A stretch of 64,000 nt of DNA from positions 1,798,001-1,862,000 of the forward strand of contig NZ_CP044522.1 in assembly GCF_016495405.1 (NCBI RefSeq), given 5' to 3'. This stretch comes from Cobetia sp. cqz5-12. GTDB taxonomy: Bacteria > Pseudomonadota > Gammaproteobacteria > Pseudomonadales > Halomonadaceae. This document shows positions 1 through 64,000 of this stretch, piece by piece (positions within the stretch are counted from its first letter, which is position 1; each line of letters starts with the position of its first letter). The translations under genes and the position numbers were made by a program. The notes beneath the pieces are model-generated. The model ran no database searches. It had not been told where the DNA came from and saw only the letters and a list, made by a program, of their open reading frames with translations.

Positions 1-784
1 CGCTGTCCACCTGTTGCTGGATAAGCGTCTGGCTATCAGCGCTCAGGCTCTGCCACTTGTCCTGATTGATGGCGGTGATCACGTAATCCCAGCCGCCCAG
101 CGGCAGCGGCATCAGGTGGCTGGAGACTTCGTGCCAGCCGGCGCTGTAGCCGGAGAGCGAACCGGTGACGGCGCAGTCGATCACGCCACGCTCCAGTGAA
201 CCCGGCACCTCGTTGAAGGCGATGTTGAGGCTCTGCGCGCCCAGCGCCTCGATGAACTCACCGGTGGAGCGGCCACTGGCACGTACCTTCTTGTCCTTCA
301 GACCATCGAGCCCTTCGATCGGGGTATTGCAGAACAGCACCTGGGCCGGATACGGCACGATCGCCAGCACGTGGCTATTGAAGCGCTTGTTCATGGTGCT
401 TTCTGCCAGCGGGCGGAAGGCCTCGGCGACCTGCTGCGCTTCATCGGCCGTCGGGGCCATCATCGGCAGATCCAGACCTTCGAGTTCCGGCGCGTCCGAC
501 ACGGTGTAATCCGCCACGGTCATGCCGACATCGAAGACGCCATCGCCCAGGTAGCGATAGACGTCGGAGCCGGGGATGCCCATCTGGTCGAAGGTGGTCA
601 CCTGGGTGCTGAGTTCACCGCTGCTGGCAGCTGGCAGCGTCTCGCTCCAGAAGGGCTTCTCGAACTGACGGTTGAGCTCCAGGCTGCTCCAGCTGCCTAC
701 CACGTTGAGGGTGTCGGCAGCATTGGCACTACCGGCAGCGGCGAGCGCGAGACCAAGGGCGGAGAGGGCAAAACGTGTCTTCAT
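1..784 (-). CDS. TRAP transporter substrate-binding protein DctP, 3' end outside window
   Basis: Periplasmic solute receptor of a tripartite (TRAP) importer. The reading frame is open from an ATG at 784 to the window edge, about 261 codons of a family that is usually 320-350. The N-terminus is a clear signal peptide (MKTRFALSALGLALAAAGSANA) followed by a DctP-type body with FNEVPGSLERGVIDCAVTG, the segment where the family's strand and ligand helix lie. It lacks its C-terminus here. The permease genes would be expected beyond position 1. The next gene on the same strand, a DUF1445 protein, begins upstream at 1677, so the two may share a transcript. The ligand cannot be read from the sequence. 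Confidence 0.9.
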   Translation of the reverse strand, partial: MKTRFALSALGLALAAAGSANAADTLNVVGSWSSLELNRQFEKPFWSETLPAASSGELSTQVTTFDQMGIPGSDVYRYLGDGVFDVGMTVADYTVSDAPELEGLDLPMMAPTADEAQQVAEAFRPLAESTMNKRFNSHVLAIVPYPAQVLFCNTPIEGLDGLKDKKVRASGRSTGEFIEALGAQSLNIAFNEVPGSLERGVIDCAVTGSLSGYSAGWHEVSSHLMPLPLGGWDYVITAINQDKWQSLSADSQTLIQQQVDS

Positions 785-876
785 GGGAGTCACCATTGTT
801 GTTGTGCATCTGGTGTTATCGAAAGGATCTGACGGTCTTGTCTGTTGCGGAGCAGGTCCGTGGCTCCCACAAGCGG

Positions 877-1677
877 TCATCCGTATTTGAGGCGATGATT
901 GGGGATATCGGTGATCAGCATGTGGCCCGGGCTGTGTGCGATGGCCAACGGCAGGCGAGCATTCTCCAGCGCCAGTTGTGGCGTGACGCCACAGGCCCAG
1001 AACACCGGCAGGTCGCCTGTCTCAAGCGTAGGTGCATCGCCGAAATCAGGGGTGTTGATATCGGAAATGCCGATCAAGGCGGGGTCACCCAGATGGACGG
1101 GCGCGCCATGGACGCGGGGCATGTCGGTAGTGATCTGGATCGCGCGAATGGCATGCGCCGCCGACATCGGGCGCAGGGACACCACCAGGTTGCCGTGGAA
1201 GCGTCCGGTACTGACCAGCGGGATATTGGTGCGATACATCGGCACGTTGCGCTTCAGGCGCGCATGGCGAACCTCGACGCCTTCGTTGAGCAGCGCCTCT
1301 TCAAACGAGAAAGAGCAACCGATGGAAAACGCCACGAAATCGTCCTGCCACAGGGCGGCGATATCCGTGCGCGTTTCTTCACGCTTGCCGTGACGGTAGA
1401 TGTGATAGGCGGGCAAGTCATGGCGCAGGTCGATGTTCTCACCGAGCCCTGTCGGGGCGGGAGAACCGACGGCCGTGACATCCAGCAACGGGCAGGCCTT
1501 GGGATTGGCCTGGCAGAATTGCAGAAATTCGCCGGCAGCCTCGGCAGGCAGAATGATCAGGTTGGTCTGGGCGTAGCCTGCAGCGATACCGCTGGTGTGG
1601 CTGGCCCAATGACCGCTGCGGATCTGCTCGCGTGCCTCGCGGGGGGACGACGCGGCACTGAGAAGTGTCTGGGGCAT
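877..1677 (-). CDS. DUF1445 / D-glutamate cyclase-like putative hydro-lyase
   Basis: 266-residue soluble protein without signal peptide that I recognise as the DUF1445 (UPF0317, 'putative hydro-lyase') family. The length matches the family (about 255-270). Family-typical stretches are SGHWASHTSGIAAGYAQ near residue 21, DIAALWQDDFVAFSIGCSF near 105 and FWACGVTPQLALENA near 226. A mammalian relative has D-glutamate cyclase activity, forming 5-oxo-D-proline from D-glutamate. Bacterial members are mostly unassigned, and are often placed beside allophanate hydrolase or 5-oxoprolinase genes. Here it lies upstream of, and probably co-transcribed with, a TRAP binding protein. Its role in processing the imported compound is inference. 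Confidence 0.85.
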   Translation of the reverse strand: MPQTLLSAASSPREAREQIRSGHWASHTSGIAAGYAQTNLIILPAEAAGEFLQFCQANPKACPLLDVTAVGSPAPTGLGENIDLRHDLPAYHIYRHGKREETRTDIAALWQDDFVAFSIGCSFSFEEALLNEGVEVRHARLKRNVPMYRTNIPLVSTGRFHGNLVVSLRPMSAAHAIRAIQITTDMPRVHGAPVHLGDPALIGISDINTPDFGDAPTLETGDLPVFWACGVTPQLALENARLPLAIAHSPGHMLITDIPNHRLKYG

Positions 1678-1891
1678 CGTGGGGGCTTCTTGTGAAGTTG
1701 TTGTTGTCTGTCTTCACCATAAGAAGCACACTCAGATAAATCCAATCGATTTTTGTCGAGTCAAGGCATCGGAAATTCCTTTCATGTGGTGTGTGAAATG
1801 GCCCGCCGCAGGCCCGAGAGACGTGAGCGAGACAGGAACAGTGGGAGCAGGAGCATGGGAATGCGAGAGCGTCGTTGGCAGACAGCGATGC

Positions 1892-2794
1892 TCAGGACAG
1901 GCGTGAATGCGCCTCCTGATCCTGGCGGGCGATCTCGATGGCAAGCTCGCAGACCCCTTCGGCGAGGGCGCTTTCCATATGGGTCGGCCAGGAGGCGGTG
2001 AAGGTCAGTTCTGGCAGGTCGCAGGGCAGGCTGAGCAGGGTGCCCTGGCGGATTTCCTCGGCGACGATGCGCGGCGGGATGGCGCCGACGCCGAGGCCAT
2101 CCAGCGTCATGCGCACGATGGTCCATAGCGAGCTTGAACAATGCAGCTTCACGTCATCGAGTCCCATCTGATGCAGCATGGAGCCAAGTTCATGGTGCGG
2201 CCGGCTGTTGCGGGCAAATGAGATCAGCGGCAGAGCATTCAGGCGTCGCAAGGAGAAGTTGTCTTCGGTGAAGCCCAGCGCTGGGCTGATCACGAAGCCC
2301 ATCGTGTAGTTGCAGAGAAACCGATTGAGCACACTCTCTGCCGTCACCGGCCCCATCAGAAAGGCGAGGTCGATATCGCCGGCGGTGAGCATGGCGGCAA
2401 GCCCCGGGGAGCTATCGACCTCGAGTTCCAGGGTGAGGTCCGGGTAGCGGCGCGCCAGTTCGGCCAGAAAGCCGGGCAGCCAGCTATGGGCGACGGTCTC
2501 GACGACACCCAGTCGCAGCACGCCCTGGAAGGGCGTATTCAACTCCATCATGGATAGCGCTTTCTGGCGCGCTTCCAGCAGCGCCTCGGCGTGGCGATAG
2601 AATTCGCGCCCCTTGAGCGTCGGCTGTACCGGTCGGCGAGTGCGCTCCAGCAGACGGGTTTCCAGGGTGGTTTCCAGCTTGTTGATACGTTCGGAAATCG
2701 AGGGCTGGGTCAGATGCAGGTGCTGGGCAGCCAGCCGGAACGATCCCAGGCGGGTGATCCACACGAAGGCTTCCACTTCCTTGAAATCGAACAT
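1892..2794 (-). CDS. LysR-family transcriptional regulator
   Basis: About 300 residues. The N-terminal winged helix-turn-helix (residues 5-60, with SFRLAAQHLHLTQPSISERI) is followed by the usual linker and a periplasmic-binding-like effector domain (about 90-290). An in-frame start 30 nt upstream exists (2824), but MFDFKEVEAF at 2794 is the standard LysR N-terminus and has CAGGA upstream, so I chose it. It lies on the same strand upstream of the DUF1445/TRAP pair with about 215 bp between, so it may regulate them. The effector is unknown. Confidence 0.88.
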   Translation of the reverse strand: MFDFKEVEAFVWITRLGSFRLAAQHLHLTQPSISERINKLETTLETRLLERTRRPVQPTLKGREFYRHAEALLEARQKALSMMELNTPFQGVLRLGVVETVAHSWLPGFLAELARRYPDLTLELEVDSSPGLAAMLTAGDIDLAFLMGPVTAESVLNRFLCNYTMGFVISPALGFTEDNFSLRRLNALPLISFARNSRPHHELGSMLHQMGLDDVKLHCSSSLWTIVRMTLDGLGVGAIPPRIVAEEIRQGTLLSLPCDLPELTFTASWPTHMESALAEGVCELAIEIARQDQEAHSRLS

Positions 2795-2925
2795 GGCCAG
2801 ATCCTGTCGTGATTGATGCCGCAAGCTTGGGACTTACATTACCACTCGTTGAGAAATTGCGTTCTCGATGGCATGCATTCCGGTACGATGTGAGCATCGA
2901 GAAATGTGTATTTTCATGAAAGGGA

Positions 2926-3117
2926 ATGATGATGAAGTCTAGCGTGCGAGTTGTCAGCCTTGTGATGTTGAGCGCCCTTGTAATGGCAGGGTGCAGTTAT
3001 ACACCGGCGCGGATCGATGCCGAACCCATTATCGAGATCGGTGATGGACACCATGACCACAAGCGTGGAGGCGGCGACTTCTGTCCGCCCGGGCAGGCCA
3101 AGAAAGGCAACTGCTGA
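2926..3117 (+). CDS. Small outer-membrane lipoprotein with Cys-rich C-terminus
   Basis: 63 residues. The type II signal peptide ends in the lipobox VMAGC (Cys near 23), so the mature protein should be lipid-anchored and only about 40 residues long. It has a His/Asp-rich stretch (GDGHHDHKRGG) and ends in FCPPGQAKKGNC. I have seen similar CPPGQAKKGxC tails on small gammaproteobacterial lipoproteins of unknown function. The HxDH-like cluster and two Cys could bind metal, but that is conjecture. A strong terminator follows immediately, so it is probably a monocistronic unit. A purine-rich AAAGGGAATG lies before the start. Confidence 0.8.
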   Translation: MMMKSSVRVVSLVMLSALVMAGCSYTPARIDAEPIIEIGDGHHDHKRGGGDFCPPGQAKKGNC

Positions 3118-3131
3118 TCACGTCGAACTAC

Positions 3132-3158
3132 AAGGAGCCGCCCAAGCGGCTCCTTTTT
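3132..3158 (+). terminator. Rho-independent terminator after the small lipoprotein
   Basis: A perfect 9-bp stem (AAGGAGCCG / CGGCTCCTT) with a 6-nt loop, followed by T residues, 15 nt after the lipoprotein stop codon. Confidence 0.9.
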
Positions 3159-3270
3159 CGTTGTCGATCACTTCACGATATGGGCCTCTGGAGTCGCTTG
3201 ATCTGCAGGGATATCCTGAGTGATCCGAGTCTTGCCTCTTCCTCCACTGCTGCTGGCGGGTACTGTCTCC

Positions 3271-4200
3271 ATGCTCAATCCCAAGGCGCTGACGGCGCTG
3301 AATGAAATCATCCGCCGGGGCTCACTGCGGCGCGCGGCGCGGCATCTGAATCTTGACCCTTCCGCGGTCAGCCGCCAGATCAAGCAGCTGGAAGAAGAGG
3401 TGGGTGTCGCGCTGTGCGAGCGCAGCGAGACGGGCATGCGCGCCACCCAGGCCGGGGTGTTGCTGCTGGATCATTTCCATCGTCAGCAGGCGGCGGAGGC
3501 GGCAGCGCTCTCGCAGCTGAGTGCCTTGCAGGGCCTGCGTAGCGGTGAGGTGCGAATCGCGGTGGGCGAGGGCTTCATCGCCGACCTGATCTCGCTGCCC
3601 TTGCAGAGCTTCATGGCACGTCATCCCGGCATCGAGGTGGTGGTACGCATGGCCGGCGTGAATGAGGCGACCGAGCTGTTGCGCGACTTCGAGGTGGATA
3701 TTGCGCTGCTCTACGCCCCGCCGGTGGACCCGATTCTCTGCTGTCATGTGGAGACCTGCCAGCCGCTGGACCTGATCGTGCCGGCGGCACATCCGCTGCT
3801 CGAGATCGGCAAGCCATTGACGCTTTCGCAGGTGGCGGACTGGCCGCTGGCCTTGATCGACGACTGCACCGGCATGCGCCAGATGGTGAACCAGGCGGCG
3901 CAGCAGGAGCGGGTTTCGCTGCGTGCGCAATTGCGCACCAACTCCGTCTCGGTGCTCAAGAATTTCGTGCGCTCGGGAATCGGTGTGACCTTCATGCCGG
4001 AGCTGAGCGTGCTGGAGGAACTGCGGCGCGGCGATATCTGCCTGCTGCCCATGCAGCACCCTGCGCTGGCACAGACCCGCGCGCAGATGTGTACGCGGCG
4101 AGGGCGTGAGATGACGGTGGCCGTCGAGGCCTGCCTTACCCACCTGCAGCAGGGACTGCGGTTCTTCACCGCAGACGCGCCACGTCTGCTTGGCATGTGA
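3271..4200 (+). CDS. LysR-family transcriptional regulator
   Basis: About 309 residues. The helix-turn-helix (RRAARHLNLDPSAVSRQIKQLEEEVG, residues about 17-42) is followed by a LysR substrate-binding domain. I start at the ATG at 3271 (MLNPKALTALNEI), which gives the canonical N-terminus. An upstream in-frame start at 3220 would add 17 hydrophobic residues of no family relevance. The gene is followed 75-95 bp downstream by an exported metallo-beta-lactamase-fold protein on the same strand, its most likely target. The signal is unknown. Confidence 0.87.
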   Translation: MLNPKALTALNEIIRRGSLRRAARHLNLDPSAVSRQIKQLEEEVGVALCERSETGMRATQAGVLLLDHFHRQQAAEAAALSQLSALQGLRSGEVRIAVGEGFIADLISLPLQSFMARHPGIEVVVRMAGVNEATELLRDFEVDIALLYAPPVDPILCCHVETCQPLDLIVPAAHPLLEIGKPLTLSQVADWPLALIDDCTGMRQMVNQAAQQERVSLRAQLRTNSVSVLKNFVRSGIGVTFMPELSVLEELRRGDICLLPMQHPALAQTRAQMCTRRGREMTVAVEACLTHLQQGLRFFTADAPRLLGM

Positions 4201-4293
4201 TGTCCGCTGCATCCAGTGTTTGCGCATCCTCGTATAGGGGCAGGGCAGGGTGACAACTCATGACAACCATTCCTGATGCGAGGACTTCCTCCG

Positions 4294-5169
4294 ATGCTGA
4301 GCCCCCTCAAGAAAGCACTGGCGCTGGCAGCGCTTCCTTTCAGTCTGCAGGCCCAGGCCTATGAGATAGAACCTCTCGGAGAGGGGCTCTATCGCTTCAT
4401 CGATGATCGCCACCGCTCCGTGTTCATGATCACCGATCAGGGCGCGCTGGTGACGGACCCGATGAATCACGCTGCGGCGAGCTGGTTGAACAACGAGATC
4501 AAGCAGCGCTTCGACACTCCGGTTCGCTATGTGGTGTATAGCCACAACCACAGTGATCACATCTATGGCGGCGAGGTCTTCGACACCTCGGAGACCACCT
4601 TCATCGCGCACCGGCTGGCAGCTCAGGATATCGCCAATACCCGGGCGAAGGCCGTGCCGCCGGATCTCGTCTTTGATGATGAAATGACCTTGCGACTGGG
4701 CGGCAAGGAAGTCCAGCTGCGCTATCACGGACCGAATGACGGGCGCGGGTCGATCAGCATGTACTTCAAGGATCACGCCACGATGTTCGTGGTGGACTGG
4801 ATCGTCATCGGACGCATGCCGTGGCAGAAGCTCTGGAGCTACGATATCCAGGGCATGATCAACTCGACGCGTGAAGTGCTGGAATACGACTTCGATACCT
4901 TCGTTGGCGGACATGCCGAGGTTGGCGACCACGCAGATGTCGAACGCTACCTGGCCTATCTGGAGTCACTGTATTCCCAGGTGACGGACGGCATTCTCGC
5001 CGGCAAGTCACTCGAGAAGATCCAGCAGGAGGTCGATCTCTCCGAGTACAGTGATCTGGCCCAATATGAGGAGTGGGTCGGCCTCAATATCGAAGGCGTG
5101 CATGAGCGCCTGATGGAAGAGTCCGGCATGGGTTGGCGCAGTGATCTCAAGGGGGAGCATACCCACTGA
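4294..5169 (+). CDS. Exported metallo-beta-lactamase-fold hydrolase
   Basis: About 291 residues. The signal peptide (LSPLKKALALAALPFSLQAQA) directs it to the periplasm. The zinc-binding signature is SHNHSDHIYGG (residues 83-93), with later candidate ligands in RYHGPND and FVGGHAEVGDH. Together these give a full two-metal MBL site. Members of this group include SoxH-like and quinoprotein-relay hydrolases of poorly known substrate. Sequence alone does not support beta-lactam hydrolysis. The ATG at 4294 is chosen over 4276 because it begins the signal peptide cleanly. It follows a LysR gene and is closed by a long hairpin at 5258-5289. Confidence 0.85.
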   Translation: MLSPLKKALALAALPFSLQAQAYEIEPLGEGLYRFIDDRHRSVFMITDQGALVTDPMNHAAASWLNNEIKQRFDTPVRYVVYSHNHSDHIYGGEVFDTSETTFIAHRLAAQDIANTRAKAVPPDLVFDDEMTLRLGGKEVQLRYHGPNDGRGSISMYFKDHATMFVVDWIVIGRMPWQKLWSYDIQGMINSTREVLEYDFDTFVGGHAEVGDHADVERYLAYLESLYSQVTDGILAGKSLEKIQQEVDLSEYSDLAQYEEWVGLNIEGVHERLMEESGMGWRSDLKGEHTH

Positions 5170-5189
5170 CGATGTAGCGCCTCGTCAAG

Positions 5190-5378
5190 CCCTGCTTCGA
5201 TCAGCCCTGTTTCGATCAGCACTGCTTCGATCAGCACAGCCTCGCCGTGTCATTGAAATGGCCCCGAAAACTCCGGTTTTCGGGGCCATTCTGGTCTGTG
5301 GGTACGTCAGGACTGTGGGTACGTCAGGTCTGTGGGTACGTCAGGTCTTGGGTACGTCAGGTCTGTGGGAACGCCAAG
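5190..5378. repeat. Two short tandem repeat arrays flanking a terminator
   Basis: A 15-bp unit (around TGCTTCGATCAG) occurs three times at 5190-5234. A second, unrelated unit of 17 bp (tgtgggtacgtcaggtc) occurs nearly five times at 5297-5378, with small changes in the last copies. The arrays sit on either side of the hairpin at 5258-5289, between the MBL-fold gene and the TRAP operon. They encode nothing I trust. Confidence 0.85.
5258..5289 (+). terminator. Long perfect hairpin, likely terminator of the MBL-fold gene
   Basis: A perfect 14-bp stem (ATGGCCCCGAAAAC and its complement) around a TCCG tetraloop. The U-tract on the + side is weak. It lies about 90 nt after the MBL-fold gene. Confidence 0.75.
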
Positions 5379-5566
5379 CCGTGTCAGGTTCAGTAGGTGT
5401 GGACGAAAAAACAACACCTGTACGATTGATTAGTCTACAGCGACAACGCTACTTTCGACGTGTGGGAGCAACGCCCGACGTCTGGCTGGCCGCAGTGCCA
5501 TACCACCAAGACGGCGTTTCTCCGACCGCATATAACAGATATCTACAAAAACAAAAGGGAATCCAC

Positions 5567-6595
5567 ATGTCCTTGTCCAAGACATCTCTGCTGCGCAAGA
5601 CGCTTACCGGTTCCACTCTGGCGCTCAGCCTGCTGGCGGCCAGCGTGCAGGCCCAGACCATCAATCTCAGCTACAACGGTGCACCGGATGCCGACAAGAA
5701 TGCCGTGCACGTCTTTGCCAGCAACCTGAAGACGCTGGTGGAAGAGAAGACCGATGGTGAACTGGAACTCAAGCTCTATCCCAACAGCATGCTGGGTGAA
5801 GAGCAGGAACGCATGGAGCAGGTGATCAGCTCGCCGAGTCTGAACATCGCTTCCTTCGCGGGCATGGCCCCCATCGTGCCGGAAGTCTATGTCAGCGCCA
5901 CGCCGTTCATGTTCGACGGCTTTGAGGATGCCCGCCGCTTCTTCGATGAAGGTCAGTACTGGCAGCAGGTGCAGCAGCTGTTCAGCGAGCGCGCCAATGG
6001 CGCCGAGATTCTGGCTGTCGTGGAGGAAGGGGGCTTTCTGGCGTTCACCAACGACAAGCGCCCGATCACCAGCCCGGATGACTTCGAAGGGCTTCGCTTC
6101 CGCGCGATGGACCCGAGCCAGGTAGCGCTCTATGAGGCCTTCGGTGCCTCGGGTACGCCGATTCCGTGGACGGAAGTCTACATGGCGCTGCGCACCGGGG
6201 TGGCGGATGGCCAGATGAACCCGCCGATGTACATCCTGCTGGGCAGTCTGCAGGAAGTGCAGAAGTACCTGACGCTGGCCAACATCCAGTACTCGGATCA
6301 GTTCCTGGTCGCCAATGGTCAGCTGCTGGAGAGCCTGTCGGAGGAGGAGCGCACGGCACTGCTCGAGTCAGTCAAGGAAGCCAATGCCCAGGCCCGTCAG
6401 GACAACCAGAGCCAGGTCGAGTCACGCATCGCATCGCTTGAAGAGCAGGGCATGCAAGTGATCCGCCCGAGCGAGGCAGACCTCGAGGCGTTTCGCATCA
6501 AGGGCCAGCCAGCCTATCTGGAATGGCTCAAGAGCCAGGACATCGCGCCAGAGCTGATCGACACCGCGATGCAGGATGCCGGCATCTCCTCGTGA
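5567..6595 (+). CDS. TRAP transporter substrate-binding protein DctP
   Basis: 342 residues, the usual DctP length. The signal peptide (SLLRKTLTGSTLALSLLAASVQA) precedes a DctP domain containing ELKLYPNSMLGEEQERMEQV, the LRFRAMDPSQ strand and the PPMYILLGSLQEVQKYLTL region. The start at 5567 follows AAAAGGGA and begins the signal peptide. The frame is open far upstream (to 5141) only by chance, through the repeat arrays. It is the first gene of a complete TRAP operon (receptor, small permease, large permease) that runs into a VanX-like dipeptidase. A short peptide or amino-acid derivative is a plausible but unproven ligand. Confidence 0.95.
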   Translation: MSLSKTSLLRKTLTGSTLALSLLAASVQAQTINLSYNGAPDADKNAVHVFASNLKTLVEEKTDGELELKLYPNSMLGEEQERMEQVISSPSLNIASFAGMAPIVPEVYVSATPFMFDGFEDARRFFDEGQYWQQVQQLFSERANGAEILAVVEEGGFLAFTNDKRPITSPDDFEGLRFRAMDPSQVALYEAFGASGTPIPWTEVYMALRTGVADGQMNPPMYILLGSLQEVQKYLTLANIQYSDQFLVANGQLLESLSEEERTALLESVKEANAQARQDNQSQVESRIASLEEQGMQVIRPSEADLEAFRIKGQPAYLEWLKSQDIAPELIDTAMQDAGISS

Positions 6596-6641
6596 TACCT
6601 GAACGCCTCAGATGAAGGCTCTCATGATCCGAGAGCACTTC

Positions 6642-6698
6642 CACCGATGCTTGAGTCTGTCTGGCAGGATGTCACGCTGTATGGCTCAAGCATCGGTG
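6642..6698 (+). other. Hairpin between TRAP receptor and permease genes
   Basis: A perfect 14-bp inverted repeat (CACCGATGCTTGAG ... CTCAAGCATCGGTG) with a 29-nt loop, without a U-tract, in the 139-nt gap between receptor and permease. Such structures often protect the receptor mRNA 3' end or attenuate read-through. The role here is inference. Confidence 0.65.
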
Positions 6699-6734
6699 CA
6701 CTGAAAATCCCTCCTTTCTGGCGGATGGCAGTCA

Positions 6735-7310
6735 ATGATTTCTCCTTCATCTTCAACGCTTCCTTCCTTGAGGGAGCGTGTGCTGCATGGGTGTGGCCGC
6801 GTGACGCTGGCGATCGCGGCGGTACTGATGGCTTCCACGGTGCTGATCATGCTCTACGGCGTGGTGATGCGCTATGTACTGGGCGGCGCGCCCATCTGGG
6901 TCGATGAGCTGACCCGCTATCTCATCATCGCCAGTGTCATGCTGGCGATCGGCGTCGTCTGGGCGGAAGGGGCGCACATGCGGGTGGCGCTGCTGGAACG
7001 GCGTCTGCCTCCGCGCCTGGCCAGGGTGCTGATCCATTACCAATGGTGGCTGACGCTGGTACTGATGGCCGGCGCGACCTGGATGACCTGGCACTACGCC
7101 ATGTCGGCGAGCATGTTCCGCACCATGGGGCTTGGCATCAGCCGCAGCGTGCCGATGCTGTCGATGCCGATCGGTTTCGCGTTGATCACGGCCCAGGTGC
7201 TGCTGCATGGCCCACGGCCGCTGAGATCCCAGACACTGGAGATCACACCGGACGAGGAGGCCGCCGACCTTCCGGCGCATGATGACAAGACTGGAGGGCC
7301 GCGCACATGA
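6735..7310 (+). CDS. TRAP transporter small permease DctQ
   Basis: 191 residues with four predicted membrane helices (roughly 22-45, 60-80, 98-120 and 140-160). The family features VVMRYVLGGAPIWVDELTRYL and the WAEGAHMRVALLERRLP loop are present. It is the small membrane subunit that pairs with the large DctM subunit in the inner membrane. Its stop overlaps the DctM start by 4 nt (ATGA), indicating translational coupling. Confidence 0.93.
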   Translation: MISPSSSTLPSLRERVLHGCGRVTLAIAAVLMASTVLIMLYGVVMRYVLGGAPIWVDELTRYLIIASVMLAIGVVWAEGAHMRVALLERRLPPRLARVLIHYQWWLTLVLMAGATWMTWHYAMSASMFRTMGLGISRSVPMLSMPIGFALITAQVLLHGPRPLRSQTLEITPDEEAADLPAHDDKTGGPRT

Positions 7311-8584
7311 TCTGGGCTATGCTGGCCATCTTCGTCGTGCACGTCCTGCTGGGACTGCCGCTGTTTCTCTCCCTGCTCGCCACCGCCGTGACCGGCTTTC
7401 TGTTCATCGATCTCTCGATGCTGGAACGTCTCGGACCACAGCAGTTCTTCGGTGGTATCAATGCCTTCTCGCTGATGGCGATTCCGCTGTTCATCCTTGC
7501 CGGCAACCTGATGAACATCAGTGGCCTGACCGAACGCCTCATGCGTCTGGCACGGCTGATGGTCGGGCATCTGCGCGGTGGCATGGGCCATGTGAATGTC
7601 GTTTCCAGCGTCTTCTTTGCCGGCGTCAATGGCTCGGCGGTCGCCGATACCTCCGCGCTTGGCTCGCTGCTGGTGCCCGCCATGCGCAAGGAAGGCTATT
7701 CGACCTCCTTCGCCGCAGGCCTGACCGCAGGTAGCTCGCTGATCGGGCCGATCATTCCGCCCAGCATCTTCATGATCCTCTACGCCTCGCTGACCAATAC
7801 CTCCGTGGGCAGCCTGTTTCTGGCCGGTGTCGTGCCCGGGCTGGTGCTGGCGGTGGCGTTCATGGCGATGAATGCCTGGTATGCGCGTCGACATGGGCTT
7901 GAGGCGCGCGGTCAGGCTCCGGCACGCAGTGACGTGATCTCGGCGATCATCGGGGCGCTGCCGGCACTGGTGGCACCGGTGATCATCGTGTCCGGTATCG
8001 TGCTGGGCATCGTGACCCCGACCGAATCCGGTGCCTTGATCGTCGCTTACGTTCTGCTCTGCGGCTTGTGCCAGGGGCCGCTCAAGCTTGTCGAGGTGTG
8101 GGGTGCCATCAAGGACACCGCGCGTCTGACCAGTGCCATCTTCGTGATCATGGCGGTGTCGTCCATCGTCAGCTGGCTGCTGTCCTATGCCCAGGTGCCC
8201 AATCAGTTCGTGGCCTTGCTGACGCCCTACATCGACAGCCCGATCCTGATCCTCCTGCTGCTCAGTGCCATCACCTTCGTCACCGGCATGTTCATGGAAG
8301 AAGTCTCGGCGTTGATGTTGCTGACGCCGATCTTCGTGCCCGTGGCCATGGCCGCCGGCATCGATCCCGTGCATCTGGGGGTCATCATCACGCTCAATAT
8401 CACCATCGCGCTGATCACGCCGCCGATGGGGGCCTGCGTGTTCGTGGCCGCCGCGGTCAGCAAGCTCGAGATCACTTCACTGTTTCGCACCATCTGGCCC
8501 TTCGTGCTGGTGGCAGTCGCGGTACTGCTGATGCTGATCGTCTTCCCGCCCTTAACTCTGTGGTTGCCGACCCTGTCTGGATAA
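7307..8584 (+). CDS. TRAP transporter large permease DctM
   Basis: 425 residues and about 12 membrane segments. It carries the DctM hallmarks: LSLLATAVTGFLF at the N-terminus, FFAGVNGSAVADTSALGSLLVPAM (about 102-125), LTAGSSLIGPIIPPSIFMILY (about 143-163) and NITIALITPPMGACVFVA near the C-terminus. It is the ion-coupled transport channel of the TRAP system, working with the DctQ and DctP proteins encoded just upstream. The ATGA overlap with dctQ fixes the start. Confidence 0.95.
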   Translation: MIWAMLAIFVVHVLLGLPLFLSLLATAVTGFLFIDLSMLERLGPQQFFGGINAFSLMAIPLFILAGNLMNISGLTERLMRLARLMVGHLRGGMGHVNVVSSVFFAGVNGSAVADTSALGSLLVPAMRKEGYSTSFAAGLTAGSSLIGPIIPPSIFMILYASLTNTSVGSLFLAGVVPGLVLAVAFMAMNAWYARRHGLEARGQAPARSDVISAIIGALPALVAPVIIVSGIVLGIVTPTESGALIVAYVLLCGLCQGPLKLVEVWGAIKDTARLTSAIFVIMAVSSIVSWLLSYAQVPNQFVALLTPYIDSPILILLLLSAITFVTGMFMEEVSALMLLTPIFVPVAMAAGIDPVHLGVIITLNITIALITPPMGACVFVAAAVSKLEITSLFRTIWPFVLVAVAVLLMLIVFPPLTLWLPTLSG

Positions 8585-8590
8585 CACCTC

Positions 8591-9352
8591 ATGACGTCAT
8601 CACTGACTTTTACGCCTCCTGCCATCCCGAGTCATGACGAGCCGGATTGGTCGCAGGTGACCTGCATTCCCGTGAAGGGCTGTGACAGTACTCTGGTGCC
8701 GACCAGCCTCGGGCCGTCATGCCTGAAGGTCTATCCCGCCTACGCACGCCTCGGCATCCCCGGGGCGGTCAATGAATGTCTGGTGCGGCGTGCGGTGTAT
8801 CAGCGCCTGCTGCAGGCCGCACGCGCCTTGCCGGAAGGGCTGTCGCTGGTAGTGATGGATGGCTGGCGACCCTGGCGGGTACAGCAGTATCTGTTCGAGA
8901 CGCTGTATCAGTCGCTCAAGACACATGACTCCTCGCTTTGCGAAGCCCAGCTGCTGGCGCGGACGCGGGAATTCGTCTCCTTGCCCAGCCGTGATCCTGA
9001 CGCGCCGAGCCCGCACCTCACCGGCGGTGCCGTGGATGTCACGATCTGCGATGCCGATGGCTTGCTGCTCGAGATGGGGACGCTGTTCGATGAGGCGACG
9101 CCTGAATCTCACGCCGATTATTTCGAGCGTCATCCGCCTGCCAGTGGCACGTCCCAGAGTGAGGCGCGCGACAATCGGCGGCTGCTCTATCACGTCATGA
9201 CCGAGGCCGGTTTCACCAATCTACCCAGCGAATGGTGGCACTTCGATTTCGGTGATCAGCTCTGGGCCTGGTACCGTGGCGAGCCTGAGGCGTTGTTCGG
9301 CCCGGCGGAGGTGGACAGCATCGAAAGCCTCTGGAAGCGTTCTCTGCAATAG
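8591..9352 (+). CDS. VanX-like D-alanyl-D-alanine dipeptidase (M15D family)
   Basis: 253 residues, cytoplasmic (no signal peptide). The zinc dipeptidase motifs are all present: DGWRPW (Arg93), S140-x-H142-x-x-G-x-A-x-D149 and EWWHF (Glu214, His217). These match the SxHxxGxAxD and ExxH signatures of VanX/DdpX, which cleave D-Ala-D-Ala. The gene starts 6 nt after dctM, so it belongs to the TRAP operon. The context suggests catabolism of an imported D,D- or mixed dipeptide rather than glycopeptide resistance, because no vanS/R/H/A genes are present. Substrate specificity is inferred from the family only. Confidence 0.9.
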   Translation: MTSSLTFTPPAIPSHDEPDWSQVTCIPVKGCDSTLVPTSLGPSCLKVYPAYARLGIPGAVNECLVRRAVYQRLLQAARALPEGLSLVVMDGWRPWRVQQYLFETLYQSLKTHDSSLCEAQLLARTREFVSLPSRDPDAPSPHLTGGAVDVTICDADGLLLEMGTLFDEATPESHADYFERHPPASGTSQSEARDNRRLLYHVMTEAGFTNLPSEWWHFDFGDQLWAWYRGEPEALFGPAEVDSIESLWKRSLQ

Positions 9353-9400
9353 CGGCTCATGGCGGGTCGTACGGATTGGCCATGTACAACGGCAGACACA

Positions 9401-9437
9401 AGACGCCCCGCTCGATGACCTATCGAGCGGGGCGTCT
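9401..9437. terminator. Bidirectional terminator between dipeptidase and amidohydrolase genes
   Basis: A perfect 16-bp stem (AGACGCCCCGCTCGAT and complement) with a 5-nt loop and T residues on the + side. It separates two convergent genes and probably serves both. Confidence 0.9.
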
Positions 9438-9464
9438 TTCATTCTGTGCAAGGGGAATCACGCC

Positions 9465-10742
9465 TCAGCTGACGATCTTGGCCTGATCGAGCATGGCGTG
9501 GAAGAGCACGTTGCATCCGGCGTGCAGGTCCTTTGGCGCCGCGTTCTCGATCTCGTTGTGGCTGATGCCGCCTTCGCAGGGCACGAATATCATGCCGGCG
9601 GGAGCGATACGACCCATGAAGATGGCGTCGTGACCGGCGCCGCTGACGATGTCGAGATGCGAGTAGCCGAGCTGGCTGGCGGCATTGCGCACCGCATTCA
9701 CGCAGTTGTCGGCGAAGTGTTCTGGCACGAAGTCGGCAGTCGGGGTGAGCTCGAAGGCCAGACGGTGACGTTGGCTGACGGCTTCGACGACCTCTTTCAG
9801 CTCCGCGACCATCGCGGTGAGGGAGTCGGGCTCCAGTGAGCGCAGATCGATGGTCATGTTGACCTGCCCGGGGATGACGTTGCGCGAGCCCGGATGGACC
9901 TGCATCACGCCCACGGTACCGCGACCGTGCGGGGCGTGATCGATGGCGATGCGATTGACGGCGACGGTGATCTCGGCCGCCCCGAGCATGGCGTCCTGGC
10001 GCAGCGACATGGGCGTGGGGCCCGCGTGCGCCTCCTGACCGGTCAGGGTCAGATCGAACCAGCGCTGGCCCAGTGCGCCCATCACCACGCCGATGGTGGT
10101 CTCTTCATCTTCCAGAATCGGGCCCTGCTCGATGTGGCTCTCGAAGAAGGCGCGCACGTTCTCGCGGGGGATCTCATCGCTGCCGCGATAGCCGATGGCG
10201 TCCAATGCTTCGCCCGCGCTCACGCCGTCGGTATCTTTCTGCGCCAGCATCTCATCCAATGACAACTGACCGGTATGCACGCCGGACCCCATCATGCAGG
10301 GCGCGAAGCGACAGCCTTCCTCGTTGGTCCAGACCACCACCTCTACCGGGCAGCGGGTCTTGATGTCGTGCTGGTTGAGGCTACGCAGCACTTCCAGGCC
10401 CGCCATCACCCCGAAGCAGCCATCGAACTTGCCGCCCGTGGGCTGGGTATCGATGTGGCTGCCGGTCATCACCGCCGGGGCATCCGGATCGGTGCCGGCG
10501 CGGCGCGCGAAGATGTTGCCGATGGCATCGATACGGATCGTGCAGCCCTCGGCCTTGCACCATTGAATGAAGAGGTCGCGCGCCTGGCGGTCCAGCTCGG
10601 TCAGGGCCTGACGGTTGACGCCGCCTTTGGGCGTGGCGCCCAGCTCGGCCAGGGTCATCAGTGATTGCCACAGGCGATCGCTGTCGGTGCGCAGCTCGCT
10701 CAGGGTGCTGACGGGGGAGTTATCCATCTGGACAGTTGTCAT
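9465..10742 (-). CDS. M20-family amidohydrolase: N-carbamoyl-L-amino-acid hydrolase / allantoate amidohydrolase type
   Basis: 425 residues. It has the M20/AllC-HyuC layout: a catalytic dimetal domain interrupted by a dimerisation domain (about 230-340). Visible metal ligands are GSHIDT (His96), GGKFDG (Asp107), TNEEGCRF (Glu141/142), ESHIEQGP (His near 210) and GISHNEIE at the C-terminus. Family members remove a carbamoyl group or split allantoate or beta-ureido acids. The exact substrate is not decidable from sequence. An AAAGGA lies before the ATG. It lies in front of a same-strand GntR gene and converges on the TRAP/dipeptidase operon. Confidence 0.88.
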   Translation of the reverse strand: MTTVQMDNSPVSTLSELRTDSDRLWQSLMTLAELGATPKGGVNRQALTELDRQARDLFIQWCKAEGCTIRIDAIGNIFARRAGTDPDAPAVMTGSHIDTQPTGGKFDGCFGVMAGLEVLRSLNQHDIKTRCPVEVVVWTNEEGCRFAPCMMGSGVHTGQLSLDEMLAQKDTDGVSAGEALDAIGYRGSDEIPRENVRAFFESHIEQGPILEDEETTIGVVMGALGQRWFDLTLTGQEAHAGPTPMSLRQDAMLGAAEITVAVNRIAIDHAPHGRGTVGVMQVHPGSRNVIPGQVNMTIDLRSLEPDSLTAMVAELKEVVEAVSQRHRLAFELTPTADFVPEHFADNCVNAVRNAASQLGYSHLDIVSGAGHDAIFMGRIAPAGMIFVPCEGGISHNEIENAAPKDLHAGCNVLFHAMLDQAKIVS

Positions 10743-10790
10743 CGGCTTGATCCTTTCGTGGGTATTGTTGTTGTGATGTGTCGTGCGCTT

Positions 10791-11612
10791 TCAGGCTCTG
10801 CTGTCGGCCATCAGCTGCGCGGGGGTGACGAGCAACTGATCGGCCATCTCCACCTCGAGGGCCGTCATATGGTGCTCGGCATCCTGCATGTGCTCCGCCA
10901 TGAGCTGACGGACCTGTTCATGATCCTGCTGGCGGAACGCCGTGATCAGCCCACTGTGATAATGCTGATTGGCCTGGTCGAATTGCTTGCGCTCCGGCAG
11001 ATAGGCCTTCTTGATGACGACCAGCTCATGCAGCATGTCGTTGAGGAACTGGCACATGAAACTGAGCAATGGATTGGGGCAGGCGCGCGCCAGCACCTGA
11101 TGGAATTCGATTTCCAGGAAGCGCTGACGCCGCTGGTCCTCGTCCTGTGGCTGGTGACAGCTACAGTCATGGACATTGTTCTCGAGCGTCACCAGGTCTT
11201 CTTCGCTGAGCAGGCCCACCACCGATACCGCCATCTCGACTTCCAGCAGCCGACGCAGTTGATAGACCTGAGCGCCATTGAGCGTCTTGAAATGCAGGAA
11301 GCTTCTCAGCATGCGGCTGGCGGGCTCCATGCTCGGCGCATTGAGCACGGCGCCGCCATTGGGCCCTGTCTTCAGCGTGATCAAGCCTTCGACTTCCAGA
11401 ATCTTGAGGGCTTCGCGCAGCGTGCCCTTGGCGCAGCCGTATTGCGCCATGAGCGCCTTCTCGTTGGGTAGCCGGTCACCTTCACGCAACCCGTCGCGCA
11501 CGATGCTGCGCCTGAGGTCATCACTGATCAGTTCGGCCAGCTTCTGGCGTCTGGGGGCACCAGCGGCGTGGCCGGTGCGTGAAGAAGCCAAGGATGGGGG
11601 CGATGTCGGCAT
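10791..11612 (-). CDS. GntR/FadR-family regulator with FCD domain
   Basis: 273 residues. The winged helix (about 25-95, with LPNEKALMAQYGCAKGTLREALKILEVEGLI broken across the family HTH) is followed by an all-helical FCD effector domain (about 115-250) with the metal-binding His/Asp pattern (RFLEIEFHQVL, HYHSGLITAF). It is upstream of and on the same strand as the amidohydrolase (48-nt gap), so the pair is probably an operon with GntR first. An A/T-rich palindrome at 11645-11660, 33 nt before its start, is a candidate autoregulatory site. Confidence 0.9.
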   Translation of the reverse strand: MPTSPPSLASSRTGHAAGAPRRQKLAELISDDLRRSIVRDGLREGDRLPNEKALMAQYGCAKGTLREALKILEVEGLITLKTGPNGGAVLNAPSMEPASRMLRSFLHFKTLNGAQVYQLRRLLEVEMAVSVVGLLSEEDLVTLENNVHDCSCHQPQDEDQRRQRFLEIEFHQVLARACPNPLLSFMCQFLNDMLHELVVIKKAYLPERKQFDQANQHYHSGLITAFRQQDHEQVRQLMAEHMQDAEHHMTALEVEMADQLLVTPAQLMADSRA

Positions 11613-11644
11613 GCGATGTCCTGAGCGGCAGCGAGTCAGTCAAT

Positions 11645-11660
11645 TTATTCGTATAAATAA
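11645..11660. promoter_or_regulatory. Candidate GntR operator palindrome
   Basis: TTATTCGTATAAATAA matches its reverse complement at 12 of 16 positions (arms TTATT/AATAA). It lies between the GntR start and the divergent ndh gene and is markedly A/T-rich for this sequence. The assignment to GntR is by position only. Confidence 0.45.
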
Positions 11661-11840
11661 GCTTTAGTCGCGGACTCGAGCGCTGTCAAACGTCAAGGTG
11701 GCTTGCAGCGTTGCGCAGGCGATCACGCCCATGATGCGTCGCATCAAAGGCAGCGCATTGGCGGAGTCAGGCGTGTCAGTCTTGAAAAGCGCCTGGTCTG
11801 ACATAAGGTTTCTATATTCGACCCCGCTAAAGGAGGCCCT

Positions 11841-13262
11841 ATGGAAACGCATGATCCTCAGCGAACGCGCGACGCCGATATCGTCATCGTCGGTGGCGGC
11901 GCCGGCGGTCTGGAGCTGGCAGTTCGCCTCGCCAAGGCAGGCCACAAGGACGTCTTGTTGATAGACCGCGACACCAGTCACGTATGGAAGCCGCGTCTGC
12001 ATGAGATTGCGGCGGGCCTCGGGCGGCGTCAGGTCGATGAACTGGGGTATGCCGGCCTGGCCGAGCAGTGGGGGTTTCGCTACGAGTGCGGCACACTCGA
12101 AAGCGTGGACCCTGAACAACGCCAGATCACCCTGGCCGCGATCTCGGGCAGGGAAGATCAAGCGAGCGCTGAGGTGCCGGCGCGCATCAGGGGTTATCGT
12201 CAGCTGGTGCTGGCGCTGGGCGGTGTGACGCCGGACATGGGAGTCGAGGGTGTGCTGGAGCATGCCTGCCTGCTGGATTCCCCCGACGACGCCGAGCGCA
12301 TCGCCCAGCAGTTTTCGCGTGGCCTGCTGGCCAATCATGTGGCGATGGAAACAGCACCGACAGGCGATGCTGGCGCGTCAACTACCCAGGATGGCGCTCT
12401 GAATGGTGCCAGTAATGGTGCTCATGCGTCTCCGGGGCGACCGTATCAGGTGGTGATCGTCGGTTCCGGCGCCACCGGTGTCGAACTGGCCGCTTACCTG
12501 CATGAGGCGCGTGGCATGCATGATGCCCCTGTGCCCAAGGACGCGAGGGTCGAGATCACGATCCTCGAGGCCACCGAGACCTTCATGCCCGGTGTCTCCC
12601 AGGAACTGCGCGAAGCGATCCATCAGCGACTCGAGGAGCAGGGAATCCGTATCGAATTGTCCTGCCAGGTCGCCAGGGTCTCATCCAGCAGTGTCGAGAT
12701 CGGTGATGGCGACGACTCCGTGACGCGGGATGCGGATCTGGTGGTATGGGCGGCAGGGCGCGTGGGGCCCGCCATCGTCGAGAAGCTCGACGCCCTGGAA
12801 AGCAACAAGAAGCGTCAATTCACGGTCACGCCCGGGCTGCAATGCCTCGGCCATGACGATATCTTCGCGCTGGGGGACTGTGCCTGCATCGCCGAGGCGC
12901 CATTGCCACCCACGGCGCAGGTGGCCAGTGAGCAGGCGGAGTTTATGGCCGATGACCTGTTGCGTCGTCAGAAGGGAGAACCCGCTCAGGTATTCGAGTT
13001 CAAGGACCGCGGTACCTTGCTGTCACTCTCCAGTGCCGGCAGCGTCGGTGAGCTCAGCGGCAAGTTGAGTGACAAGCTGGGCAGTGCCCAGGGCAGCAAG
13101 GGCAATGATGATCTGCAGGTGAGGGGACGTTTCGCGCGCGCCGCCTATCAAGGACTGCAGCGCCAGCACCAGTTCCTGCTGCTGGGTCCGCTGAAGGGCT
13201 CCGCCGAGGTGGTCAGTGACGTTCTGCGCCGCAGCATGGGGCCGCGTCTCAAGGTGCACTGA
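11841..13262 (+). CDS. ndh: Type II NADH dehydrogenase (NDH-2) / FAD-dependent pyridine nucleotide oxidoreductase
   Basis: 473 residues. FAD site IVIVGGGAGGLEL (14-26), NAD site VIVGSGATGVELAAYL (mid-protein) and the FAD-closing motif HDDIFALGDCA are all intact. This is the usual two-Rossmann NDH-2 layout, a peripheral membrane enzyme passing electrons from NADH to quinone without proton pumping. A low-complexity insertion rich in Ala, Gly, Ser and Thr (about 172-203) separates the FAD and NAD domains and looks like an expanded surface loop. The start follows AAAGGAGG at ideal spacing. It converges on lldD, so both respiratory dehydrogenases meet at the terminator at 13385-13429. Confidence 0.88.
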   Translation: METHDPQRTRDADIVIVGGGAGGLELAVRLAKAGHKDVLLIDRDTSHVWKPRLHEIAAGLGRRQVDELGYAGLAEQWGFRYECGTLESVDPEQRQITLAAISGREDQASAEVPARIRGYRQLVLALGGVTPDMGVEGVLEHACLLDSPDDAERIAQQFSRGLLANHVAMETAPTGDAGASTTQDGALNGASNGAHASPGRPYQVVIVGSGATGVELAAYLHEARGMHDAPVPKDARVEITILEATETFMPGVSQELREAIHQRLEEQGIRIELSCQVARVSSSSVEIGDGDDSVTRDADLVVWAAGRVGPAIVEKLDALESNKKRQFTVTPGLQCLGHDDIFALGDCACIAEAPLPPTAQVASEQAEFMADDLLRRQKGEPAQVFEFKDRGTLLSLSSAGSVGELSGKLSDKLGSAQGSKGNDDLQVRGRFARAAYQGLQRQHQFLLLGPLKGSAEVVSDVLRRSMGPRLKVH

Positions 13263-13274
13263 ATCCTGAGCTGT

Positions 13275-13357
13275 CTCTTGAGAGAAGCCTTGAGTGACTC
13301 TTGAGAGAAGCCTTGAGTGACTCTTGAGAGAAGCCTTGAATGACTCTTGAAAGTGCC
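13275..13357. repeat. 23-bp tandem repeat array
   Basis: Three full copies of a 23-bp unit beginning CTCTTGAGAGAAGCC (13275, 13298, 13321) and a partial fourth. The first two copies are identical. It sits between the ndh stop codon and its terminator. Confidence 0.9.
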
Positions 13358-13384
13358 TCAGAGATTCGCGATCCAAATCATGAC

Positions 13385-13429
13385 AGGCCGACAGGTGCCG
13401 TGGTGGATTCCACTGGCACATGTCGGCCT
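13385..13429. terminator. Terminator between convergent ndh and lldD
   Basis: An outer 9-bp stem (AGGCCGACA / TGTCGGCCT) and an inner 5-bp stem (GTGCC / GGCAC), followed by a T-rich stretch on the + side. Confidence 0.75.
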
Positions 13430-13465
13430 TGTGGTTTTCAGGGGATTATTGCTCCGCCGCCGTGT

Positions 13466-14686
13466 TCAGGATGACGTACCCAGTGCCTCATGAGGCTCCA
13501 TCCGGCGTGACTCACGCAGCGCTCCGCTATGCGTGCTGGCCACCGGATAGGTGCCGGGCCTGAGAATCCGCGTATCCACGTCATGGATATCACGCAATCC
13601 ACACAGGGCCAGCGTGGTGTCGAGCTCCTTGTGGATGATCTCCAGGGATCTGGTCACGCCTTGCTCGCCCATGGCGCCTAGCCCATAGAGGAAGGCACGC
13701 CCCAGGTAGACGCCCTTGGCGCCCATCGCTACCGCCTTGAGCACATCCTGGCCAGAGCGAATCCCGCCATCCATGTGGACCTCTGTCCTGTCGCCGACCG
13801 CCGCGAGAATGTCCGGCAGAGCGGAGATGGAGGAGGCCGCCCCATCCAGCTGACGTCCGCCGTGGTTGGAGACGATCACCGCATCGGCCCCTGCCTGCAC
13901 GGCCAGCTCGGCGTCCTCCGGTTCCATGATGCCCTTGATGATCAGCTTGCCGCCCCAGCGGTCCTTGATCCACTTGATGTCGTCCCAGCTCAGGCTCGGA
14001 TCGAACTGGCTGGCGGTCCATTTCGAGAGAGAACTCAGGTTCTCGGCATCCTTCACGTGGCCGGCGATGTTGCCGAAGGTGTGGCGCTTTGTCTTGAGCA
14101 TGCCGGCGCACCAGCGCCACTTGGTGGCCAGGTCAAGCACGGTTGCCACGGTGGGGCGAGGGGGCACGCTCAGGCCGTTGATCAGGTCCTTGTGACGCTG
14201 GCCGATGATCTGCAGATCAGCGGTGAGTACCAGCGCGGAACACTCCGCGGCCTTGGCGCGATCGATCAACCGTCCGATGTAATCCTTGTCGCGCATCACG
14301 TAGAGCTGGAACCAGAAGGGGCGTGAGCTGACGGACGCGACGTCCTCGATGGAACAGATGCTCATGGTGGAAAGCGTGAAGGGGATACCGAAGTCACTCG
14401 CCGCGCGCGCGGCCAGCATCTCGCCATCGGCATGCTGCATGCCGGTCAGGCCGGTGGGCGCGATCGCCACCGGCATGGCCACCTCTTCACCCAGCATCGT
14501 CGTGCGCAGAGTGCGATTGTCCATGTCGACCATCACCCGTTGGCGCAGCCCGATCGCGGCGAAATCGGCTTCGTTGGCCCGATAGGTGGATTCCGTCCAC
14601 GAGCCGGAGTCGGCATAGTCGTAGAACATCTTCGGCACGCGGCGCTTGGCGAGACGTTGCAGATCATTGATGCAGGTGATGGTCAT
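13466..14686 (-). CDS. lldD: FMN-dependent alpha-hydroxy-acid (L-lactate) dehydrogenase
   Basis: About 406 residues of the LldD/glycolate oxidase family. It oxidises L-2-hydroxy acids, most often L-lactate to pyruvate, feeding the respiratory chain. The FMN and substrate residues are present: PVAIAPTGLTGM near the N-terminus, the Lys of KLIIKGIM, the catalytic SNHGGRQLDG and phosphate-binding MDGGIRSGQDVLKA. The start at 14686 (MTITCINDL) is preferred over one 12 nt upstream. No permease or regulator gene of the usual lldPRD operon is adjacent. Substrate may be another short hydroxy acid. Confidence 0.88.
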   Translation of the reverse strand: MTITCINDLQRLAKRRVPKMFYDYADSGSWTESTYRANEADFAAIGLRQRVMVDMDNRTLRTTMLGEEVAMPVAIAPTGLTGMQHADGEMLAARAASDFGIPFTLSTMSICSIEDVASVSSRPFWFQLYVMRDKDYIGRLIDRAKAAECSALVLTADLQIIGQRHKDLINGLSVPPRPTVATVLDLATKWRWCAGMLKTKRHTFGNIAGHVKDAENLSSLSKWTASQFDPSLSWDDIKWIKDRWGGKLIIKGIMEPEDAELAVQAGADAVIVSNHGGRQLDGAASSISALPDILAAVGDRTEVHMDGGIRSGQDVLKAVAMGAKGVYLGRAFLYGLGAMGEQGVTRSLEIIHKELDTTLALCGLRDIHDVDTRILRPGTYPVASTHSGALRESRRMEPHEALGTSS

Positions 14687-14944
14687 TCCGGGCTCCATCC
14701 ATGGTGGGTCGCGCAGGGGCTGGCAGGGTCGCCTGCGCTACTGTCACCGAATCCGGTCCTGTCCAGCTATAGGCGATACGTCTAGGGGGAAGCGTTGGGG
14801 TGGTGGAATTCAATGAAAGAACGCCCTCCAGCCTGGTCAGCCATCAGCAAGAGAAGTCGACTCCTCCAGTGCGTGTCATGGATTGTCATCTTTGGGTGGA
14901 ATACTGTGGCATTGGGATGATTTCCGAGTGGATGGAGAGATGGC

Positions 14945-16708
14945 ATGGATCAGGCCTGGCCTGAAAGCACGCGCGATAACCTTCGATTTCTGTGTTCGGA
15001 AGTGGATAGCCAATATGGCTGGCTGCAGGCCTTCGTGTCCGCGCCGACGGCGGCCATGGCACGCAAGCTGCTGGAGCGCCAGGGTTACGCCGAGAATCTC
15101 TGCCAGCGTATCGAACAGGCATGCCCTGAAGCCCGAAATCACAAACGCTCGCACGCGCGGGCCCGCTTCCAGCAGAGTCTGGTCGTGGTCGCCAGCGGTC
15201 TGGCGCGACTCAGTGAGCTGGCGCGCAGTTGCCTGGAGCAGCTTGTTCGCGTCGATGATGTCCAGCTGGTCGATGATGTGGTGCTGGTCAAGTCGCTGCG
15301 CCGTGTGCGTCGCGGCATTCTGCGCAGTGAAATGTCGCTGGAGAACGGCTCCCTGTCACTGGCGCTCAAGCTCGCACGCAGCCGCGAGACGCTGAAGCGG
15401 GACAGCGATGACCGTATCCAAGCGCTCACCGGCCAGCTCAAGAAGAGGCGCGCTCCCGCCGAGGATCTGACACATCTGCTGTTCGTGGCCCGTGAAATCA
15501 GTCAGATGGGCGAGGTGCTGGGGCAGCTGGGTGAGGCGGTCATCTCGGCAACCCTCGGTCAGTCACTCAACTTCGAGCGCTATGCCTCGCTGACGCACCT
15601 GGTCAATGAGCTGGGCGATGACAGCCAGCCCGCGAACGAGATGCGCGTCGACACCCTGGCCGAGACACGCTCCGGCAGCCGGATATCGGGCATTGCCAGT
15701 GAGAAGGCGACAGAGCCTGAATGCAGTAAGCACGGCAAGCTAGTCAGCAATGACAAGAGAGAGAAGAAAGGCAGGAAAGTCAGGAAAGACAGGAAAGAGA
15801 AGAGCACCGACGAGCTGACGCTGGCAGCGCCAGAGTACCTGGCGATCTTCAAGGATGGCCAGGGGCGCAAGGTCGAGGAGGAGCGTCAGGGGGTCGAGCG
15901 CTGGCACGACATCTATCCCGGCATCGCACCCCGCATCCTCTCGCATCACCAGCAGGGCGACAGCGCGGCGCTCTTGATCGAGCATCTGCCGGGCATGACC
16001 TTTGAGCATCTGTTGATCAACGAATCGTCACGCCTCAATCGTTGCGCCCAGCAGGCGCTGGTCGAGACACTCCACTCCGTATGGACCACCACCCGCCGCG
16101 ACAAGCCGGTCACTGCAGGGCACATGCACCAGCTGCTCAAGCGGCTGAGTGATGTCTATCAGATTCATCCGGAATTTCGCCACTGCGGTGCCTCGCTGTG
16201 TGGGCGCGAGATGCCCTCGCTGGAAGCGTTGATCGAGCAGGCCGCAGGACTGGAGCGTTCGCTCGAGGCCCCCTTCGCCGTCTATATCCATGGCGACTTC
16301 AATGTCGACAACATCCTCTTCGATCCGGCCAAGCAGAGCATCCGATTCATCGATCTTCACCGCTCGGCCTATCAGGACTATGTGCAGGACGTGTCCGTGC
16401 ACATGGTGTCCCATTATCGCCTTCAATTGACGGATGCGGCGCTGCGGGCCCGTATTCTGGCATTGGCCCTGAGTTTCGGTCAGCAGATGCGTCGCTTTGC
16501 CCATGAGCAGGGCGATACCACCTTTGAGTGGCGTCTGGCACTTGGCCTGGCGCGCTCCTTTGCCACCTCGACACGTTTCATCCTTGATGCCGGGCTGGCA
16601 GGGCGCATGTTCAACCGCGCACGCTTTATACTCGAGCATGCGCTTGGCGCTGACCCTGATCGGCCGGCCGATTACCGTATTCCCCTGGAGGAGTTGTTCG
16701 TTGACTGA
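14945..16708 (+). CDS. PhoU-like / aminoglycoside-phosphotransferase-fold kinase fusion
   Basis: 587 residues in two parts. The first (about 1-220) is long amphipathic helices that resemble PhoU-type bundles by pattern, a call I hold weakly. A very basic, Lys-rich linker follows (about 265-290). The C-terminal part (about 300-560) is an APH/choline-kinase-fold phosphotransferase: the Brenner motif HGDFNVDN starts at His449 and a DFG-like FIDLHRS follows at about 467. Both catalytic Asp positions are present. It opens a run of seven same-strand genes and overlaps the next one by 8 nt. GGAGA precedes the ATG. Antibiotic phosphorylation is unlikely given the fusion and neighbours; an endogenous substrate is more probable. 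Confidence 0.8.
   Translation: MDQAWPESTRDNLRFLCSEVDSQYGWLQAFVSAPTAAMARKLLERQGYAENLCQRIEQACPEARNHKRSHARARFQQSLVVVASGLARLSELARSCLEQLVRVDDVQLVDDVVLVKSLRRVRRGILRSEMSLENGSLSLALKLARSRETLKRDSDDRIQALTGQLKKRRAPAEDLTHLLFVAREISQMGEVLGQLGEAVISATLGQSLNFERYASLTHLVNELGDDSQPANEMRVDTLAETRSGSRISGIASEKATEPECSKHGKLVSNDKREKKGRKVRKDRKEKSTDELTLAAPEYLAIFKDGQGRKVEEERQGVERWHDIYPGIAPRILSHHQQGDSAALLIEHLPGMTFEHLLINESSRLNRCAQQALVETLHSVWTTTRRDKPVTAGHMHQLLKRLSDVYQIHPEFRHCGASLCGREMPSLEALIEQAAGLERSLEAPFAVYIHGDFNVDNILFDPAKQSIRFIDLHRSAYQDYVQDVSVHMVSHYRLQLTDAALRARILALALSFGQQMRRFAHEQGDTTFEWRLALGLARSFATSTRFILDAGLAGRMFNRARFILEHALGADPDRPADYRIPLEELFVD
15772..15798 (+). repeat. 9-bp triplication in the kinase linker
   Basis: Three adjacent copies of CAGGAAAG(T/A), in frame, encode the RKVRKDRKE part of the basic linker, suggesting slippage-driven linker length variation. 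Confidence 0.8.
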
Positions 16709-17603
16709 TTTCAAGATTGGCGTCGTGGGTATTCCCGGCAAGTGGTCGACCGAAGTGCTGGCGGATGCCATCGAAGCACGGACGGGCTTTCGTCTCGTGA
16801 TCGACATGGCGGCCGTCTCGCTGGACCTGACCCGCAACTGTCTCGAATTCCGTGACTCTGCCGGGGCGCGTCATGACCTGACCGAGCTGGATGCCCTGAT
16901 CGTCAAGAAGATCAGCGCGGAATATTCCCCGGGCAGCCTGGACCGCCTGGAGCTGCTGCGTGTCGCCGAAGCCAGGGGGGTGCGCGTCTTCAGTAGCGCG
17001 GAGAGCATGATTCGCCTGATCGACCGCCTGAGCTGCACGGTGACGCTGGCCAATGCCGAGGTACCGATGCCGGCCACGCTGGTCACCGAAGAGGTGACGG
17101 CGGCCTGCGAGGCCGTCAAGCGCTTCAAGGCCGCCGTCTTCAAGCCGCTTTTCTCCACCAAGGCGCGGGGCATGTGCATCATCGAGGACACCGATGATGA
17201 TGCCGCGCTGGAAGCTGGCGTGCGTGAGTTCGCCGCCGAGCATCCGATGATGTATCTGCAGCAGCGCCTCGACCTGCCGGGGCAGGATTACGGCATGGTC
17301 TTCGTCGGTGGCCGTTATCTGTGCAGCTACGCCCGAGTCAGTGGGGGCGATGCCTGGAATACCACCATCCACGCCGGTGGCAAGTACGCGCCCTTTGAGC
17401 CCTCCGAGAAGCTGATCGCGCTGGCGCAGCGGGCCCAGGCGCCGTTCAAGCTCGACTTCACCACCGTCGATGTCGCGCTGACCGATGACGGCCCGATCAT
17501 CTTCGAAGTCTCGGCCTTCGGTGGCTTCCGGGGGGCACTGGAAGGCGCCGGTGTCGATGCGGCGACCGCCTATCTCGATCATGTGATGGAGTGTCTGTCA
17601 TGA
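16701..17603 (+). CDS. RimK-like ATP-grasp enzyme (GAK-system type)
   Basis: 300 residues from a TTG at 16701, which has GGAGGAG 8 nt upstream and overlaps the stop of the preceding kinase gene by 8 nt. ATP-grasp features are AAVFKPLFSTKARGMCII (ATP-binding Lys), QQRLDLPGQDYGMVFVGG, VDVALTDDGPIIFEVSAFGG (metal-binding Glu near the C-terminus; the usual ExN is EVS here). Enzymes of this fold join a carboxylate to an amine through an acyl phosphate. I recall a family model named 'GAK system ATP-grasp enzyme' for proteins like this, always next to an HprK-related kinase. The substrate is unknown. It ends in an ATGA overlap with the next gene. Confidence 0.85.
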   Translation: MTDFKIGVVGIPGKWSTEVLADAIEARTGFRLVIDMAAVSLDLTRNCLEFRDSAGARHDLTELDALIVKKISAEYSPGSLDRLELLRVAEARGVRVFSSAESMIRLIDRLSCTVTLANAEVPMPATLVTEEVTAACEAVKRFKAAVFKPLFSTKARGMCIIEDTDDDAALEAGVREFAAEHPMMYLQQRLDLPGQDYGMVFVGGRYLCSYARVSGGDAWNTTIHAGGKYAPFEPSEKLIALAQRAQAPFKLDFTTVDVALTDDGPIIFEVSAFGGFRGALEGAGVDAATAYLDHVMECLS

Positions 17604-18793
17604 GTACGACGACCTGTGACAGCTCAGCCAGCCTTGCCATGCTGCCGTTTGCCGAGTGGACGGCCTCCGCCTGCTTCTCGGCGCTGACGCCGTCACGCCA
17701 GTGCCTGAGCGAGGCGTTGCTGTTCGAGGTGGATGACTTTCGCCTGTGTGTGATGACGGACATGCCACGGCTGCTGCAACGTCTGGCGACATATTTCCGC
17801 CATTGCGCGCGCATCGTGGCGCTCGACAATGTGCCGGGGGGAGCCAGGCTCGTGCATGTGCTCAAGGCGCCGGCCCTCAAGGACACGCCAGCGGCAGCGA
17901 AACTCGGCATCGTGCCCGAGGCCTTCGTCGATTGGATGCCGGAGCCCGGCAAGACACGCCGCAAGGACGCCATCATCGACCTGGCCGACGGGCGCCTGAT
18001 TCACAAGGTGCGCACGGGCATGGCCTTTCTGCGCAGCAACGACCACAACCTGGCGTTCGGGCCCTGTGAAGACAACGAGAGCCAGGTGATCAACTTCCTG
18101 CTCAATCTGCACATGTCGCATCTGCAGCAGAATGACGGCTTGATCTGTCACGCCTCGGCGCTGTCGAAGGGCGATCGCGCGGTGGCCATCGCAGCCTTCT
18201 CTGGCGGCGGCAAGTCCACCACCATGGTGAAGGCGCTCGACAATCCCGGGTTCGACTTCATCAGCAATGATCGGCTGTTCCTGGACCGGCCGGGGCGGGA
18301 GGGAACGCTGCGTGCCCGCGGCGTCGCCAAGTTGCCACGCATCAATCCCGGTACCATGCTCAACAATCCGCGTCTGCGCCCGCTGCTGGACCCCGCGCGT
18401 ATCGCTGGATATGAGGCGATGCCCCAGGAAGCGCTGTGGGATCTCGAAGAGAAGCATGACCTGATCATCGAAGACGTCTACGGCCCCGGGCGTATCCGTG
18501 CCAGCGGAGAGCTTGCGGCCATGGTGATACTCAACTGGACGCGCGGCAGCAAGGCGCCGCTCGAGGTGCGCGAGGTGGAGGTCTGCCGCAATGAAGCACT
18601 GATACGCGCGGTGATGAAGACACCGGGGCCCTTCCATCAGCAGCGGGATGGCCGTTTCGTGCCCAATGGCGCGAGCCTTGATCCCGCGCCGTATCTGGAG
18701 CGCCTGGCGGGAACCCGCGTGCTTGAGGTGACCGGGCGCGTGGACTTCTCCGCGCTGGTCGAGGATCACCTGACCCCCTTGCTGGAGGCCTGA
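17600..18793 (+). CDS. HprK-related kinase B
   Basis: 397 residues. The P-loop AAFSGGGKSTTMVKAL (about 198-213) and the downstream FISNDRLFLDRPG correspond to the Walker A and DD-type segments of HPr kinase/phosphorylase, embedded in a longer protein with an extra N-terminal domain (1-150). I recognise it as the 'HprK-related kinase B' type, whose target is unknown. No HPr gene lies in the window, so the phosphate acceptor is probably not PTS HPr. The start at 17600 overlaps the ATP-grasp stop (ATGA), and an alternative GTG lies 9 nt upstream. The gene is followed 2 nt later by a phosphohistidine-phosphatase fusion, a natural counter-enzyme. Confidence 0.85.
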   Translation: MSTTTCDSSASLAMLPFAEWTASACFSALTPSRQCLSEALLFEVDDFRLCVMTDMPRLLQRLATYFRHCARIVALDNVPGGARLVHVLKAPALKDTPAAAKLGIVPEAFVDWMPEPGKTRRKDAIIDLADGRLIHKVRTGMAFLRSNDHNLAFGPCEDNESQVINFLLNLHMSHLQQNDGLICHASALSKGDRAVAIAAFSGGGKSTTMVKALDNPGFDFISNDRLFLDRPGREGTLRARGVAKLPRINPGTMLNNPRLRPLLDPARIAGYEAMPQEALWDLEEKHDLIIEDVYGPGRIRASGELAAMVILNWTRGSKAPLEVREVEVCRNEALIRAVMKTPGPFHQQRDGRFVPNGASLDPAPYLERLAGTRVLEVTGRVDFSALVEDHLTPLLEA

Positions 18794-18795
18794 AC

Positions 18796-19788
18796 ATGCG
18801 TCGTGAACTGCTGTTGATGCGCCACGCAAAGTCGGACTGGTCAGTGGCAGCTGACGACTTCCATCGTCCGCTCAAGGAGCGCGGCAAGCGGGGCGCCCAG
18901 CGCATGGGGGCCTGGCTTGCCCAGCAAGCGCTGGTGCCGGATGCCATCCTGAGCTCGCCGGCCCTTCGGGCGCGCGCCACGGCGGAAAAGTGTGTCAAGT
19001 CGATGGGCCTCGGCGTCGACATGATCGAGCTCAAGCCTGCGCTTTACTGCGAGGAGGAGGCACCGCTGCTCAAGACGGTGCGCGCCTGTCCGGATAGTGT
19101 GCAGCGACTGATGATCATCGGCCATAACCCGGCATTGGAAGATGCGCTGGTCTGGTTGACCGGCAAGCGGCCGCGCCCGCCCAGGGAGACCAAGCTGCTG
19201 CCGACGGCAGCGGTGATCAAGCTGAGCTTCGAGGGGCGCTGGGAAGACCTGCGCTCCGGCCAGATGAGCCTGGAGCTGATCCAGCGTGTGCGTGCCTTGC
19301 CGGATGGCTTTCCCTGGCCATTCCCGGCCGGTGAGGAGCGCCGCGAGCGCCCCGCCTATTACTACCGCCAGTCGGCCGTCCTGCCTTGTCGCCTGCAAGG
19401 GGAGGGCGATGATGCCCGGTGGGAGGTGCTGTTGATCGGCTCTTCCTCCAACCGTCACTGGAGCCTGCCCAAGGGAATCGTCGAGCCGGGGCTGAGTCCG
19501 CTTGAGTCCGCGCTCAAGGAAGCCCGCGAGGAAGCGGGCATCGAGGCGGAGGCAATGGACAACGCAGCGTTGGAATTCAGTTATGAAAAGTGGGGGGCCC
19601 CTGTCGCTTCCAGTCTGCACGCGGTGAGAGTCGTGCACGAGCAAGAAGAAAGCGAGCGGGAGGAACCGCATCGCAGTCGGCGCTGGGTGGCGGCGGAGGT
19701 CGTGCCGAGCCTGTTGAAGAACCACGAGATGGGGCACGCCGCCATGGCATTGCTGGCAAGGCTTGAGGCGTCGCGCCAGGCGAAATGA
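18796..19788 (+). CDS. SixA-type phosphohistidine phosphatase fused to a Nudix hydrolase
   Basis: 330 residues. Residues 1-165 form a SixA-like histidine phosphatase: catalytic MRHAKSDW (His10), LSSPALRAR (Arg58) and IIGHNPALED (His110). Residues 190-325 form a Nudix domain with LPKGIVEPG and the Nudix helix from Gly227 to Ile249. The metal-binding Glu242, Glu245 and Glu246 are present, but the first Glu of the box is Leu233 and the Arg is Lys241. The order is the reverse of the mycobacterial MutT1 fusion (Nudix then histidine phosphatase). The PKG-x-x-E-x-G start is typical of enzymes hydrolysing dinucleoside or inositol polyphosphates. It starts 2 nt after the kinase gene. Confidence 0.88.
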   Translation: MRRELLLMRHAKSDWSVAADDFHRPLKERGKRGAQRMGAWLAQQALVPDAILSSPALRARATAEKCVKSMGLGVDMIELKPALYCEEEAPLLKTVRACPDSVQRLMIIGHNPALEDALVWLTGKRPRPPRETKLLPTAAVIKLSFEGRWEDLRSGQMSLELIQRVRALPDGFPWPFPAGEERRERPAYYYRQSAVLPCRLQGEGDDARWEVLLIGSSSNRHWSLPKGIVEPGLSPLESALKEAREEAGIEAEAMDNAALEFSYEKWGAPVASSLHAVRVVHEQEESEREEPHRSRRWVAAEVVPSLLKNHEMGHAAMALLARLEASRQAK

Positions 19789-19877
19789 TTGCTTGGACTG
19801 GCACCGTACGTGTCGACGCATGGCGAGGACCGCCAGCATGAATCAATACCGAGTGAAGACGGGAAGAGCGACGGCCG

Positions 19878-20594
19878 ATGACTGATGAACCGACAATCCG
19901 ACGTGTGGCATTGATTCGTCATGCCGACTATCACCAGCAGATTGATACCCCGAGCGCACTGCAGCCGTTTCCCTTGACCCGTCGCGGTGAGCGTCAGGCG
20001 CGTGAGGGAGCCGAGGAAGTGCTGACGCTGTGTCAGGCACATGGCTGGCAACCGGCCAGCACGGTACATGCCTCCAGCCTGTTGCGTGCCTGGCAGACGG
20101 CGCAGGTGATGAACGAGGTCATGGGTGACAGGACAGGGCGTGAGTTCTCGCTCATGGCACACGATGCCCTGTGGGAGCGCAGTCTGGGCAGCGCCGCCAA
20201 TCTGACCACGGCACAGATCGCCGAAGCGGTGCGTCATGACCCGCGCGTGGATTTCCTGCCGGCCGACTGGAAATCCAACAGCCATTTTCGTTTGCCGCTG
20301 CCGGGGGCTGAATCCCTGATGCAGGCCGGTCAGCGCGTGGCCGACTTCATGGCGTCGTTGCCGGCTTCCCCATCAGCCCTCACATCGGGCACCACGCTGA
20401 CACTGATCGTCGGCCATGGTGCGGCGCTGCGGCATGCGGCGCATCTGCTGGGCGTGCTGGACTTCGATCAGATTGCCGGGCTGAGCATGCATCATGCGCG
20501 GCCGGTGGTCATCGAGGAGCATCTGTCCGGGTCATGGCGGCATGTGGCTGGCGAGTGGAAGGTGCGCCAGCGTCACGAGCCCGCGCAGGATTGA
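19878..20594 (+). CDS. Histidine phosphatase superfamily protein (phosphoglycerate-mutase-like)
   Basis: 238 residues. The catalytic set is complete: LIRHADYH (Arg14, His15), HASSLLRAWQTAQ (second Arg), DALWERSLG (acid Glu) and LIVGHGAALRHA (second His). It is cytoplasmic, with no signal peptide. It is the second histidine phosphatase in the run, distinct from the SixA half of the previous protein, and lies 89 nt downstream on the same strand. The substrate could be a small phosphorylated metabolite or a phosphoprotein. Confidence 0.85.
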   Translation: MTDEPTIRRVALIRHADYHQQIDTPSALQPFPLTRRGERQAREGAEEVLTLCQAHGWQPASTVHASSLLRAWQTAQVMNEVMGDRTGREFSLMAHDALWERSLGSAANLTTAQIAEAVRHDPRVDFLPADWKSNSHFRLPLPGAESLMQAGQRVADFMASLPASPSALTSGTTLTLIVGHGAALRHAAHLLGVLDFDQIAGLSMHHARPVVIEEHLSGSWRHVAGEWKVRQRHEPAQD

Positions 20595-20642
20595 GTGGGC
20601 GGCCCAGCCGGCGGAGTGCTGCGGACCCGGGGCGGACGGGGA

Positions 20643-20689
20643 GCTGGAAAAGCAGCGGGGCGGGGTGCTGGAAAAGCAGGGGGCGGAGT
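20643..20689. repeat. 24-bp imperfect direct repeat, two copies
   Basis: GCTGGAAAAGCAG followed by a G-rich tail occurs at 20643 and again at 20667. It lies in the 307-nt gap between the histidine phosphatase and phosphoesterase genes, which holds nothing else I recognise. Confidence 0.75.
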
Positions 20690-20901
20690 CATTGACAGCA
20701 AAGAAGCAGGCCTACGTACCAGCGCGATGCGAGCCTGTCATCTTTCTGCGATCAAACGGTCATAAGCTTGTCGCCCTGTGCTCGTGACCTCATCCCACAT
20801 TCCGCATACCTCAGGAAGGTCTCCAAGGAGCGGCAAGGCGCTTGCTTGCCACAAGCCGGTGAGTTCAACGAGGCAGGCAGATGCCACAAGGAGATATCCC
20901 A

Positions 20902-22194
20902 ATGACCCTCAATCCCCCCATGAGCGACGCCGTACCGCGTTACCGGGGCCCGACGCGCTATCTCAAGGCGCTGCCCAGTCATGCGGCTCAGTGGCCCGAG
21001 ACACATCAGCACCTGCGCGCCGGTGACAAGGTGTCCCACGCCGCTCGCAAGCTGGGCAGCAAGGACTGGCCGCGCCGCGATGTCATCTTCATCTCCGATG
21101 CGCATGCCGACGCGGAAGCCTTCATCGCGTCTCTGGTAGCCAGTGGCGGCGTGCGCCTGACCTCACGGGACCACCTGGTGTTGACGGCGCGGGGCAAGCG
21201 CAGTGTCTTCGTCATCGGCGGTGACTGCCTCGACAAGGGGCCCAGCAATCTGGAGCTGTTGGAAGCCCTGCGAACCTTGATGCGCAGCGGGGCGCGTCTC
21301 AAGTTGCTGGCGGGGAATCACGACATGCGGCTGATGCTGGCGCTGATGCGGCTGAGTCATGATGATTCGGCGCGGACCGATCATCTGTTCGTGCGCATGG
21401 GCGCCAAGGGGCTGGCGTTGCTCAAGGAAGTCTTCGATCACTATCTCGCTGACAGGCCGCGGGCGATGAAGAGCATTCCCTCGCGAAGTGAATGCCGTCG
21501 ACGCCTGTACCCGGGACCGGACTGGGCGGAGCAGTTTCGCAAATCGGCAGGCCATGTGCTCAAGGGGGAGGCGCTGGAGAAGGAGATCACTCGCCTGAGT
21601 GCCAAGGCCGATGGCTTCGAGCATGCCTGTGAGAAACATGGCCTCTCGTTGCGTCAGACCTATGCCGCCGCGCTCAAGGCCCACGAGCTGTTTCTCAAGC
21701 CCAGCGGGCGCTTTGCCTGGTTCTTCGACGAGATGCGCCTTGCCTATCGCAGTGGCGCCTTCCTGCATGTTCATGCAGGCGTGGATGATGCCTTCGCCAG
21801 ACGACTCGGCCGCCAGAAGGTCTCGCAGGTCAATCAGGAATTCCGGCGCATCCTGCGCGAAGACCCGTTCACCTTCTATTACGGTGAGCTGGCCAATGTA
21901 CTGCGCACCAAATATCGCAAGAGCGACATGGTGCTGAGCGCCGCAGGCGTCAAGCGCCTGCACAAGGTCGGCATTCGTGCCGTGATGCATGGCCACGTCA
22001 ATCATCAGGCGGGCCAGCAACTGGGCTGGCGCCATGGGCTTCTGCATATCGAGGGCGACGTCACCCTGGATCGCAATTCACGCCGCAAGGAAGGGCTGGA
22101 TGGCGTGGGCATGGGGGCGACGCTGATAGAAGCCTGTGGACGCATCGTCGGCATCAGCAATGACCATCCCGAGGTCAAGGTCTACGCGCCCTGA
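20902..22194 (+). CDS. Calcineurin-like metallophosphoesterase
   Basis: 430 residues. The dimetal motifs in order are FISDAHAD (Asp, His), IGGDCLDKGPSN (Asp), LAGNHDMR (Asn, His), FLHVHAGVDD (His) and VMHGHVNHQ (Gly-His). This is a full PP/ApaH-like active site, interrupted by a helical insertion (about 170-260) that is unusual for ApaH and may cover the site. I start at 20902 because AAGGAGA sits 8 nt before it; an in-frame ATG 21 nt upstream lacks this. It is cytoplasmic, and lies in the phospho-enzyme run just before the amphi-Trp gene (20-nt gap). Dinucleoside polyphosphates are a reasonable but unproven substrate. Confidence 0.85.
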   Translation: MTLNPPMSDAVPRYRGPTRYLKALPSHAAQWPETHQHLRAGDKVSHAARKLGSKDWPRRDVIFISDAHADAEAFIASLVASGGVRLTSRDHLVLTARGKRSVFVIGGDCLDKGPSNLELLEALRTLMRSGARLKLLAGNHDMRLMLALMRLSHDDSARTDHLFVRMGAKGLALLKEVFDHYLADRPRAMKSIPSRSECRRRLYPGPDWAEQFRKSAGHVLKGEALEKEITRLSAKADGFEHACEKHGLSLRQTYAAALKAHELFLKPSGRFAWFFDEMRLAYRSGAFLHVHAGVDDAFARRLGRQKVSQVNQEFRRILREDPFTFYYGELANVLRTKYRKSDMVLSAAGVKRLHKVGIRAVMHGHVNHQAGQQLGWRHGLLHIEGDVTLDRNSRRKEGLDGVGMGATLIEACGRIVGISNDHPEVKVYAP

Positions 22195-22214
22195 AACACG
22201 CACAGGAGAGGCAG

Positions 22215-22496
22215 GTGAAAGACGACAAGCAGGACAAGTCGCTGTTCCGACATGAATCATTGCAGTCCATTGATAGTGTCCAGGACATTCTCAAGGCGAT
22301 CATCAAGGGGCTGGGCAAGGGGCTTTTGTCATTTCGCGATGAGGACGGCGAGATACGGCTGGCACCGCGCGGCCTGATGACCCTCAAGATCACGGCGCGG
22401 CGAGAGGATGACCATCATCGTCTTGATATTCGCCTGTCATGGCATGCCAGGCCCGGTGCCAAGCGCAACAAGACGCTCAAGGTGCTTGATGAGTGA
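22215..22496 (+). CDS. Amphi-Trp domain protein
   Basis: 93 residues from a GTG preceded by AGGAGAG. The alternating pattern, with SLFRHESLQSIDSVQDIL, a Gly-rich turn, FRDEDGEIRLAPRG, and beta strands ending in LDIRLSW (the family's closing Trp), matches the small 'amphi-Trp' domain found beside GAK-type kinase and ATP-grasp genes. It might be the carrier or target of the kinases in this run; no experimental role is known to me. Its tail (HARPGAKRNKTLKVLDE) is basic. It ends the same-strand run. Confidence 0.8.
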   Translation: MKDDKQDKSLFRHESLQSIDSVQDILKAIIKGLGKGLLSFRDEDGEIRLAPRGLMTLKITARREDDHHRLDIRLSWHARPGAKRNKTLKVLDE

Positions 22497-22736
22497 GGGC
22501 AGCGTGCGCTGGCATTGATCCAGATCAAGTCTCTGCCAGTCCGCGGGCAGCGGAGAGATGGCCGGCATGTCCGCGCTCACGCGGCTATGGTACATGTAGC
22601 ATGCTGCATATTGGGTCGTGTCTGCTGCGACACGCCCCCTCCCCATGATCAGGACATGTCATTGATGCCTTCCTCCCCTCAGCGCCTGTGCGGTGCCGAT
22701 CAGCTCTCGTCTACCTTGCACTTCGCCAGCCCTGCG

Positions 22737-23660
22737 ATGAATCCTGCTGTCAGGCCTTCAAGGCGCTGGCAACAGTGGCTGACCGCCGTCGCGTTTGCCT
22801 GTCTACCGCTGGGTGCTCAGGCGGCAGACGATGCGCCAGCCGCTGACACGGCGCTCTCGGCGTCGGCCATTCAGGCCATCGAATCAGAAGTCGGCGCGCG
22901 AATCGGCGTGACCGTTCTGGATACCGCCGATGGCACCCGTTTCAGCTGGCGGGGAGATGAACGCTTCCCCATGAGCAGCACCTTCAAGGTGCTGGCCTGT
23001 GGTCATCTGCTCTCGCGGGTGGACGAAGGCCAGGAATCGTTGTCACGCAAGGTGGAGATTCACCCGGCGGATCTCGTGACCTATTCCCCCATCACCGAGC
23101 ACCACACCCAGGATGGTGGCCTGACGCTTGAGGCGTTATGCCATGCCACCATCACGACCAGCGACAATACCGCGGGTAACCTGATTCTCGACGCTCTGGG
23201 CGGCCCTGCCGCACTGACGGCCTATCTACGGCGTCTGGATGATGACAGCACGCGGCTGGACAGGCGTGAAACGGCGCTCAATGAGGCCACTCCCGGTGAC
23301 CCGCGTGATACCACTACGCCACACGCGATGGCTGCCACCCTGCAGCGATTGCTGGTGGGGGATGCGCTGAGCGAGCCATCGCGCCTTGCACTGCAGGGCT
23401 GGATGCTGGCCAACACCACCGGGGATGACAAGCTGCGGGCGGCCTTGCCCGATGACTGGCAGATCGCGGACAAGACCGGCGGCGGGGGATATGGCACCAA
23501 CAATGATGTTGCCATCCTGTGGCCACCGCTGCGTGCCCCGTTGATCGTGGCGGTCTATCTGACCGAAAGCGAGGCCGATCTGGCAGCGCGCAATGCCGCG
23601 ATTGCCGATGTCGGGCGTCTGCTGGTCGAAGAAGTGCTGGAGGGCGAAGCGAGTCGCTGA
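22737..23660 (+). CDS. Class A serine beta-lactamase
   Basis: 307 residues with a signal peptide ending LPLGAQA. All catalytic elements are present: S81-T-F-K84 (Ser70/Lys73), S142-D-N144 (SDN loop), E178-x-x-x-N182 in the omega loop (Glu166, Asn170) and K246-T-G (KTG). It hydrolyses penicillins and probably early cephalosporins in the periplasm, as class A enzymes do. The spectrum cannot be read from sequence. The chosen start gives a normal signal peptide. An in-frame ATG at 22656, preceded by CAGGA, would put about 27 extra residues in front. No AmpR-like regulator or mobile element is adjacent, so it looks like a resident chromosomal gene. Confidence 0.92.
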   Translation: MNPAVRPSRRWQQWLTAVAFACLPLGAQAADDAPAADTALSASAIQAIESEVGARIGVTVLDTADGTRFSWRGDERFPMSSTFKVLACGHLLSRVDEGQESLSRKVEIHPADLVTYSPITEHHTQDGGLTLEALCHATITTSDNTAGNLILDALGGPAALTAYLRRLDDDSTRLDRRETALNEATPGDPRDTTTPHAMAATLQRLLVGDALSEPSRLALQGWMLANTTGDDKLRAALPDDWQIADKTGGGGYGTNNDVAILWPPLRAPLIVAVYLTESEADLAARNAAIADVGRLLVEEVLEGEASR

Positions 23661-23856
23661 TGATGACGTTCCAGCAGGGCTTGCGTGAAGCATGGGCAAC
23701 TCAGCGTTGCCGTCATCGCGGCCAAGTTGCGCTTGTGGCGCCACCTCGGTGCCCGCATTGTGCTTGCACTGCGTCGGCAATGTCTGCACGGACCTTCTCG
23801 CCATGTTCGCGCCTGCACCTTGTCGAACCCGCCCTGTCTGCATCCAGAGGAATCCC

Positions 23857-24963
23857 ATGTCCACACTGTTTTCACCGCTTGCCCTCGGCCCGCTCACGCT
23901 GGACAACCGCATCATCATCGCGCCGATGTGCCAGTACTCCGCCGAGGAAGGACAGATGCAGGCCTGGCATGACCAGCATCTTGGCAATCTCGCCCAGTCC
24001 GGGGCCGGGCTTCTGATCTTCGAGGCCAGTGCCGTCGCCCCGGAAGGGCGCATCACCCACGGCGATGTCGGACTCTACGATGCGGCATGCCAGCAAGCCA
24101 TGCAGGGGGTCGTCGAGCGTATCCGCCGCTATTCACCGATGCCGCTGGCGGTGCAGATCGGTCATGCGGGACGCAAGGCATCCTGCCAGAAGCCCTGGGA
24201 GGGCGGCGCTGCCATCGCGCCCGGCAACGAAAACGGCTGGCAGGTACTCGCCCCCAGCGCGATCCCCTTCAGCGAAGGTGGGCCGCTGCCCGAGGCGATG
24301 AGTGGTGAGCAGATCCGCCGGACCATCGCGGACTTCGTGGCGGCGGCGCAGCGCGCCGTCGACATCGGCCTGGATGGCATTGAGCTGCATGCGGCGCATG
24401 GCTATCTGCTGCATGAATTCCTGTCGCCGCTCAGCAATCAGCGCGAGGATGACTACGGTGGCTCGCTCGAGAACCGCATGCGTCTGACGCTTGAAGTCTT
24501 TGACGCCGTGCGGGCCGCGATCCCGGAGTACGTCATGCTGGGCATCCGGATCAGCGCGACGGACTGGGTCGAGGGCGGCTGGGACCTCGAGCAGAGCATC
24601 GAACTTGCCAAGGCGCTGGACCGTCGTGGCTGTCACTATCTGCATGTCTCCAGCGGCGGGCTCAGCGCGCAGCAGCAGATTCCGGTGGAGCCCAACTACC
24701 AGGTGCCGCACGCCGAGGCCCTGAAGGCGCAGGTGAAGATGCCGGTGATCGCCGTCGGCCTGATCACCGAACCGCAGCAGGCCGAAGACCTGCTGGTGAA
24801 CGAGCGTGCCGATGCCATCGCGCTGGCGCGTGGCATCCTCTACGACCCGCGCTGGCCCTGGCATGCGGCCGCCGCACTGGGGGATACCGTCAAGGCCTCG
24901 CCCCAGTACCTGCGTTGCCAGCCGCATGGCCTGAAGTCATTGCTGGAGAATCAGCAGGACTGA
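23857..24963 (+). CDS. NADH:flavin oxidoreductase / old yellow enzyme (YqjM-like)
   Basis: 368 residues, a TIM-barrel FMN enzyme. Family motifs are FSPLALGPLTLDNRIIIAPMCQYS (N-terminus, with the Cys typical of YqjM-type members), QIGHAGRK, DGIELHAAHGYLLHEFLSPLSN (the His-x-x-His-like substrate site), NQREDDYGGSLENR and VGLITEPQQAEDLL. It reduces activated C=C bonds of enals, enones or nitro compounds using NAD(P)H. The start at 23857 follows AGAGG and begins the barrel; an upstream in-frame extension to 23692 carries no domain. It stands alone between beta-lactamase and dehydrogenase genes. Confidence 0.93.
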   Translation: MSTLFSPLALGPLTLDNRIIIAPMCQYSAEEGQMQAWHDQHLGNLAQSGAGLLIFEASAVAPEGRITHGDVGLYDAACQQAMQGVVERIRRYSPMPLAVQIGHAGRKASCQKPWEGGAAIAPGNENGWQVLAPSAIPFSEGGPLPEAMSGEQIRRTIADFVAAAQRAVDIGLDGIELHAAHGYLLHEFLSPLSNQREDDYGGSLENRMRLTLEVFDAVRAAIPEYVMLGIRISATDWVEGGWDLEQSIELAKALDRRGCHYLHVSSGGLSAQQQIPVEPNYQVPHAEALKAQVKMPVIAVGLITEPQQAEDLLVNERADAIALARGILYDPRWPWHAAAALGDTVKASPQYLRCQPHGLKSLLENQQD

Positions 24964-24989
24964 GCCGTGTGAAGCAACATTGAGGACTG

Positions 24990-25030
24990 ACGCCCGCGTT
25001 CACGAGCTCCTGCTCGCTGATCGCGGGCGT
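24990..25030 (+). terminator. Terminator after old yellow enzyme gene
   Basis: A 9-bp stem (ACGCCCGCG / CGCGGGCGT) with a second small stem (GAGC / GCTC) in its loop, followed by TTCTTGTTT. Confidence 0.75.
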
Positions 25031-25071
25031 TCTTGTTTGCTCAATCCCCCCTGGCGCCGTGATGCCTCGAG

Positions 25072-25121
25072 TTGAGGGAGGAGAATGGAGAGATATTTGA
25101 GGGAGGAGAATGAAAGATGTT
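25072..25121. repeat. 25-bp direct repeat, two copies, each carrying a Shine-Dalgarno-like core
   Basis: Two adjacent copies begin TTGAGGGAGGAGAATG at 25072 and 25097. Each copy has GGAGGAGAATG, which mimics a ribosome-binding site plus ATG, but no credible reading frame follows either. Confidence 0.8.
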
Positions 25122-25277
25122 TGCGTCTCCCCTTGTGGCTCAAGGCGGTGCTGCATCAGAAAGGCGATGAGGGAGCAGGGGAGCACGTGATGGTTGGCAG
25201 TAATTATACGAGTGTGCAATAGTGACGGAAGATCCATCGCAACCCATACGCTGCCAGTCGTGACACAAGGAGAGCCA

Positions 25278-26234
25278 ATGCCAAGCCAAGCCCCGATTCT
25301 GGGTGTCTATCTGAGTGAATCCCTGGACCTGGACAGCGTCTACGGTGAAGCACTGCGCCAGCTGGGCGACGATGTCGTGCTGCAGAAACCGCATGAGATC
25401 GAGGACCCCACGGAGGTCGCGTTCGCCATCTGCTGGCAGCCGGGTGAGGACGCCTTTGCGCCGTACCCGAATCTTCGGCTTGCGATGTCGATCGCGGCGG
25501 GAGTGGATGCCTTGCTCAGTCATCCCGGACTCTCGGCCGAGGTGCAGATCGCACGGGTGCGCGATCCGCATCAGGCGTATCTGATGGCCGGGTTTGCCGC
25601 GCATGAAGTGCTGCATCAAGAGCGCGAGTTTGCCGTCATGGCTGACAATGCCACACGTGGCGAATGGCAGCCTTTGGCAATGCGCGCGCCAGAGAAGGCC
25701 AAGGTGGCCGTGCTGGGGCACGGCAGCATGGGGCGCGCCGTGGTCACTTCGCTGTCGACCCTGGGGTTCTCGGTGACGGTCGCCTGTCGCAGCGAACCGG
25801 CCGCGCCGGTACCGGGCGTGCGTTACCTGACGGGCGACAATGCGGTGATGGCGGCGGCCGACGGCGCCGGTTATCTGATCAATATCCTGCCGCTGACCCC
25901 GGTGACCGAGAACGTGCTGAACGCTGCCTTGTTCGCTCAGCTGCGTCGTGGCGCCTGGCTGGTGCAGATCGGCCGCGGTGAGCACCTGATGGAAGCCGAC
26001 CTTGAAGCCGCGCTCGACGCCGGGCAACTGGCAGGCGCGACGCTGGATGTCTTCCGCGAGGAGCCGCTGGCACCCACTCATCGTTGGTGGCAGGACGCGC
26101 GCCTGCGTATCACACCGCATGTGGCGAGTGATTCGCTGCCGGAAGTAGTGGCCGAGCAGGTCGTCGCCACGGCGCGGGAACTGCGCGATGGCGAACCTCT
26201 GAGCCTGGCGGTGGATCGTCAGCGCGGCTATTGA
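25278..26234 (+). CDS. D-2-hydroxyacid dehydrogenase, glyoxylate/hydroxypyruvate reductase A type
   Basis: 318 residues. The NAD(P)-binding VAVLGHGSMGRAV (about 137-149) lies in the middle of the protein, as in GhrA. The catalytic residues are Arg in VQIGRGEHL, Glu in LDVFREEPL and His in ITPHVAS. Family members reduce glyoxylate, hydroxypyruvate or related 2-oxo acids to D-2-hydroxy acids. The start at 25278 has CAAGGAGA upstream. It is the first gene of a same-strand run with a class II aldolase, TetR and aminotransferase, so the product may be part of a hydroxy-acid pathway. Confidence 0.9.
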   Translation: MPSQAPILGVYLSESLDLDSVYGEALRQLGDDVVLQKPHEIEDPTEVAFAICWQPGEDAFAPYPNLRLAMSIAAGVDALLSHPGLSAEVQIARVRDPHQAYLMAGFAAHEVLHQEREFAVMADNATRGEWQPLAMRAPEKAKVAVLGHGSMGRAVVTSLSTLGFSVTVACRSEPAAPVPGVRYLTGDNAVMAAADGAGYLINILPLTPVTENVLNAALFAQLRRGAWLVQIGRGEHLMEADLEAALDAGQLAGATLDVFREEPLAPTHRWWQDARLRITPHVASDSLPEVVAEQVVATARELRDGEPLSLAVDRQRGY

Positions 26235-26300
26235 GGCCGCCTTCCCTCTCAGTCTTTCATTCCAGGCTCACTGGAGCCTCATTCAACAGGAGACAGCGAC

Positions 26301-27050
26301 ATGCCGGCATCGACCATGAGTGACGCAGAGTGGCAAGCACGCCTGGACCTGGCAGCCTGCTATCGGTTGGCGGCGCACTACCGCATGACCGACCTGATCT
26401 ACACCCACATCACGGCGCGAGTGCCGGGTGAGGAAGGGCACTTCCTGATCAATCCCTATGGTTGGCGCTGGGAGGAGATCACCGCATCCTCGCTGGTCAA
26501 GATCGATGTCAACGGCGAGAAGGTCGATGACAGTGCCGCGCGCGTCAATCCGGCCGGTTTCACCATTCACTCGGCGATTCATGCGGCAAGCCACTCAGCC
26601 AGCTGGATCATGCATACCCATACGCGCGCCGGCGTGGCGGTATCGAGCCTGGAAGAAGGGCTGCTGCCACTGAATCAGATCGCCCTGCAGTTCCATGGTC
26701 GCGTTTCCTACCACGACTACGAGGGCATCGCGTTGGATCTGGATGAGCGCGAACGCATCGTGGCAAGTCTTGGCGACAATCCGGCGTTGATCCTGCGCAA
26801 TCATGGCCTGCTGACCACCGGTGCCTCTGCCGCCGAGATGTTCAACAACATGTTCTATCTCGAGCGCAGCTGCGAGATCCAGGTCGCGACTCTGTCCATG
26901 GGCCAGCCGGTGCGCCGCCTCTCGCCCGAGATCTGTGAGCATGTGGTCGGCCAGTACGACATGGCCATCCATGAGGATGGCGATCTGGCACTGGAATGGG
27001 ATTCCCACCTGCGTCTGCTGGAGAGCCTTGGCAGTGACTATCGTCGATAA
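26301..27050 (+). CDS. Class II aldolase/adducin family protein
   Basis: 249 residues. Zinc-binding motifs are WIMHTHTRAGVAV (His-x-His, about 98-110) and LRNHGLLTTG (third His, about 160). The usual catalytic acid region is present as INPYGWRWEEIT. The family includes fuculose- and ribulose-phosphate aldolases and epimerases, but this subgroup is mostly uncharacterised and not bound to a sugar phosphate by any motif I see. It follows the hydroxyacid dehydrogenase by 66 nt and precedes a TetR gene. Confidence 0.88.
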   Translation: MPASTMSDAEWQARLDLAACYRLAAHYRMTDLIYTHITARVPGEEGHFLINPYGWRWEEITASSLVKIDVNGEKVDDSAARVNPAGFTIHSAIHAASHSASWIMHTHTRAGVAVSSLEEGLLPLNQIALQFHGRVSYHDYEGIALDLDERERIVASLGDNPALILRNHGLLTTGASAAEMFNNMFYLERSCEIQVATLSMGQPVRRLSPEICEHVVGQYDMAIHEDGDLALEWDSHLRLLESLGSDYRR

Positions 27051-27134
27051 GCCGTCCCTCGCTGAGTGGCCGCTGTCACCTGAGAGTGAGGCAAGTGCGG
27101 CAATCCGGGCGTTGAGTGAAGGAGAGGCATCCAG

Positions 27135-27809
27135 ATGAGTCGCAAGGCCTTCCAGCGGCTTTCCCAGGATCAGCGTCGTCGCGACCTGCTGGAAGCCACC
27201 CTGAGCTGTGTCGCGCAGCACGGTCTGGCCGGTGCCAGCGTGCGCCGCGTGGCGGAGGCGGCCGGGGTCTCGCCCGGACTGATTCGCCATCATTTCGGTA
27301 CCAAGGATGACATGGTGCGGGCTGCCTACGCCTACATGATGGGCCAGCTGACCTCCGATATCGCCGATGCCAGCCCGGCCAGTGATGAATCCCCGGCGTG
27401 TCGTCTGGCACGCTTCATCGCGGCGAGCCTCACCCAGCCCAATCTGGCTGCCCACAAGATTTCCCTGTGGGCGACTTTCATCGGTCGGGTGCGCCACGAT
27501 GCCAGCTATTCGGCGGTGCACCAGGAAACCTATCGCGAGTTTCTCGATCTGCTCGCCCAGCTGGTCCAGCCGGTGCTGAGTGTCCATGCGCTGCCTGCCG
27601 CCGAGAGTGATTGTCAGGAGCAGGCGATCGCCCTCAATGGCCTGATCGATGGGCTATGGCTGGAAGGTGGGCTGGAACATGGCCTCTATCCGGTCGAGCG
27701 CCTGCCCACGATCGCGATACGGGCGGCAGAGGGCATTCTTCGCCTGCCCCGGGGCACCTTGCTTGAGCACATCGCTGACACGACATCACCCCCATCCCAC
27801 AGGAGTTGA
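27135..27809 (+). CDS. TetR-family regulator (BetI-like)
   Basis: 224 residues. The HTH is GASVRRVAEAAGVSPGLIRHHFGTKDDM (about 34-61). The C-terminal ligand domain is BetI-like (SLWATFIGRVRHDASYSAVHQETYREFLDLL). It lies in the middle of a hydroxyacid dehydrogenase-aldolase-aminotransferase run, 2 nt before the aminotransferase ATG, so it probably represses that transcript and senses one of its metabolites. Confidence 0.88.
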   Translation: MSRKAFQRLSQDQRRRDLLEATLSCVAQHGLAGASVRRVAEAAGVSPGLIRHHFGTKDDMVRAAYAYMMGQLTSDIADASPASDESPACRLARFIAASLTQPNLAAHKISLWATFIGRVRHDASYSAVHQETYREFLDLLAQLVQPVLSVHALPAAESDCQEQAIALNGLIDGLWLEGGLEHGLYPVERLPTIAIRAAEGILRLPRGTLLEHIADTTSPPSHRS

Positions 27810-27811
27810 GC

Positions 27812-29008
27812 ATGCGCTACGCCACCATTACCGAGCGACTGAGTGACCTGGGCGGTGACAAATGGGCCGTTCACAGCGCTGCTCGCCAGCGTATCCAGGC
27901 CGGCGAGCCGATCATCGAGCTGACCATCGGGGAACCGGATATCGCCACCCATCCGGCCCTGGTCGAGCACTGCGTCGAGGCGTTGCGCGCCGGGCGTACC
28001 CGCTACTCCGATGGCCGTGGCGAGCCGGGGCTGGTCGATGCACTGGTCGAACGCTATACCCCGCGCATGCCCGAGATGACGGGCGACAACGTGCTGTGTT
28101 TCCCCGGCACTCAGACGGCGCTGTTCGCGGTGATGCTGGCGCTGGTGGAGGAGGGGGCCGGCGTGCTGACCGGCGACCCCTACTACGCCACCTATGAGGG
28201 CGTGATCCGCGGGGCTGGCGGTGACCTGCAGCCGGTACCGCTGCGCATGGAGCATGGTTTTGTGTTGCAGCCGGAAGATCTGGCCGCGGCCATCACGCCG
28301 CAGAGCCGTGTATTGCTGCTCAATACTCCGCACAACCCGACCGGCGCGGTCATGGACCGTGCCACGCTCGAGCGTATCGGTGAGCTGTGTCGCGAGCATG
28401 ATCTGTGGATCGTCTGCGATGAGGTCTATGAAGCACTGATCTTCACGGGAAGATTCGTCTCGCCGCTGGAAATCGAGGCACTGCGTGAGCGCACCGTGGT
28501 GGTGTCCTCCATCTCCAAGAGCCACGCCGCCACCGGCTTTCGCAGTGGCTGGGCCATCGGCTCGGCGGAATTCTGTCGTCGGCTGTTGCCGGTCTCGGAA
28601 ACCATGCTGTTCGGCAACCAGCCCTTCATCGCTGACATGACGGAAGCCGCGCTGCGCGGAGATTTCGATACTACCGAGCGTCTTCGCGAATCACTCGGGC
28701 GCCGCGCGCGCCTGGTCCATGAGGCGCTGGCGGCCATCCCGCAGCTGTCCTCCAGCCTGCCCCAGGGCGGCATGTTCCTGATGGTCGATGTCTCACGCAC
28801 CGGCCTGGATGGTGAACGATTCGCCTGGCGGCTGCTGGAACGGCAGCAGGTCGCGGTGATGCCCGGCAGTGTCTTCGGCGACTGCGGAAGGCCACTGATA
28901 CGTGTCGCCCTGACCGTGCCGGATGACACCCTGCTGGAGGCGGTGCAGCGCATGGCGCTACTGTGTGATCAGCTCGAGGCCGATGCAGTGACCTCAGATG
29001 TGACCTGA
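27812..29008 (+). CDS. Class I/II pyridoxal-phosphate aminotransferase
   Basis: 398 residues of fold type I. Landmarks are IELTIGEPDIATHP (N-terminus), NTPHNPTGAVMDRATL, VCDEVYEALIF and the Schiff-base Lys in VSSISKSHAATGFRSGW, followed by the family Arg in a C-terminal RVALT segment. It resembles aspartate/aromatic aminotransferase-like enzymes. The amino donor and acceptor are not set by sequence. AGGAG precedes the ATG. Its placement after TetR and with 2-hydroxyacid dehydrogenase suggests it interconverts an amino acid and a 2-oxo acid that the dehydrogenase then reduces (inference). Confidence 0.92.
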   Translation: MRYATITERLSDLGGDKWAVHSAARQRIQAGEPIIELTIGEPDIATHPALVEHCVEALRAGRTRYSDGRGEPGLVDALVERYTPRMPEMTGDNVLCFPGTQTALFAVMLALVEEGAGVLTGDPYYATYEGVIRGAGGDLQPVPLRMEHGFVLQPEDLAAAITPQSRVLLLNTPHNPTGAVMDRATLERIGELCREHDLWIVCDEVYEALIFTGRFVSPLEIEALRERTVVVSSISKSHAATGFRSGWAIGSAEFCRRLLPVSETMLFGNQPFIADMTEAALRGDFDTTERLRESLGRRARLVHEALAAIPQLSSSLPQGGMFLMVDVSRTGLDGERFAWRLLERQQVAVMPGSVFGDCGRPLIRVALTVPDDTLLEAVQRMALLCDQLEADAVTSDVT

Positions 29009-29056
29009 GGCGCGGCCTCGGCGGTACCGGGACTATCGAACGATTCATCAGGTCAA

Positions 29057-29090
29057 CGCAGACACGCCGCCCGAGGGCGGCGTGTCTGCG
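29057..29090. terminator. Bidirectional terminator after the aminotransferase gene
   Basis: A long GC-rich stem (CGCAGACACGCCGCCC and complement) with almost no loop, between convergent genes. Confidence 0.8.
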
Positions 29091-29114
29091 TTCAGCGAAG
29101 CGTGATTCACAGCG

Positions 29115-29333
29115 TCATTTCCAGCCCATCTGCCAGACGCCGTCTTCCTTGAGTTCACGCCAGGCGAGGGTGTAATCCTTGCGGGTCAGTACCGCCTGCA
29201 ACACCACCTCTACCACATGTTCGTCCTGCTCATCACGAATCAGGCGCGTGACGATGAAATGTCGCTCTCGATTCCTGGGAGTCACGGCGGTCCATTTGCT
29301 CTGCAACAGCTTGTCGGGATTCAGGCGATTCAT
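29115..29333 (-). CDS. Small Trp-rich protein (TIGR02450 family)
   Basis: 72 residues. The pattern of LLQSKWTAVTP, RHFIVTRLI, YTLAWRELKEDGVWQMGWK, with conserved Trp residues at both ends, marks the conserved small Trp-rich family of gammaproteobacteria and cyanobacteria. The function is unknown. It stands alone, converging on the aminotransferase. Confidence 0.85.
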   Translation of the reverse strand: MNRLNPDKLLQSKWTAVTPRNRERHFIVTRLIRDEQDEHVVEVVLQAVLTRKDYTLAWRELKEDGVWQMGWK

Positions 29334-29375
29334 GTCGGGCTCTCGAAGGTGAAGAGTGATGAGAGGCTCACGATG

Positions 29376-30281
29376 TCATACGGCAGGCGGGCTCTCGTTG
29401 AGCAGTTGCCAGAGTGCATCGGTCGCTGTGCTGTTGTTGTCATTGCGGCAATAGCAGGCTACCTCAAGGGTCGGCCCACCCAGATCATCCAGCAGCGAGA
29501 CCAGCCTGCCGCTCTCCAGATCATCCTCGATCAATCCATGGGGCAGCCAACCGACCCCCAGTCCGGCCATCACCAGTTCACGAATGCCCAGCGTGAAGGA
29601 GGTCTCGCAGATGATGTCGATGTCCTGGGCGCGCTGAAGATCCATCAGATAGGGCGAGGCCAGAATCTGGCCCAGAAAACTCTCCGGATCATAGGCGATC
29701 AAGGGCAGGCGTTGATCACTGCGTGGCAGGTGCAGGGGGCGACCCAGGGTATCTGGCGCACACACCGGCAGCAGGCGCTCCAGCCCCAGCGAGAGGCGAT
29801 TGATACCGCAATTCCCCTCGAAGACCGGCGCGCCCTGAAGCTCGGAGCACAGCAGCAGATCGGCCTGCCCATGATCGAACAACTGCAGGCATTCACTGCG
29901 GTCCAGCGACTTCACCTGCAGTCCGGCGTCGGGGGAGTTGTGCCGGAAATAGCGCAGCAACCGTGGCAGGTAGCTGACGGTGAGGGTGTGCTGAGTGGTG
30001 ATGATCGCCTTCGGCCCCTGGCGGGCCTCGCTGCGTAGCCGGCTGCGCAGCGTATAGAGCCGCGCCAGCCATTCCCGCATTTCCTGCTCATATTCCAGCG
30101 CGTGCTCGGTGAGGATCATGCGCTGCGACTGGCGATAGACCAGCTCGACCCCCAGCCACTCCTCGAGCTGCCGTATTCGGCGCGAGAAGGCGGGTTGCGT
30201 CACGTTGCGTCGCTCGGCTGCCAGCGAGAAGGTCCCGGCCTCGATCAATGCGAGAAAGTCTTCGATCCATTCGATCTTCAT
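29376..30281 (-). CDS. LysR-family transcriptional regulator
   Basis: 301 residues. HTH with FSLAAERRNVTQPAFSRRIRQLEEWLG (about 18-44), then a substrate-binding domain (about 92-290). It is transcribed divergently from the eight-gene operon that starts with the PLP lyase at 30667, which makes it the probable activator of that operon. The inducer is unknown. The 385-nt gap between them shows no clear T-N11-A palindrome to me. Confidence 0.88.
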   Translation of the reverse strand: MKIEWIEDFLALIEAGTFSLAAERRNVTQPAFSRRIRQLEEWLGVELVYRQSQRMILTEHALEYEQEMREWLARLYTLRSRLRSEARQGPKAIITTQHTLTVSYLPRLLRYFRHNSPDAGLQVKSLDRSECLQLFDHGQADLLLCSELQGAPVFEGNCGINRLSLGLERLLPVCAPDTLGRPLHLPRSDQRLPLIAYDPESFLGQILASPYLMDLQRAQDIDIICETSFTLGIRELVMAGLGVGWLPHGLIEDDLESGRLVSLLDDLGGPTLEVACYCRNDNNSTATDALWQLLNESPPAV

Positions 30282-30666
30282 GCGTCGCCTGAGGAGATGT
30301 CGGTTGTTGTTGGAGGTTGGCCATCATGCACCGCTTTCCCATTGTGGTGAAGCCTGCAGCGACACCGGCGGACATGGCACGACGCTGACCGGGTGTCCCA
30401 TGAGAACGAGGCTTTTGGCAATGGATATGACTGCCAGTCGGCGTTGCGGACATGTCGATCTTCTGGATATCTGAGTCGGATCAGAGGATGGGACTGGTCA
30501 TGCAGAAAAGTAACAAACTTTGAGAAACATGGCATTGGGACTGTCGAGAATCGCGGCTTACTGTTGTGAAGACCGCTCGGCGGCGTGCCGGAGTGATGTC
30601 ACACATTCGACGAACGTCGTTATGAGAGTAATCCCTATGACAACAATGACTCGCCTGGAGGCTCGT

Positions 30667-31680
30667 ATGCATCTGTCCCGTTTTCCCCGTGTTCGCCTTG
30701 GTCACCTCTCGACTCCGCTGGAGCCGATGGACAATCTGAGCAAGCTGCTGGGTGGGCCGCGTCTCTGGATCAAACGTGATGACTGCACCGGGCTTTCCAC
30801 CGGTGGCAACAAGACCCGCAAGCTGGAATTCCTGATGGCGGACGCGCTGGAGCAGGGCGCCGATACCATCATCACCCAGGGCGCAACCCAGTCCAACCAC
30901 GCGCGTCAGACCGCTGCCGCTGCCTGCAAGCTGGGTCTTGAGTGCCACATCCTGCTGGAAGACCGTACCGGCAGCGACGACCGCAGCTACAACTACAACG
31001 GCAACGTCTTCCTCGACCAGCTGCATGGCGCGACGGTTGCCAAGCGTGCCGGTGGTGCCGACATGGCCGCCGAGATGGAAGCGCTGGCCGACAAGCTGAT
31101 CGGCAAGGGCAAGAAGCCCTACATCATCCCGGGGGGTGGCTCCAACGAGATCGGCGCACTGGGTTACGTGAATGCCGCCCTCGAGCTGCTGTCCCAGGCC
31201 AACGACATGGGCCTCAAGATCGATCACCTCGTTCACGCCACCGGCAGCGCCGGCACCCAGGCGGGACTGGTGACGGGCCTGACCGCCTGCAACTCCGGCA
31301 TTCCGGTACTCGGCATCGGTGTGCGGGCACCGAAGGACAAGCAGGAAGGCAATGTCTTCGCGCTGGCGCAGAAGACCGAAGCCAAGCTGGGCCTGTCGGA
31401 TGTGGTCAAGCGTGAAGATGTCGTCGCCAACTGCGATTACGTCGGTGAAGGTTACGGCATTCCGACCGAAAGCATGGTCGAGGCCGTCACGCTGCTGGCC
31501 CAGCAGGAAGGCATCCTGCTGGACCCGGTCTACTCCGGCAAGGGCATGGCCGGTCTGATCGATCTGGTGCGCAAGGGGCATTTCAAGGAAGGCGAGAACG
31601 TGGTCTTCCTGCACACCGGCGGTGCCGTGGCCCTGTTCGGCTACCCGGATGCCTTCAACTTCGCGGATTACCAGGCCTGA
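30667..31680 (+). CDS. PLP-dependent D-cysteine desulfhydrase / L-cysteate sulfo-lyase family protein
   Basis: 337 residues of fold type II. The PLP Lys is in [13 protein letters not shown]; the phosphate-binding loop is [30 protein letters not shown] is the family substrate segment. D-cysteine desulfhydrase, ACC deaminase and L-cysteate sulfo-lyase (CuyA) share this scaffold and cannot be told apart by eye. The neighbours (HpsN-like dehydrogenase, TRAP importer, racemase) favour a sulfonated or D-amino-acid substrate over simple D-cysteine detoxification. I start at 30667 ([14 protein letters not shown]), because the upstream in-frame extension to 30520 has no family similarity; GGAGGCTCGT precedes it. 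Confidence 0.85.
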
Positions 31681-31727
31681 TAGCGTTTGCGGCCAGTGAT
31701 GCGTCCCGCCTGAAGGCCACGGCGTGA

Positions 31728-33125
<1,398 letters not shown>

Positions 33126-33134
33126 GGAGGCTAC

Positions 33135-34343
33135 ATGCGTCGTTTTGCCAAGTCATTCACCCAGCAGGAAGCCATCTCCGACACCGCCATCGAGGCTGCC
33201 GTCGCCGTGATGCGCAGTGGTCGCCTGCATCGCTACAACCTGGCGGAAGGCGAGCAGGGCGAAACGGCGCTGCTGGAGCAGGAATTCGCGGCGAGTCTGG
33301 GCATTCCCCATGCGCTGGCCTGTGCCTCCGGCGGCTATGCCCTGCAGCTGGCGCTGCGCGCCTGTGGACTCGAGGCCGGTGACAAGGTGCTGTGCAACGC
33401 CTTCACCCTGTCTCCGGTGCCCGGCAGCATCGTCGCCGCCGGTGGCGAGCCGGTATTGGTGGATATCCTCGAGGACACCACCGTCGATCCGGAAGATCTG
33501 GCGCGTGCGGCCGATCAGAGCGGGGCCCGCTTCTTCATGCTCTCGCACATGCGCGGCCATATCGGCGACATGCACGCGATCATGCAGATCTGCGATAGCC
33601 GCGGCATCACGGTGATCGAGGATTGCGCGCATACCATGGGCGCGAGCTACGACGGCAAGCCCAGCGGCACCTTCGGCAAGGTCGGCTGCTACAGCACCCA
33701 GACCTACAAGCACGTCAATTCCGGTGAGGGTGGCCTGCTGGCGACCGCCGATGATGAGGTGATGCGACGCGCCATCATCCTGTCGGGCTCCTACATGCTG
33801 TACGACCGTCACCTGGCGGCGCCGGCAGCGGAGAGCTTCGCTGAGACGCGCCTGCAGACCCCCAACATGAGTGGTCGCATGGACAATCTGCGTGCCGCCA
33901 TCCTGCGTCCGCAACTGGGAGAGCTGGCTGAGCGTCGCGAGCGCTGGAATGCCCTCTATGCCCGCATGCAGGACCGACTCTCGGCCATGGAGGGCGTCAC
34001 GCCCATCCTGCGTGGCCCGCTGGAAGGCTACGTCGGAAGCTCCATCCAGTTCACGCTGGCGCAGTGCACCCACGAGCAGATCGCCGCCTTCATCGCAGGC
34101 TGTGAAGCGCGTGGGCTACCGGTGAAATGGTACGGCAAGCCGCTGCCGGAGGATTACACCAGTCGCTACGACAGCTGGGCCTATCTGGGCAGCCATCGTG
34201 CGGTGCCCAATGCCGACCGGGTGCTGGCGACACTGTGTGATCTGCGCCTTCCGCTGACCTTCGACGTCCAGGACTGTGAGGTGATCGCTGATTTGATTCA
34301 GGACGCTCTGCACAGCGCACGACCTGTCTCGACCGTCGCATGA
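33135..34343 (+). CDS. DegT/DnrJ/EryC1-family aminotransferase
   Basis: 402 residues. The PLP Lys is in TYKHVNSGEGGLL (Lys about 191) and the cofactor-stacking segment is VIEDCAHTMGASYDGKPSG. AFTLSPVPGSIVAAGGEPVLVDI is the usual N-terminal family block. DegT enzymes mostly aminate keto-sugars, but nothing in this operon handles nucleotide sugars, so a small aldehyde or ketone substrate in catabolism is more likely. GAGGAGG lies before the ATG, 9 nt after the previous stop. The substrate is unknown. Confidence 0.85.
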   Translation: MRRFAKSFTQQEAISDTAIEAAVAVMRSGRLHRYNLAEGEQGETALLEQEFAASLGIPHALACASGGYALQLALRACGLEAGDKVLCNAFTLSPVPGSIVAAGGEPVLVDILEDTTVDPEDLARAADQSGARFFMLSHMRGHIGDMHAIMQICDSRGITVIEDCAHTMGASYDGKPSGTFGKVGCYSTQTYKHVNSGEGGLLATADDEVMRRAIILSGSYMLYDRHLAAPAAESFAETRLQTPNMSGRMDNLRAAILRPQLGELAERRERWNALYARMQDRLSAMEGVTPILRGPLEGYVGSSIQFTLAQCTHEQIAAFIAGCEARGLPVKWYGKPLPEDYTSRYDSWAYLGSHRAVPNADRVLATLCDLRLPLTFDVQDCEVIADLIQDALHSARPVSTVA

Positions 34344-34469
34344 CGCCGTCTGGCGGCAGCGTATGACAGTGGTGAACCCATAACGATAACGCTTTGAAAG
34401 CCACATGATCTTCAATCCACATGTCCTGGTGACAGGGCATGTGGGCCCGCAACCAGTGGAGTAATAACA

Positions 34470-35450
34470 ATGTTCAATAAAGCTCTCTTGGCAACCGCAG
34501 TGATGTTGGTGATGTCAGCGACCGCTCAGGCCAAGACCTTCAAGGTCGGCATGGGCGATCCGATGGATTCGGATCAGGGCGCGCTTGCACAGCGCTTCGA
34601 GGAACTGGTCGAGCAACTCTCCGATGGCGAGATGCAGGTGGAGTTGTTCCCGGGCGGTCAGCTGGGCTCCGAGACCGGCATGATCCAGGACACGCGCATC
34701 GGCAAGCTGGACTTCGCGCTGATCGGTGTCGGCAACCTGACGCCCTATGCGCCGCGTCTCGGCGCGCTCACCATGCCCTATGCACTGCGTAGCCATGCGG
34801 ATGCCGTCAAGGCCACCACCGGCCCGCTGGCGGATGAATGGAACCAGATCGCCGAAAAACAGGCCGGCGTCCACATCGTCAGCTGGCTGTATTCCAATTT
34901 CCGTTATCTGACCAACTCCAAGCGTCCGGTGACGTCATTGGAAGACCTTGAGGGCCTGAAGATCCGTGTGCCGCAGAACAAGATCATGCTCGCCACCTAT
35001 CAGGCCTGGGGTGCCAGCCCGATCAGCATGTCGTGGCCGGAAGTCTTCACCGGTCTGCAGCAGGGCGTGATCGATGGTCAGGACAACCCGGACATCGTCA
35101 ACTACACGATGAAGTTCCAGGAAGTGCAGAAGTATCTGACCGAGGTCCACTACCAGTACTCCCTGCAGCCGATCGTCATGGGGGTGCGTACCTACAGCAA
35201 GCTGTCTGACGAGGAGCGCGAGATCATCGATCGCGCCGGTCTGGAAGCCCAGCTCTATGCGCTTCAATTCCAGCTGACCGAGGCCTCCCAGGCGCGTGCC
35301 GGCATGGAAGCGGAAGGGGTGCAGTCCGCCCAGCTGACCGACGAGGACAAGTGGATCAGCATCGCCAAGGAAAAGGTCTGGCCGCAGTTCTATGAGGAGA
35401 TCGGCGGCAAGGAATCCTTCGACGAATTGCAGAAAGCATTGGGCCACTGA
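34470..35450 (+). CDS. TRAP transporter substrate-binding protein DctP
   Basis: 326 residues with signal peptide (cleaved after ATAQA). Typical DctP blocks are ELFPGGQLGSETGMIQDTRIG, the ligand-binding Arg strand LKIRVPQNKIM, and WPEVFTGLQQGVIDGQDNP. It collects the substrate for the catabolic operon in which it lies (lyase, HpsN-like dehydrogenase, DegT). It differs clearly from the receptors at 1 and 5567. Confidence 0.95.
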   Translation: MFNKALLATAVMLVMSATAQAKTFKVGMGDPMDSDQGALAQRFEELVEQLSDGEMQVELFPGGQLGSETGMIQDTRIGKLDFALIGVGNLTPYAPRLGALTMPYALRSHADAVKATTGPLADEWNQIAEKQAGVHIVSWLYSNFRYLTNSKRPVTSLEDLEGLKIRVPQNKIMLATYQAWGASPISMSWPEVFTGLQQGVIDGQDNPDIVNYTMKFQEVQKYLTEVHYQYSLQPIVMGVRTYSKLSDEEREIIDRAGLEAQLYALQFQLTEASQARAGMEAEGVQSAQLTDEDKWISIAKEKVWPQFYEEIGGKESFDELQKALGH

Positions 35451-35462
35451 GATCGAGTGGTC

Positions 35463-35507
35463 GGGGGGCGCTTGCGTCGTCAGCGTGAATGACGCCTGAG
35501 CGACCCC
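35463..35507 (+). other. Hairpin between TRAP receptor and small permease genes
   Basis: An imperfect long stem joins GGGGGCGCT to AGCGACCCCC with inner CGTC/GACG pairs, 12 nt after the receptor stop codon and before the permease ribosome-binding site. It is analogous in place to the hairpin at 6642-6698. Confidence 0.6.
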
Positions 35508-35586
35508 CGCTGCATTCAATGCTCTCGAGCAGGGATACTCGCCAGTGCGGGTATCCCTCTCACAGTTCATCGTGAAGGAGGCTCGC

Positions 35587-36144
35587 ATGTTGGCCAGATT
35601 GAACAATATCGAGGATTACGCCTGTCGTTTCCTGCTGGCGGTCTTCGTACTCCTGCTGTTTTCCCAGGTGGTATTGCGTGTCGTGTTCGGTATCGGCCTG
35701 GCATGGATGGAAGAGCTGGCACGTTACGCCTTCGTCTGGTTCGTCTTTCTGGGCGCCGCGCACGCGGCTCACCTGAGTGCCCACAATCGGCTGCAGACCC
35801 ATATCAATCTACTGCCGCGCAAGGTGGCCAACGCCATCCTGCTGTTCGTCGATATCATCTGGGCGGTCTTCAGTCTGATCATCGCCTACAAGAGCCTGGA
35901 TCTGATCGGGCTTCTCACCGAGTTTCCCTATGAGTCACCGGCGCTCGGCTGGTCGCTCGCCTACGTCTATTACATCTTCCCCGTGGCCTTCACCTTGATG
36001 GCCTTTCGCGTATTGCAGGTGCAGTTCCTCAAGCTGGTCAGAGGCATCGAGCCTGGCAACGTGGACGACGAAGAAGTGAAGCGCATCACGGAAGCGGCCC
36101 CGGACGCCGCCGATGATACCCGCACCGTCAAGATGGGAGGCTGA
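35587..36144 (+). CDS. TRAP transporter small permease DctQ
   Basis: 185 residues with four predicted membrane helices (about 10-35, 42-65, 78-105 and 125-148). The DctQ signature is QVVLRVVFGIGLAWMEELARYAFVWFVFLG. The start at 35587 has GAAGGAGG upstream. It is followed 4 nt later by the DctM start and is inner-membrane. Confidence 0.92.
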   Translation: MLARLNNIEDYACRFLLAVFVLLLFSQVVLRVVFGIGLAWMEELARYAFVWFVFLGAAHAAHLSAHNRLQTHINLLPRKVANAILLFVDIIWAVFSLIIAYKSLDLIGLLTEFPYESPALGWSLAYVYYIFPVAFTLMAFRVLQVQFLKLVRGIEPGNVDDEEVKRITEAAPDAADDTRTVKMGG

Positions 36145-36148
36145 GACC

Positions 36149-37429
36149 ATGGCCGCGACTATTCTGTTCTCTCTGTTCGGCGCGCTGCTGTTTCTGGGCT
36201 CACCCATCGTCGTTGCCCTTGGGGTGGCGTCCATGGCGGTCTATGTCGTCAGTGGCGATGACATCACCTCGCTGGTGGAACTGGCGTTCTCGGCGATCAA
36301 CTCCTTCCCGCTGATGGCGCTGCCGTCCTTCATCCTGGCGGGCGCCCTGATGGGCGATGCCGGTATCGCGCGGCGCCTGATTCGCATCGCCGAGGAGCTG
36401 GCGGGCCCGGCCGCAGGTGGCCTGGGGGCGGCGGCGGTGATGGCCTGCATGTTCTTCGGCGCTATTTCCGGCTCTGGCCCGGCGACCACGGCGGCCGTGG
36501 GCATGCTGGTGATTCCGGCGATGATCGAGCGTGGCTACGGTCGAAGCTATCCGGCGGCGATCACCGCCACGGCGGGTGGTCTGGGCGTCGTGATTCCACC
36601 CAGCATGCCGCTGGTCATCTATGGCGTGACGGCCAATGAGTCGATTTCCGCGCTGTTCATGGCGGGCGTGATTCCGGGCATCCTGCTGGGCGCGGCGCTG
36701 ATGATCGCCAACTACATCACCGCCAAGCGCAACGGCTATCAGGCCCAGGGCGAGCCGTATGACAAGGCGCGTGTCTTCAAGGTGCTCAAGGAAGGATTCT
36801 GGTCACTGATGGCACCGGTAGTCATCCTCGGCGGCATCTACAGCGGTCTCTTCACGCCGACCGAAGCCGCCGTCGTCTCGATCTTCTATGCGCTGTTCGT
36901 CGGTGTCTTCATTCACAAGGAGTCCTCGCTGCTGGGCTTGAATGAAGCCTTCCAGAACACGACCTGGCTGACCGGCCGCGTGCTGATCATCATGTTCACC
37001 GCCACCGCCTTCGGTCGCATCCTGGTGGAGCATCACATTCCGGCCATGATCGCCCAGGGCATCCTCAATATCACCGACAGCCTGTGGCTCGTGTGGATTC
37101 TGGTGATCGCCTTCCTGTTGATCGTCGGCATGTTCATCGAGATTCTGGCGACCATCATGATCGTCACGCCGGTGCTGCTGCCGGTGATGGTGGAGCTGGG
37201 CGTGGACCCGGTGCACTTCGGGATCGTGCTGGTGGTCAGTCTGGGGATCGGCTTCTCGACCCCGCCGCTGGGCGAGAACATGTTCATCAGTTCCAGCATC
37301 GCCAACGTGTCCATCGAGAAGATTTCGGTGCGTGCGCTGCCGCTGGTCGGCACCATGGTGCTGATCGCCTTGCTGCTGGCCTTCGTGCCGCAGCTGACGA
37401 TGTGGCTGCCGGACATGATGGGCTTCTAG
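36149..37429 (+). CDS. TRAP transporter large permease DctM
   Basis: 426 residues. DctM blocks are FFGAISGSGPATTAAVGMLVIPAM, GGLGVVIPPSMPLVIYGV, GLFTPTEAAVVSIFYAL and SLGIGFSTPPLGENMFI, with about 12 membrane helices. It forms the transport channel with the DctQ protein upstream. The ATG at 36149 follows GGGAGG; a start 36 nt upstream would overlap dctQ. Confidence 0.95.
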   Translation: MAATILFSLFGALLFLGSPIVVALGVASMAVYVVSGDDITSLVELAFSAINSFPLMALPSFILAGALMGDAGIARRLIRIAEELAGPAAGGLGAAAVMACMFFGAISGSGPATTAAVGMLVIPAMIERGYGRSYPAAITATAGGLGVVIPPSMPLVIYGVTANESISALFMAGVIPGILLGAALMIANYITAKRNGYQAQGEPYDKARVFKVLKEGFWSLMAPVVILGGIYSGLFTPTEAAVVSIFYALFVGVFIHKESSLLGLNEAFQNTTWLTGRVLIIMFTATAFGRILVEHHIPAMIAQGILNITDSLWLVWILVIAFLLIVGMFIEILATIMIVTPVLLPVMVELGVDPVHFGIVLVVSLGIGFSTPPLGENMFISSSIANVSIEKISVRALPLVGTMVLIALLLAFVPQLTMWLPDMMGF

Positions 37430-37523
37430 CGGCGCAGCGGAGGGCAGTGGCTCGTCATCACGGTTCCTCGAGAGGATGCGGGCCACGTCGCCATCCTCTC
37501 GAACCTTTACCTTCAGTGAGAGT

Positions 37524-37561
37524 TTTGTCGGAGAACAATCAATTTGTCGGAGAACAACCAA
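37524..37561 (+). repeat. 19-bp direct repeat that duplicates the ribosome-binding leader
   Basis: TTTGTCGGAGAACAA(T/C)CAA occurs twice in tandem, and the second copy ends at the racemase ATG. Each copy carries a CGGAG Shine-Dalgarno core. Confidence 0.85.
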
Positions 37562-38280
37562 TGAGAAGCTCGCATGACGCCTCGGGCGCAGAACATATCG
37601 TCGTGGGCGTGTTGGGCGGCATGGGGCCGGATGCCACGGTGGCCTTCATGCAGCAGGTGATCCAGGCCACACCGGCCGAGGATGACATCGATCATGTGCA
37701 CATGGTGGTCGACAACAATCCCAAGGTGCCGTCGCGCATCAAGGCTCTGCTGGAAGGGGGAGATGTCTCTCCGGGGCCTGCCATCGCGGAAATGGCTCAG
37801 CGACTGGAGCAGTCTGGGTGTGATTTTCTGGTCATGCCCTGCAACACCGCGCACTACTACTGGCAGGATGCGCAGGACGCCGTCTCGATTCCGGTGTGGC
37901 ATATCGTCGAGCGCACACTGGACCGAGTAGCGGCGCAGTGGCCGGGCGCACGTGTCGGCATGCTGTGTTCTCCGGCGCTGCGCAAGATCGGCCTTTACGA
38001 AGGCTTCATCGAATCGCGTGGCCTGTCGCTGGCCTATCCCCAGGATGAGGCCGCGATGCTGGAGGTGATCCGCAACGTCAAGAAGGGGCAGGTGAGTGAT
38101 GAGGTGATCGGCGATGCCTTCCGTCAGGCGGCCGCGGATCTGGTCTCACAGGGCGCCGATGTGCTGGTGCTGGCCTGCACGGAGCTCTCCATCATCAGCC
38201 ATCTGCTGGATGTCAGGCTGCCGATCGTGGATTCCGTCGAAGCGCTGGCGGTCAGCGTGGCGCAGGCTGCCACGCGGTAA
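37561..38280 (+). CDS. Aspartate/glutamate racemase family protein
   Basis: 239 residues. The two catalytic cysteines are in VMPCNTAHYY and VLACTELS; GVLGGMGPDATVAFMQQVI is the N-terminal signature. These enzymes racemise acidic or related amino acids by two-base chemistry without PLP. It is the last gene of the lyase/dehydrogenase/aminotransferase/TRAP operon. Racemising cysteate or another acidic amino acid would fit (inference). The start at 37561 is set by the ribosome-binding site in the repeat leader. Confidence 0.9.
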   Translation: MRSSHDASGAEHIVVGVLGGMGPDATVAFMQQVIQATPAEDDIDHVHMVVDNNPKVPSRIKALLEGGDVSPGPAIAEMAQRLEQSGCDFLVMPCNTAHYYWQDAQDAVSIPVWHIVERTLDRVAAQWPGARVGMLCSPALRKIGLYEGFIESRGLSLAYPQDEAAMLEVIRNVKKGQVSDEVIGDAFRQAAADLVSQGADVLVLACTELSIISHLLDVRLPIVDSVEALAVSVAQAATR

Positions 38281-38302
38281 GCGATGTTCGATTATCGTCC
38301 CG

Positions 38303-38338
38303 GGCCCCGAGTCGTCAGTGCAACGGCGACTCGGGGCC
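38303..38338. terminator. Terminator between the racemase and AraC genes
   Basis: A perfect 12-bp stem (GGCCCCGAGTCG / CGACTCGGGGCC) with a 12-nt loop, between convergent genes. Confidence 0.8.
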
Positions 38339-38379
38339 TTCCTGTCTCGTAGGAGACATCACGCTGTCGGGGCCTGCGG

Positions 38380-39315
38380 CTAGTCTGAAGGCTCCTCGGC
38401 CGAGTCGAGGGTTTGGGTGCCGACCGCGCTTCCCGAGCTGCGTTGTGCCCGCTCCTGAAGATAGCGGGCAGGCGTGGTACCGAGCAGCTTCTTGAACATG
38501 CTGATGAAGGCATTGACGGACTGATAGCCGACTTCCTCCGAGACGCGCTGCACGCTCATGCCCTCGGCCAGCAGGCGGATCGCCACCACCAGGTGCAATT
38601 GCTGACGCCAGCGGCTGAAGCTCAGGCCGGTATCGCGCTGGATCAAGCGAGCGAGGGTGCGTTCGCTCATCGCCAGTGCGCTTGCCCACTCGGCGAGGGT
38701 GCGTCGGTCGTCCGGGGTCTTGATCAGGGCATCGCTGATGCGGGTCAGCCGTGGGTCTTCAGGCAAGGGCAGATGCAGACGTTCGCTGGGCATGCGGGCC
38801 AGTTCTTCCAGCAGGACATCGACCAGGCGCGCTGTCGGCCCCTGTTCTGGATATGGCTGGGGCAGCTCCGCCAGACGCAGCACCAGCTCACGCAGCAGAG
38901 GCGAGATCGACAGCGTGCAGCTGTGGCTTGGCATCTCGAGCGCACCGGGCTCGATGAACAGGTGGCATACGCGGCCGCCACGGGTCAGGTGGTTGCTGTG
39001 GGGCAGGTTGCCGGGAATCCAGACCCCGCTGTGCGGCGGCACCATCCACAGACCTTCCGGCACGTGACTGGTCACCACGCCATGCAGAGCGATGACCAGC
39101 TGTCCCTTGCGATGCTGGTGGATCGGGACCTCCATCACCTGCTGGCCGGTATCCACATGCAGGGCGCTGGCCGGGATCTCGTAGATGTCCGGGTCGTGCT
39201 CGCAGACGCTGCTGGAGAAGGGCACAGCGGGATGGCCGCCAACGACCTGCTCCGCTGACGTCCCATCAGGCGTGGCAAGGGGCTCGGATGAGCTGGCTGG
39301 AATAGCTGCTGGCAT
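38380..39315 (-). CDS. AraC-family regulator, NimR-like
   Basis: About 311 residues. The N-terminal cupin-type sensing domain (HQHRKGQLVIALHG, VPPHSGVWIPGNLPHSN) is followed by a C-terminal double HTH (ADRR region to VSEEVGYQSVNAFISMFKKLLGTTPARY). The E. coli NimR/NimT pair has the same arrangement: an AraC regulator divergent from a CynX-type MFS exporter. The exporter gene here starts 157 bp away on the other strand. The true start is uncertain; a TTG at 39366 would extend the N-terminus by 17 residues. Confidence 0.87.
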   Translation of the reverse strand: MPAAIPASSSEPLATPDGTSAEQVVGGHPAVPFSSSVCEHDPDIYEIPASALHVDTGQQVMEVPIHQHRKGQLVIALHGVVTSHVPEGLWMVPPHSGVWIPGNLPHSNHLTRGGRVCHLFIEPGALEMPSHSCTLSISPLLRELVLRLAELPQPYPEQGPTARLVDVLLEELARMPSERLHLPLPEDPRLTRISDALIKTPDDRRTLAEWASALAMSERTLARLIQRDTGLSFSRWRQQLHLVVAIRLLAEGMSVQRVSEEVGYQSVNAFISMFKKLLGTTPARYLQERAQRSSGSAVGTQTLDSAEEPSD

Positions 39316-39471
39316 GGCGACTCGTAGATTGTCCGATTTCAGTGATCTGATGTCATGATGGCTCAATTCTGCAGCGATATTGGCGATTACGCTATCGTTA
39401 ATCTGCGCGGGAATTCACCTCTGATGTGTCGTCCCGCTATCTGTCCGTTCCAAGTTCGCTGCGAGCGTCTC

Positions 39472-40728
39472 ATGACTGAACTCTGCCACTCGTCTCCCGT
39501 TCGGCGATTGAGCCATCCTGCCGTGTTGATCGCCGGCATCCTGCTGATCGCCATGAACCTGCGTGCGCCCTTCACCAGTATCGCGCCGTTGCTTGAGCGT
39601 CTGCATGCGGCGCTGGGCTTCAATGCCACGGCGGCCGGCCTGTTGATGATCCTGCCACTGCTGGCCTTCGTCGTCGTCTCGCCCTGGGTGCCGCGTCTGG
39701 CCAGAAGGATCGGGCTCGAACGCAGCCTCTTCCTGGCCCTGATGACGATCGCTGCGGGTATCGTGCTGCGGGTGCAGGGCAGCACGCTTTCGCTATATGT
39801 GGGTATCGGCCTGATCGGGGCGGGCATCGCGGTGGGCAATGTGCTGTTGCCCAGTCTGGTCAAACGCAGCTTCGCGCAGCATGTCGCGCTGCTGACCTCC
39901 TGCTATGTGCTGACCATGGGCATCATGGCCGCCATCGCCTCGGCGCTGATGGTGCCGCTGGCGCAGGGCAGTAGCGCTGGCTGGCAGTTCGCGATGCTCG
40001 TGGTGGTCATCCTGCCAGTGGTGACGATGGGGGTGTGGTGGCCACAGTTGTCGCATCGCTCCCTACCGACGGCGGCGAAGGAAGCTGAGAAGGGAGCCGA
40101 AAAGGGAGCCGAAAAGGGAGCCGCGCGTCCGGTGCGTCAGGCAGCGGTGTGGCGCTCGCCACTGGCCTGGCAGGTGACGCTGTTCATGGGCATCAATTCG
40201 CTGCTGTTCTATACCGTCAACAGCTGGCTGCCGAGCATGCTGGCGGACAATGGCTTCTCGCCGGAAAAGGCGGGCTCGCTGCATGGTCTGCTGCAGCTGG
40301 CTTCGGCCTTGCCGGGATTGATTCTGGTGCCCCTGATGCCGCGCCTGAAGGATCAACGCCTGATCGCCTTCGCGACGCCTTGCATGTCGCTGGCAGGGTT
40401 CATCGGGCTGTGGCTGATGCCGGGGTGGGCGCTGGTGTGGGTCCTGCTGCTCGGTGCGGGGTCCGGAGCGAGCTTCATTCTCGCCCTGTCGTTCATGGGC
40501 CTCAGGGCGCGCGATGCCATGCAATCGGCATCGCTTTCGAGCATGGCGCAGACCCTGGGCTACCTACTCGCGGCCATGGGGCCGCCGTTGATCGGGGCGC
40601 TCTACGATCGGCAGGGTGATTGGCAGCTGGCATTGATGGTGTGTGCTTCCCTCAGTGTGCTGATGGCGGGAATCGGCTGGTTGGCGGGCAGGGACCGCCA
40701 GTTGCCTGAGGCGTCGGCATCTGAATAA
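39472..40728 (+). CDS. CynX/NimT-family MFS transporter
   Basis: About 418 residues and 12 predicted membrane helices. The CynX/NimT signature is LLIAMNLRAPFTSIAPLLERLHAALGFNATAAGLL near the N-terminus, and VLLLGAGSGASFILALSFMGLRA is its second-half counterpart. E. coli NimT exports 2-nitroimidazole and CynX is linked to cyanate. The substrate here is unknown. The central cytoplasmic loop holds a triplicated EKGA motif from a 12-bp DNA repeat (40089-40124). The start at 39472 is chosen because it is just before the first helix. Confidence 0.88.
   Translation: MTELCHSSPVRRLSHPAVLIAGILLIAMNLRAPFTSIAPLLERLHAALGFNATAAGLLMILPLLAFVVVSPWVPRLARRIGLERSLFLALMTIAAGIVLRVQGSTLSLYVGIGLIGAGIAVGNVLLPSLVKRSFAQHVALLTSCYVLTMGIMAAIASALMVPLAQGSSAGWQFAMLVVVILPVVTMGVWWPQLSHRSLPTAAKEAEKGAEKGAEKGAARPVRQAAVWRSPLAWQVTLFMGINSLLFYTVNSWLPSMLADNGFSPEKAGSLHGLLQLASALPGLILVPLMPRLKDQRLIAFATPCMSLAGFIGLWLMPGWALVWVLLLGAGSGASFILALSFMGLRARDAMQSASLSSMAQTLGYLLAAMGPPLIGALYDRQGDWQLALMVCASLSVLMAGIGWLAGRDRQLPEASASE
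40089..40124 (+). repeat. In-frame 12-bp triplication in the transporter gene
   Basis: GA(G/A)AAGGGAGCC three times in tandem encodes EKGAEKGAEKGA in the loop between membrane helices 6 and 7. Confidence 0.85.
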
Positions 40729-40784
40729 TGGAGCGTTGCCCTGAAGGGCCACAGGAACATCCCCCCATGACAAGGAAGTGAGAG

Positions 40785-42833
40785 ATGGCGAATGCATCAT
40801 CCGGAAGGAAAGGTCAGCCGACCTCTGGTACCAAAGAGGGTGCGGGGAACACCCGGCGTCCGCGTGCAATGCGTCGCCTGCGGGCAGCCATTCTCGGTCT
40901 GGCCAGCATTGGGGGTATCGTGATGATCGCTCAGCCAGCCAATGCCGCGACGCTGTCACTGCGCGTGATCGAGACCACCGACATCCACGCCAACGTGATG
41001 GATTACGACTACTATAAGGACCGGCCCAGTGTACGCATCGGCCTGGTGCGCGCGGCGAGTCTGATCCAGCAGGCGCGTGCCGAGGTGGCCAACAGCGTGC
41101 TGCTGGACAACGGAGATTTGATCCAGGGCAGCCCGATGGGCGATTACATGGCGGCGGAGGGGCTCAAGGAGGGCGATGTCTTCCCGGCCTACAAGGTCAT
41201 GAATCAGCTGGATTACGATGTCGGCAACATCGGCAATCATGAGTTCAATTACGGGCTCGAGTATCTCGAACGGGCGCTTTCCGGCGCGCAGTTCCCTTAT
41301 GTGAATGCCAACCTGCTGGACGCCACGACCGGCGAGCCGTACTTCACGCCCTACCAGATCACCGCTCATGTCTTCACCGACAGTGAGGGCAACGCTCAGA
41401 CCTTGAAGATCGGCTATATCGGCTTCGCGCCGCCGCAGGTGATGACCTGGGACCGCAAGCATCTCAAGGGCCGCCTGACGGCCGAGGACATCACCGAGAG
41501 CGCCAGGCGCTGGGTGCCCGAGATGCGCCGGGCGGGCGCGGATGTGGTGATCGCCATCCCGCACTCTGGCATCTCGACCGACCCCTACCGGGTGATGGCC
41601 GAGAATTCGGTGTATTACCTCTCGCAGGTGGAAGGGATCGATGGCATCGCCTTCGGGCATGCCCATGCCGTCTTCCCCAGCGAGGAATTCGCCGAGGTAC
41701 CGGGGGCCGATATCGCCAAGGGCACCCTCAACGGCGTGCCGGCGATGATGCCGGGGCACTGGGGCAGCCATGTCGGCGTGATGGATCTCGAACTGAGCAA
41801 TGCCTCGGGTCAGTGGCGGGTGGTAAGTGGCCAGACAGAGGCGCGCCCGATTCAGGTGGGCGGCGAGGCACAGGTGGCGGAAGACGCCGAACTGGCGGCG
41901 CTGGTCGATCATGAGCACGACGCCACGCGCGAGTACGTCAATCGCAGTATCGGCCGCGCCAGTGCAGCGATGAAGAGCTATCTGGCGCTGGTGCAGGACG
42001 ACCCGACGATCCAGATCGTCAATCGTGCCCAGGCCGATTACGTCAAACGCTTCGTCGAAGGCGACCCGGACCTGGAAAGCTTGCCGATTCTCTCGGCAGC
42101 CGCGCCATTCAAGGTCGGCGGCCGTCACAATGACCCGACCCAGTTCACCGAGATGGAGGCCGGCGAGTTGAGCTTCCGCAATGCCGCCGACCTCTATCTC
42201 TATCCGAATACGCTGGTGGCGCTCAAGGTTACCGGAAGGGAAGTGCGGGAATGGCTTGAGTGCAGCGCCGGCCAGTTCCATCGCATTGACCCGGATCTCG
42301 CCACGCCCCAGCCCCTGCTCAACTGGGAAGGGTTCCGCAGCTACAACTTCGATGTGATCGACGGCGTCGACTATCGGGTGGATGTCACGCAGCCGGCGCG
42401 TTACGACGGCAATTGTGCGCTGATCGATGCCGATGCCCACCGTATCCAGGGGCTCACCTACCAGGGCGAGCCGGTCAATGACGACGATGTCTTCCTGCTC
42501 GCGACCAACAACTATCGCGCCTACGGCGAGGACTTCCCCGGTACCGGTGAGTCAAATGTCGCCTTTGCGTCACCGGATGAAAATCGCAGCATTCTGGCCC
42601 AGTACATCTCGCGCCAGACGCAGCAGCAGGGCGCGGTGGACCCGGCGGCGGATCACAACTGGCGGCTGGCCGCGATCGACACGGACACCCCGCTGGACAT
42701 TCGCTTCACCACCGCCCCCGGCGAGGATGCGCAGCAGTTCATCGATGCCCAGGCGGTCTATCCGATGACGCTGGTGGATCAGGACGAGATGGGCTTTGCC
42801 CGCTATCGCGTCGGGCTGGACCGGATGAAATAG
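40785..42833 (+). CDS. cpdB: Bifunctional 2',3'-cyclic-nucleotide 2'-phosphodiesterase / 3'-nucleotidase, periplasmic
   Basis: 682 residues. The signal sequence is preceded by a long, basic, low-complexity N-region (residues 1-35); the hydrophobic core is [18 protein letters not shown] and cleavage is after PANA. The metallophosphoesterase domain carries [37 protein letters not shown] and FGHAHAVFP. The C-terminal 5'-nucleotidase domain has [23 protein letters not shown] and [12 protein letters not shown]. It scavenges external 2',3'-cyclic nucleotides and 3'-nucleotides. It is monocistronic, closed by the strong terminator at 42874-42907. Confidence 0.95.
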
Positions 42834-42873
42834 CCGAGGTAGCTCATTGTTGAGCACCTGGTCATCGGGAAAG

Positions 42874-42907
42874 AACGCCAGTCAGCGATAGCTGACTGGC
42901 GTTTTTT
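42874..42907 (+). terminator. Strong rho-independent terminator of cpdB
   Basis: A perfect 13-bp stem (AACGCCAGTCAGC and complement), GATA loop and a run of seven Ts. Confidence 0.95.
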
Positions 42908-42984
42908 TATCGCCAGGCGTTACCCGCTGTCTGTTCCACTATCCGCTTTCACTTCACGACTCTCGATTGCAGGCTCACTGCGGA

Positions 42985-43290
42985 TCAGCGCCAGGGTGCG
43001 TGCAAGGCGATGCTCAGCAGCACACGTTTGCCGCGCTCGATGCGGCTGACGCTGTGTTCGTGAAGGTCGGGGCGAAACAGCACCACGCGGTCCGCGAGGC
43101 GAAATAGGCTGCCATCGGTCTCGAAGACACCGCCCTGACGGGGTTTCTTGAGCACGATATTGAGCTTGTAGTAGCTGCCGCTACCCATCGGGTCGTTATG
43201 ACGCATTACGCTGTGGCCCTCGGGGTAGGTCACCAGATTGATGGTAAGGCGGCGAAGATCGAGCAGACTACGGTTGATGACACGGGCCAT
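42985..43290 (-). CDS. Short 2-oxoglutarate/Fe(II) dioxygenase-fold protein
   Basis: 101 residues from ATG 43290 (MARVINRSLLDL); an upstream start at 43338 adds 16 residues of no obvious value. The order INLVTYPEGHSVMRHNDPM (His-x-Asp), VVLFRPDLHEHSVSRIERGKR (distal His and 2OG-binding Arg/Lys) and a final strand resembles prolyl-4-hydroxylase-like dioxygenases reduced to the core jelly roll. Full-length members are 180-230 residues, so this may be a minimal or truncated member. It is divergent from an alpha/beta hydrolase gene. Confidence 0.6.
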   Translation of the reverse strand: MARVINRSLLDLRRLTINLVTYPEGHSVMRHNDPMGSGSYYKLNIVLKKPRQGGVFETDGSLFRLADRVVLFRPDLHEHSVSRIERGKRVLLSIALHAPWR

Positions 43291-43355
43291 TGGGCTTTCC
43301 CTTTGAAGATTGCGGCTATTGAAACGTATTTTGAGCAATCAATCAAAATCGTGCT

Positions 43356-43369
43356 TGAGTGATCGCTCA
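43356..43369. promoter_or_regulatory. Candidate operator palindrome between oxygenase and hydrolase genes
   Basis: TGAGTGATCGCTCA is a near-perfect 14-bp palindrome (12 of 14), and a related TGAGCAATCAATCA lies 25 nt upstream. This is the size and shape of TetR-type sites. No regulator gene is adjacent. Confidence 0.4.
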
Positions 43370-43466
43370 GGAATTCGTAAGGTGACACCACGTTCACGGC
43401 GCACAAGGTCGGCAATCGAGATTGCCGAGGCCGTGATTGAGAATCGAGCAAGCAAGGAGGTCAGCA

Positions 43467-44309
43467 ATGAGCCACGACAACGTGACAATGGAAGCCTTGG
43501 AAACCCGTTATGCAATGATCGAAGGTCACCGCATTGCCTACAAGGAAATGGGGGAAGGTCAGCCGCTGTTGTTGATTCACGGCATTCCGACCAACAAGCT
43601 GATGTGGCGCGATGTGATGCCGGAATTGGCCAGACATTACCGGGTCATCGCCCCGGACATGCTCAACTATGGCGAGTCGGACATGCCGGTGGATGCTGAC
43701 GTGTCCATCAATGCCCAGACACGCATCTTCATCAAGCTGATGGATTCACTGGGTGTGGCGAGTGCGGATGTCGTCTCGCATGATATCGGCGGGGGTATCG
43801 GTCAGCTGATGGCCGTCAATCATCCCGAGCGTGTTCGCCGTCAGGTACTGATCGACAGCGTATGCTTCGATTCCTGGCCGATTCCGGAGTTCAAGCAGCT
43901 GCTGGAGCCGGGCGTCGAGGAAGCGACCAGCGTCGAGGAATTCATCAGCACTATGCGCGGCTTCATGCCCAGTGGTGTGCATGATCCGGCCGTCGCGACC
44001 GAAGAGATGGTCGAGCGCTATGCCTCCCAGTGGAACAGCGAGCAAGGCAAGGCGGCTTTCTTCCGCAACATGCGTCGTCTCAACAAGGAATACACCCAGG
44101 CCATCGCCGGAGAGCTCAAGAATATCGAGATCAAGACCCTGGTGCTGTGGGGCGACAAGGATAACTTCCAGAAACCGGATTACGCCCCGATGCTGGCAGA
44201 TGCCATTCCGGGTGCCGAGCTGATCTGGGTGAAGGACGCCGGCCACTGGGTCACTGACGAGAAGCCTGAAGAAACCGTGCGCCATATCCTGGACTTCCTC
44301 GCCCGCTGA
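43467..44309 (+). CDS. Alpha/beta hydrolase with Asp nucleophile (dehalogenase/epoxide-hydrolase type)
   Basis: 280 residues. The nucleophile elbow is VVSHDIGGG, with Asp106 where esterases have Ser. HGIPTNKLMWRD (HGxP oxyanion hole) resembles haloacetate dehalogenases. An acid lies in LWGDKDN and the catalytic His in DAGHWVTDEKP. An Asp nucleophile is used by haloalkane and fluoroacetate dehalogenases and epoxide hydrolases, through an ester intermediate. The lid Trp/Tyr set needed to choose among these cannot be judged by eye. The start at 43467 follows AAGGAGG. It is cytoplasmic and monocistronic. Confidence 0.85.
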   Translation: MSHDNVTMEALETRYAMIEGHRIAYKEMGEGQPLLLIHGIPTNKLMWRDVMPELARHYRVIAPDMLNYGESDMPVDADVSINAQTRIFIKLMDSLGVASADVVSHDIGGGIGQLMAVNHPERVRRQVLIDSVCFDSWPIPEFKQLLEPGVEEATSVEEFISTMRGFMPSGVHDPAVATEEMVERYASQWNSEQGKAAFFRNMRRLNKEYTQAIAGELKNIEIKTLVLWGDKDNFQKPDYAPMLADAIPGAELIWVKDAGHWVTDEKPEETVRHILDFLAR

Positions 44310-44370
44310 GGAGGAGCCCATCAGCCATCAGCTGAGGAAATTCTCACCCCTGATGGTGAATGAGCCCTGA

Positions 44371-44406
44371 ACGACAATGCCCGGTCATAGGACCGGGCAT
44401 TGTCGT
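44371..44406. terminator. Bidirectional terminator between hydrolase and GNAT genes
   Basis: A perfect 16-bp stem (ACGACAATGCCCGGTC and complement) with an ATAG loop, between convergent genes. Confidence 0.9.
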
Positions 44407-44436
44407 ATCTGGCGGAAATCGCGCACGGGAAATCGC

Positions 44437-45135
44437 CTAATGATGCGCGATATCCCGCGCGGCTGAAGGGGACTGTCGCTTGCGCTTGGCCGTGATCGTC
44501 AAGGCGTCTTCATCGATAAACTCGTCGATGATTGTGTCGAGAGGCGCTTTGCCCGACAGGGGCAAGGGCGCGTGATCAACCCGCGGGGAGAGCGACGGCG
44601 CTGCCTGAAAGGCGAGGGGGCGTTCCAGCGCCATGATGCTGCCACTGCGCGTCGGGGTGCACTGCTCATTGACCAGGGAGAAGCCGTGGCGCTGGTAGAG
44701 CGCCAATGCCGGGCTGTCGGAGAAGACTCTCAGGCGCAGCGCGCGCGGGCAGGGCTGAGCGCCCGGGGTTAGCTCGGAGGCACGGTCTTTCACCAGCGAC
44801 TGGCCGTACTCCTGTTGCGTTGCCAGCTGGATCAACCAGTTCAGGCAGGCGGAGCCGACACCACGGCCTTGCCAATGTGGCACCAGTTGCAGGTCACGCA
44901 GATACAGGATATCCGGCAGGGCCTTGAGGCTGATGAAGCCGACCCATTCGCCATTGATACGTATCGCGTAATTCTCGTTGTCTCGCCAGCGCTCGCTGAA
45001 CAACTCCTCGTCCCAGCTCATGCCATGCCGTTTGTAGGTCGCGAGCATGTTGCCACAGCACAGTCGCCGTGCCGCGGCGCTCAGATAGCTGCTGCAAGCC
45101 GAATCGCTGATAGGGGTAATGCTGAGATCATCCAT
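44437..45135 (-). CDS. GNAT-family N-acetyltransferase
   Basis: 232 residues from the ATG at 45135 (MDDLSITPI). The acetyl-CoA motif is LVPHWQGRGVGSACLNWLIQLA, with beta-4/5 in YLRDLQLVP and ALYQRHGFSLV. The last 60 residues (PLPLSGKAPLDTIIDEFIDEDAL) are a disordered extension outside the fold. The acceptor substrate is unknown. It is divergent from the ABC importer operon, with the Zur-like site in between. Confidence 0.82.
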   Translation of the reverse strand: MDDLSITPISDSACSSYLSAAARRLCCGNMLATYKRHGMSWDEELFSERWRDNENYAIRINGEWVGFISLKALPDILYLRDLQLVPHWQGRGVGSACLNWLIQLATQQEYGQSLVKDRASELTPGAQPCPRALRLRVFSDSPALALYQRHGFSLVNEQCTPTRSGSIMALERPLAFQAAPSLSPRVDHAPLPLSGKAPLDTIIDEFIDEDALTITAKRKRQSPSAARDIAHH

Positions 45136-45353
45136 GATCCTGTCGCTTATTGTTGAGGGTAAGGGCACAGATGCGCGGACTGATGACCATTCGTCCATGA
45201 TAGCGGACCAGTCGGTTAGCGCATACTAATGTAATCTGCCATCTATCATCGGATGTTGGATTGCCGCTGACAAGTGAATGCCTGTCCAGTACTTGTCCTG
45301 CACCTTTCAAGTGCCTGTCCAGCTCTGCCTAGGCGCAGAAGGTGAGTCGAGAG

Positions 45354-45382
45354 TTGCCAAAACGTAATGGTTACACTATAAC
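45354..45382 (+). promoter_or_regulatory. Sigma-70 promoter of the ABC importer with overlapping Zur-like box
   Basis: TTGCCA (45354-45359), a 17-nt spacer, then TATAAC (45377-45382). The -10 lies within GTTACACTATAAC (45370-45382), which matches the gammaproteobacterial Zur core GTTATAnTATAAC at all but one specified base. It extends to CATT on the right, as in the longer consensus. Binding here would block RNA polymerase when zinc is sufficient. Confidence 0.6.
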
Positions 45383-45454
45383 ATTGCGTTTTTTTGTGGG
45401 TCGGCGCCGGTTGCGCGTCGGCAACCACGCTCTTGCTCAGGACGCGCGATATCG

Positions 45455-47077
45455 ATGGTCAAATTGCTCTCAGGACTTCGGTGGCAATACCGAACCTTCC
45501 TTCACAAACGTAGGCAGCTGGCCGTCGCCAGCGTCCTGATGAGCTTGGCCGTGGTGCAGCCCAGCCATGCGCAAGATGCCTCAGCGGCGCAGGCATCGGC
45601 GGCTGACACACGACGTCTGGAGATCGTCGCTCCCTTTGACATCAAGGGGGCAGACCCGCTGTTGAGCGGTATCCTGTTTCAGCGCATGCAGGTCGTCGAG
45701 ACCCTGGTGGATGTCGATGCCACGGGCGAATTGCGTCCAGGCCTTGCCACGGATTGGAGCGTCTCAAAAGACGGCCTAGAGTGGCGCTTCACGCTGCGTT
45801 CCGGCGTGCAGTTCCATGATGGCAGCCGTCTGGATGCCGAAGTCGCGCGTCAGAGTCTCGAGATCGCACGTGCCAAGCCGGGCATCTTGAAGTCAGTGCC
45901 GATCGAGCGGATCGTCGCTGAAGATGACCAGACGCTGGTGATTGCCCTCAGCGAGCCCTTCGCGGCACTGCCGGCCTATCTGGCCGATTATCGCCAGCAG
46001 ATTCTGGCCTCGGCAGCCTACGATGGGTCGGGTACTGCCCAGGAGGTCATCGGTACCGGCCCTTATCGCATGCAGCGCATGACGCCGCCGCTGAGCCTGG
46101 AAGTCGTCGCGTTCGAGAACTACTGGGGCGAGCAGCCCGAGGTACGTCAGGCACGCTATCAGGCGGTCAGTCGCGCCGAGGGCAGGGCATTGATCGCCGA
46201 GAGCGGAGATGCCGACTTCACCTATGGGCTGGACCCCGCCAGTCGCCAGCGTCTCTCCCAATCGCCGCGTGTGACTCTGGCAGCGGCCGCGACGCCGCGC
46301 ACGATGCTGTTGAAGGTCAACGCCAATCATCCGGCCTTTCAGGACCCCGCTGTACGGCGTGCATTGAGTCTGGCGATCGATCGTACCGCCATCGCGCAGG
46401 TCGTGCTGCGCTATCCGCGTGGCGCCAGCCAGCTGTTCCCGCCGATGGTGGAAGGCTGGCATGACCCCGCACTGCCCGAACTCCATCAGGACGTCGCCAA
46501 GGCGCGTGCACTGCTGGACGCCGCAGGTTGGACCGTCGGCGAGGAGGGCATCCGCCACAAGGATGGCCAGCGTCTCGCGATCAGTCTGATCACCTTCTCG
46601 GACCGTCCGGAGCTGCCGCTGGTTGCCACGGTGCTGGAGCGCCAGTTCCACGCCATCGGCATCCAGACACGTCTGGATATCACCAACTTCTCGGCGATTC
46701 CGGCTGGCCACCACGACGGCAGCCTCGACATGGCCCTGTTCGCGCGCAATCTGGCCATGGTGCCGGACCCCATCGGCAACGTGCTGAGCGATTACGCGGG
46801 GACGCCTGAATCCCCCGGCGGTGATTGGGGGGCGATGGGCTGGTTTGACGCCGACTTCACCGCTGAGCTTGAGCGCATGGCACGTGAGGGCTACGGGCCC
46901 ACGCCCGCAGGAGAGGACCCGCGCGCCCAGGCCAGCGGCGTGATCCAGCGGGCGCTGCCCGTGATCCCCATCGCCTGGTACTACCAGAACCTGGCGATCT
47001 CCAATCGACTGCAAAGCGCTCAGGTAGACCCCTGGGAGCGTAGTTTCGGCCTTTCAGAATTGCGGTGGGCACAATGA
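45455..47077 (+). CDS. ABC importer substrate-binding protein, family 5 (nickel/peptide/metallophore type)
   Basis: 540 residues. The signal peptide (LAVASVLMSLAVVQPSHA) has a long basic n-region. The body is SBP family 5, with EIVAPFDIKGADP, ATDWSVSKDGLEWRFTLRSGVQFHDG, VIGTGPYRM, and RRALSLAIDRTAIA. NikA, CntA, OppA and DppA share this fold and are not separable here. The gene heads a four-gene operon with two permeases and a double ATPase, linked by ATGA overlaps. The Zur-like box upstream points to metal or metallophore uptake rather than peptides. Confidence 0.88.
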   Translation: MVKLLSGLRWQYRTFLHKRRQLAVASVLMSLAVVQPSHAQDASAAQASAADTRRLEIVAPFDIKGADPLLSGILFQRMQVVETLVDVDATGELRPGLATDWSVSKDGLEWRFTLRSGVQFHDGSRLDAEVARQSLEIARAKPGILKSVPIERIVAEDDQTLVIALSEPFAALPAYLADYRQQILASAAYDGSGTAQEVIGTGPYRMQRMTPPLSLEVVAFENYWGEQPEVRQARYQAVSRAEGRALIAESGDADFTYGLDPASRQRLSQSPRVTLAAAATPRTMLLKVNANHPAFQDPAVRRALSLAIDRTAIAQVVLRYPRGASQLFPPMVEGWHDPALPELHQDVAKARALLDAAGWTVGEEGIRHKDGQRLAISLITFSDRPELPLVATVLERQFHAIGIQTRLDITNFSAIPAGHHDGSLDMALFARNLAMVPDPIGNVLSDYAGTPESPGGDWGAMGWFDADFTAELERMAREGYGPTPAGEDPRAQASGVIQRALPVIPIAWYYQNLAISNRLQSAQVDPWERSFGLSELRWAQ

Positions 47078-48000
47078 ATATCCCTTCACGTCTGTTGCAG
47101 CTATTGATGGTGGTGCTGATGGTCGGCGGCGCCAGCTATCTGATGATGCAGAGTCTGCCCGGCGATGCCGCCTGGCGCATCGCGGCCGGTCGCTATGGTT
47201 ATGACGCGCTGGATGCGGCCGCTGCGGCCTCGGTGCGCGCCGAACTGGGTCTCGAGGCACAGGGCGGCTTGCACTTCCTTTACTGGCTGGGCGATATCCT
47301 GCGCCTGGAGCTTGGCACCTCGCTGATTTCCGGTGAATCGGTGTGGGTGGAGATTCGTCACCAGCTGGGCAACTCCTTGTCACTCGCCGGCGCGGCGCTG
47401 GGCATCTCGCTGCTGATCGGCCCGCCGCTGGGGCTGCTGGCCGGTCTGCGTGCCGGTGGCTGGCTGGACCGAAGCCTGCTGGCCGTCTGCAGCCTGCTGC
47501 GCGCCACGCCGCAGTTCTTGCTGGCGCTGGTGCTGATCCTGCTGATCTCGGTGGAGATGGGCCTGCTGCCGGCTGCCGGTCACGGTGAGCCGCAGCACTT
47601 CATTCTGCCGGCGATGACGCTGGCGCTCGGGCTGGCAGCGGTATCGGCACGTCTGGCACGCGATGCCATGGCCGCTGTCACCCAGACGGCCTTCCATGAT
47701 TTCGCGCGCTGGAAGGGCCTCAGCAACGCCCAGACCTTCTGGCGTCACGGCCTGCGCCATGTGGCCTTGCCGCTGGTGACCTATCTGGGGCTGCAGTTCG
47801 TGACCCTGGTGGAAGGGGTGGTGGTGATCGAGAGCATCTTCGGCTGGCCGGGCATCGGCCATGCGCTGGTGCACGCCATCTTCTCGCGCGATGTGCCGAT
47901 GGTGCAGGGCACCGCCCTGGTGCTGGGCGTCGGCTTTGTCTTGATCAATCTGCTGGTCGATCTGCTGGGTCGCCAACTGGACCCACGGGGTGTGAAATGA
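47074..48000 (+). CDS. ABC importer permease (DppB/NikB type)
   Basis: 308 residues and about six membrane helices. The BPD permease motif is DAMAAVTQTAFHDFARWKGLSNAQTFWRHGLRH, followed by VTLVEGVVVIESIFGWPGIGHALVHAIFSRD. The start overlaps the receptor stop (ATGA); a GTG 9 nt upstream is less likely. It is one of the two membrane subunits of the importer. Confidence 0.92.
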   Translation: MNIPSRLLQLLMVVLMVGGASYLMMQSLPGDAAWRIAAGRYGYDALDAAAAASVRAELGLEAQGGLHFLYWLGDILRLELGTSLISGESVWVEIRHQLGNSLSLAGAALGISLLIGPPLGLLAGLRAGGWLDRSLLAVCSLLRATPQFLLALVLILLISVEMGLLPAAGHGEPQHFILPAMTLALGLAAVSARLARDAMAAVTQTAFHDFARWKGLSNAQTFWRHGLRHVALPLVTYLGLQFVTLVEGVVVIESIFGWPGIGHALVHAIFSRDVPMVQGTALVLGVGFVLINLLVDLLGRQLDPRGVK

Positions 48001-48914
48001 ATCAGGTGGTGGAAGGGCTCGCGCCGCAGCGCGTGGACGCCGTGCGTCGTCCACGTCTTGACTGGCCATTGCGCCGGGTGATCGGGGCCGCGCTGGTCGC
48101 GAGCCTCGTGCTGCTGGCTCTGCTGGGCAATCTGGTGATACCGGGAGACCCGCTGGAGCAGCATCTCTATCGTGCGCTGCAGGGCGCAAATGCCGTTGGT
48201 GCCACTGACGCCGGTGAGATGATCACCAGCGCCCCGCTGGGCTATGACCATCTTGGGCGCTCCCTGTATCACCGTCTGGTGGCGGCGCTCGGGCTGTCGC
48301 TTTCCATTGCCGCAGGGGCGGTGATTCTGGCCGCGTTTTCAGGCATCTCGCTGGGTTTGCTGGCCGCGGGACGCGGTGGCTGGGCCGAGCGCCTGTTGAG
48401 CCTGGTGTCAGACAGCCTGCTGGCATTGCCGGGGCTGCTGCTGGTGCTGATGGTCAGCGTCATCCTGCCGTCGACGCCGCTGGCATTGTGGTTGGGCCTG
48501 TCGCTGGTGCTGTGGGTGGAATTCTTCCGTCTGGCCCGTGCCACCGGTCGCAGCGTGCTGGCGAGTCCCGGCGTCGAGGCCAGTCGTCTGCTGGGCTTCG
48601 GAGCCTGGTACCGTTTTCGTCATCACCTGTGGCCGGAAATGGCGCCCGTGATGATGACGGCGATGGCCTTCGGCATGGCCAACGCCCTGATGGCGATTGC
48701 CGCGCTGGGTTTCGTCCACGTCGGCATTCCGGAGCCTACGCCGGAGCTGGGCACCATGATGGTCGAGCTGTTGCCGTATTGGCGTGAAGCGCCGTTCGCG
48801 CTGCTGACGCCGGTGCTGGTCACCTTCCTGCTGTTGCTGGGACTGTTGCTGATGTCCGGCAGCAAGGCCAGAACGTCAACCGCCGCAGACACCCTCGAAG
48901 GAGCGCGCCCATGA
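47997..48914 (+). CDS. ABC importer permease (DppC/NikC type)
   Basis: 305 residues and about six membrane helices. The N-terminus has the DppC-type cytoplasmic tail and first helix; the periplasmic loop holds the family motif APLGYDHLGRSLYHRLVAAL. The EAA-like loop is ASPGVEASRLLGFGAWYRFRHHLWPEM, and AIAALGFVHVGIPEPTPELG follows. It overlaps its neighbours by ATGA on both sides. Confidence 0.92.
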   Translation: MNQVVEGLAPQRVDAVRRPRLDWPLRRVIGAALVASLVLLALLGNLVIPGDPLEQHLYRALQGANAVGATDAGEMITSAPLGYDHLGRSLYHRLVAALGLSLSIAAGAVILAAFSGISLGLLAAGRGGWAERLLSLVSDSLLALPGLLLVLMVSVILPSTPLALWLGLSLVLWVEFFRLARATGRSVLASPGVEASRLLGFGAWYRFRHHLWPEMAPVMMTAMAFGMANALMAIAALGFVHVGIPEPTPELGTMMVELLPYWREAPFALLTPVLVTFLLLLGLLLMSGSKARTSTAADTLEGARP

Positions 48915-50428
48915 ATGTCGCGACAATGACCACGCCTGTCTCTCACACGCGGCATGGGGCAACGGCGGATGATGTGGTGCTGTGTGCCGAGGATGTGAGC
49001 GTGAGGGTCCGCGGCGCGCAGACGGCGCTGCTGGCACCTGTCTCGCTTGCGCTCAAGGCGGGAGAACCGCTGGTGGTGATCGGTGAGACGGGGTCCGGCA
49101 AGAGTCTGCTGGCTCAGGCACTGCTGGGCACGCTGCCCCCGGAACTTGTGGCCTCCGGCAGCCTGTGGCTCGACGGCGAGCAATATCCTCTGCACACGCC
49201 ACAGAATCGTCGCCCGCTCTGGGGTCGTCGCCTGGCGGTATTGCCCCAGGAGCCCTGGCTGGCGCTGGACCCGTTGATGAAGGTAATTCGTCAGGTCGGT
49301 GAGGCATATCGTCTGGTTGCGGGGCGTTCGGCGCAGGCCTCCCACGCGGCCGCGCGCAGCGATCTGGAGCAGCTGGGTGTCGCCGCGGCCAGCGAGCAGC
49401 TGCCGGGCAAGCTGTCCGGCGGCATGGCGCAACGCGTGGCCTTTGCGGCCGCCCGCGCCGGCGGCGCACCGCTGTTGATCGCCGACGAGCCGACCAAGGG
49501 GCTGGACGCCGCCCGCGTCAGCGAGATCGGCGAGCTGCTGCTCAAGTCACTGGCCGAGACACCGCGTGCCGGCTTGATGGTCATCACCCATGACATGGCG
49601 CTGGCGCACCAGATCGGTGGCTGCCTGATGGTGGTACGCAAGGGCGAAGTGATCGAGCAGGGCGCGACGCGTGATGTGCTGGCCGCACCGACACATGCCT
49701 ATACCCGACGCCTGGTGAATGCCGCGCCACAGGCCTGGCCTGAGGCCGCCTTTAAGCCGGCAGCCGACAGTGCAAACCGTGATGGCAAGGCGGCAGGCGA
49801 GACCATCATCCGCGCCGAGAATCTGACCATCGCGCGCGGGGAGACCGCGCTGCTGCGTGACGTGGAACTCAGTGTGAAGAGTGGTGAGATCATCGGCGTC
49901 CAGGGCGCTTCCGGCTGTGGCAAGTCATCGCTGGGTGATGCACTGCTCGGCCTGTTGGCACCGCATTCAGGACGCGTAGTCCAGCATGCCGAACGCCTGG
50001 AGTATCAGAAGCTCTATCAGGACCCCGTAGTAACTTTCCCGCCACGCCGGACACTGGGGCGCCTGTTGAAGGATCTCAGCGCACGCCATCGTCTCGACGA
50101 CAGCCAGCTGCCGCAGCTGATGGCGCAACTGAGCCTGGCGCCGGAATTGCTCTCGCGTCTGCCGGGACAGGTCTCGGGTGGCGAGCTGCAGCGTTTCGCA
50201 CTGTTGCGTCTGATGCTGATCAAGCCGCGCTTCGTGTTCGCCGATGAGCCGACCTCACGCCTCGACCCGCTGGTCCAGCAGGAGGTGATCGCCTGCATGG
50301 TGAAGATGGTGCGCGAGCAGGGCACGGCGCTGGTACTGGTCAGTCATGATGCGGCACTGCTGCGCAAGGTCGCGGATCGCGTGCTGGTGGTGGAGGAAGG
50401 TCGCTTGAAGGCGCGTCAGGAAATCTGA
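48911..50428 (+). CDS. ABC importer ATPase with two fused nucleotide-binding domains
   Basis: 505 residues. Domain 1: Walker A GETGSGKSLLAQ (about 57-68), signature LSGGMAQRVAFA, Walker B LLIADEPTKGLD. Domain 2: Walker A GASGCGKSSLGD (about 333-344), signature VSGGELQRFALL, Walker B FVFADEPTSRLD. It is equivalent to DppD plus DppF or NikD plus NikE in one chain and powers the importer at the inner-membrane face. The second domain is compact, with few residues between its Walker A and the signature. It is the last gene of the operon. Confidence 0.92.
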   Translation: MNVATMTTPVSHTRHGATADDVVLCAEDVSVRVRGAQTALLAPVSLALKAGEPLVVIGETGSGKSLLAQALLGTLPPELVASGSLWLDGEQYPLHTPQNRRPLWGRRLAVLPQEPWLALDPLMKVIRQVGEAYRLVAGRSAQASHAAARSDLEQLGVAAASEQLPGKLSGGMAQRVAFAAARAGGAPLLIADEPTKGLDAARVSEIGELLLKSLAETPRAGLMVITHDMALAHQIGGCLMVVRKGEVIEQGATRDVLAAPTHAYTRRLVNAAPQAWPEAAFKPAADSANRDGKAAGETIIRAENLTIARGETALLRDVELSVKSGEIIGVQGASGCGKSSLGDALLGLLAPHSGRVVQHAERLEYQKLYQDPVVTFPPRRTLGRLLKDLSARHRLDDSQLPQLMAQLSLAPELLSRLPGQVSGGELQRFALLRLMLIKPRFVFADEPTSRLDPLVQQEVIACMVKMVREQGTALVLVSHDAALLRKVADRVLVVEEGRLKARQEI

Positions 50429-50523
50429 TCGCTCAACAGGCCCACGGCGGCAGGGTCGCGACAGCAAGAGGGCGTTGGCGTGTCTGTTGCGTGCACCAGG
50501 ATGAGAGGCACATGGAGCGCAGC

Positions 50524-51063
50524 TCAGCTCCCCAGCAGGGCCGGATTGGCTTGCCAGACGGACCAGGTCAGCGCACTGGCCAGGGTCACCCACGCCAGGT
50601 AGGGCAGCATCAACAGTCCGGCGAAGCGATCGATGCGCCAGAAGGCGAACAGGGTGACGGCAATCAGCGTCCACAGTATCAGTACGTCGATGAAGGCCGC
50701 CTGACCGAGATGCCAGGCGAAGAACAGCCAGCTCCACAGGGCATTGACGATCAGTTGCACCACGAAGAGTCCGAGCGCCAGACGATGGCGCGAGCGGAAA
50801 CCGTTGCTGGCATGCAGACCATCGCGCGCGACCCGCCAGGCGGCGAGTGCCATCATCACGAACAATGCCGTCCAAACTGGCCCGAAGGCGCCCGCTGGAG
50901 GTGCCCATGCGGGCTGAGTGAGGCTTGCGTAGAAGGTCTTGGCATCTACCGAAGCCAGTGCACCGATGGCGGCAGTGAGAAAGCTCAACCCGAACCAGAT
51001 TCCCATCTGCACGGTGGCGCGCAGGGCGGTGGGGGGTGAGGATGGTGAGCGCTGCAAGGTCAT
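50524..51063 (-). CDS. tspO: TspO/MBR-family tryptophan-rich sensory protein
   Basis: 179 residues from ATG 51063 (MTLQRSPSS), with five membrane helices. TspO hallmarks are SLTQPAWAPPAGAFGPVWTALFVMMALAAW and NALWSWLFFAW. Members bind porphyrins and cholesterol-like ligands and modulate stress responses in the outer or inner membrane. The upstream extension to 51138 is not part of the family. It is on the same strand as the RhtA-like gene, 90 nt downstream of it. Confidence 0.9.
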   Translation of the reverse strand: MTLQRSPSSPPTALRATVQMGIWFGLSFLTAAIGALASVDAKTFYASLTQPAWAPPAGAFGPVWTALFVMMALAAWRVARDGLHASNGFRSRHRLALGLFVVQLIVNALWSWLFFAWHLGQAAFIDVLILWTLIAVTLFAFWRIDRFAGLLMLPYLAWVTLASALTWSVWQANPALLGS

Positions 51064-51152
51064 CGGCTGCCTCCTGCTTTCATGGGACGTGATGAAGGAA
51101 TGAACGATATACCACGCTGGGCCATGAGAAACGACCATGCCTCATACGTTGC

Positions 51153-52046
51153 TCAGTCCGGTATCGGGGCGTCGAAAACGTCCGTGCGGCGACCGGTCAG
51201 CGTCGTGCCAACCGAGGCGGTGATCACAAGTCCAATCGCAAGCCATTGTAGTAGGCCCAATGCCTGGCCGAGGAACAGCAGTCCGGACAGCGCCGCCACG
51301 GCCGGCTCCAGACTCATCAGAGTGCCGAAGGTATGGGTCGGCAGGCGCGGTAGAGCGATCATCTCGAGCGTGTAGGGCAGGGCGGTCGAGAGCACGGCGA
51401 CGGCCAAGGCCAATGGCAATATCTCGAGTGAGAACATGGCGCTGCCCGCTTCCATCACGCCGATGGGCGCGACCACCACCGCCGCGATCGTGATCCCCAA
51501 TGCGGCACTCTGGGTGCCGTTGCCTGCCCCGGCCTTCTGGCCGAACAGAATGTAGAGCGCCCAGCACACGCCGGCCCCGAGGGCGAAGGCGGCACCGACG
51601 GGGTCGATCGGCGCAGCGGTGTCCTCACCCAGCAACAGCAGCAACACCAATCCGATGATCGCCAGCGCCACCCAGCCCAGGTCAAGCCAGCGACGTGAGC
51701 TCAACAGTGCCACGGCCAGCGGACCGGTGAATTCCAGTGCCACGGCGATGCCCAGCGGTACTGTCTTGAGGGCCTGGTAGAACAGCAGGTTCATCACACC
51801 CAGCGCCACGCCATAGAGAGTGATGGACTTCCAGGCCTTGCGTGTCACCGGTTTGCGCCACGGGCGCAGAATGGCCAGCAGCAGAACCGAGGCGATGATC
51901 AATCGAATTGCCGTCGCGCCCGCTGCACCGATCATCGGGAACAGGGAAGTGGCCAGCGAAGCACCGCTCTGGATCGAGCACATGGCGACCAGCAACATGG
52001 CGACGGGCCACAGACGAGAAGAGGAGGCTGCGACAGCAACGGACAT
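51153..52046 (-). CDS. EamA/RhtA-family amino-acid exporter
   Basis: 297 residues and ten membrane helices in two EamA repeats. RhtA-like features are AMCSIQSGASLATSLFPMIGAAGATAIRL at the N-terminus, QALKTVPLGIAVALEFTGPLAVAL in repeat 1 and ALPRLPTHTFGTLMSLEPAVAALSGLLFLGQ in repeat 2. RhtA exports threonine and homoserine. The start at 52046 follows AAGGAGA. It is divergent from an XRE-cupin regulator that is its probable controller. Confidence 0.9.
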   Translation of the reverse strand: MSVAVAASSSRLWPVAMLLVAMCSIQSGASLATSLFPMIGAAGATAIRLIIASVLLLAILRPWRKPVTRKAWKSITLYGVALGVMNLLFYQALKTVPLGIAVALEFTGPLAVALLSSRRWLDLGWVALAIIGLVLLLLLGEDTAAPIDPVGAAFALGAGVCWALYILFGQKAGAGNGTQSAALGITIAAVVVAPIGVMEAGSAMFSLEILPLALAVAVLSTALPYTLEMIALPRLPTHTFGTLMSLEPAVAALSGLLFLGQALGLLQWLAIGLVITASVGTTLTGRRTDVFDAPIPD

Positions 52047-52192
52047 GGTGTCTCCTTGAGTGATCCTGTGGGTGATGGTCATGGTCAGCCAGCAACACAT
52101 GCGGCATGATTCGTGGACATTGAGGTAGCAAGGGGAGGGAGCTTGAGGCCAGTTGAATGCCGGCTTCCCTCATCGTCAGCGGGATTGTACGG

Positions 52193-52765
52193 ATGCGCAC
52201 TATATTGCACAACAGGAAAGATCGACCCGATGTTCTGGTCCATGTCGCGGCCAATGTACGCCGCCTGCGTCTGGCCGCCGAGCTGAGCCAGCAGGCACTC
52301 GCGGATCAGGCCGAGATCAGTCGCCGCATGCTGGTGAACATCGAGAAGGGCGACGTCAATGTCAGCCTCGGTACGCTCGACAAGCTCGCCGAGGCGCTTG
52401 GAGTGCTCTTCTACGCGCTGGTGCAGCCCCCGGAAAGCGAAGACTCGGCACGCATCAATGAGGTGGCCTGGGTCGGGCAGGCGCCCGAAAGCCGCGCCGT
52501 GCTGCTGGCCAGCAAGCCGGCGACCCAGGAAGTCGAGTTATGGGACTGGGCCCTCGCCCCCGGCGAGCACTATGACTCCGCGCCCGATGATGCCGGTTGG
52601 CACGAGATGCTGGTGGTCACGCAAGGTGAGCTGACTCTCACGCTGGAACGCGAGAAAATCGTCATTCGCGCCGGGGATTTCCATGTCTATCCCAGCGATC
52701 AGGCCTACCGCTACCACAACACGGGCACGGAGATGCTGCACTTCATTCGCAACGTGCTGCATTGA
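52193..52765 (+). CDS. XRE-type HTH regulator with C-terminal cupin
   Basis: 190 residues from ATG 52193 (MRTILHNRK); a start at 52157 would add 12. HTH: RRLRLAAELSQQALADQAEISRRMLVNIEKGDVNVSLGTLDKLAEALG. Cupin: HEMLVVTQGELTLTLEREKIVIRAGDFHVYPSDQAYRYHNTG, which binds an effector. These proteins often sit next to the exporter they control; here the divergent RhtA-like gene is 147 bp away. Confidence 0.88.
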   Translation: MRTILHNRKDRPDVLVHVAANVRRLRLAAELSQQALADQAEISRRMLVNIEKGDVNVSLGTLDKLAEALGVLFYALVQPPESEDSARINEVAWVGQAPESRAVLLASKPATQEVELWDWALAPGEHYDSAPDDAGWHEMLVVTQGELTLTLEREKIVIRAGDFHVYPSDQAYRYHNTGTEMLHFIRNVLH

Positions 52766-53455
52766 TCGCCCGACATGACATGAACTGCCGTGTGCCCGGG
52801 CGCCTGCCCGGACTCTCCGGTTCATGAAGATGGTGCAGGGGACAGGTGCAGGGGGCCGGTGCAGACGACAGGTGCAGACGACCAATGCTTACCCCTTTAC
52901 CGAGCATCTGCTGATCCCTAGCTGCGCCCCCGTGCGGCGCTGACTTCAGTCCAGCCTTCACCCACGCCCATCATCCCGGCGTTTCCCTTTTCCGTAATGT
53001 CCGCCCCTGCAAGCTTTTGCAAGGGCGGGGATTGAGGCGCGTGTCGAGACACATGTAGAGCTGCATGTAGAACCGCGTTCTGCCTCAAGGCCCCAGCCCG
53101 GCGAGCTTTCGCAGCTGATATTTTTCTCCAAGACCGTCTCTCGTCATGATGTTTCTCTCCAGTACTGCCTCTTTCAAACATTGCCTTGCGGCAACGCTGA
53201 TTGATGCGTCAGCACCCTGACAGATCACTGTCCTGTCACTGCTTTGGTATGTGAAATTCCTGATTTTCTAATATTTGGCAGAGAGATTGCTTGGTCATGT
53301 GCAAAAGTAATCGTTTGCCATCGATTTTGGCATTGGTCGTCACGCAAGTGGTTCGCATAGCCTGTGGCTATCTGGCGGGGGCTTGGGATGTCATGTGCAG
53401 ACCCGCCAGGGAAGGATGACTCCAATAACAAGACTCGCGTGTGAGGGACAAGAAT
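52766..53455 (+). other. 690-bp gene-free leader before nhaC
   Basis: No credible coding sequence. It contains iterated GACAGGTGCAG-like motifs (52838-52880), a hairpin at 53001-53028 (CCGCCCCTGCAA / TTGCAAGGGCGG with one mismatch, GCTT loop) that may terminate the XRE-cupin gene, and an A/T-rich stretch near 53250-53330 that is a reasonable promoter zone for nhaC. I could not match it to a named RNA motif. Confidence 0.5.
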
Positions 53456-54919
53456 ATGCAGCAACAGGATACGAAGGAATTGGTGTTTCGGGGTGGAGTG
53501 ATGGGCGCCCTGGTGCCGCTGATGGTGCTGGTGGCGGGGCTGATCTACCTCTCGGTATTCGAGCGTGCGGGCACCCAGCCTTTCTGGGCCTGCGCCTGGC
53601 TGGCGATGGGAGTCGGGCTCTTTCTGTGTCGTGATCGCTCGGCCTACTGCGAGAGCCTGCTGCGTGGCATGGGCAACCACACCGCGACCGCCATCATTGC
53701 CCTATGGCTGCTCGCCGGGGTATTCGGCAAGTTGATGATGGCAGGCGGACTCATCGATGGCCTGCAATGGATTGGTGCCTCGATGGGTGCCACAGGTGGT
53801 GTCTTCGTGGTGCTCGCCTTCGCCATCTGCATGGTGTTTTCGCTGGGTACCGGCACAAGCGTGGGCACTGTCATCGGCCTTGGGCCCGTGCTCTATCCGG
53901 CCGGCGTGATGCTGGGCGCAGACCCGACGATGCTGGCGGTGGCGCTGCTCTCGGGGGCTGCCTTTGGTGACAATCTGTCGCCAGTCTCGGATACCACCAT
54001 CGTGTCGTCCTTCACCCAGGGGGCGCAGGTCGCGGATGTCATTCGCACGCGTCTGCCGCTGGCACTGTCCGCAGCTGCCATCTGCGTGGTGATCTTCCTG
54101 GTGGCCGGTGGCAGCGAGACGGCGCTGACCGAGGTGCCTGCGCTGGCATCAGGCAATGCGCTCGGCCTGGTAATGCTGTTGCCTCTGGCCGTGGTGGTCG
54201 GCTTGGCCCTCAAGCGCCGCCATATCATCGAGGCGATGTTCTTCGGCAACCTGGTCGCCATGCTCTGTGCTCTCGTGATCGGCGCCATCAGCCTGGGCGA
54301 TATCTTTGCGCTGCCGGCACAGCGCGGTGAAAGCACAGGCTTGATCGAGAACGGTATCGCCTCGGTGACCGGCGCCGTGCTGTTCGCCCTGATGGTACTG
54401 GCACTGACGCAGGTGATTCTGGATGCTGGCCTGATGCGGCGTCTGCTCGACAAGGCCAATGACAGCTTGATCAGGTCGCGCACGGGAGCCGAGACAGGCA
54501 TCGTGGCGGTGACGATCGCGGCGTCCATCCCGCTGTCCGCCAATGCGCCGGCGCTGTTGCTGGTTGGCCCCGGGCTGGTGCGCAAGCTGGCCGAGAAGTT
54601 CGCAATCGCACCGGAGCGCAGTGCGAACCTGATGGATTGTGCCGTCTGCACGGTCTTCTTCCTGCTGCCCTGGCATATCGCGGTGGCAGTCTGGCAGCAG
54701 GTGATCGCTGCCAGTGCCGCCGAAGCGGGCGTCGCGGCGCCGAGTGCAATGGCGTCCTTCTTCACGCCTTACCCCTGGGCGATGCTGGTGGTACTGGCCA
54801 TCTCCATCACCTGGCGTGCGCGCAGCTCTCGCAAGCAGGGTATTCACGCGCAGCAGGCTGCAACCGCTCAAGGTGGGAATCCCGAGACGGTGCTGGCGGC
54901 GCCGGCCAGGGAAGTGTGA
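53456..54919 (+). CDS. nhaC: Na+/H+ antiporter, NhaC family
   Basis: About 487 residues and 11-12 membrane helices. NhaC blocks are VFSLGTGTSVGTVIGLGPVLYPAG, SGAAFGDNLSPVSDTTIVSSFTQG (the conserved Asp-rich cation site) and a C-terminal TIAASIPLSANAPALLLVGPGLVRK. It expels Na+ in exchange for protons at the inner membrane, as suits a halophile. The ATG at 53456 follows AGGGAC; GTG 53441 is possible. It is monocistronic, with a terminator at 54982. Confidence 0.92.
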   Translation: MQQQDTKELVFRGGVMGALVPLMVLVAGLIYLSVFERAGTQPFWACAWLAMGVGLFLCRDRSAYCESLLRGMGNHTATAIIALWLLAGVFGKLMMAGGLIDGLQWIGASMGATGGVFVVLAFAICMVFSLGTGTSVGTVIGLGPVLYPAGVMLGADPTMLAVALLSGAAFGDNLSPVSDTTIVSSFTQGAQVADVIRTRLPLALSAAAICVVIFLVAGGSETALTEVPALASGNALGLVMLLPLAVVVGLALKRRHIIEAMFFGNLVAMLCALVIGAISLGDIFALPAQRGESTGLIENGIASVTGAVLFALMVLALTQVILDAGLMRRLLDKANDSLIRSRTGAETGIVAVTIAASIPLSANAPALLLVGPGLVRKLAEKFAIAPERSANLMDCAVCTVFFLLPWHIAVAVWQQVIAASAAEAGVAAPSAMASFFTPYPWAMLVVLAISITWRARSSRKQGIHAQQAATAQGGNPETVLAAPAREV

Positions 54920-54981
54920 AACGTACACCGCTGGCCAGTGCGTGATTCAGCGCCCTGACGATTGATGCTTGATACACCCAG

Positions 54982-55021
54982 CGCCCCGCGACACTCCTGC
55001 CTCTTGGAGTCTCGCGGGGCG
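54982..55021 (+). terminator. Terminator of nhaC
   Basis: A 16-bp stem with one mismatch (CGCCCCGCGACACTCC against GGAGTCTCGCGGGGCG), 8-nt loop. Confidence 0.8.
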
Positions 55022-55187
55022 TTGTGGAGTCTTGAAGATGCTTTTCTGTTTCTGTCTCAATCCCAAGATATGTTCCAGGGGTAGCCCCTGTCATTGGCCT
55101 GCCTGAGGCAGGGCGGCATGCACTGCCCCGAACTCAATCCCGCATGGCCTGTCCCACTGTCATGACGTTTCATTTCAAGGAGCATGC

Positions 55188-56225
55188 ATGGCGAAGGTAA
55201 GTATCACGCAACAGGGCACGATCCATTGTTTTCCGGCCGGCTTGAAGGATGAGGATGGCAAGCTGGTGAACGCCGAGATATCCGCCGTGGCCTATGACGG
55301 TGAGCGATTGTTGATGGCGAGTGACAAGCCGATTCCGGGAGAGGGACGCTCGGCGGTCTTCTCATTGCCACTGGATTCGCAAGGGCCCGATGACAGCCGG
55401 CTTGAGTATCTGACCACGCCGTTGATCCGTCAGGCGGTCAAGTATGAAGACTTCGCGCTGACCACCGATGGCCGTCACATGTTGGCAACCACCGGGTTTG
55501 ATCGTATCGATAGCGAGAGCCATGCCCTGAATGCCTACAACCACCTGTTGATCTGGCCGCTGGGTGAGCCGGACAAGGTGCAGGTGGTCGACCCGGACCC
55601 GCGTGACGGGGTCGAGGGCTCATTGGAATTCCGTCAGAAGCTGGAAACGGCCATTGGCCAGCCGTACTACAAGATCGAAGGCCTGGCGGTCGTGCCGAGT
55701 GACAAGGGCGATGGGCTGATCCTGTTCGGGGTAAGAGAGCAAGGCAACTCGCATGATGACTTCGCGTACGTTCGTCGCGTCATCGGGGCGCGCTATGCCA
55801 TGACCGACAGTGACAATATCGAGTTCATCGAGGACCTTCACGACGTCTATGCCTTTGACCCCGCCGAGTATGAGGGGGTGAATCACGAGTGTGGTCTTTC
55901 GAGCCTGGAATATGATACCTATCACGCACGTCTCTATCTGGTGACCAGCTTCGAGACCGAGCAGGGCAGTGAAGAGGTGATCGGGGGATATCTGTGGGTG
56001 CTGTCGCTGGCCGACTTCCATGCAGGCAAATCCCCGACGCTGGTGACGCATGAGGATGGTCGCGTGCTGGAGTTCGAGCACAAGGCGGAGGGGCTTGCGG
56101 TACTGGATCGCGAACGGCTGTTCGTGGTCTATGACAATGATCGCAACCATGAGCTGGGCAGCGTGGATGAACGGGATGAGCGCCACTCCTGTGAAGCGCC
56201 CTATACAATGCTGGCGCTGGTCTGA
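55188..56225 (+). CDS. Predicted cytoplasmic beta-propeller protein (DUF3616/phytase-like fold suspected)
   Basis: 345 residues with no signal peptide. The recurring short strands (AEISAVAYDGERLLMASDKP, YKIEGLAVVPSDKGDGLILFGVRE, FEHKAEGLAVLDRERLFVVYDND) suggest a propeller of the DUF3616 or esterase-like phytase type; EGLAV before a strand is typical of it. It ends in an acidic, His-containing tail. The function is unknown. It is monocistronic between two terminators, in no operon. Confidence 0.7.
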   Translation: MAKVSITQQGTIHCFPAGLKDEDGKLVNAEISAVAYDGERLLMASDKPIPGEGRSAVFSLPLDSQGPDDSRLEYLTTPLIRQAVKYEDFALTTDGRHMLATTGFDRIDSESHALNAYNHLLIWPLGEPDKVQVVDPDPRDGVEGSLEFRQKLETAIGQPYYKIEGLAVVPSDKGDGLILFGVREQGNSHDDFAYVRRVIGARYAMTDSDNIEFIEDLHDVYAFDPAEYEGVNHECGLSSLEYDTYHARLYLVTSFETEQGSEEVIGGYLWVLSLADFHAGKSPTLVTHEDGRVLEFEHKAEGLAVLDRERLFVVYDNDRNHELGSVDERDERHSCEAPYTMLALV

Positions 56226-56430
56226 CGGCAGCTTATCGGATCAGAGGTCGGTTCACAGGCCGGGGGAATAATCTCACGGCTTTGGCACCGAAATGGGAGG
56301 CTTGACCGTCTTCGTGATGGCTTCCCTTATCACCTCTTTTAGCGCCGCTGTTATCGCCTGCATGATCACCAGGTTTTGCTTGTTCAATTTCATGCTGAAT
56401 CATCATTTCCCCGCCAGGATTGATGACGAC

Positions 56431-56464
56431 AAAGCCCCGACATGCCTGTGCATGTCGGGGCTTT
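56431..56464. terminator. Bidirectional terminator between the propeller and DUF3455 genes
   Basis: A perfect 15-bp stem (AAAGCCCCGACATGC and complement) with CTGT loop. The remaining 300 nt around it hold no credible gene. Confidence 0.9.
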
Positions 56465-56544
56465 TCATGATCGCACCTTCCCTGTGTCAATGCGCTTTGT
56501 CACACGACATCGAGTGGTGAATCCATTTTATTCAAGGCTTGAGA

Positions 56545-57060
56545 TTACATGGCCTTGTAGAACAGATAATCGGCCTGGTACATCACGATTTCGACCTTGT
56601 CCTTGTGAGCTTCATCACAGGCCATGTCAGGTGCGGCACCGCCCTGGGTATTGAGGCGCTGAACATAGGTGACGCCCTGCATATGCCCTTCACCTTCGGC
56701 CGGGTTAGCCTCGACCAGCTGCAGCGGAATATTGCCCTTGCCGTTGGGCTCTACCGCCAGCTGTGTGCCGGTGATCTTGGAGCCATCCATGGATTCCCAG
56801 GTGGCGGGCGGACCATAGTATTTGCCGACCTGCTTGCCATCGGCATCATTCAGAGCGGCATCCGGACCCTTGAAGACCCAGCCCATGGTGCCATCGTCTT
56901 TGGCTTCGCAGGCCCATTTGATCTTGCCGACACCGACGGTTTCCATGGCGACTTCATTGCCTTTTGGCACCGTGACGCTCTCGGGAACCTCCATGGCCTG
57001 AGCCAGCGGGCTCAATGCGAGGGCAGCGAAAATACCAGAGATACAGGCGATTGTTTTCAT
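56545..57060 (-). CDS. Exported DUF3455 protein
   Basis: 171 residues with signal peptide (cleaved after LAQA, residue 22). DUF3455 landmarks are GWVFKGPDAALNDADGKQVGKYYGPPATWESMDGS broken by short turns, IPLQLVEANPAEGEGHMQGVTYVQRLNTQGGAAP, and MYQADYLFYKAM at the end. Two Cys (about 50 and 147) may form a disulfide. It is periplasmic; the function is unknown. Confidence 0.9.
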   Translation of the reverse strand: MKTIACISGIFAALALSPLAQAMEVPESVTVPKGNEVAMETVGVGKIKWACEAKDDGTMGWVFKGPDAALNDADGKQVGKYYGPPATWESMDGSKITGTQLAVEPNGKGNIPLQLVEANPAEGEGHMQGVTYVQRLNTQGGAAPDMACDEAHKDKVEIVMYQADYLFYKAM

Positions 57061-57289
57061 CTTGACGACTCCGTAGACAGATAAGGTTCAGCTAGCGGTT
57101 GCAGGTGTGTCGTTGTCTCCCTTGCACTGTTCATAACGCTGGCCTTTCTCGTCTGGATGTCACAGGATCAGATTTTTTTCGTGGTTTTTTTGTGGCCTGT
57201 TTTCAGCGCCTATCAGCGGCGTCATGAAAAGAGGCCAAAAGCGCAAGGCGGGCGAGGTGAAGGCCAGGTGGCAAGCAATAGGCCCAGAC

Positions 57290-57330
57290 ACACAGACGCC
57301 CCGCAGCACGAGGCTGCGGGGCGTCTGTGT
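57290..57330. terminator. Terminator of the thioredoxin-fold gene
   Basis: A perfect 17-bp stem (ACACAGACGCCCCGCAG and complement) with a 7-nt loop, just after the peroxiredoxin-like stop. Confidence 0.9.
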
Positions 57331-57352
57331 AGCGACGTGAACCCTGAGGGAT

Positions 57353-57892
57353 TCAGTCGTAATCGCGGGTGCCGCGAATCGGGTAGTCGTTATCCGGCTT
57401 GCGGATGAACTCGATGCCCCCGATGAGGGTATCCAGATCAGGGCGCACGAAGGGCGCGTTGGCGATTTCCTGAATCTGGATCTTGCCTTCGCCATTGACG
57501 ATGAAGAAGGCAGGCTCCGGGAAGTCGTGATCGGTTTCCTTTTCGCTGCGCGGCGTCGAGATGAACAGTCCCAGCGATTGCATCTGGTCGAGGGTCAGCC
57601 CATACGCGAGCGGGAAGTTGACCTCCAGCGACTCGCGATGCTGTGTGAGTTGCTGCTCATCATCGGCAGACACGGCGACCAGATCGACGCCCTGGGCGCT
57701 GAAACGCTCGCGGTAGTTCTCCAGCTTGTTGAGAAACTTGGTGCAGATCGGGCAATGCTTGCCGCGATAGACCACGACCAGCTGCCAGTCATGCTCGCCC
57801 TGGGGCTTGCCGAGGGTCAGTGCCTCACCGTCGCTGCCTTTGACCTGAATGGCCGGGAATTCACTGCCTGGATGAAGCTTGCGTGTATACAT
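57353..57892 (-). CDS. AhpC/TSA-family peroxiredoxin-like protein
   Basis: 179 residues from ATG 57892 (MYTRKLHPGSEFP). The active-site region is VVVYRGKHCPICTKFLNKLE, a C-x-x-C in place of the usual single peroxidatic Cys context, so it could act as a peroxiredoxin or thiol-disulfide enzyme. LLVAVSADDEQQ-like and PLAYGLTLDQMQSLGL segments are typical of the 'redoxin' branch. It is cytoplasmic. It is downstream of mntP on the same strand, separated by a terminator. Confidence 0.87.
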   Translation of the reverse strand: MYTRKLHPGSEFPAIQVKGSDGEALTLGKPQGEHDWQLVVVYRGKHCPICTKFLNKLENYRERFSAQGVDLVAVSADDEQQLTQHRESLEVNFPLAYGLTLDQMQSLGLFISTPRSEKETDHDFPEPAFFIVNGEGKIQIQEIANAPFVRPDLDTLIGGIEFIRKPDNDYPIRGTRDYD

Positions 57893-58054
57893 GCAATCTG
57901 ACTCCCTTTGGAAGATCACGGCGTTGGCTTTCCTGTCTCCGCAGATCAAGCGGCGGATATCATGTGTCTGGATATCGAGCGCCTTGAATGACCAGCGACA
58001 GGATACGCCATGTGTCCCCCTTGAATGACGCCATTGTCAGTGTTTTCAAGGGGG

Positions 58055-58093
58055 CCCCTGGCGCAACGCGAGGGTGCGTTCATCGCCAGGGGG
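58055..58093 (-). terminator. Terminator downstream of mntP
   Basis: A stem CCCCTGGCG / CGCCAGGGG with a 20-nt loop that itself can pair, 38 nt after the mntP stop on the minus strand. Confidence 0.65.
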
Positions 58094-58131
58094 GCGCTAC
58101 GGGGCCGTTCAGGGCACTTTTCAGCAGAGGA

Positions 58132-58701
58132 TCAACCCAGGTAGCCGGTGTGATCCAGCAGGATGGTCGTGCCGATGCCGATCAGCACCAGGCCACCGAT
58201 GATCTCCGCGCGCTTGCCGACCATCTTGCCCAGCACACCGCCCAGCATCACGCCGGTGGTGGCCATCACGAAGGTGGCGGTACCGATCGCCAGCGCAGTG
58301 GTGACGATGTTCACGCCCGCAAAGGCGAGCCCGGCCCCCACGGCCATCGCATCGATACTGGTGGAAAGACCGGTCAGCATCAGGCGGGGCAACGATTGCG
58401 GCGTGGTGCATTCCTCGTCTTCCTCGTCCTTGGAGAGCCCCTCATGAATCATGTGCAGACCGAGCAGCAGCAGCAGGGCGAAGGCGATCCAGTGGTCCCA
58501 CTGTTCGACGTAGACGGCCAGTGAGCGACCGATCAGCCAACCGATCATGGGCGTGATGGCTTCGATGACCCCGAAGATGAGGCCGATGCGCAAGGCATCT
58601 TTCAGAGAGGGACGGCGTATGGCGGCACCCTTGCACAAGGCGGCCGCAAAGGCGTCGCAAGACATGGAAAAGGCGAGCAGGAATGTCGGTAGAAGAGGCA
58701 T
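58132..58701 (-). CDS. mntP: Manganese exporter MntP
   Basis: 189 residues and six membrane helices. MntP features are FSMSCDAFAAALCKGAA (helix 1 with the Asp of the metal path), a central acidic loop (SKDEEDEECTTP) and GLSTSIDAMAVGAGLAFAG (helix 4 with the second Asp). It exports Mn2+ across the inner membrane. A yybP-ykoY riboswitch with its own promoter precedes it at 58826-58912. Confidence 0.95.
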   Translation of the reverse strand: MPLLPTFLLAFSMSCDAFAAALCKGAAIRRPSLKDALRIGLIFGVIEAITPMIGWLIGRSLAVYVEQWDHWIAFALLLLLGLHMIHEGLSKDEEDEECTTPQSLPRLMLTGLSTSIDAMAVGAGLAFAGVNIVTTALAIGTATFVMATTGVMLGGVLGKMVGKRAEIIGGLVLIGIGTTILLDHTGYLG

Positions 58702-58825
58702 TTGTCAGGATGTTCCAGGCCGGTTGCGAGTCAATAACAGCGAGACACCACCGGCCGGAAGCGTCTGACTGTCATTGGTCTCGCCGAACCTCGTCCTGAC
58801 TGATCACGGGCATGATCGGATAGGT

Positions 58826-58912
58826 GGGTCCTCGGTGCCACGGCAATGCCTGCCGACCATGTTGACATCCGAGACTCTCGTTGGGTGACGAGAGCGGGCT
58901 ACTCCCCAAAAA
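58826..58912 (-). promoter_or_regulatory. yybP-ykoY manganese riboswitch upstream of mntP
   Basis: Read on the minus strand: GGGGAGTAGCCCGC at 58907 downward, TCAACAT near 58860, a GGCAnnnnnTGCC stem, then CACCGAGGACC near 58837-58828. The GGGGAGUAG start and the CCGAGGACC-like element are the two conserved parts of the yybP-ykoY class, which senses Mn2+ and turns on mntP in gammaproteobacteria. The 120 nt between it and the start codon should hold the expression platform. Confidence 0.8.
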
Positions 58913-58920
58913 CTGGTGGC

Positions 58921-58929
58921 ATACTAGCA
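58921..58929 (-). promoter_or_regulatory. Extended -10 promoter for mntP leader
   Basis: On the minus strand TGCTAGTAT gives an extended -10 (TGn-TAGTAT), about 10 nt before the riboswitch. The -35 is weak. Confidence 0.5.
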
Positions 58930-59085
58930 ACAAAAACTTGTCATTTCATCCCCTTGTGTCCCGAGCGCCTGACCGCCATAACTTGTTTACCGAGTCAGAG
59001 CGGCGCAACGTCGATGCGTCTGATGCCAACGAAGTCTTGAAGCTTCAGTCGTGAAGCTTCAACAGGATGCCAAGGAGTCAAGGGT

Positions 59086-59949
59086 ATGAGCGACAGTTAT
59101 CAGCCACCCAAGGTCTGGAAATGGGAAAGCGAGAGTGGCGGCAAGTTCGCCAGTACCAATCGGCCGATCGCGGGCTCGACGCATGACAAGGAGCTGCCGG
59201 TCGGCGAGCATCCCTTCCAGCTCTACTCCATGGCGACACCCAACGGCGTGAAGGTCACCATCATGTTCGAGGAGCTGCTGGCGCTCGGTCATGGCGGTGC
59301 TGAATACGATGCCTGGCCGATACGAATCGGCGATGGGGACCAGTTCGGTAGCGATTTCGTCGCGATCAACCCCAATTCCAAGATCCCCGCGCTGATGGAC
59401 AGAAGCGGCGGGACGCCTATTCGCGTGTTCGAATCCGGCTCCATCCTGCTGCATCTGGCCGAGAAATTCGGCGCTCTGATCCCCAAGGACCCCGCCAAGC
59501 GTGTCGAAGTCATGAACTGGCTGTTCTGGCAGATGGGCTCCGCACCCTATCTGGGCGGTGGTTTTGGCCACTTCTATGCCTACGCGCCGGAGAAGCTCGA
59601 ATACCCCATCAACCGTTTCGCGATGGAGACCAAGCGTCAACTGGACGTGCTGGATCGTCAGCTGGCCGACAACGCCTACATCGCGGGTGACGAATACAGC
59701 ATCGCGGATATCGCCATCTATGCCTGGTATGGCGCACTTGTCGAAGGCAAGCTCTATGATGCTGCCGAGTTTCTTTCCGTACAGGACTACACGCACGTGC
59801 AGCGCTGGGCCAGGTCGATTGCCCAGCGTCCGGCGGTCAAGCGGGGTCGCATGGTCAATCGTTTCTGGGGCGAGCCTGAGGAGCAGTTGATCGAGCGCCA
59901 CGCGGCGAGTGACTTCGAGACCAACACCGAAGACAAGCGCACCGACTGA
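59086..59949 (+). CDS. yghU: Nu-class glutathione transferase / disulfide-bond oxidoreductase YghU
   Basis: 287 residues. It has the N-terminal extension of YghU (PPKVWKWESESGGKFASTNRP), then a thioredoxin fold (FQLYSMATPNGVKVTIMFEELL with Thr/Asn in place of Cys/Ser; INPNSKIPALMD; VFESGSILLHLAEKFG) and the all-alpha GST domain. E. coli YghU reduces disulfides using two bound glutathiones and has little transferase activity. The gene is monocistronic. Confidence 0.95.
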   Translation: MSDSYQPPKVWKWESESGGKFASTNRPIAGSTHDKELPVGEHPFQLYSMATPNGVKVTIMFEELLALGHGGAEYDAWPIRIGDGDQFGSDFVAINPNSKIPALMDRSGGTPIRVFESGSILLHLAEKFGALIPKDPAKRVEVMNWLFWQMGSAPYLGGGFGHFYAYAPEKLEYPINRFAMETKRQLDVLDRQLADNAYIAGDEYSIADIAIYAWYGALVEGKLYDAAEFLSVQDYTHVQRWARSIAQRPAVKRGRMVNRFWGEPEEQLIERHAASDFETNTEDKRTD

Positions 59950-59991
59950 TCTGTGTGATGCGTGCTTGTGTGACGCAGACGTTCGGCAGTG

Positions 59992-60020
59992 AAAAGGGCT
60001 ACCCATCGGGTAGCCCTTTT
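59992..60020. terminator. Terminator between yghU and the broken dehydrogenase gene
   Basis: A perfect 13-bp stem (AAAAGGGCTACCC and complement), ATC loop, Ts on both flanks. Confidence 0.92.
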
Positions 60021-60054
60021 GCGTTGTGGCCATCAGTCCAGTGGAGAAACTGGC

Positions 60055-61119
60055 TCAGTCCTGACGAACCTTGAGCACGACCTTACCCACATGACCTTTT
60101 TGCTGAAAGACCTCCTGGGCAGTGGTGATATCGGCCAGCGCGAAGACCTCGGCGACCAGCGGCTTGATGTTGCCTTGCTCGATATGGTGCACGAGATTGG
60201 GGAAGACTTCCGGTTCCAGCACCGTGCAGCCGAAGAAGCTCAAGTCCTTCAGATACAGGGTGCGCAGGTCGAGTTCCACCATTTCGCCACCGATGGCACC
60301 CGCGACGGCGTAGCGCCCCTTGTGGCCGAGAATATCCAGCAGCTCTGGCCATTGCGGGCCACCCACCAGATCAATGACCACCTCGACACTGTTGCCTTCG
60401 ATCACATCGGCCAGTGTCTACTCACGCAGGACGATCTCATCGGCGCCGAGATCGCGCAGGGCGTCGGCCTTGGCCGCACTGGTGACGGCAATGACGTGGG
60501 CGCCATGTGCCTTCGCCAGTTGAACGGCCGCGGAGCCGACGCCCCCTGAAGCACCGGTGATCAACACGCGCTCCCCCTTGGCAAGCTGCGTACGTGTCAG
60601 CAGGTTCTCGGCGGTGGAGTAGGAGCAGGGGAAAGAGGCCAGCTCCACATCGCTCAGTGCGCTCTTGATAGGGTGGGCATGGCGTGCTGCCACCTTGGTG
60701 TATTCGGCGAAGCCGCCATCGCACTCAGCGCCGATGTACCACGCGGAGGCGAGGTCCTGGCCATCGTGCTCCTGCAGGCAGGGCTCGATCAGGACACGCT
60801 CGCCGATTCGCACATTGTTGACCTCTGCCCCGACCGCCACGATCTCGCCGCAGATATCAGCGCCCTGAATGCGTGGGAAATGGATCGGTTGGCCGGACCA
60901 GCTGGCATCTTCCGCGTCACCTTCCCCCTTCGAATACCACGCCAGGCGGGTATTGACGTCGGTATTGTTGACGCCTGCCGCGCCGACTCGCACCAGCACG
61001 TCACGCGGGCCGGGTGCCGGGCGAGGGATGTCATCACGCACTTCCAGCACTTCCGGGCCGCCATGGCCGGTCAGGTAGACGCCGTGCATGCTGTCATCGC
61101 TTGGGGCAAGTGAGCTCAC
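60055..61119 (-). pseudogene. Zinc-type alcohol dehydrogenase / quinone oxidoreductase with internal amber codon
   Basis: 355 codons of an MDR-family dehydrogenase in one frame, starting GTG at 61119 (overlapping the TetR stop by 4 nt). N-part: GroES-like domain, then the NAD(P) loop ITGASGGVGSAAVQLAKAHGAHVIAVTS. A TAG at 60420-60418 (codon 234, after DEIVLRE) stops it. The same frame then goes on with TLADVI and the rest of the Rossmann domain (VIDLVGGPQWPELL, then FGCTVLEPEVFPNLV) to a normal C-terminus (KVVLKVRQD). CAG to TAG is a simple explanation. The truncated 233-residue product would lack part of the cofactor fold. It could be a true pseudogene, a sequencing error, or a read-through gene. 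Confidence 0.85.
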
Positions 61120-61637
61120 TTTTGTTGTGCTCCCAGTAGCGTGAGTGTGGTGGAAAGTGCGGCCTCGATGGCCTTATCGCCGAGGACCAGCCAGGCGGAT
61201 GAGGCCCCTTCATGAATCAGGAACAGCTCGGTGGCGAGATCTTCGCGCTGGCTGCGCTGGCCCAGCCACTCAAGAATCTCGCGCTTGTGGCGGTCCACGG
61301 CCTCGCGCACTTCCTGATTGTCAGGGAAGGCGGCCATGGCATTGACCGACATGCAGCCGTTGGGTGCCTCAAACTGCATCCAATGGCCCAGGCGCTGGTA
61401 CAGATGGCTGAGGGCTGCGGTGCCATCCTCGGGCACCGCCTCTTCAAGAAAAGCCATATAGCGTTCGTGACGATGCTGAAGCGCACCGATCACCATGCTT
61501 TCCTTGGAGGGGAAGTGGCGATAGAGGGTGCGCAGACTGACGGCTGACGCTGCCTTGAGTTCGGAAACACTCGGCTCTGCGAAGCCGCGCTGGCTGAAGA
61601 GGGTCTCCAGGCGGGCGGCGATGTCGTGCTGGATCAT
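61116..61637 (-). CDS. TetR-family repressor
   Basis: 173 residues. HTH: FAEPSVSELKAASAVSLRTLYRHFPSKESM (about 19-48). The C-terminal domain is AcrR-like. It is 4-nt coupled to the dehydrogenase downstream, so the pair is an operon, probably auto-repressed through the two operators at 61665-61713. Electrophile or quinone sensing fits the dehydrogenase family (inference). Confidence 0.9.
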   Translation of the reverse strand: MIQHDIAARLETLFSQRGFAEPSVSELKAASAVSLRTLYRHFPSKESMVIGALQHRHERYMAFLEEAVPEDGTAALSHLYQRLGHWMQFEAPNGCMSVNAMAAFPDNQEVREAVDRHKREILEWLGQRSQREDLATELFLIHEGASSAWLVLGDKAIEAALSTTLTLLGAQQK

Positions 61638-61664
61638 GTCGGGACCGTGGTTCAGATATCAGGG

Positions 61665-61713
61665 AGAGCGATCGTTCTACTCGAGTTGCGATGCAGGGTA
61701 GAGCGATCGCTCT
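61665..61713. promoter_or_regulatory. Twin TetR operators
   Basis: AGAGCGATCGTTCT (61665-61678) and the perfect palindrome AGAGCGATCGCTCT (61700-61713), centres 35 bp apart, 28 nt before the tetR start. A TTGACA -35 on the minus strand (61724-61719) places box 2 in the promoter spacer. Confidence 0.75.
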
Positions 61714-61898
61714 CCCTGTGTCAATGCGACGTTTCCCGAGCCTTGTGTGGCAGCTCCCATGATCTGACGTCGCGCATTGCGCGTGAGGCGCTTCGATGTC
61801 GGTAGAATTACGCAAATAGTTGTTTGCTGGGCGTTGAATAAGGCAAAGCTCAGGACAATCAGCGGAAAAATCACGCACTTTACGTTGCGATGGCATTT

Positions 61899-61917
61899 GA
61901 TAAAGATTAGCATTCGC
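61899..61917 (+). promoter_or_regulatory. Candidate Fur box
   Basis: GATAAAGATTAGCATTCGC matches the 19-bp Fur consensus at 14 positions, within an A/T-rich promoter zone 112 nt before the TonB receptor start. Confidence 0.65.
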
Positions 61918-62028
61918 GACTCATTTGCTGGCGCGGGGGGCGTCAGTCATGGCCACTTTCTGCTCATCGAGCGGATGAAAGGTGTGGTTCAGCAGGACGC
62001 TGTCGCATCGCGTACAAAGGGTTTTCAG

Positions 62029-64000
62029 GTGCCAAATCATTTTCGGGATAGCGCTGCAAGCACGCACAAGGGGCATTTCTCCTGCCTGATCTTCAGCCTG
62101 ATGGCATTGCCGGGCACTTCGCTGGCGGCAGAGAGTGCCACCTCAAGCGAATCGCCAGTCACGAATTCGGTGATCGTGGTGACCGGGGAGCGTGAAGGTG
62201 AAGTGGCGCCGGGCAGCTACCGCGCCGAGGCCTCGAGCCTGGCCAACAAGCAGTCGGTGGACTTTCTCGAGCAGGCACGCACCATCAATGTCGTGACCCA
62301 GCAGGTCATGCATGATTTCAATCTGGATGACCTGGAAGAGGCGCTGCAGCCGGTCGCGGGTATCCAGCTGGGCAACACCCTCGGGGGCACCGAAGACGGC
62401 TTCATCAAGCGAGGCTTCGGCAGCAACAGCGATGGTTCGATGCTGATCGATGGCATCCGTCAGCCACGCCGTACCTACACCACGGCGACCGTGGACCGCG
62501 TCGAGGTGCTCAAGGGGCCGTCATCGCTCTTCCAGGGCCAGCAGAACCCCGGCGGCGTGATCAACATGGTCACCAAAAGTCCGCAGTACGAGACGCACAC
62601 CGAGATCAGTGGCGAAGTCAGCTCCTTCGGCGGTGGCAATACCACCCTGGACACCACCGGCCCCATCGAGGACACCGGTCTGGCCTATCGCTTCATCCTG
62701 TCGCATGAGGATGAAGACTCCTGGCGCGAGTACGGCAATGACCGTCGTACCACCATCGCTCCGTCACTGCGTTGGGAAGGCGAGCACAGCAGCGCCCAGA
62801 TCAGCTACGAGTATCAGGACTACGAGCTGGATATCGATCGTGGCACCGTCTTCTACAACGGCAGCGCTGCCAACGTCACGCGTGGCACGCGTTTCGATGA
62901 ATCCTGGAACCGTGTCTATGGCCATGACGAGTCCGTCAATGCCTGGTGGAAGCAGGAAGTCACCGACAACTGGGACATGAAGCTGACCTACGGCTGGACG
63001 CGTCGCCAGTACAGCGATGCGCGCGCCAACGTCACGAATGTCAGCGACAGCGGTGATGTGACCGTACGTGCCGAAGAGAACCAGGGCTATGATCGCAGCG
63101 AGCACTACACTGCGCTGGACGCCATGGGCGATGTCGAGATTGCGGGGCAGCGTCACCAGCTCGTCATCGGTGCCGATTACGAGACCACACGCGACTATCT
63201 GGATGAGCGCTATTTCGGCGACTCCGTCACGGTCTCCACCGTCACTGACGTGAACCACGGCCAGCTGGCCCAGGTGACCTCCGACGACATCAACACCTCG
63301 CGCAGCAATCGTCTCGATGAAAGCCAGGCCATCGGGGTCTATGTCAGCGACCGCTGGTATCTGACCGACAAGTGGATTCTGGGGCTTGGCGGGCGCTACA
63401 CCTGGTTTGATCAGCAAAGCGGTGAGGGCGAGGACTTCGTATCTGACCCCGATTACAGCGATGACCTGTTCCTGCCCTCCGCGAACCTGCTGTATCGCAT
63501 CGACGATGCCAGCTCTGCCTACATCAGCTACAGCGAATCCTTCGTGCCGAACGGCAGCGACAGTGACAGCGGCGAGAGCCTCGATCCTGAGCTCGGCAAG
63601 GGCTACGAGATCGGCTACAAGCGTCAGTGGAATCCGCGTCTGGCAACCTCCGTGGCGCTCTACCAGATCCGCAAGGAGAACGTTGCAGTCACTGACAATG
63701 GGGTGACTCGCACCATCGGTGAAGCCGGCTCGCAAGGCCTGGAATTCAGCCTCGAAGGTGCCCTGACGGATCGCACTTCCTTGCTGTTCAGCTATGCCTA
63801 CACCGATACCGAAGTGCTGGAGGATACCGAAGGCACCGAGGGCAATCGTCTGCCGAATGCGGCGCTCAACGCGGCCAGCCTCTATCTGGCACATGATCTG
63901 GCGATCGATCCGTCCTACGGCGAGTGGCGTGTCGGCGGTGGCGTGCGTTATGTCGGTGAGCGTGAAGGCGATGACGACAACAGCTTCTCGATGGATGCCT
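62029..64000 (+). CDS. TonB-dependent siderophore receptor, 3' end outside window
   Basis: Outer-membrane receptor for ferric siderophores, 657 codons to the window edge. After a signal sequence (FSCLIFSLMALPGTSLAA) comes a TonB-box-like VIVVTGER, then the plug (ARTINVVTQQVM, LEEALQPVAGIQLGNTLGGTEDGFIKRGF, DRVEVLKGPSSLFQGQQNPGGVINMVTKSP cut into family blocks), then barrel strands ending beyond the window (GKGYEIGYKRQWNPRLATSVALY). The plug pattern places it in the siderophore (FhuE/FpvA/FoxA) group. The GTG at 62029 has AAAGGG upstream; an in-frame ATG at 61975 would give 18 more residues. A Fur box lies upstream. Confidence 0.93.
   Translation, partial: MPNHFRDSAASTHKGHFSCLIFSLMALPGTSLAAESATSSESPVTNSVIVVTGEREGEVAPGSYRAEASSLANKQSVDFLEQARTINVVTQQVMHDFNLDDLEEALQPVAGIQLGNTLGGTEDGFIKRGFGSNSDGSMLIDGIRQPRRTYTTATVDRVEVLKGPSSLFQGQQNPGGVINMVTKSPQYETHTEISGEVSSFGGGNTTLDTTGPIEDTGLAYRFILSHEDEDSWREYGNDRRTTIAPSLRWEGEHSSAQISYEYQDYELDIDRGTVFYNGSAANVTRGTRFDESWNRVYGHDESVNAWWKQEVTDNWDMKLTYGWTRRQYSDARANVTNVSDSGDVTVRAEENQGYDRSEHYTALDAMGDVEIAGQRHQLVIGADYETTRDYLDERYFGDSVTVSTVTDVNHGQLAQVTSDDINTSRSNRLDESQAIGVYVSDRWYLTDKWILGLGGRYTWFDQQSGEGEDFVSDPDYSDDLFLPSANLLYRIDDASSAYISYSESFVPNGSDSDSGESLDPELGKGYEIGYKRQWNPRLATSVALYQIRKENVAVTDNGVTRTIGEAGSQGLEFSLEGALTDRTSLLFSYAYTDTEVLEDTEGTEGNRLPNAALNAASLYLAHDLAIDPSYGEWRVGGGVRYVGEREGDDDNSFSMDA

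Follow-up and report, generated by a model that had tools for sequence, protein, structure and literature searches.

A conserved, mobile GAK module in Cobetia sp. cqz5-12 and its possible role in phosphate homeostasis

Seven open reading frames lie on the + strand at positions 14945-22496 of a 64,000-nt stretch of the Cobetia sp. cqz5-12 genome (the window), and the questions raised by this run are whether its genes belong together and what they might do. An earlier note, made from the sequence, had described seven same-strand frames with three tight junctions, and all are located as it gave them. The stop of the first gene overlaps the TTG start of the second (16701) by 8 nt, the second and third share an ATGA (17600-17603), and 2 nt separate the third from the fourth. 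Neither RNA families nor a sigma-70 promoter were found in scans of the cassette. The features are as follows.

14785..22880, strand not assigned: cassette including its edges, approximate, from comparison with Cobetia genome G045
14945..16708, + strand: KIN, PhoU-like helical domain (about residues 7-223) and APH-type kinase (about 230-587), from profile and structure matches
16289..16312, + strand: APH catalytic loop HGDFNVDN of KIN (residues 449-456), from 42 aligned relatives
16701..17603, + strand: GRASP, GAK system ATP-grasp enzyme, RimK/LysX-like, TTG start (TIGR04356)
17600..18793, + strand: HPRK, HprK-related kinase B (TIGR04355)
18200..18220, + strand: P-loop SGGGKST of HPRK, identical in 28/28 relatives
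18796..19788, + strand: SIXNUD, SixA-like phosphohistidine phosphatase domain and NUDIX domain, from profile matches
19878..20594, + strand: HISP, histidine phosphatase, branch 1 (PF00300, His_Phos_1, 5.3e-16)
20881..22194, + strand: METP, calcineurin-like (ApaH/PPP-type) phosphoesterase (PF00149, Metallophos, 9e-06)
22215..22496, + strand: AMPHI, amphi-Trp domain protein, 93 aa (TIGR04354)
22251..22259, + strand: AMPHI motif H13-x-S15, candidate phospho-acceptor site, from conserved residues

The assignment of this run to the GAK system, proposed in the earlier note, holds. All four NCBIfam GAK families (TIGR04354-TIGR04357) exceed their curated cut-offs in the Cobetia genome: GRASP (429.8 bits, cut-off 300), HPRK (281.9 bits, cut-off 200), AMPHI (62.5 bits, cut-off 31), and a CofD-like protein (TIGR04357; 528.8 bits, cut-off 340), which in Cobetia is unlinked to the operon, about 630 kb away. 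An XXXCH protein also belongs to GAK by NCBIfam naming; no match to it was found among the seven window proteins or 42 KIN relatives. In the literature library searched, no mention of GAK, amphi-Trp, or HprK-related kinase was found.

The conserved unit is wider than these named families. Conservation was counted in 51 related, well-flanked loci of Alpha- and Gammaproteobacteria. Every one of them has both the PhoU-kinase fusion and the HprK-like kinase, while the histidine phosphatase, metallophosphatase, and amphi-Trp genes each occur in 50. The six-gene core is complete in 49/51, its genes are coupled by overlaps, and most loci keep a single gene order. Because KIN, HISP, and METP are as constant as the named GAK families, the core is one of six genes rather than three, and the view of GAK as three named families is too narrow. 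Taking all seven genes as one set stands for these six; SIXNUD, found in 32 of the 51 loci, is accessory. Frequent extras beside the core are SixA-Nudix, a free Nudix, and the CofD-like protein. In public annotation, the PhoU-APH kinase, histidine phosphatase, and ApaH-like phosphoesterase carry generic names only. One locus (L046), labelled 'Halobacteria', falls among the gammaproteobacteria in the tree; misnaming or contamination of the bin is the probable cause.

Halomonadaceae gain or lose the GAK genes as one set, full-length KIN and METP being present in 25/25 genomes with the ATP-grasp gene and in 0/35 without it. That the genes are chance neighbours, or several short operons, might be argued from the 286-nt gap between HISP and METP, which is the largest among the 51 loci. 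However, order, strand, and overlaps are kept across classes, alongside this co-occurrence, and the conserved neighbourhood goes far beyond chance; conservation of random pairs only, the outcome named beforehand as fatal to the GAK reading, did not occur. Because of this conservation, chance association is already refuted and can be given practically no credence.

The run is a discrete cassette. It is flanked by an FMN-dehydrogenase gene (13466-14698) and a beta-lactamase gene (from about 22890), and the spacing between these two is about 8.2 kb in the window and about 467 bp in Cobetia G045, where the cassette is missing from the same site. On the left, weak similarity to G045 extends to about 14784; the right edge is approximate. 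Copies of the GAK operon are carried on plasmids elsewhere. Presence or absence at one site, together with plasmid carriage, is what might be expected of an anti-phage defence system, or of some other mobile accessory cassette that has nothing to do with metabolism, but PADLOC gave no match for the core proteins, the accessory Nudix matched a generic Nudix model only, and the tally of flanking families contained no defence genes. Either role is therefore very improbable.

The first gene gives a pointer to phosphate. The N-terminal domain of KIN was called PhoU-like in the earlier note, and this is borne out: the KIN alignment matches PhoU structure 4q25 (2.4e-10), PhoU models match 36-37 of 42 KIN relatives (PF01895 in 37), and the predicted model superposes on PhoU 2i0m with a TM score of 0.86 over the PhoU chain (0.83-0.86 for PhoU chains overall). 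The likeness in sequence profile and fold is confined to this domain, and whereas PhoU stands alone in the Pst-PhoR system, in KIN it is fused to a kinase (APH, PF01636, 7.2e-10). The motifs HGDxNxDN and DLHR are invariant among the aligned relatives, with the H, G, D, N, D, and N of the catalytic loop identical in 42/42.

Neighbouring genes and upstream sites lend further support. CYTH/CHAD proteins lie beside GAK in eight loci from gamma-, zeta- and alphaproteobacteria, a Na/Pi cotransporter in 10, and PPK1 in four, although most loci lack these polyphosphate neighbours, some of which were inherited within one gamma clade. In a Pfam tally of 98 flanking proteins, CNNM and Na/Pi-PhoU proteins ranked highest; the commonest neighbour, CNNM/CorC, is not a phosphate gene. 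Pho-box-like scores of 21.5 or more were seen upstream of 8/71 operons compared with 4/317 control upstreams (Fisher 2e-4), and the 11-nt Pho spacing separates exact TGT(C/A)A pairs in 7/71 upstream regions, any other spacing occurring in no more than three. A repeat of the CTGTAAGAAACATGTAAC type recurs upstream in a set of Halomonadaceae genomes. The PhoU domain, the PPK1, CHAD, and Na/Pi neighbours, and the Pho-box-like sites in several lineages therefore point to phosphate. In Cobetia, no Pho box was found upstream of the operon in the window or in other Cobetia copies, no polyphosphate genes were seen among the nearby genes examined, and the only PPK1 match in the genome (G000:C1:3768616) is about 1.95 Mb from the operon.

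A comparable association is known from polyphosphate operons. Genes commonly found after ppk include PPX/GppA, Nudix/MutT, and histidine phosphatases, and the Streptomyces ppk-pptA(CHAD)-Nudix operon is Pho-regulated (PMC8003754). Some GAK loci likewise have CHAD and PPK1 beside them, but descriptions of the Streptomyces operon include none of the PhoU-kinase, ATP-grasp, HprK-like, or amphi-Trp genes. On balance, the locus carries the conserved, mobile GAK module in full, and phosphate or polyphosphate homeostasis is its most likely role, a reading held at somewhat less than even confidence. We infer the phosphate role for Cobetia itself, each of the reactions, and AMPHI as the target.

The ATP-grasp and CofD-like proteins raise another possibility, a small biosynthetic pathway making a phosphorylated, amino-acylated metabolite or cofactor, in which the kinases would protect or activate, the ATP-grasp enzyme ligate, the phosphatases deprotect, and the CofD/YvcK-like protein transfer a nucleotidyl or phospho-acyl group. 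GRASP has LysX/RimK as its best PDB relatives and is near the RimK/LysX/MptN ligases. Such amino-acid ligases are not needed by a pure phosphate cycle, a point against the phosphate reading. The CofD-like gene, missed in the earlier note, is divergent from and adjacent to the operon in 30 of 51 loci and above cut-off in 24/25 operon-positive Halomonadaceae. Its nearest solved relatives are YvcK/GlmR (UPF0052; 2ppv, 1.3e-35), which are uridyltransferases (PMC10128056); the GAK proteins differ in having extra segments, and DS in place of the Listeria GlmR D40-D41 pair, named as catalytic. Against such a pathway, the metal-site Asn of ATP-grasp enzymes (EVN in LysX/RimK) is replaced by Ser in 17/17, and ligase activity is therefore not assured. 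Likewise, the CofD-like gene is separable from the operon, since three genomes keep it without one, and no recurrent association of the core with an exporter, carrier, or tailoring enzyme was seen. Biosynthesis is thus rather unlikely. The neighbours of the Cobetia CofD-like gene (an ABC transporter, a type I phosphodiesterase, and a HAD gene) were considered as a clue to substrate and dropped, this context being found in Cobetia only.

Alternatively, the module may be a protein switch like that of HPr and HprK. HPr kinase/phosphorylase targets Ser46 of HPr. By analogy, HPRK would phosphorylate Ser15 of the amphi-Trp protein, His13 may be used by a kinase or in phosphotransfer, the phosphorylated protein would control other proteins, and reversal of the mark would fall to the histidine phosphatase, the SixA domain, or the metallophosphatase. 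The absence of PTS HPr had earlier been used to argue against classical carbon control; this argument fails because the Cobetia genome encodes two HPr domains. HPRK is a P-loop kinase, related to HprK by family naming, but at about 397 aa it carries a long additional stretch at its N-terminus, and it resembles solved HprK 1jb1 weakly in sequence (E 0.4). Canonical HprK models did not match it; NCBIfam gave TIGR04355 and TIGR04352 only, and Pfam none.

The putative target is itself core. In 50 amphi-Trp sequences, F11, S15, and W76 are identical in all and H13 in 48, and the invariant Ser and Trp are compatible with AMPHI being a carrier or substrate. These residues may instead be structural, and the conservation of Ser15 is seen in the GAK-linked set, whereas amphi-Trp homologues without GAK exist (Haloferax rings). 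A search for amphi-Trp outside GAK on two haloarchaeal plasmids found none. AMPHI is predicted to form one helix and four strands (pLDDT 86); no structure matched this model below E 1.5 in Foldseek or above Z 2.2 in VIA-align. Reversal has a precedent in that SixA acts on HPr-like NPr and on Ndk (PMC12934123). A switch of this kind is an unlikely but credible explanation, and it could operate as a layer within the phosphate module.

METP resembles ApaH (2dfj, 1.6e-4). SIXNUD, like mycobacterial MutT1, joins Nudix and RHG histidine phosphatase domains, but MutT1 has the Nudix N-terminal and the RHG C-terminal, the reverse of SIXNUD, and a different gene context; its substrates are 8-oxo-dGTP, diadenosine polyphosphates, and phospho-NDK (PMC11784022). 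The best solved relatives of the Nudix half of SIXNUD are diphosphoinositol polyphosphate phosphohydrolases (DIPPs).

In eukaryotes, the inositol-pyrophosphate pathway combines an ATP-grasp kinase/phosphatase, DIPP Nudix enzymes, and an SPX sensor in phosphate homeostasis. By analogy of enzyme classes, with the Nudix closest to DIPPs, GAK might be a functional counterpart in bacteria, able to make, sense, and erase either a signalling compound rich in phosphate or a pyrophosphorylated protein mark. The PhoU-gated kinase would be both writer and sensor, the DIPP-like Nudix, histidine phosphatase, and ApaH-like enzymes would be erasers, and the module would be linked to polyphosphate stores. However, the best PDB matches of GRASP are not PPIP5K/ITPK, and at sequence level no inositol kinase turned up. 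This is considered improbable.

For the preferred phosphate role, it is proposed that the PhoU-like domain of KIN would read phosphate status and gate its own kinase, and that KIN and HPRK would phosphorylate one common target, with AMPHI as that target or a carrier. GRASP may couple the target or its partner to an amino acid or a similar group. HISP and METP, with SIXNUD or Nudix where present, would take off phosphates or pyrophosphates, letting the mark cycle. The make-and-erase phosphate chemistry suggested in the earlier note fits the conserved catalytic motifs; its interpretation overall is partly supported.

GAK has until now been a name without a function, and its core is now seen to contain two phosphatases and a kinase fused to a PhoU-like domain. 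These findings lead to a testable question on phosphate handling in marine and symbiotic Pseudomonadota. If the proposal is true, GAK would be a layer of phosphate control beyond Pst-PhoR-PhoU.

The seven same-strand reading frames read in the earlier note as a GAK-like locus are real, and lie in the window as follows:

14945..16708, + strand: KIN, PhoU-like/APH kinase fusion
16701..17603, + strand: GRASP, GAK ATP-grasp
17600..18793, + strand: HPRK, HprK-related kinase B
18796..19788, + strand: SIXNUD, SixA-Nudix fusion
19878..20594, + strand: HISP, histidine phosphatase
20881..22194, + strand: METP, calcineurin-like phosphoesterase
22215..22496, + strand: AMPHI, amphi-Trp protein

The junctions are also as described there, with the KIN stop and the GRASP TTG start overlapping by 8 nt, ATGA joining GRASP to HPRK, and 2 nt between HPRK and SIXNUD. 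GRASP, HPRK, and AMPHI all score above the NCBIfam cut-offs, and the cassette proteins have Pfam matches to APH, NUDIX, two His_Phos_1, and Metallophos. The window represents bases 1798001-1862000 of a single-contig genome of 4.2 Mb, for which the closest named relative is Cobetia amphilecti. The HISP-METP gap (20595-20880; 286 nt) is the largest among 67 such junctions; a scan of it for a promoter or terminator found none.

GRASP relatives were sought in 84,980 species genomes and 433 stretches were confirmed, the best 80 of which were kept; neighbourhood counts are from the 51 loci flanked by 8 kb or more on both sides and, as the loci share descent, are not independent trials. KIN and HPRK are present in 51/51, and HISP, METP, and AMPHI each in 50/51, every one on the GRASP strand. 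Limiting GAK to three families, as in the earlier note, is therefore too narrow, given KIN, HISP, and METP. SIXNUD, previously counted as part of the system, is an accessory gene (32/51; same strand in 27). A separate Nudix gene is found in 33/51 and the CofD-like gene, the fourth NCBIfam GAK family (TIGR04357), in 30/51, always divergent. The most frequent order is CofD-like (reverse), Nudix, KIN, GRASP, HPRK, SIXNUD, HISP, METP, AMPHI. The 8-nt KIN/GRASP overlap is retained at 64/70 junctions and the 4-nt GRASP/HPRK overlap at 41/71. In a few loci GRASP-HISP-METP are grouped apart from KIN-HPRK-SIXNUD-AMPHI, which hints at two sub-modules. Within or just after split operons (L073, L071, L079, L120, L121) is a protein of 187-195 aa (cluster c30), which had no match in a Pfam search and carries a Nudix-like GGGLGDRE...EFVEET motif.

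Presence across genomes follows the same set. The GAK ATP-grasp is above cut-off in 25/201 Halomonadaceae and 13/398 phylum genomes. When these 25 Halomonadaceae were compared with 35 negative ones, full-length KIN (25/25 versus 0/35, discounting weaker matches that cover the PhoU part only) and METP (25/25 versus 0/35) were confined to the positives, and CofD-like was found in 24/25 versus 3/35. Two operon-less Cobetia genomes still carry CofD-like. In the window's genome it is remote:

2445312-2446427: CofD-like gene, ~630 kb from the cassette
L126:1277-8437 (G000:C1, ~2.44 Mb): CofD-like neighbourhood, also seen in L127, L128, and L130

In all Cobetia examined it follows, on one strand, an ABC transporter (SBP_bac_6), a type I phosphodiesterase, and a HAD phosphatase; this setting is Cobetia-specific and is also kept in two operon-less species. 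For the CofD-like protein, the matches among solved structures are YvcK/GlmR proteins (2ppv, 1.3e-35), of which the Listeria member is a uridyltransferase (PMC10128056).

It is likely, though not proved, that the operon has spread horizontally. The genes flanking the cassette are ~8.2 kb apart in the window and ~467 bp apart in G045, a Cobetia genome without the operon, with weak left-side similarity extending to ~14784. Core operons are also carried on Rhodobacterales plasmids, in unrelated surroundings, and in the ATP-grasp tree, the deep branches of which are weak, Cobetia copies are apart from those of Halomonas and Onishia. Directly 3′ of the cassette is a class A type beta-lactamase gene (PF13354; 22515-23660), present too at the G045 empty site. 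The L046 contig, filed as 'Halobacteria archaeon', has a typical gammaproteobacterial operon with CHAD and ParA neighbours and is probably a misnamed or contaminated bin.

KIN, the first gene, encodes a PhoU-kinase fusion. A profile from an alignment of 42 relatives matched PhoU structures, and 36-37 of the 42 matched PhoU models individually. The predicted model (pLDDT 87) superposes on PhoU 2i0m at 2.5 Å over 201 columns, with a TM of 0.86 when normalised to the PhoU chain, and the C-terminal half of the model superposes on APH and choline kinases; the HGDxNxDN catalytic motif does not vary among the aligned relatives. By structure-database profile comparison GRASP resembles LysX/RimK, with Ser replacing the usual metal-binding Asn (17/17 sequences). 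SIXNUD matches SixA in its first half and, in its Nudix half, diphosphoinositol polyphosphate phosphohydrolases first and Ap4A hydrolases next; METP has a weak ApaH likeness. The AMPHI model is one helix and four strands, for which a structural-neighbour search found none convincing; F11, S15, and W76 are invariant (50/50) and H13 is in 48/50.

Neighbouring genes in several lineages point to phosphate. Na/Pi cotransporter genes flank 10 loci, PPK1 flanks four, and a CYTH/CHAD protein gene (CHAD by Pfam match, CYTH-like part judged by eye) flanks eight, including one zetaproteobacterium and one alphaproteobacterium; CHAD linkage requires four changes on the ATP-grasp tree. Near the top of a Pfam tally of 98 flanking proteins are CNNM/CorC (6), Na/Pi cotransporter with PhoU (5), and CHAD (3). 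CNNM/CorC-type transporters are the commonest flanking genes in some gammaproteobacteria, and a ParA-like ATPase gene directly adjoins CHAD in 8/8 loci from gamma-, zeta-, and alphaproteobacteria:

CNNM/CorC-type flanking loci: L046, L048, L053, L056, L073, L079, L115, L116, L117, L121, L122
CHAD loci: L046, L048, L056, L066, L079, L104, L111, L121

As CHAD proteins bind polyphosphate granules, the ParA/CHAD pair may position granules. A consensus scan gave PhoB-box scores of at least 21.5 in 8/71 operon upstreams versus 4/317 controls (Fisher 2e-4, optimistic because related genomes share sites). A matrix-free count of exact TGT(C/A)A pairs gave seven upstream regions at a spacing of 11 and no more than three at each of the other spacings between 7 and 20. 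In twelve Halomonadaceae belonging to a single genus, the conserved promoter region contains a CTGTAAGAAACATGTAAC-type repeat, which is well preserved in roughly nine of them; the upstream scan found no such Pho box in Cobetia copies, including the window. Genes often 3′ of ppk include PPX/GppA, Nudix/MutT, and histidine phosphatase (PMC8003754).

The strongest rival is an HPr-like phospho-switch, possibly part of the same phosphate system. HPr had been called absent, but two HPr domains are encoded in the genome, one as a free protein and the other within a long reading frame; similarity of HPRK to solved HprK is weak. From the observed gene content, motifs, and linkage, GAK is most likely a phosphate- or polyphosphate-homeostasis module, for which we infer the reactions, direction, and target: KIN and HPRK would be writers, GRASP a ligase, and HISP and METP erasers, in many loci together with SIXNUD and Nudix, while AMPHI would probably serve as target or carrier.
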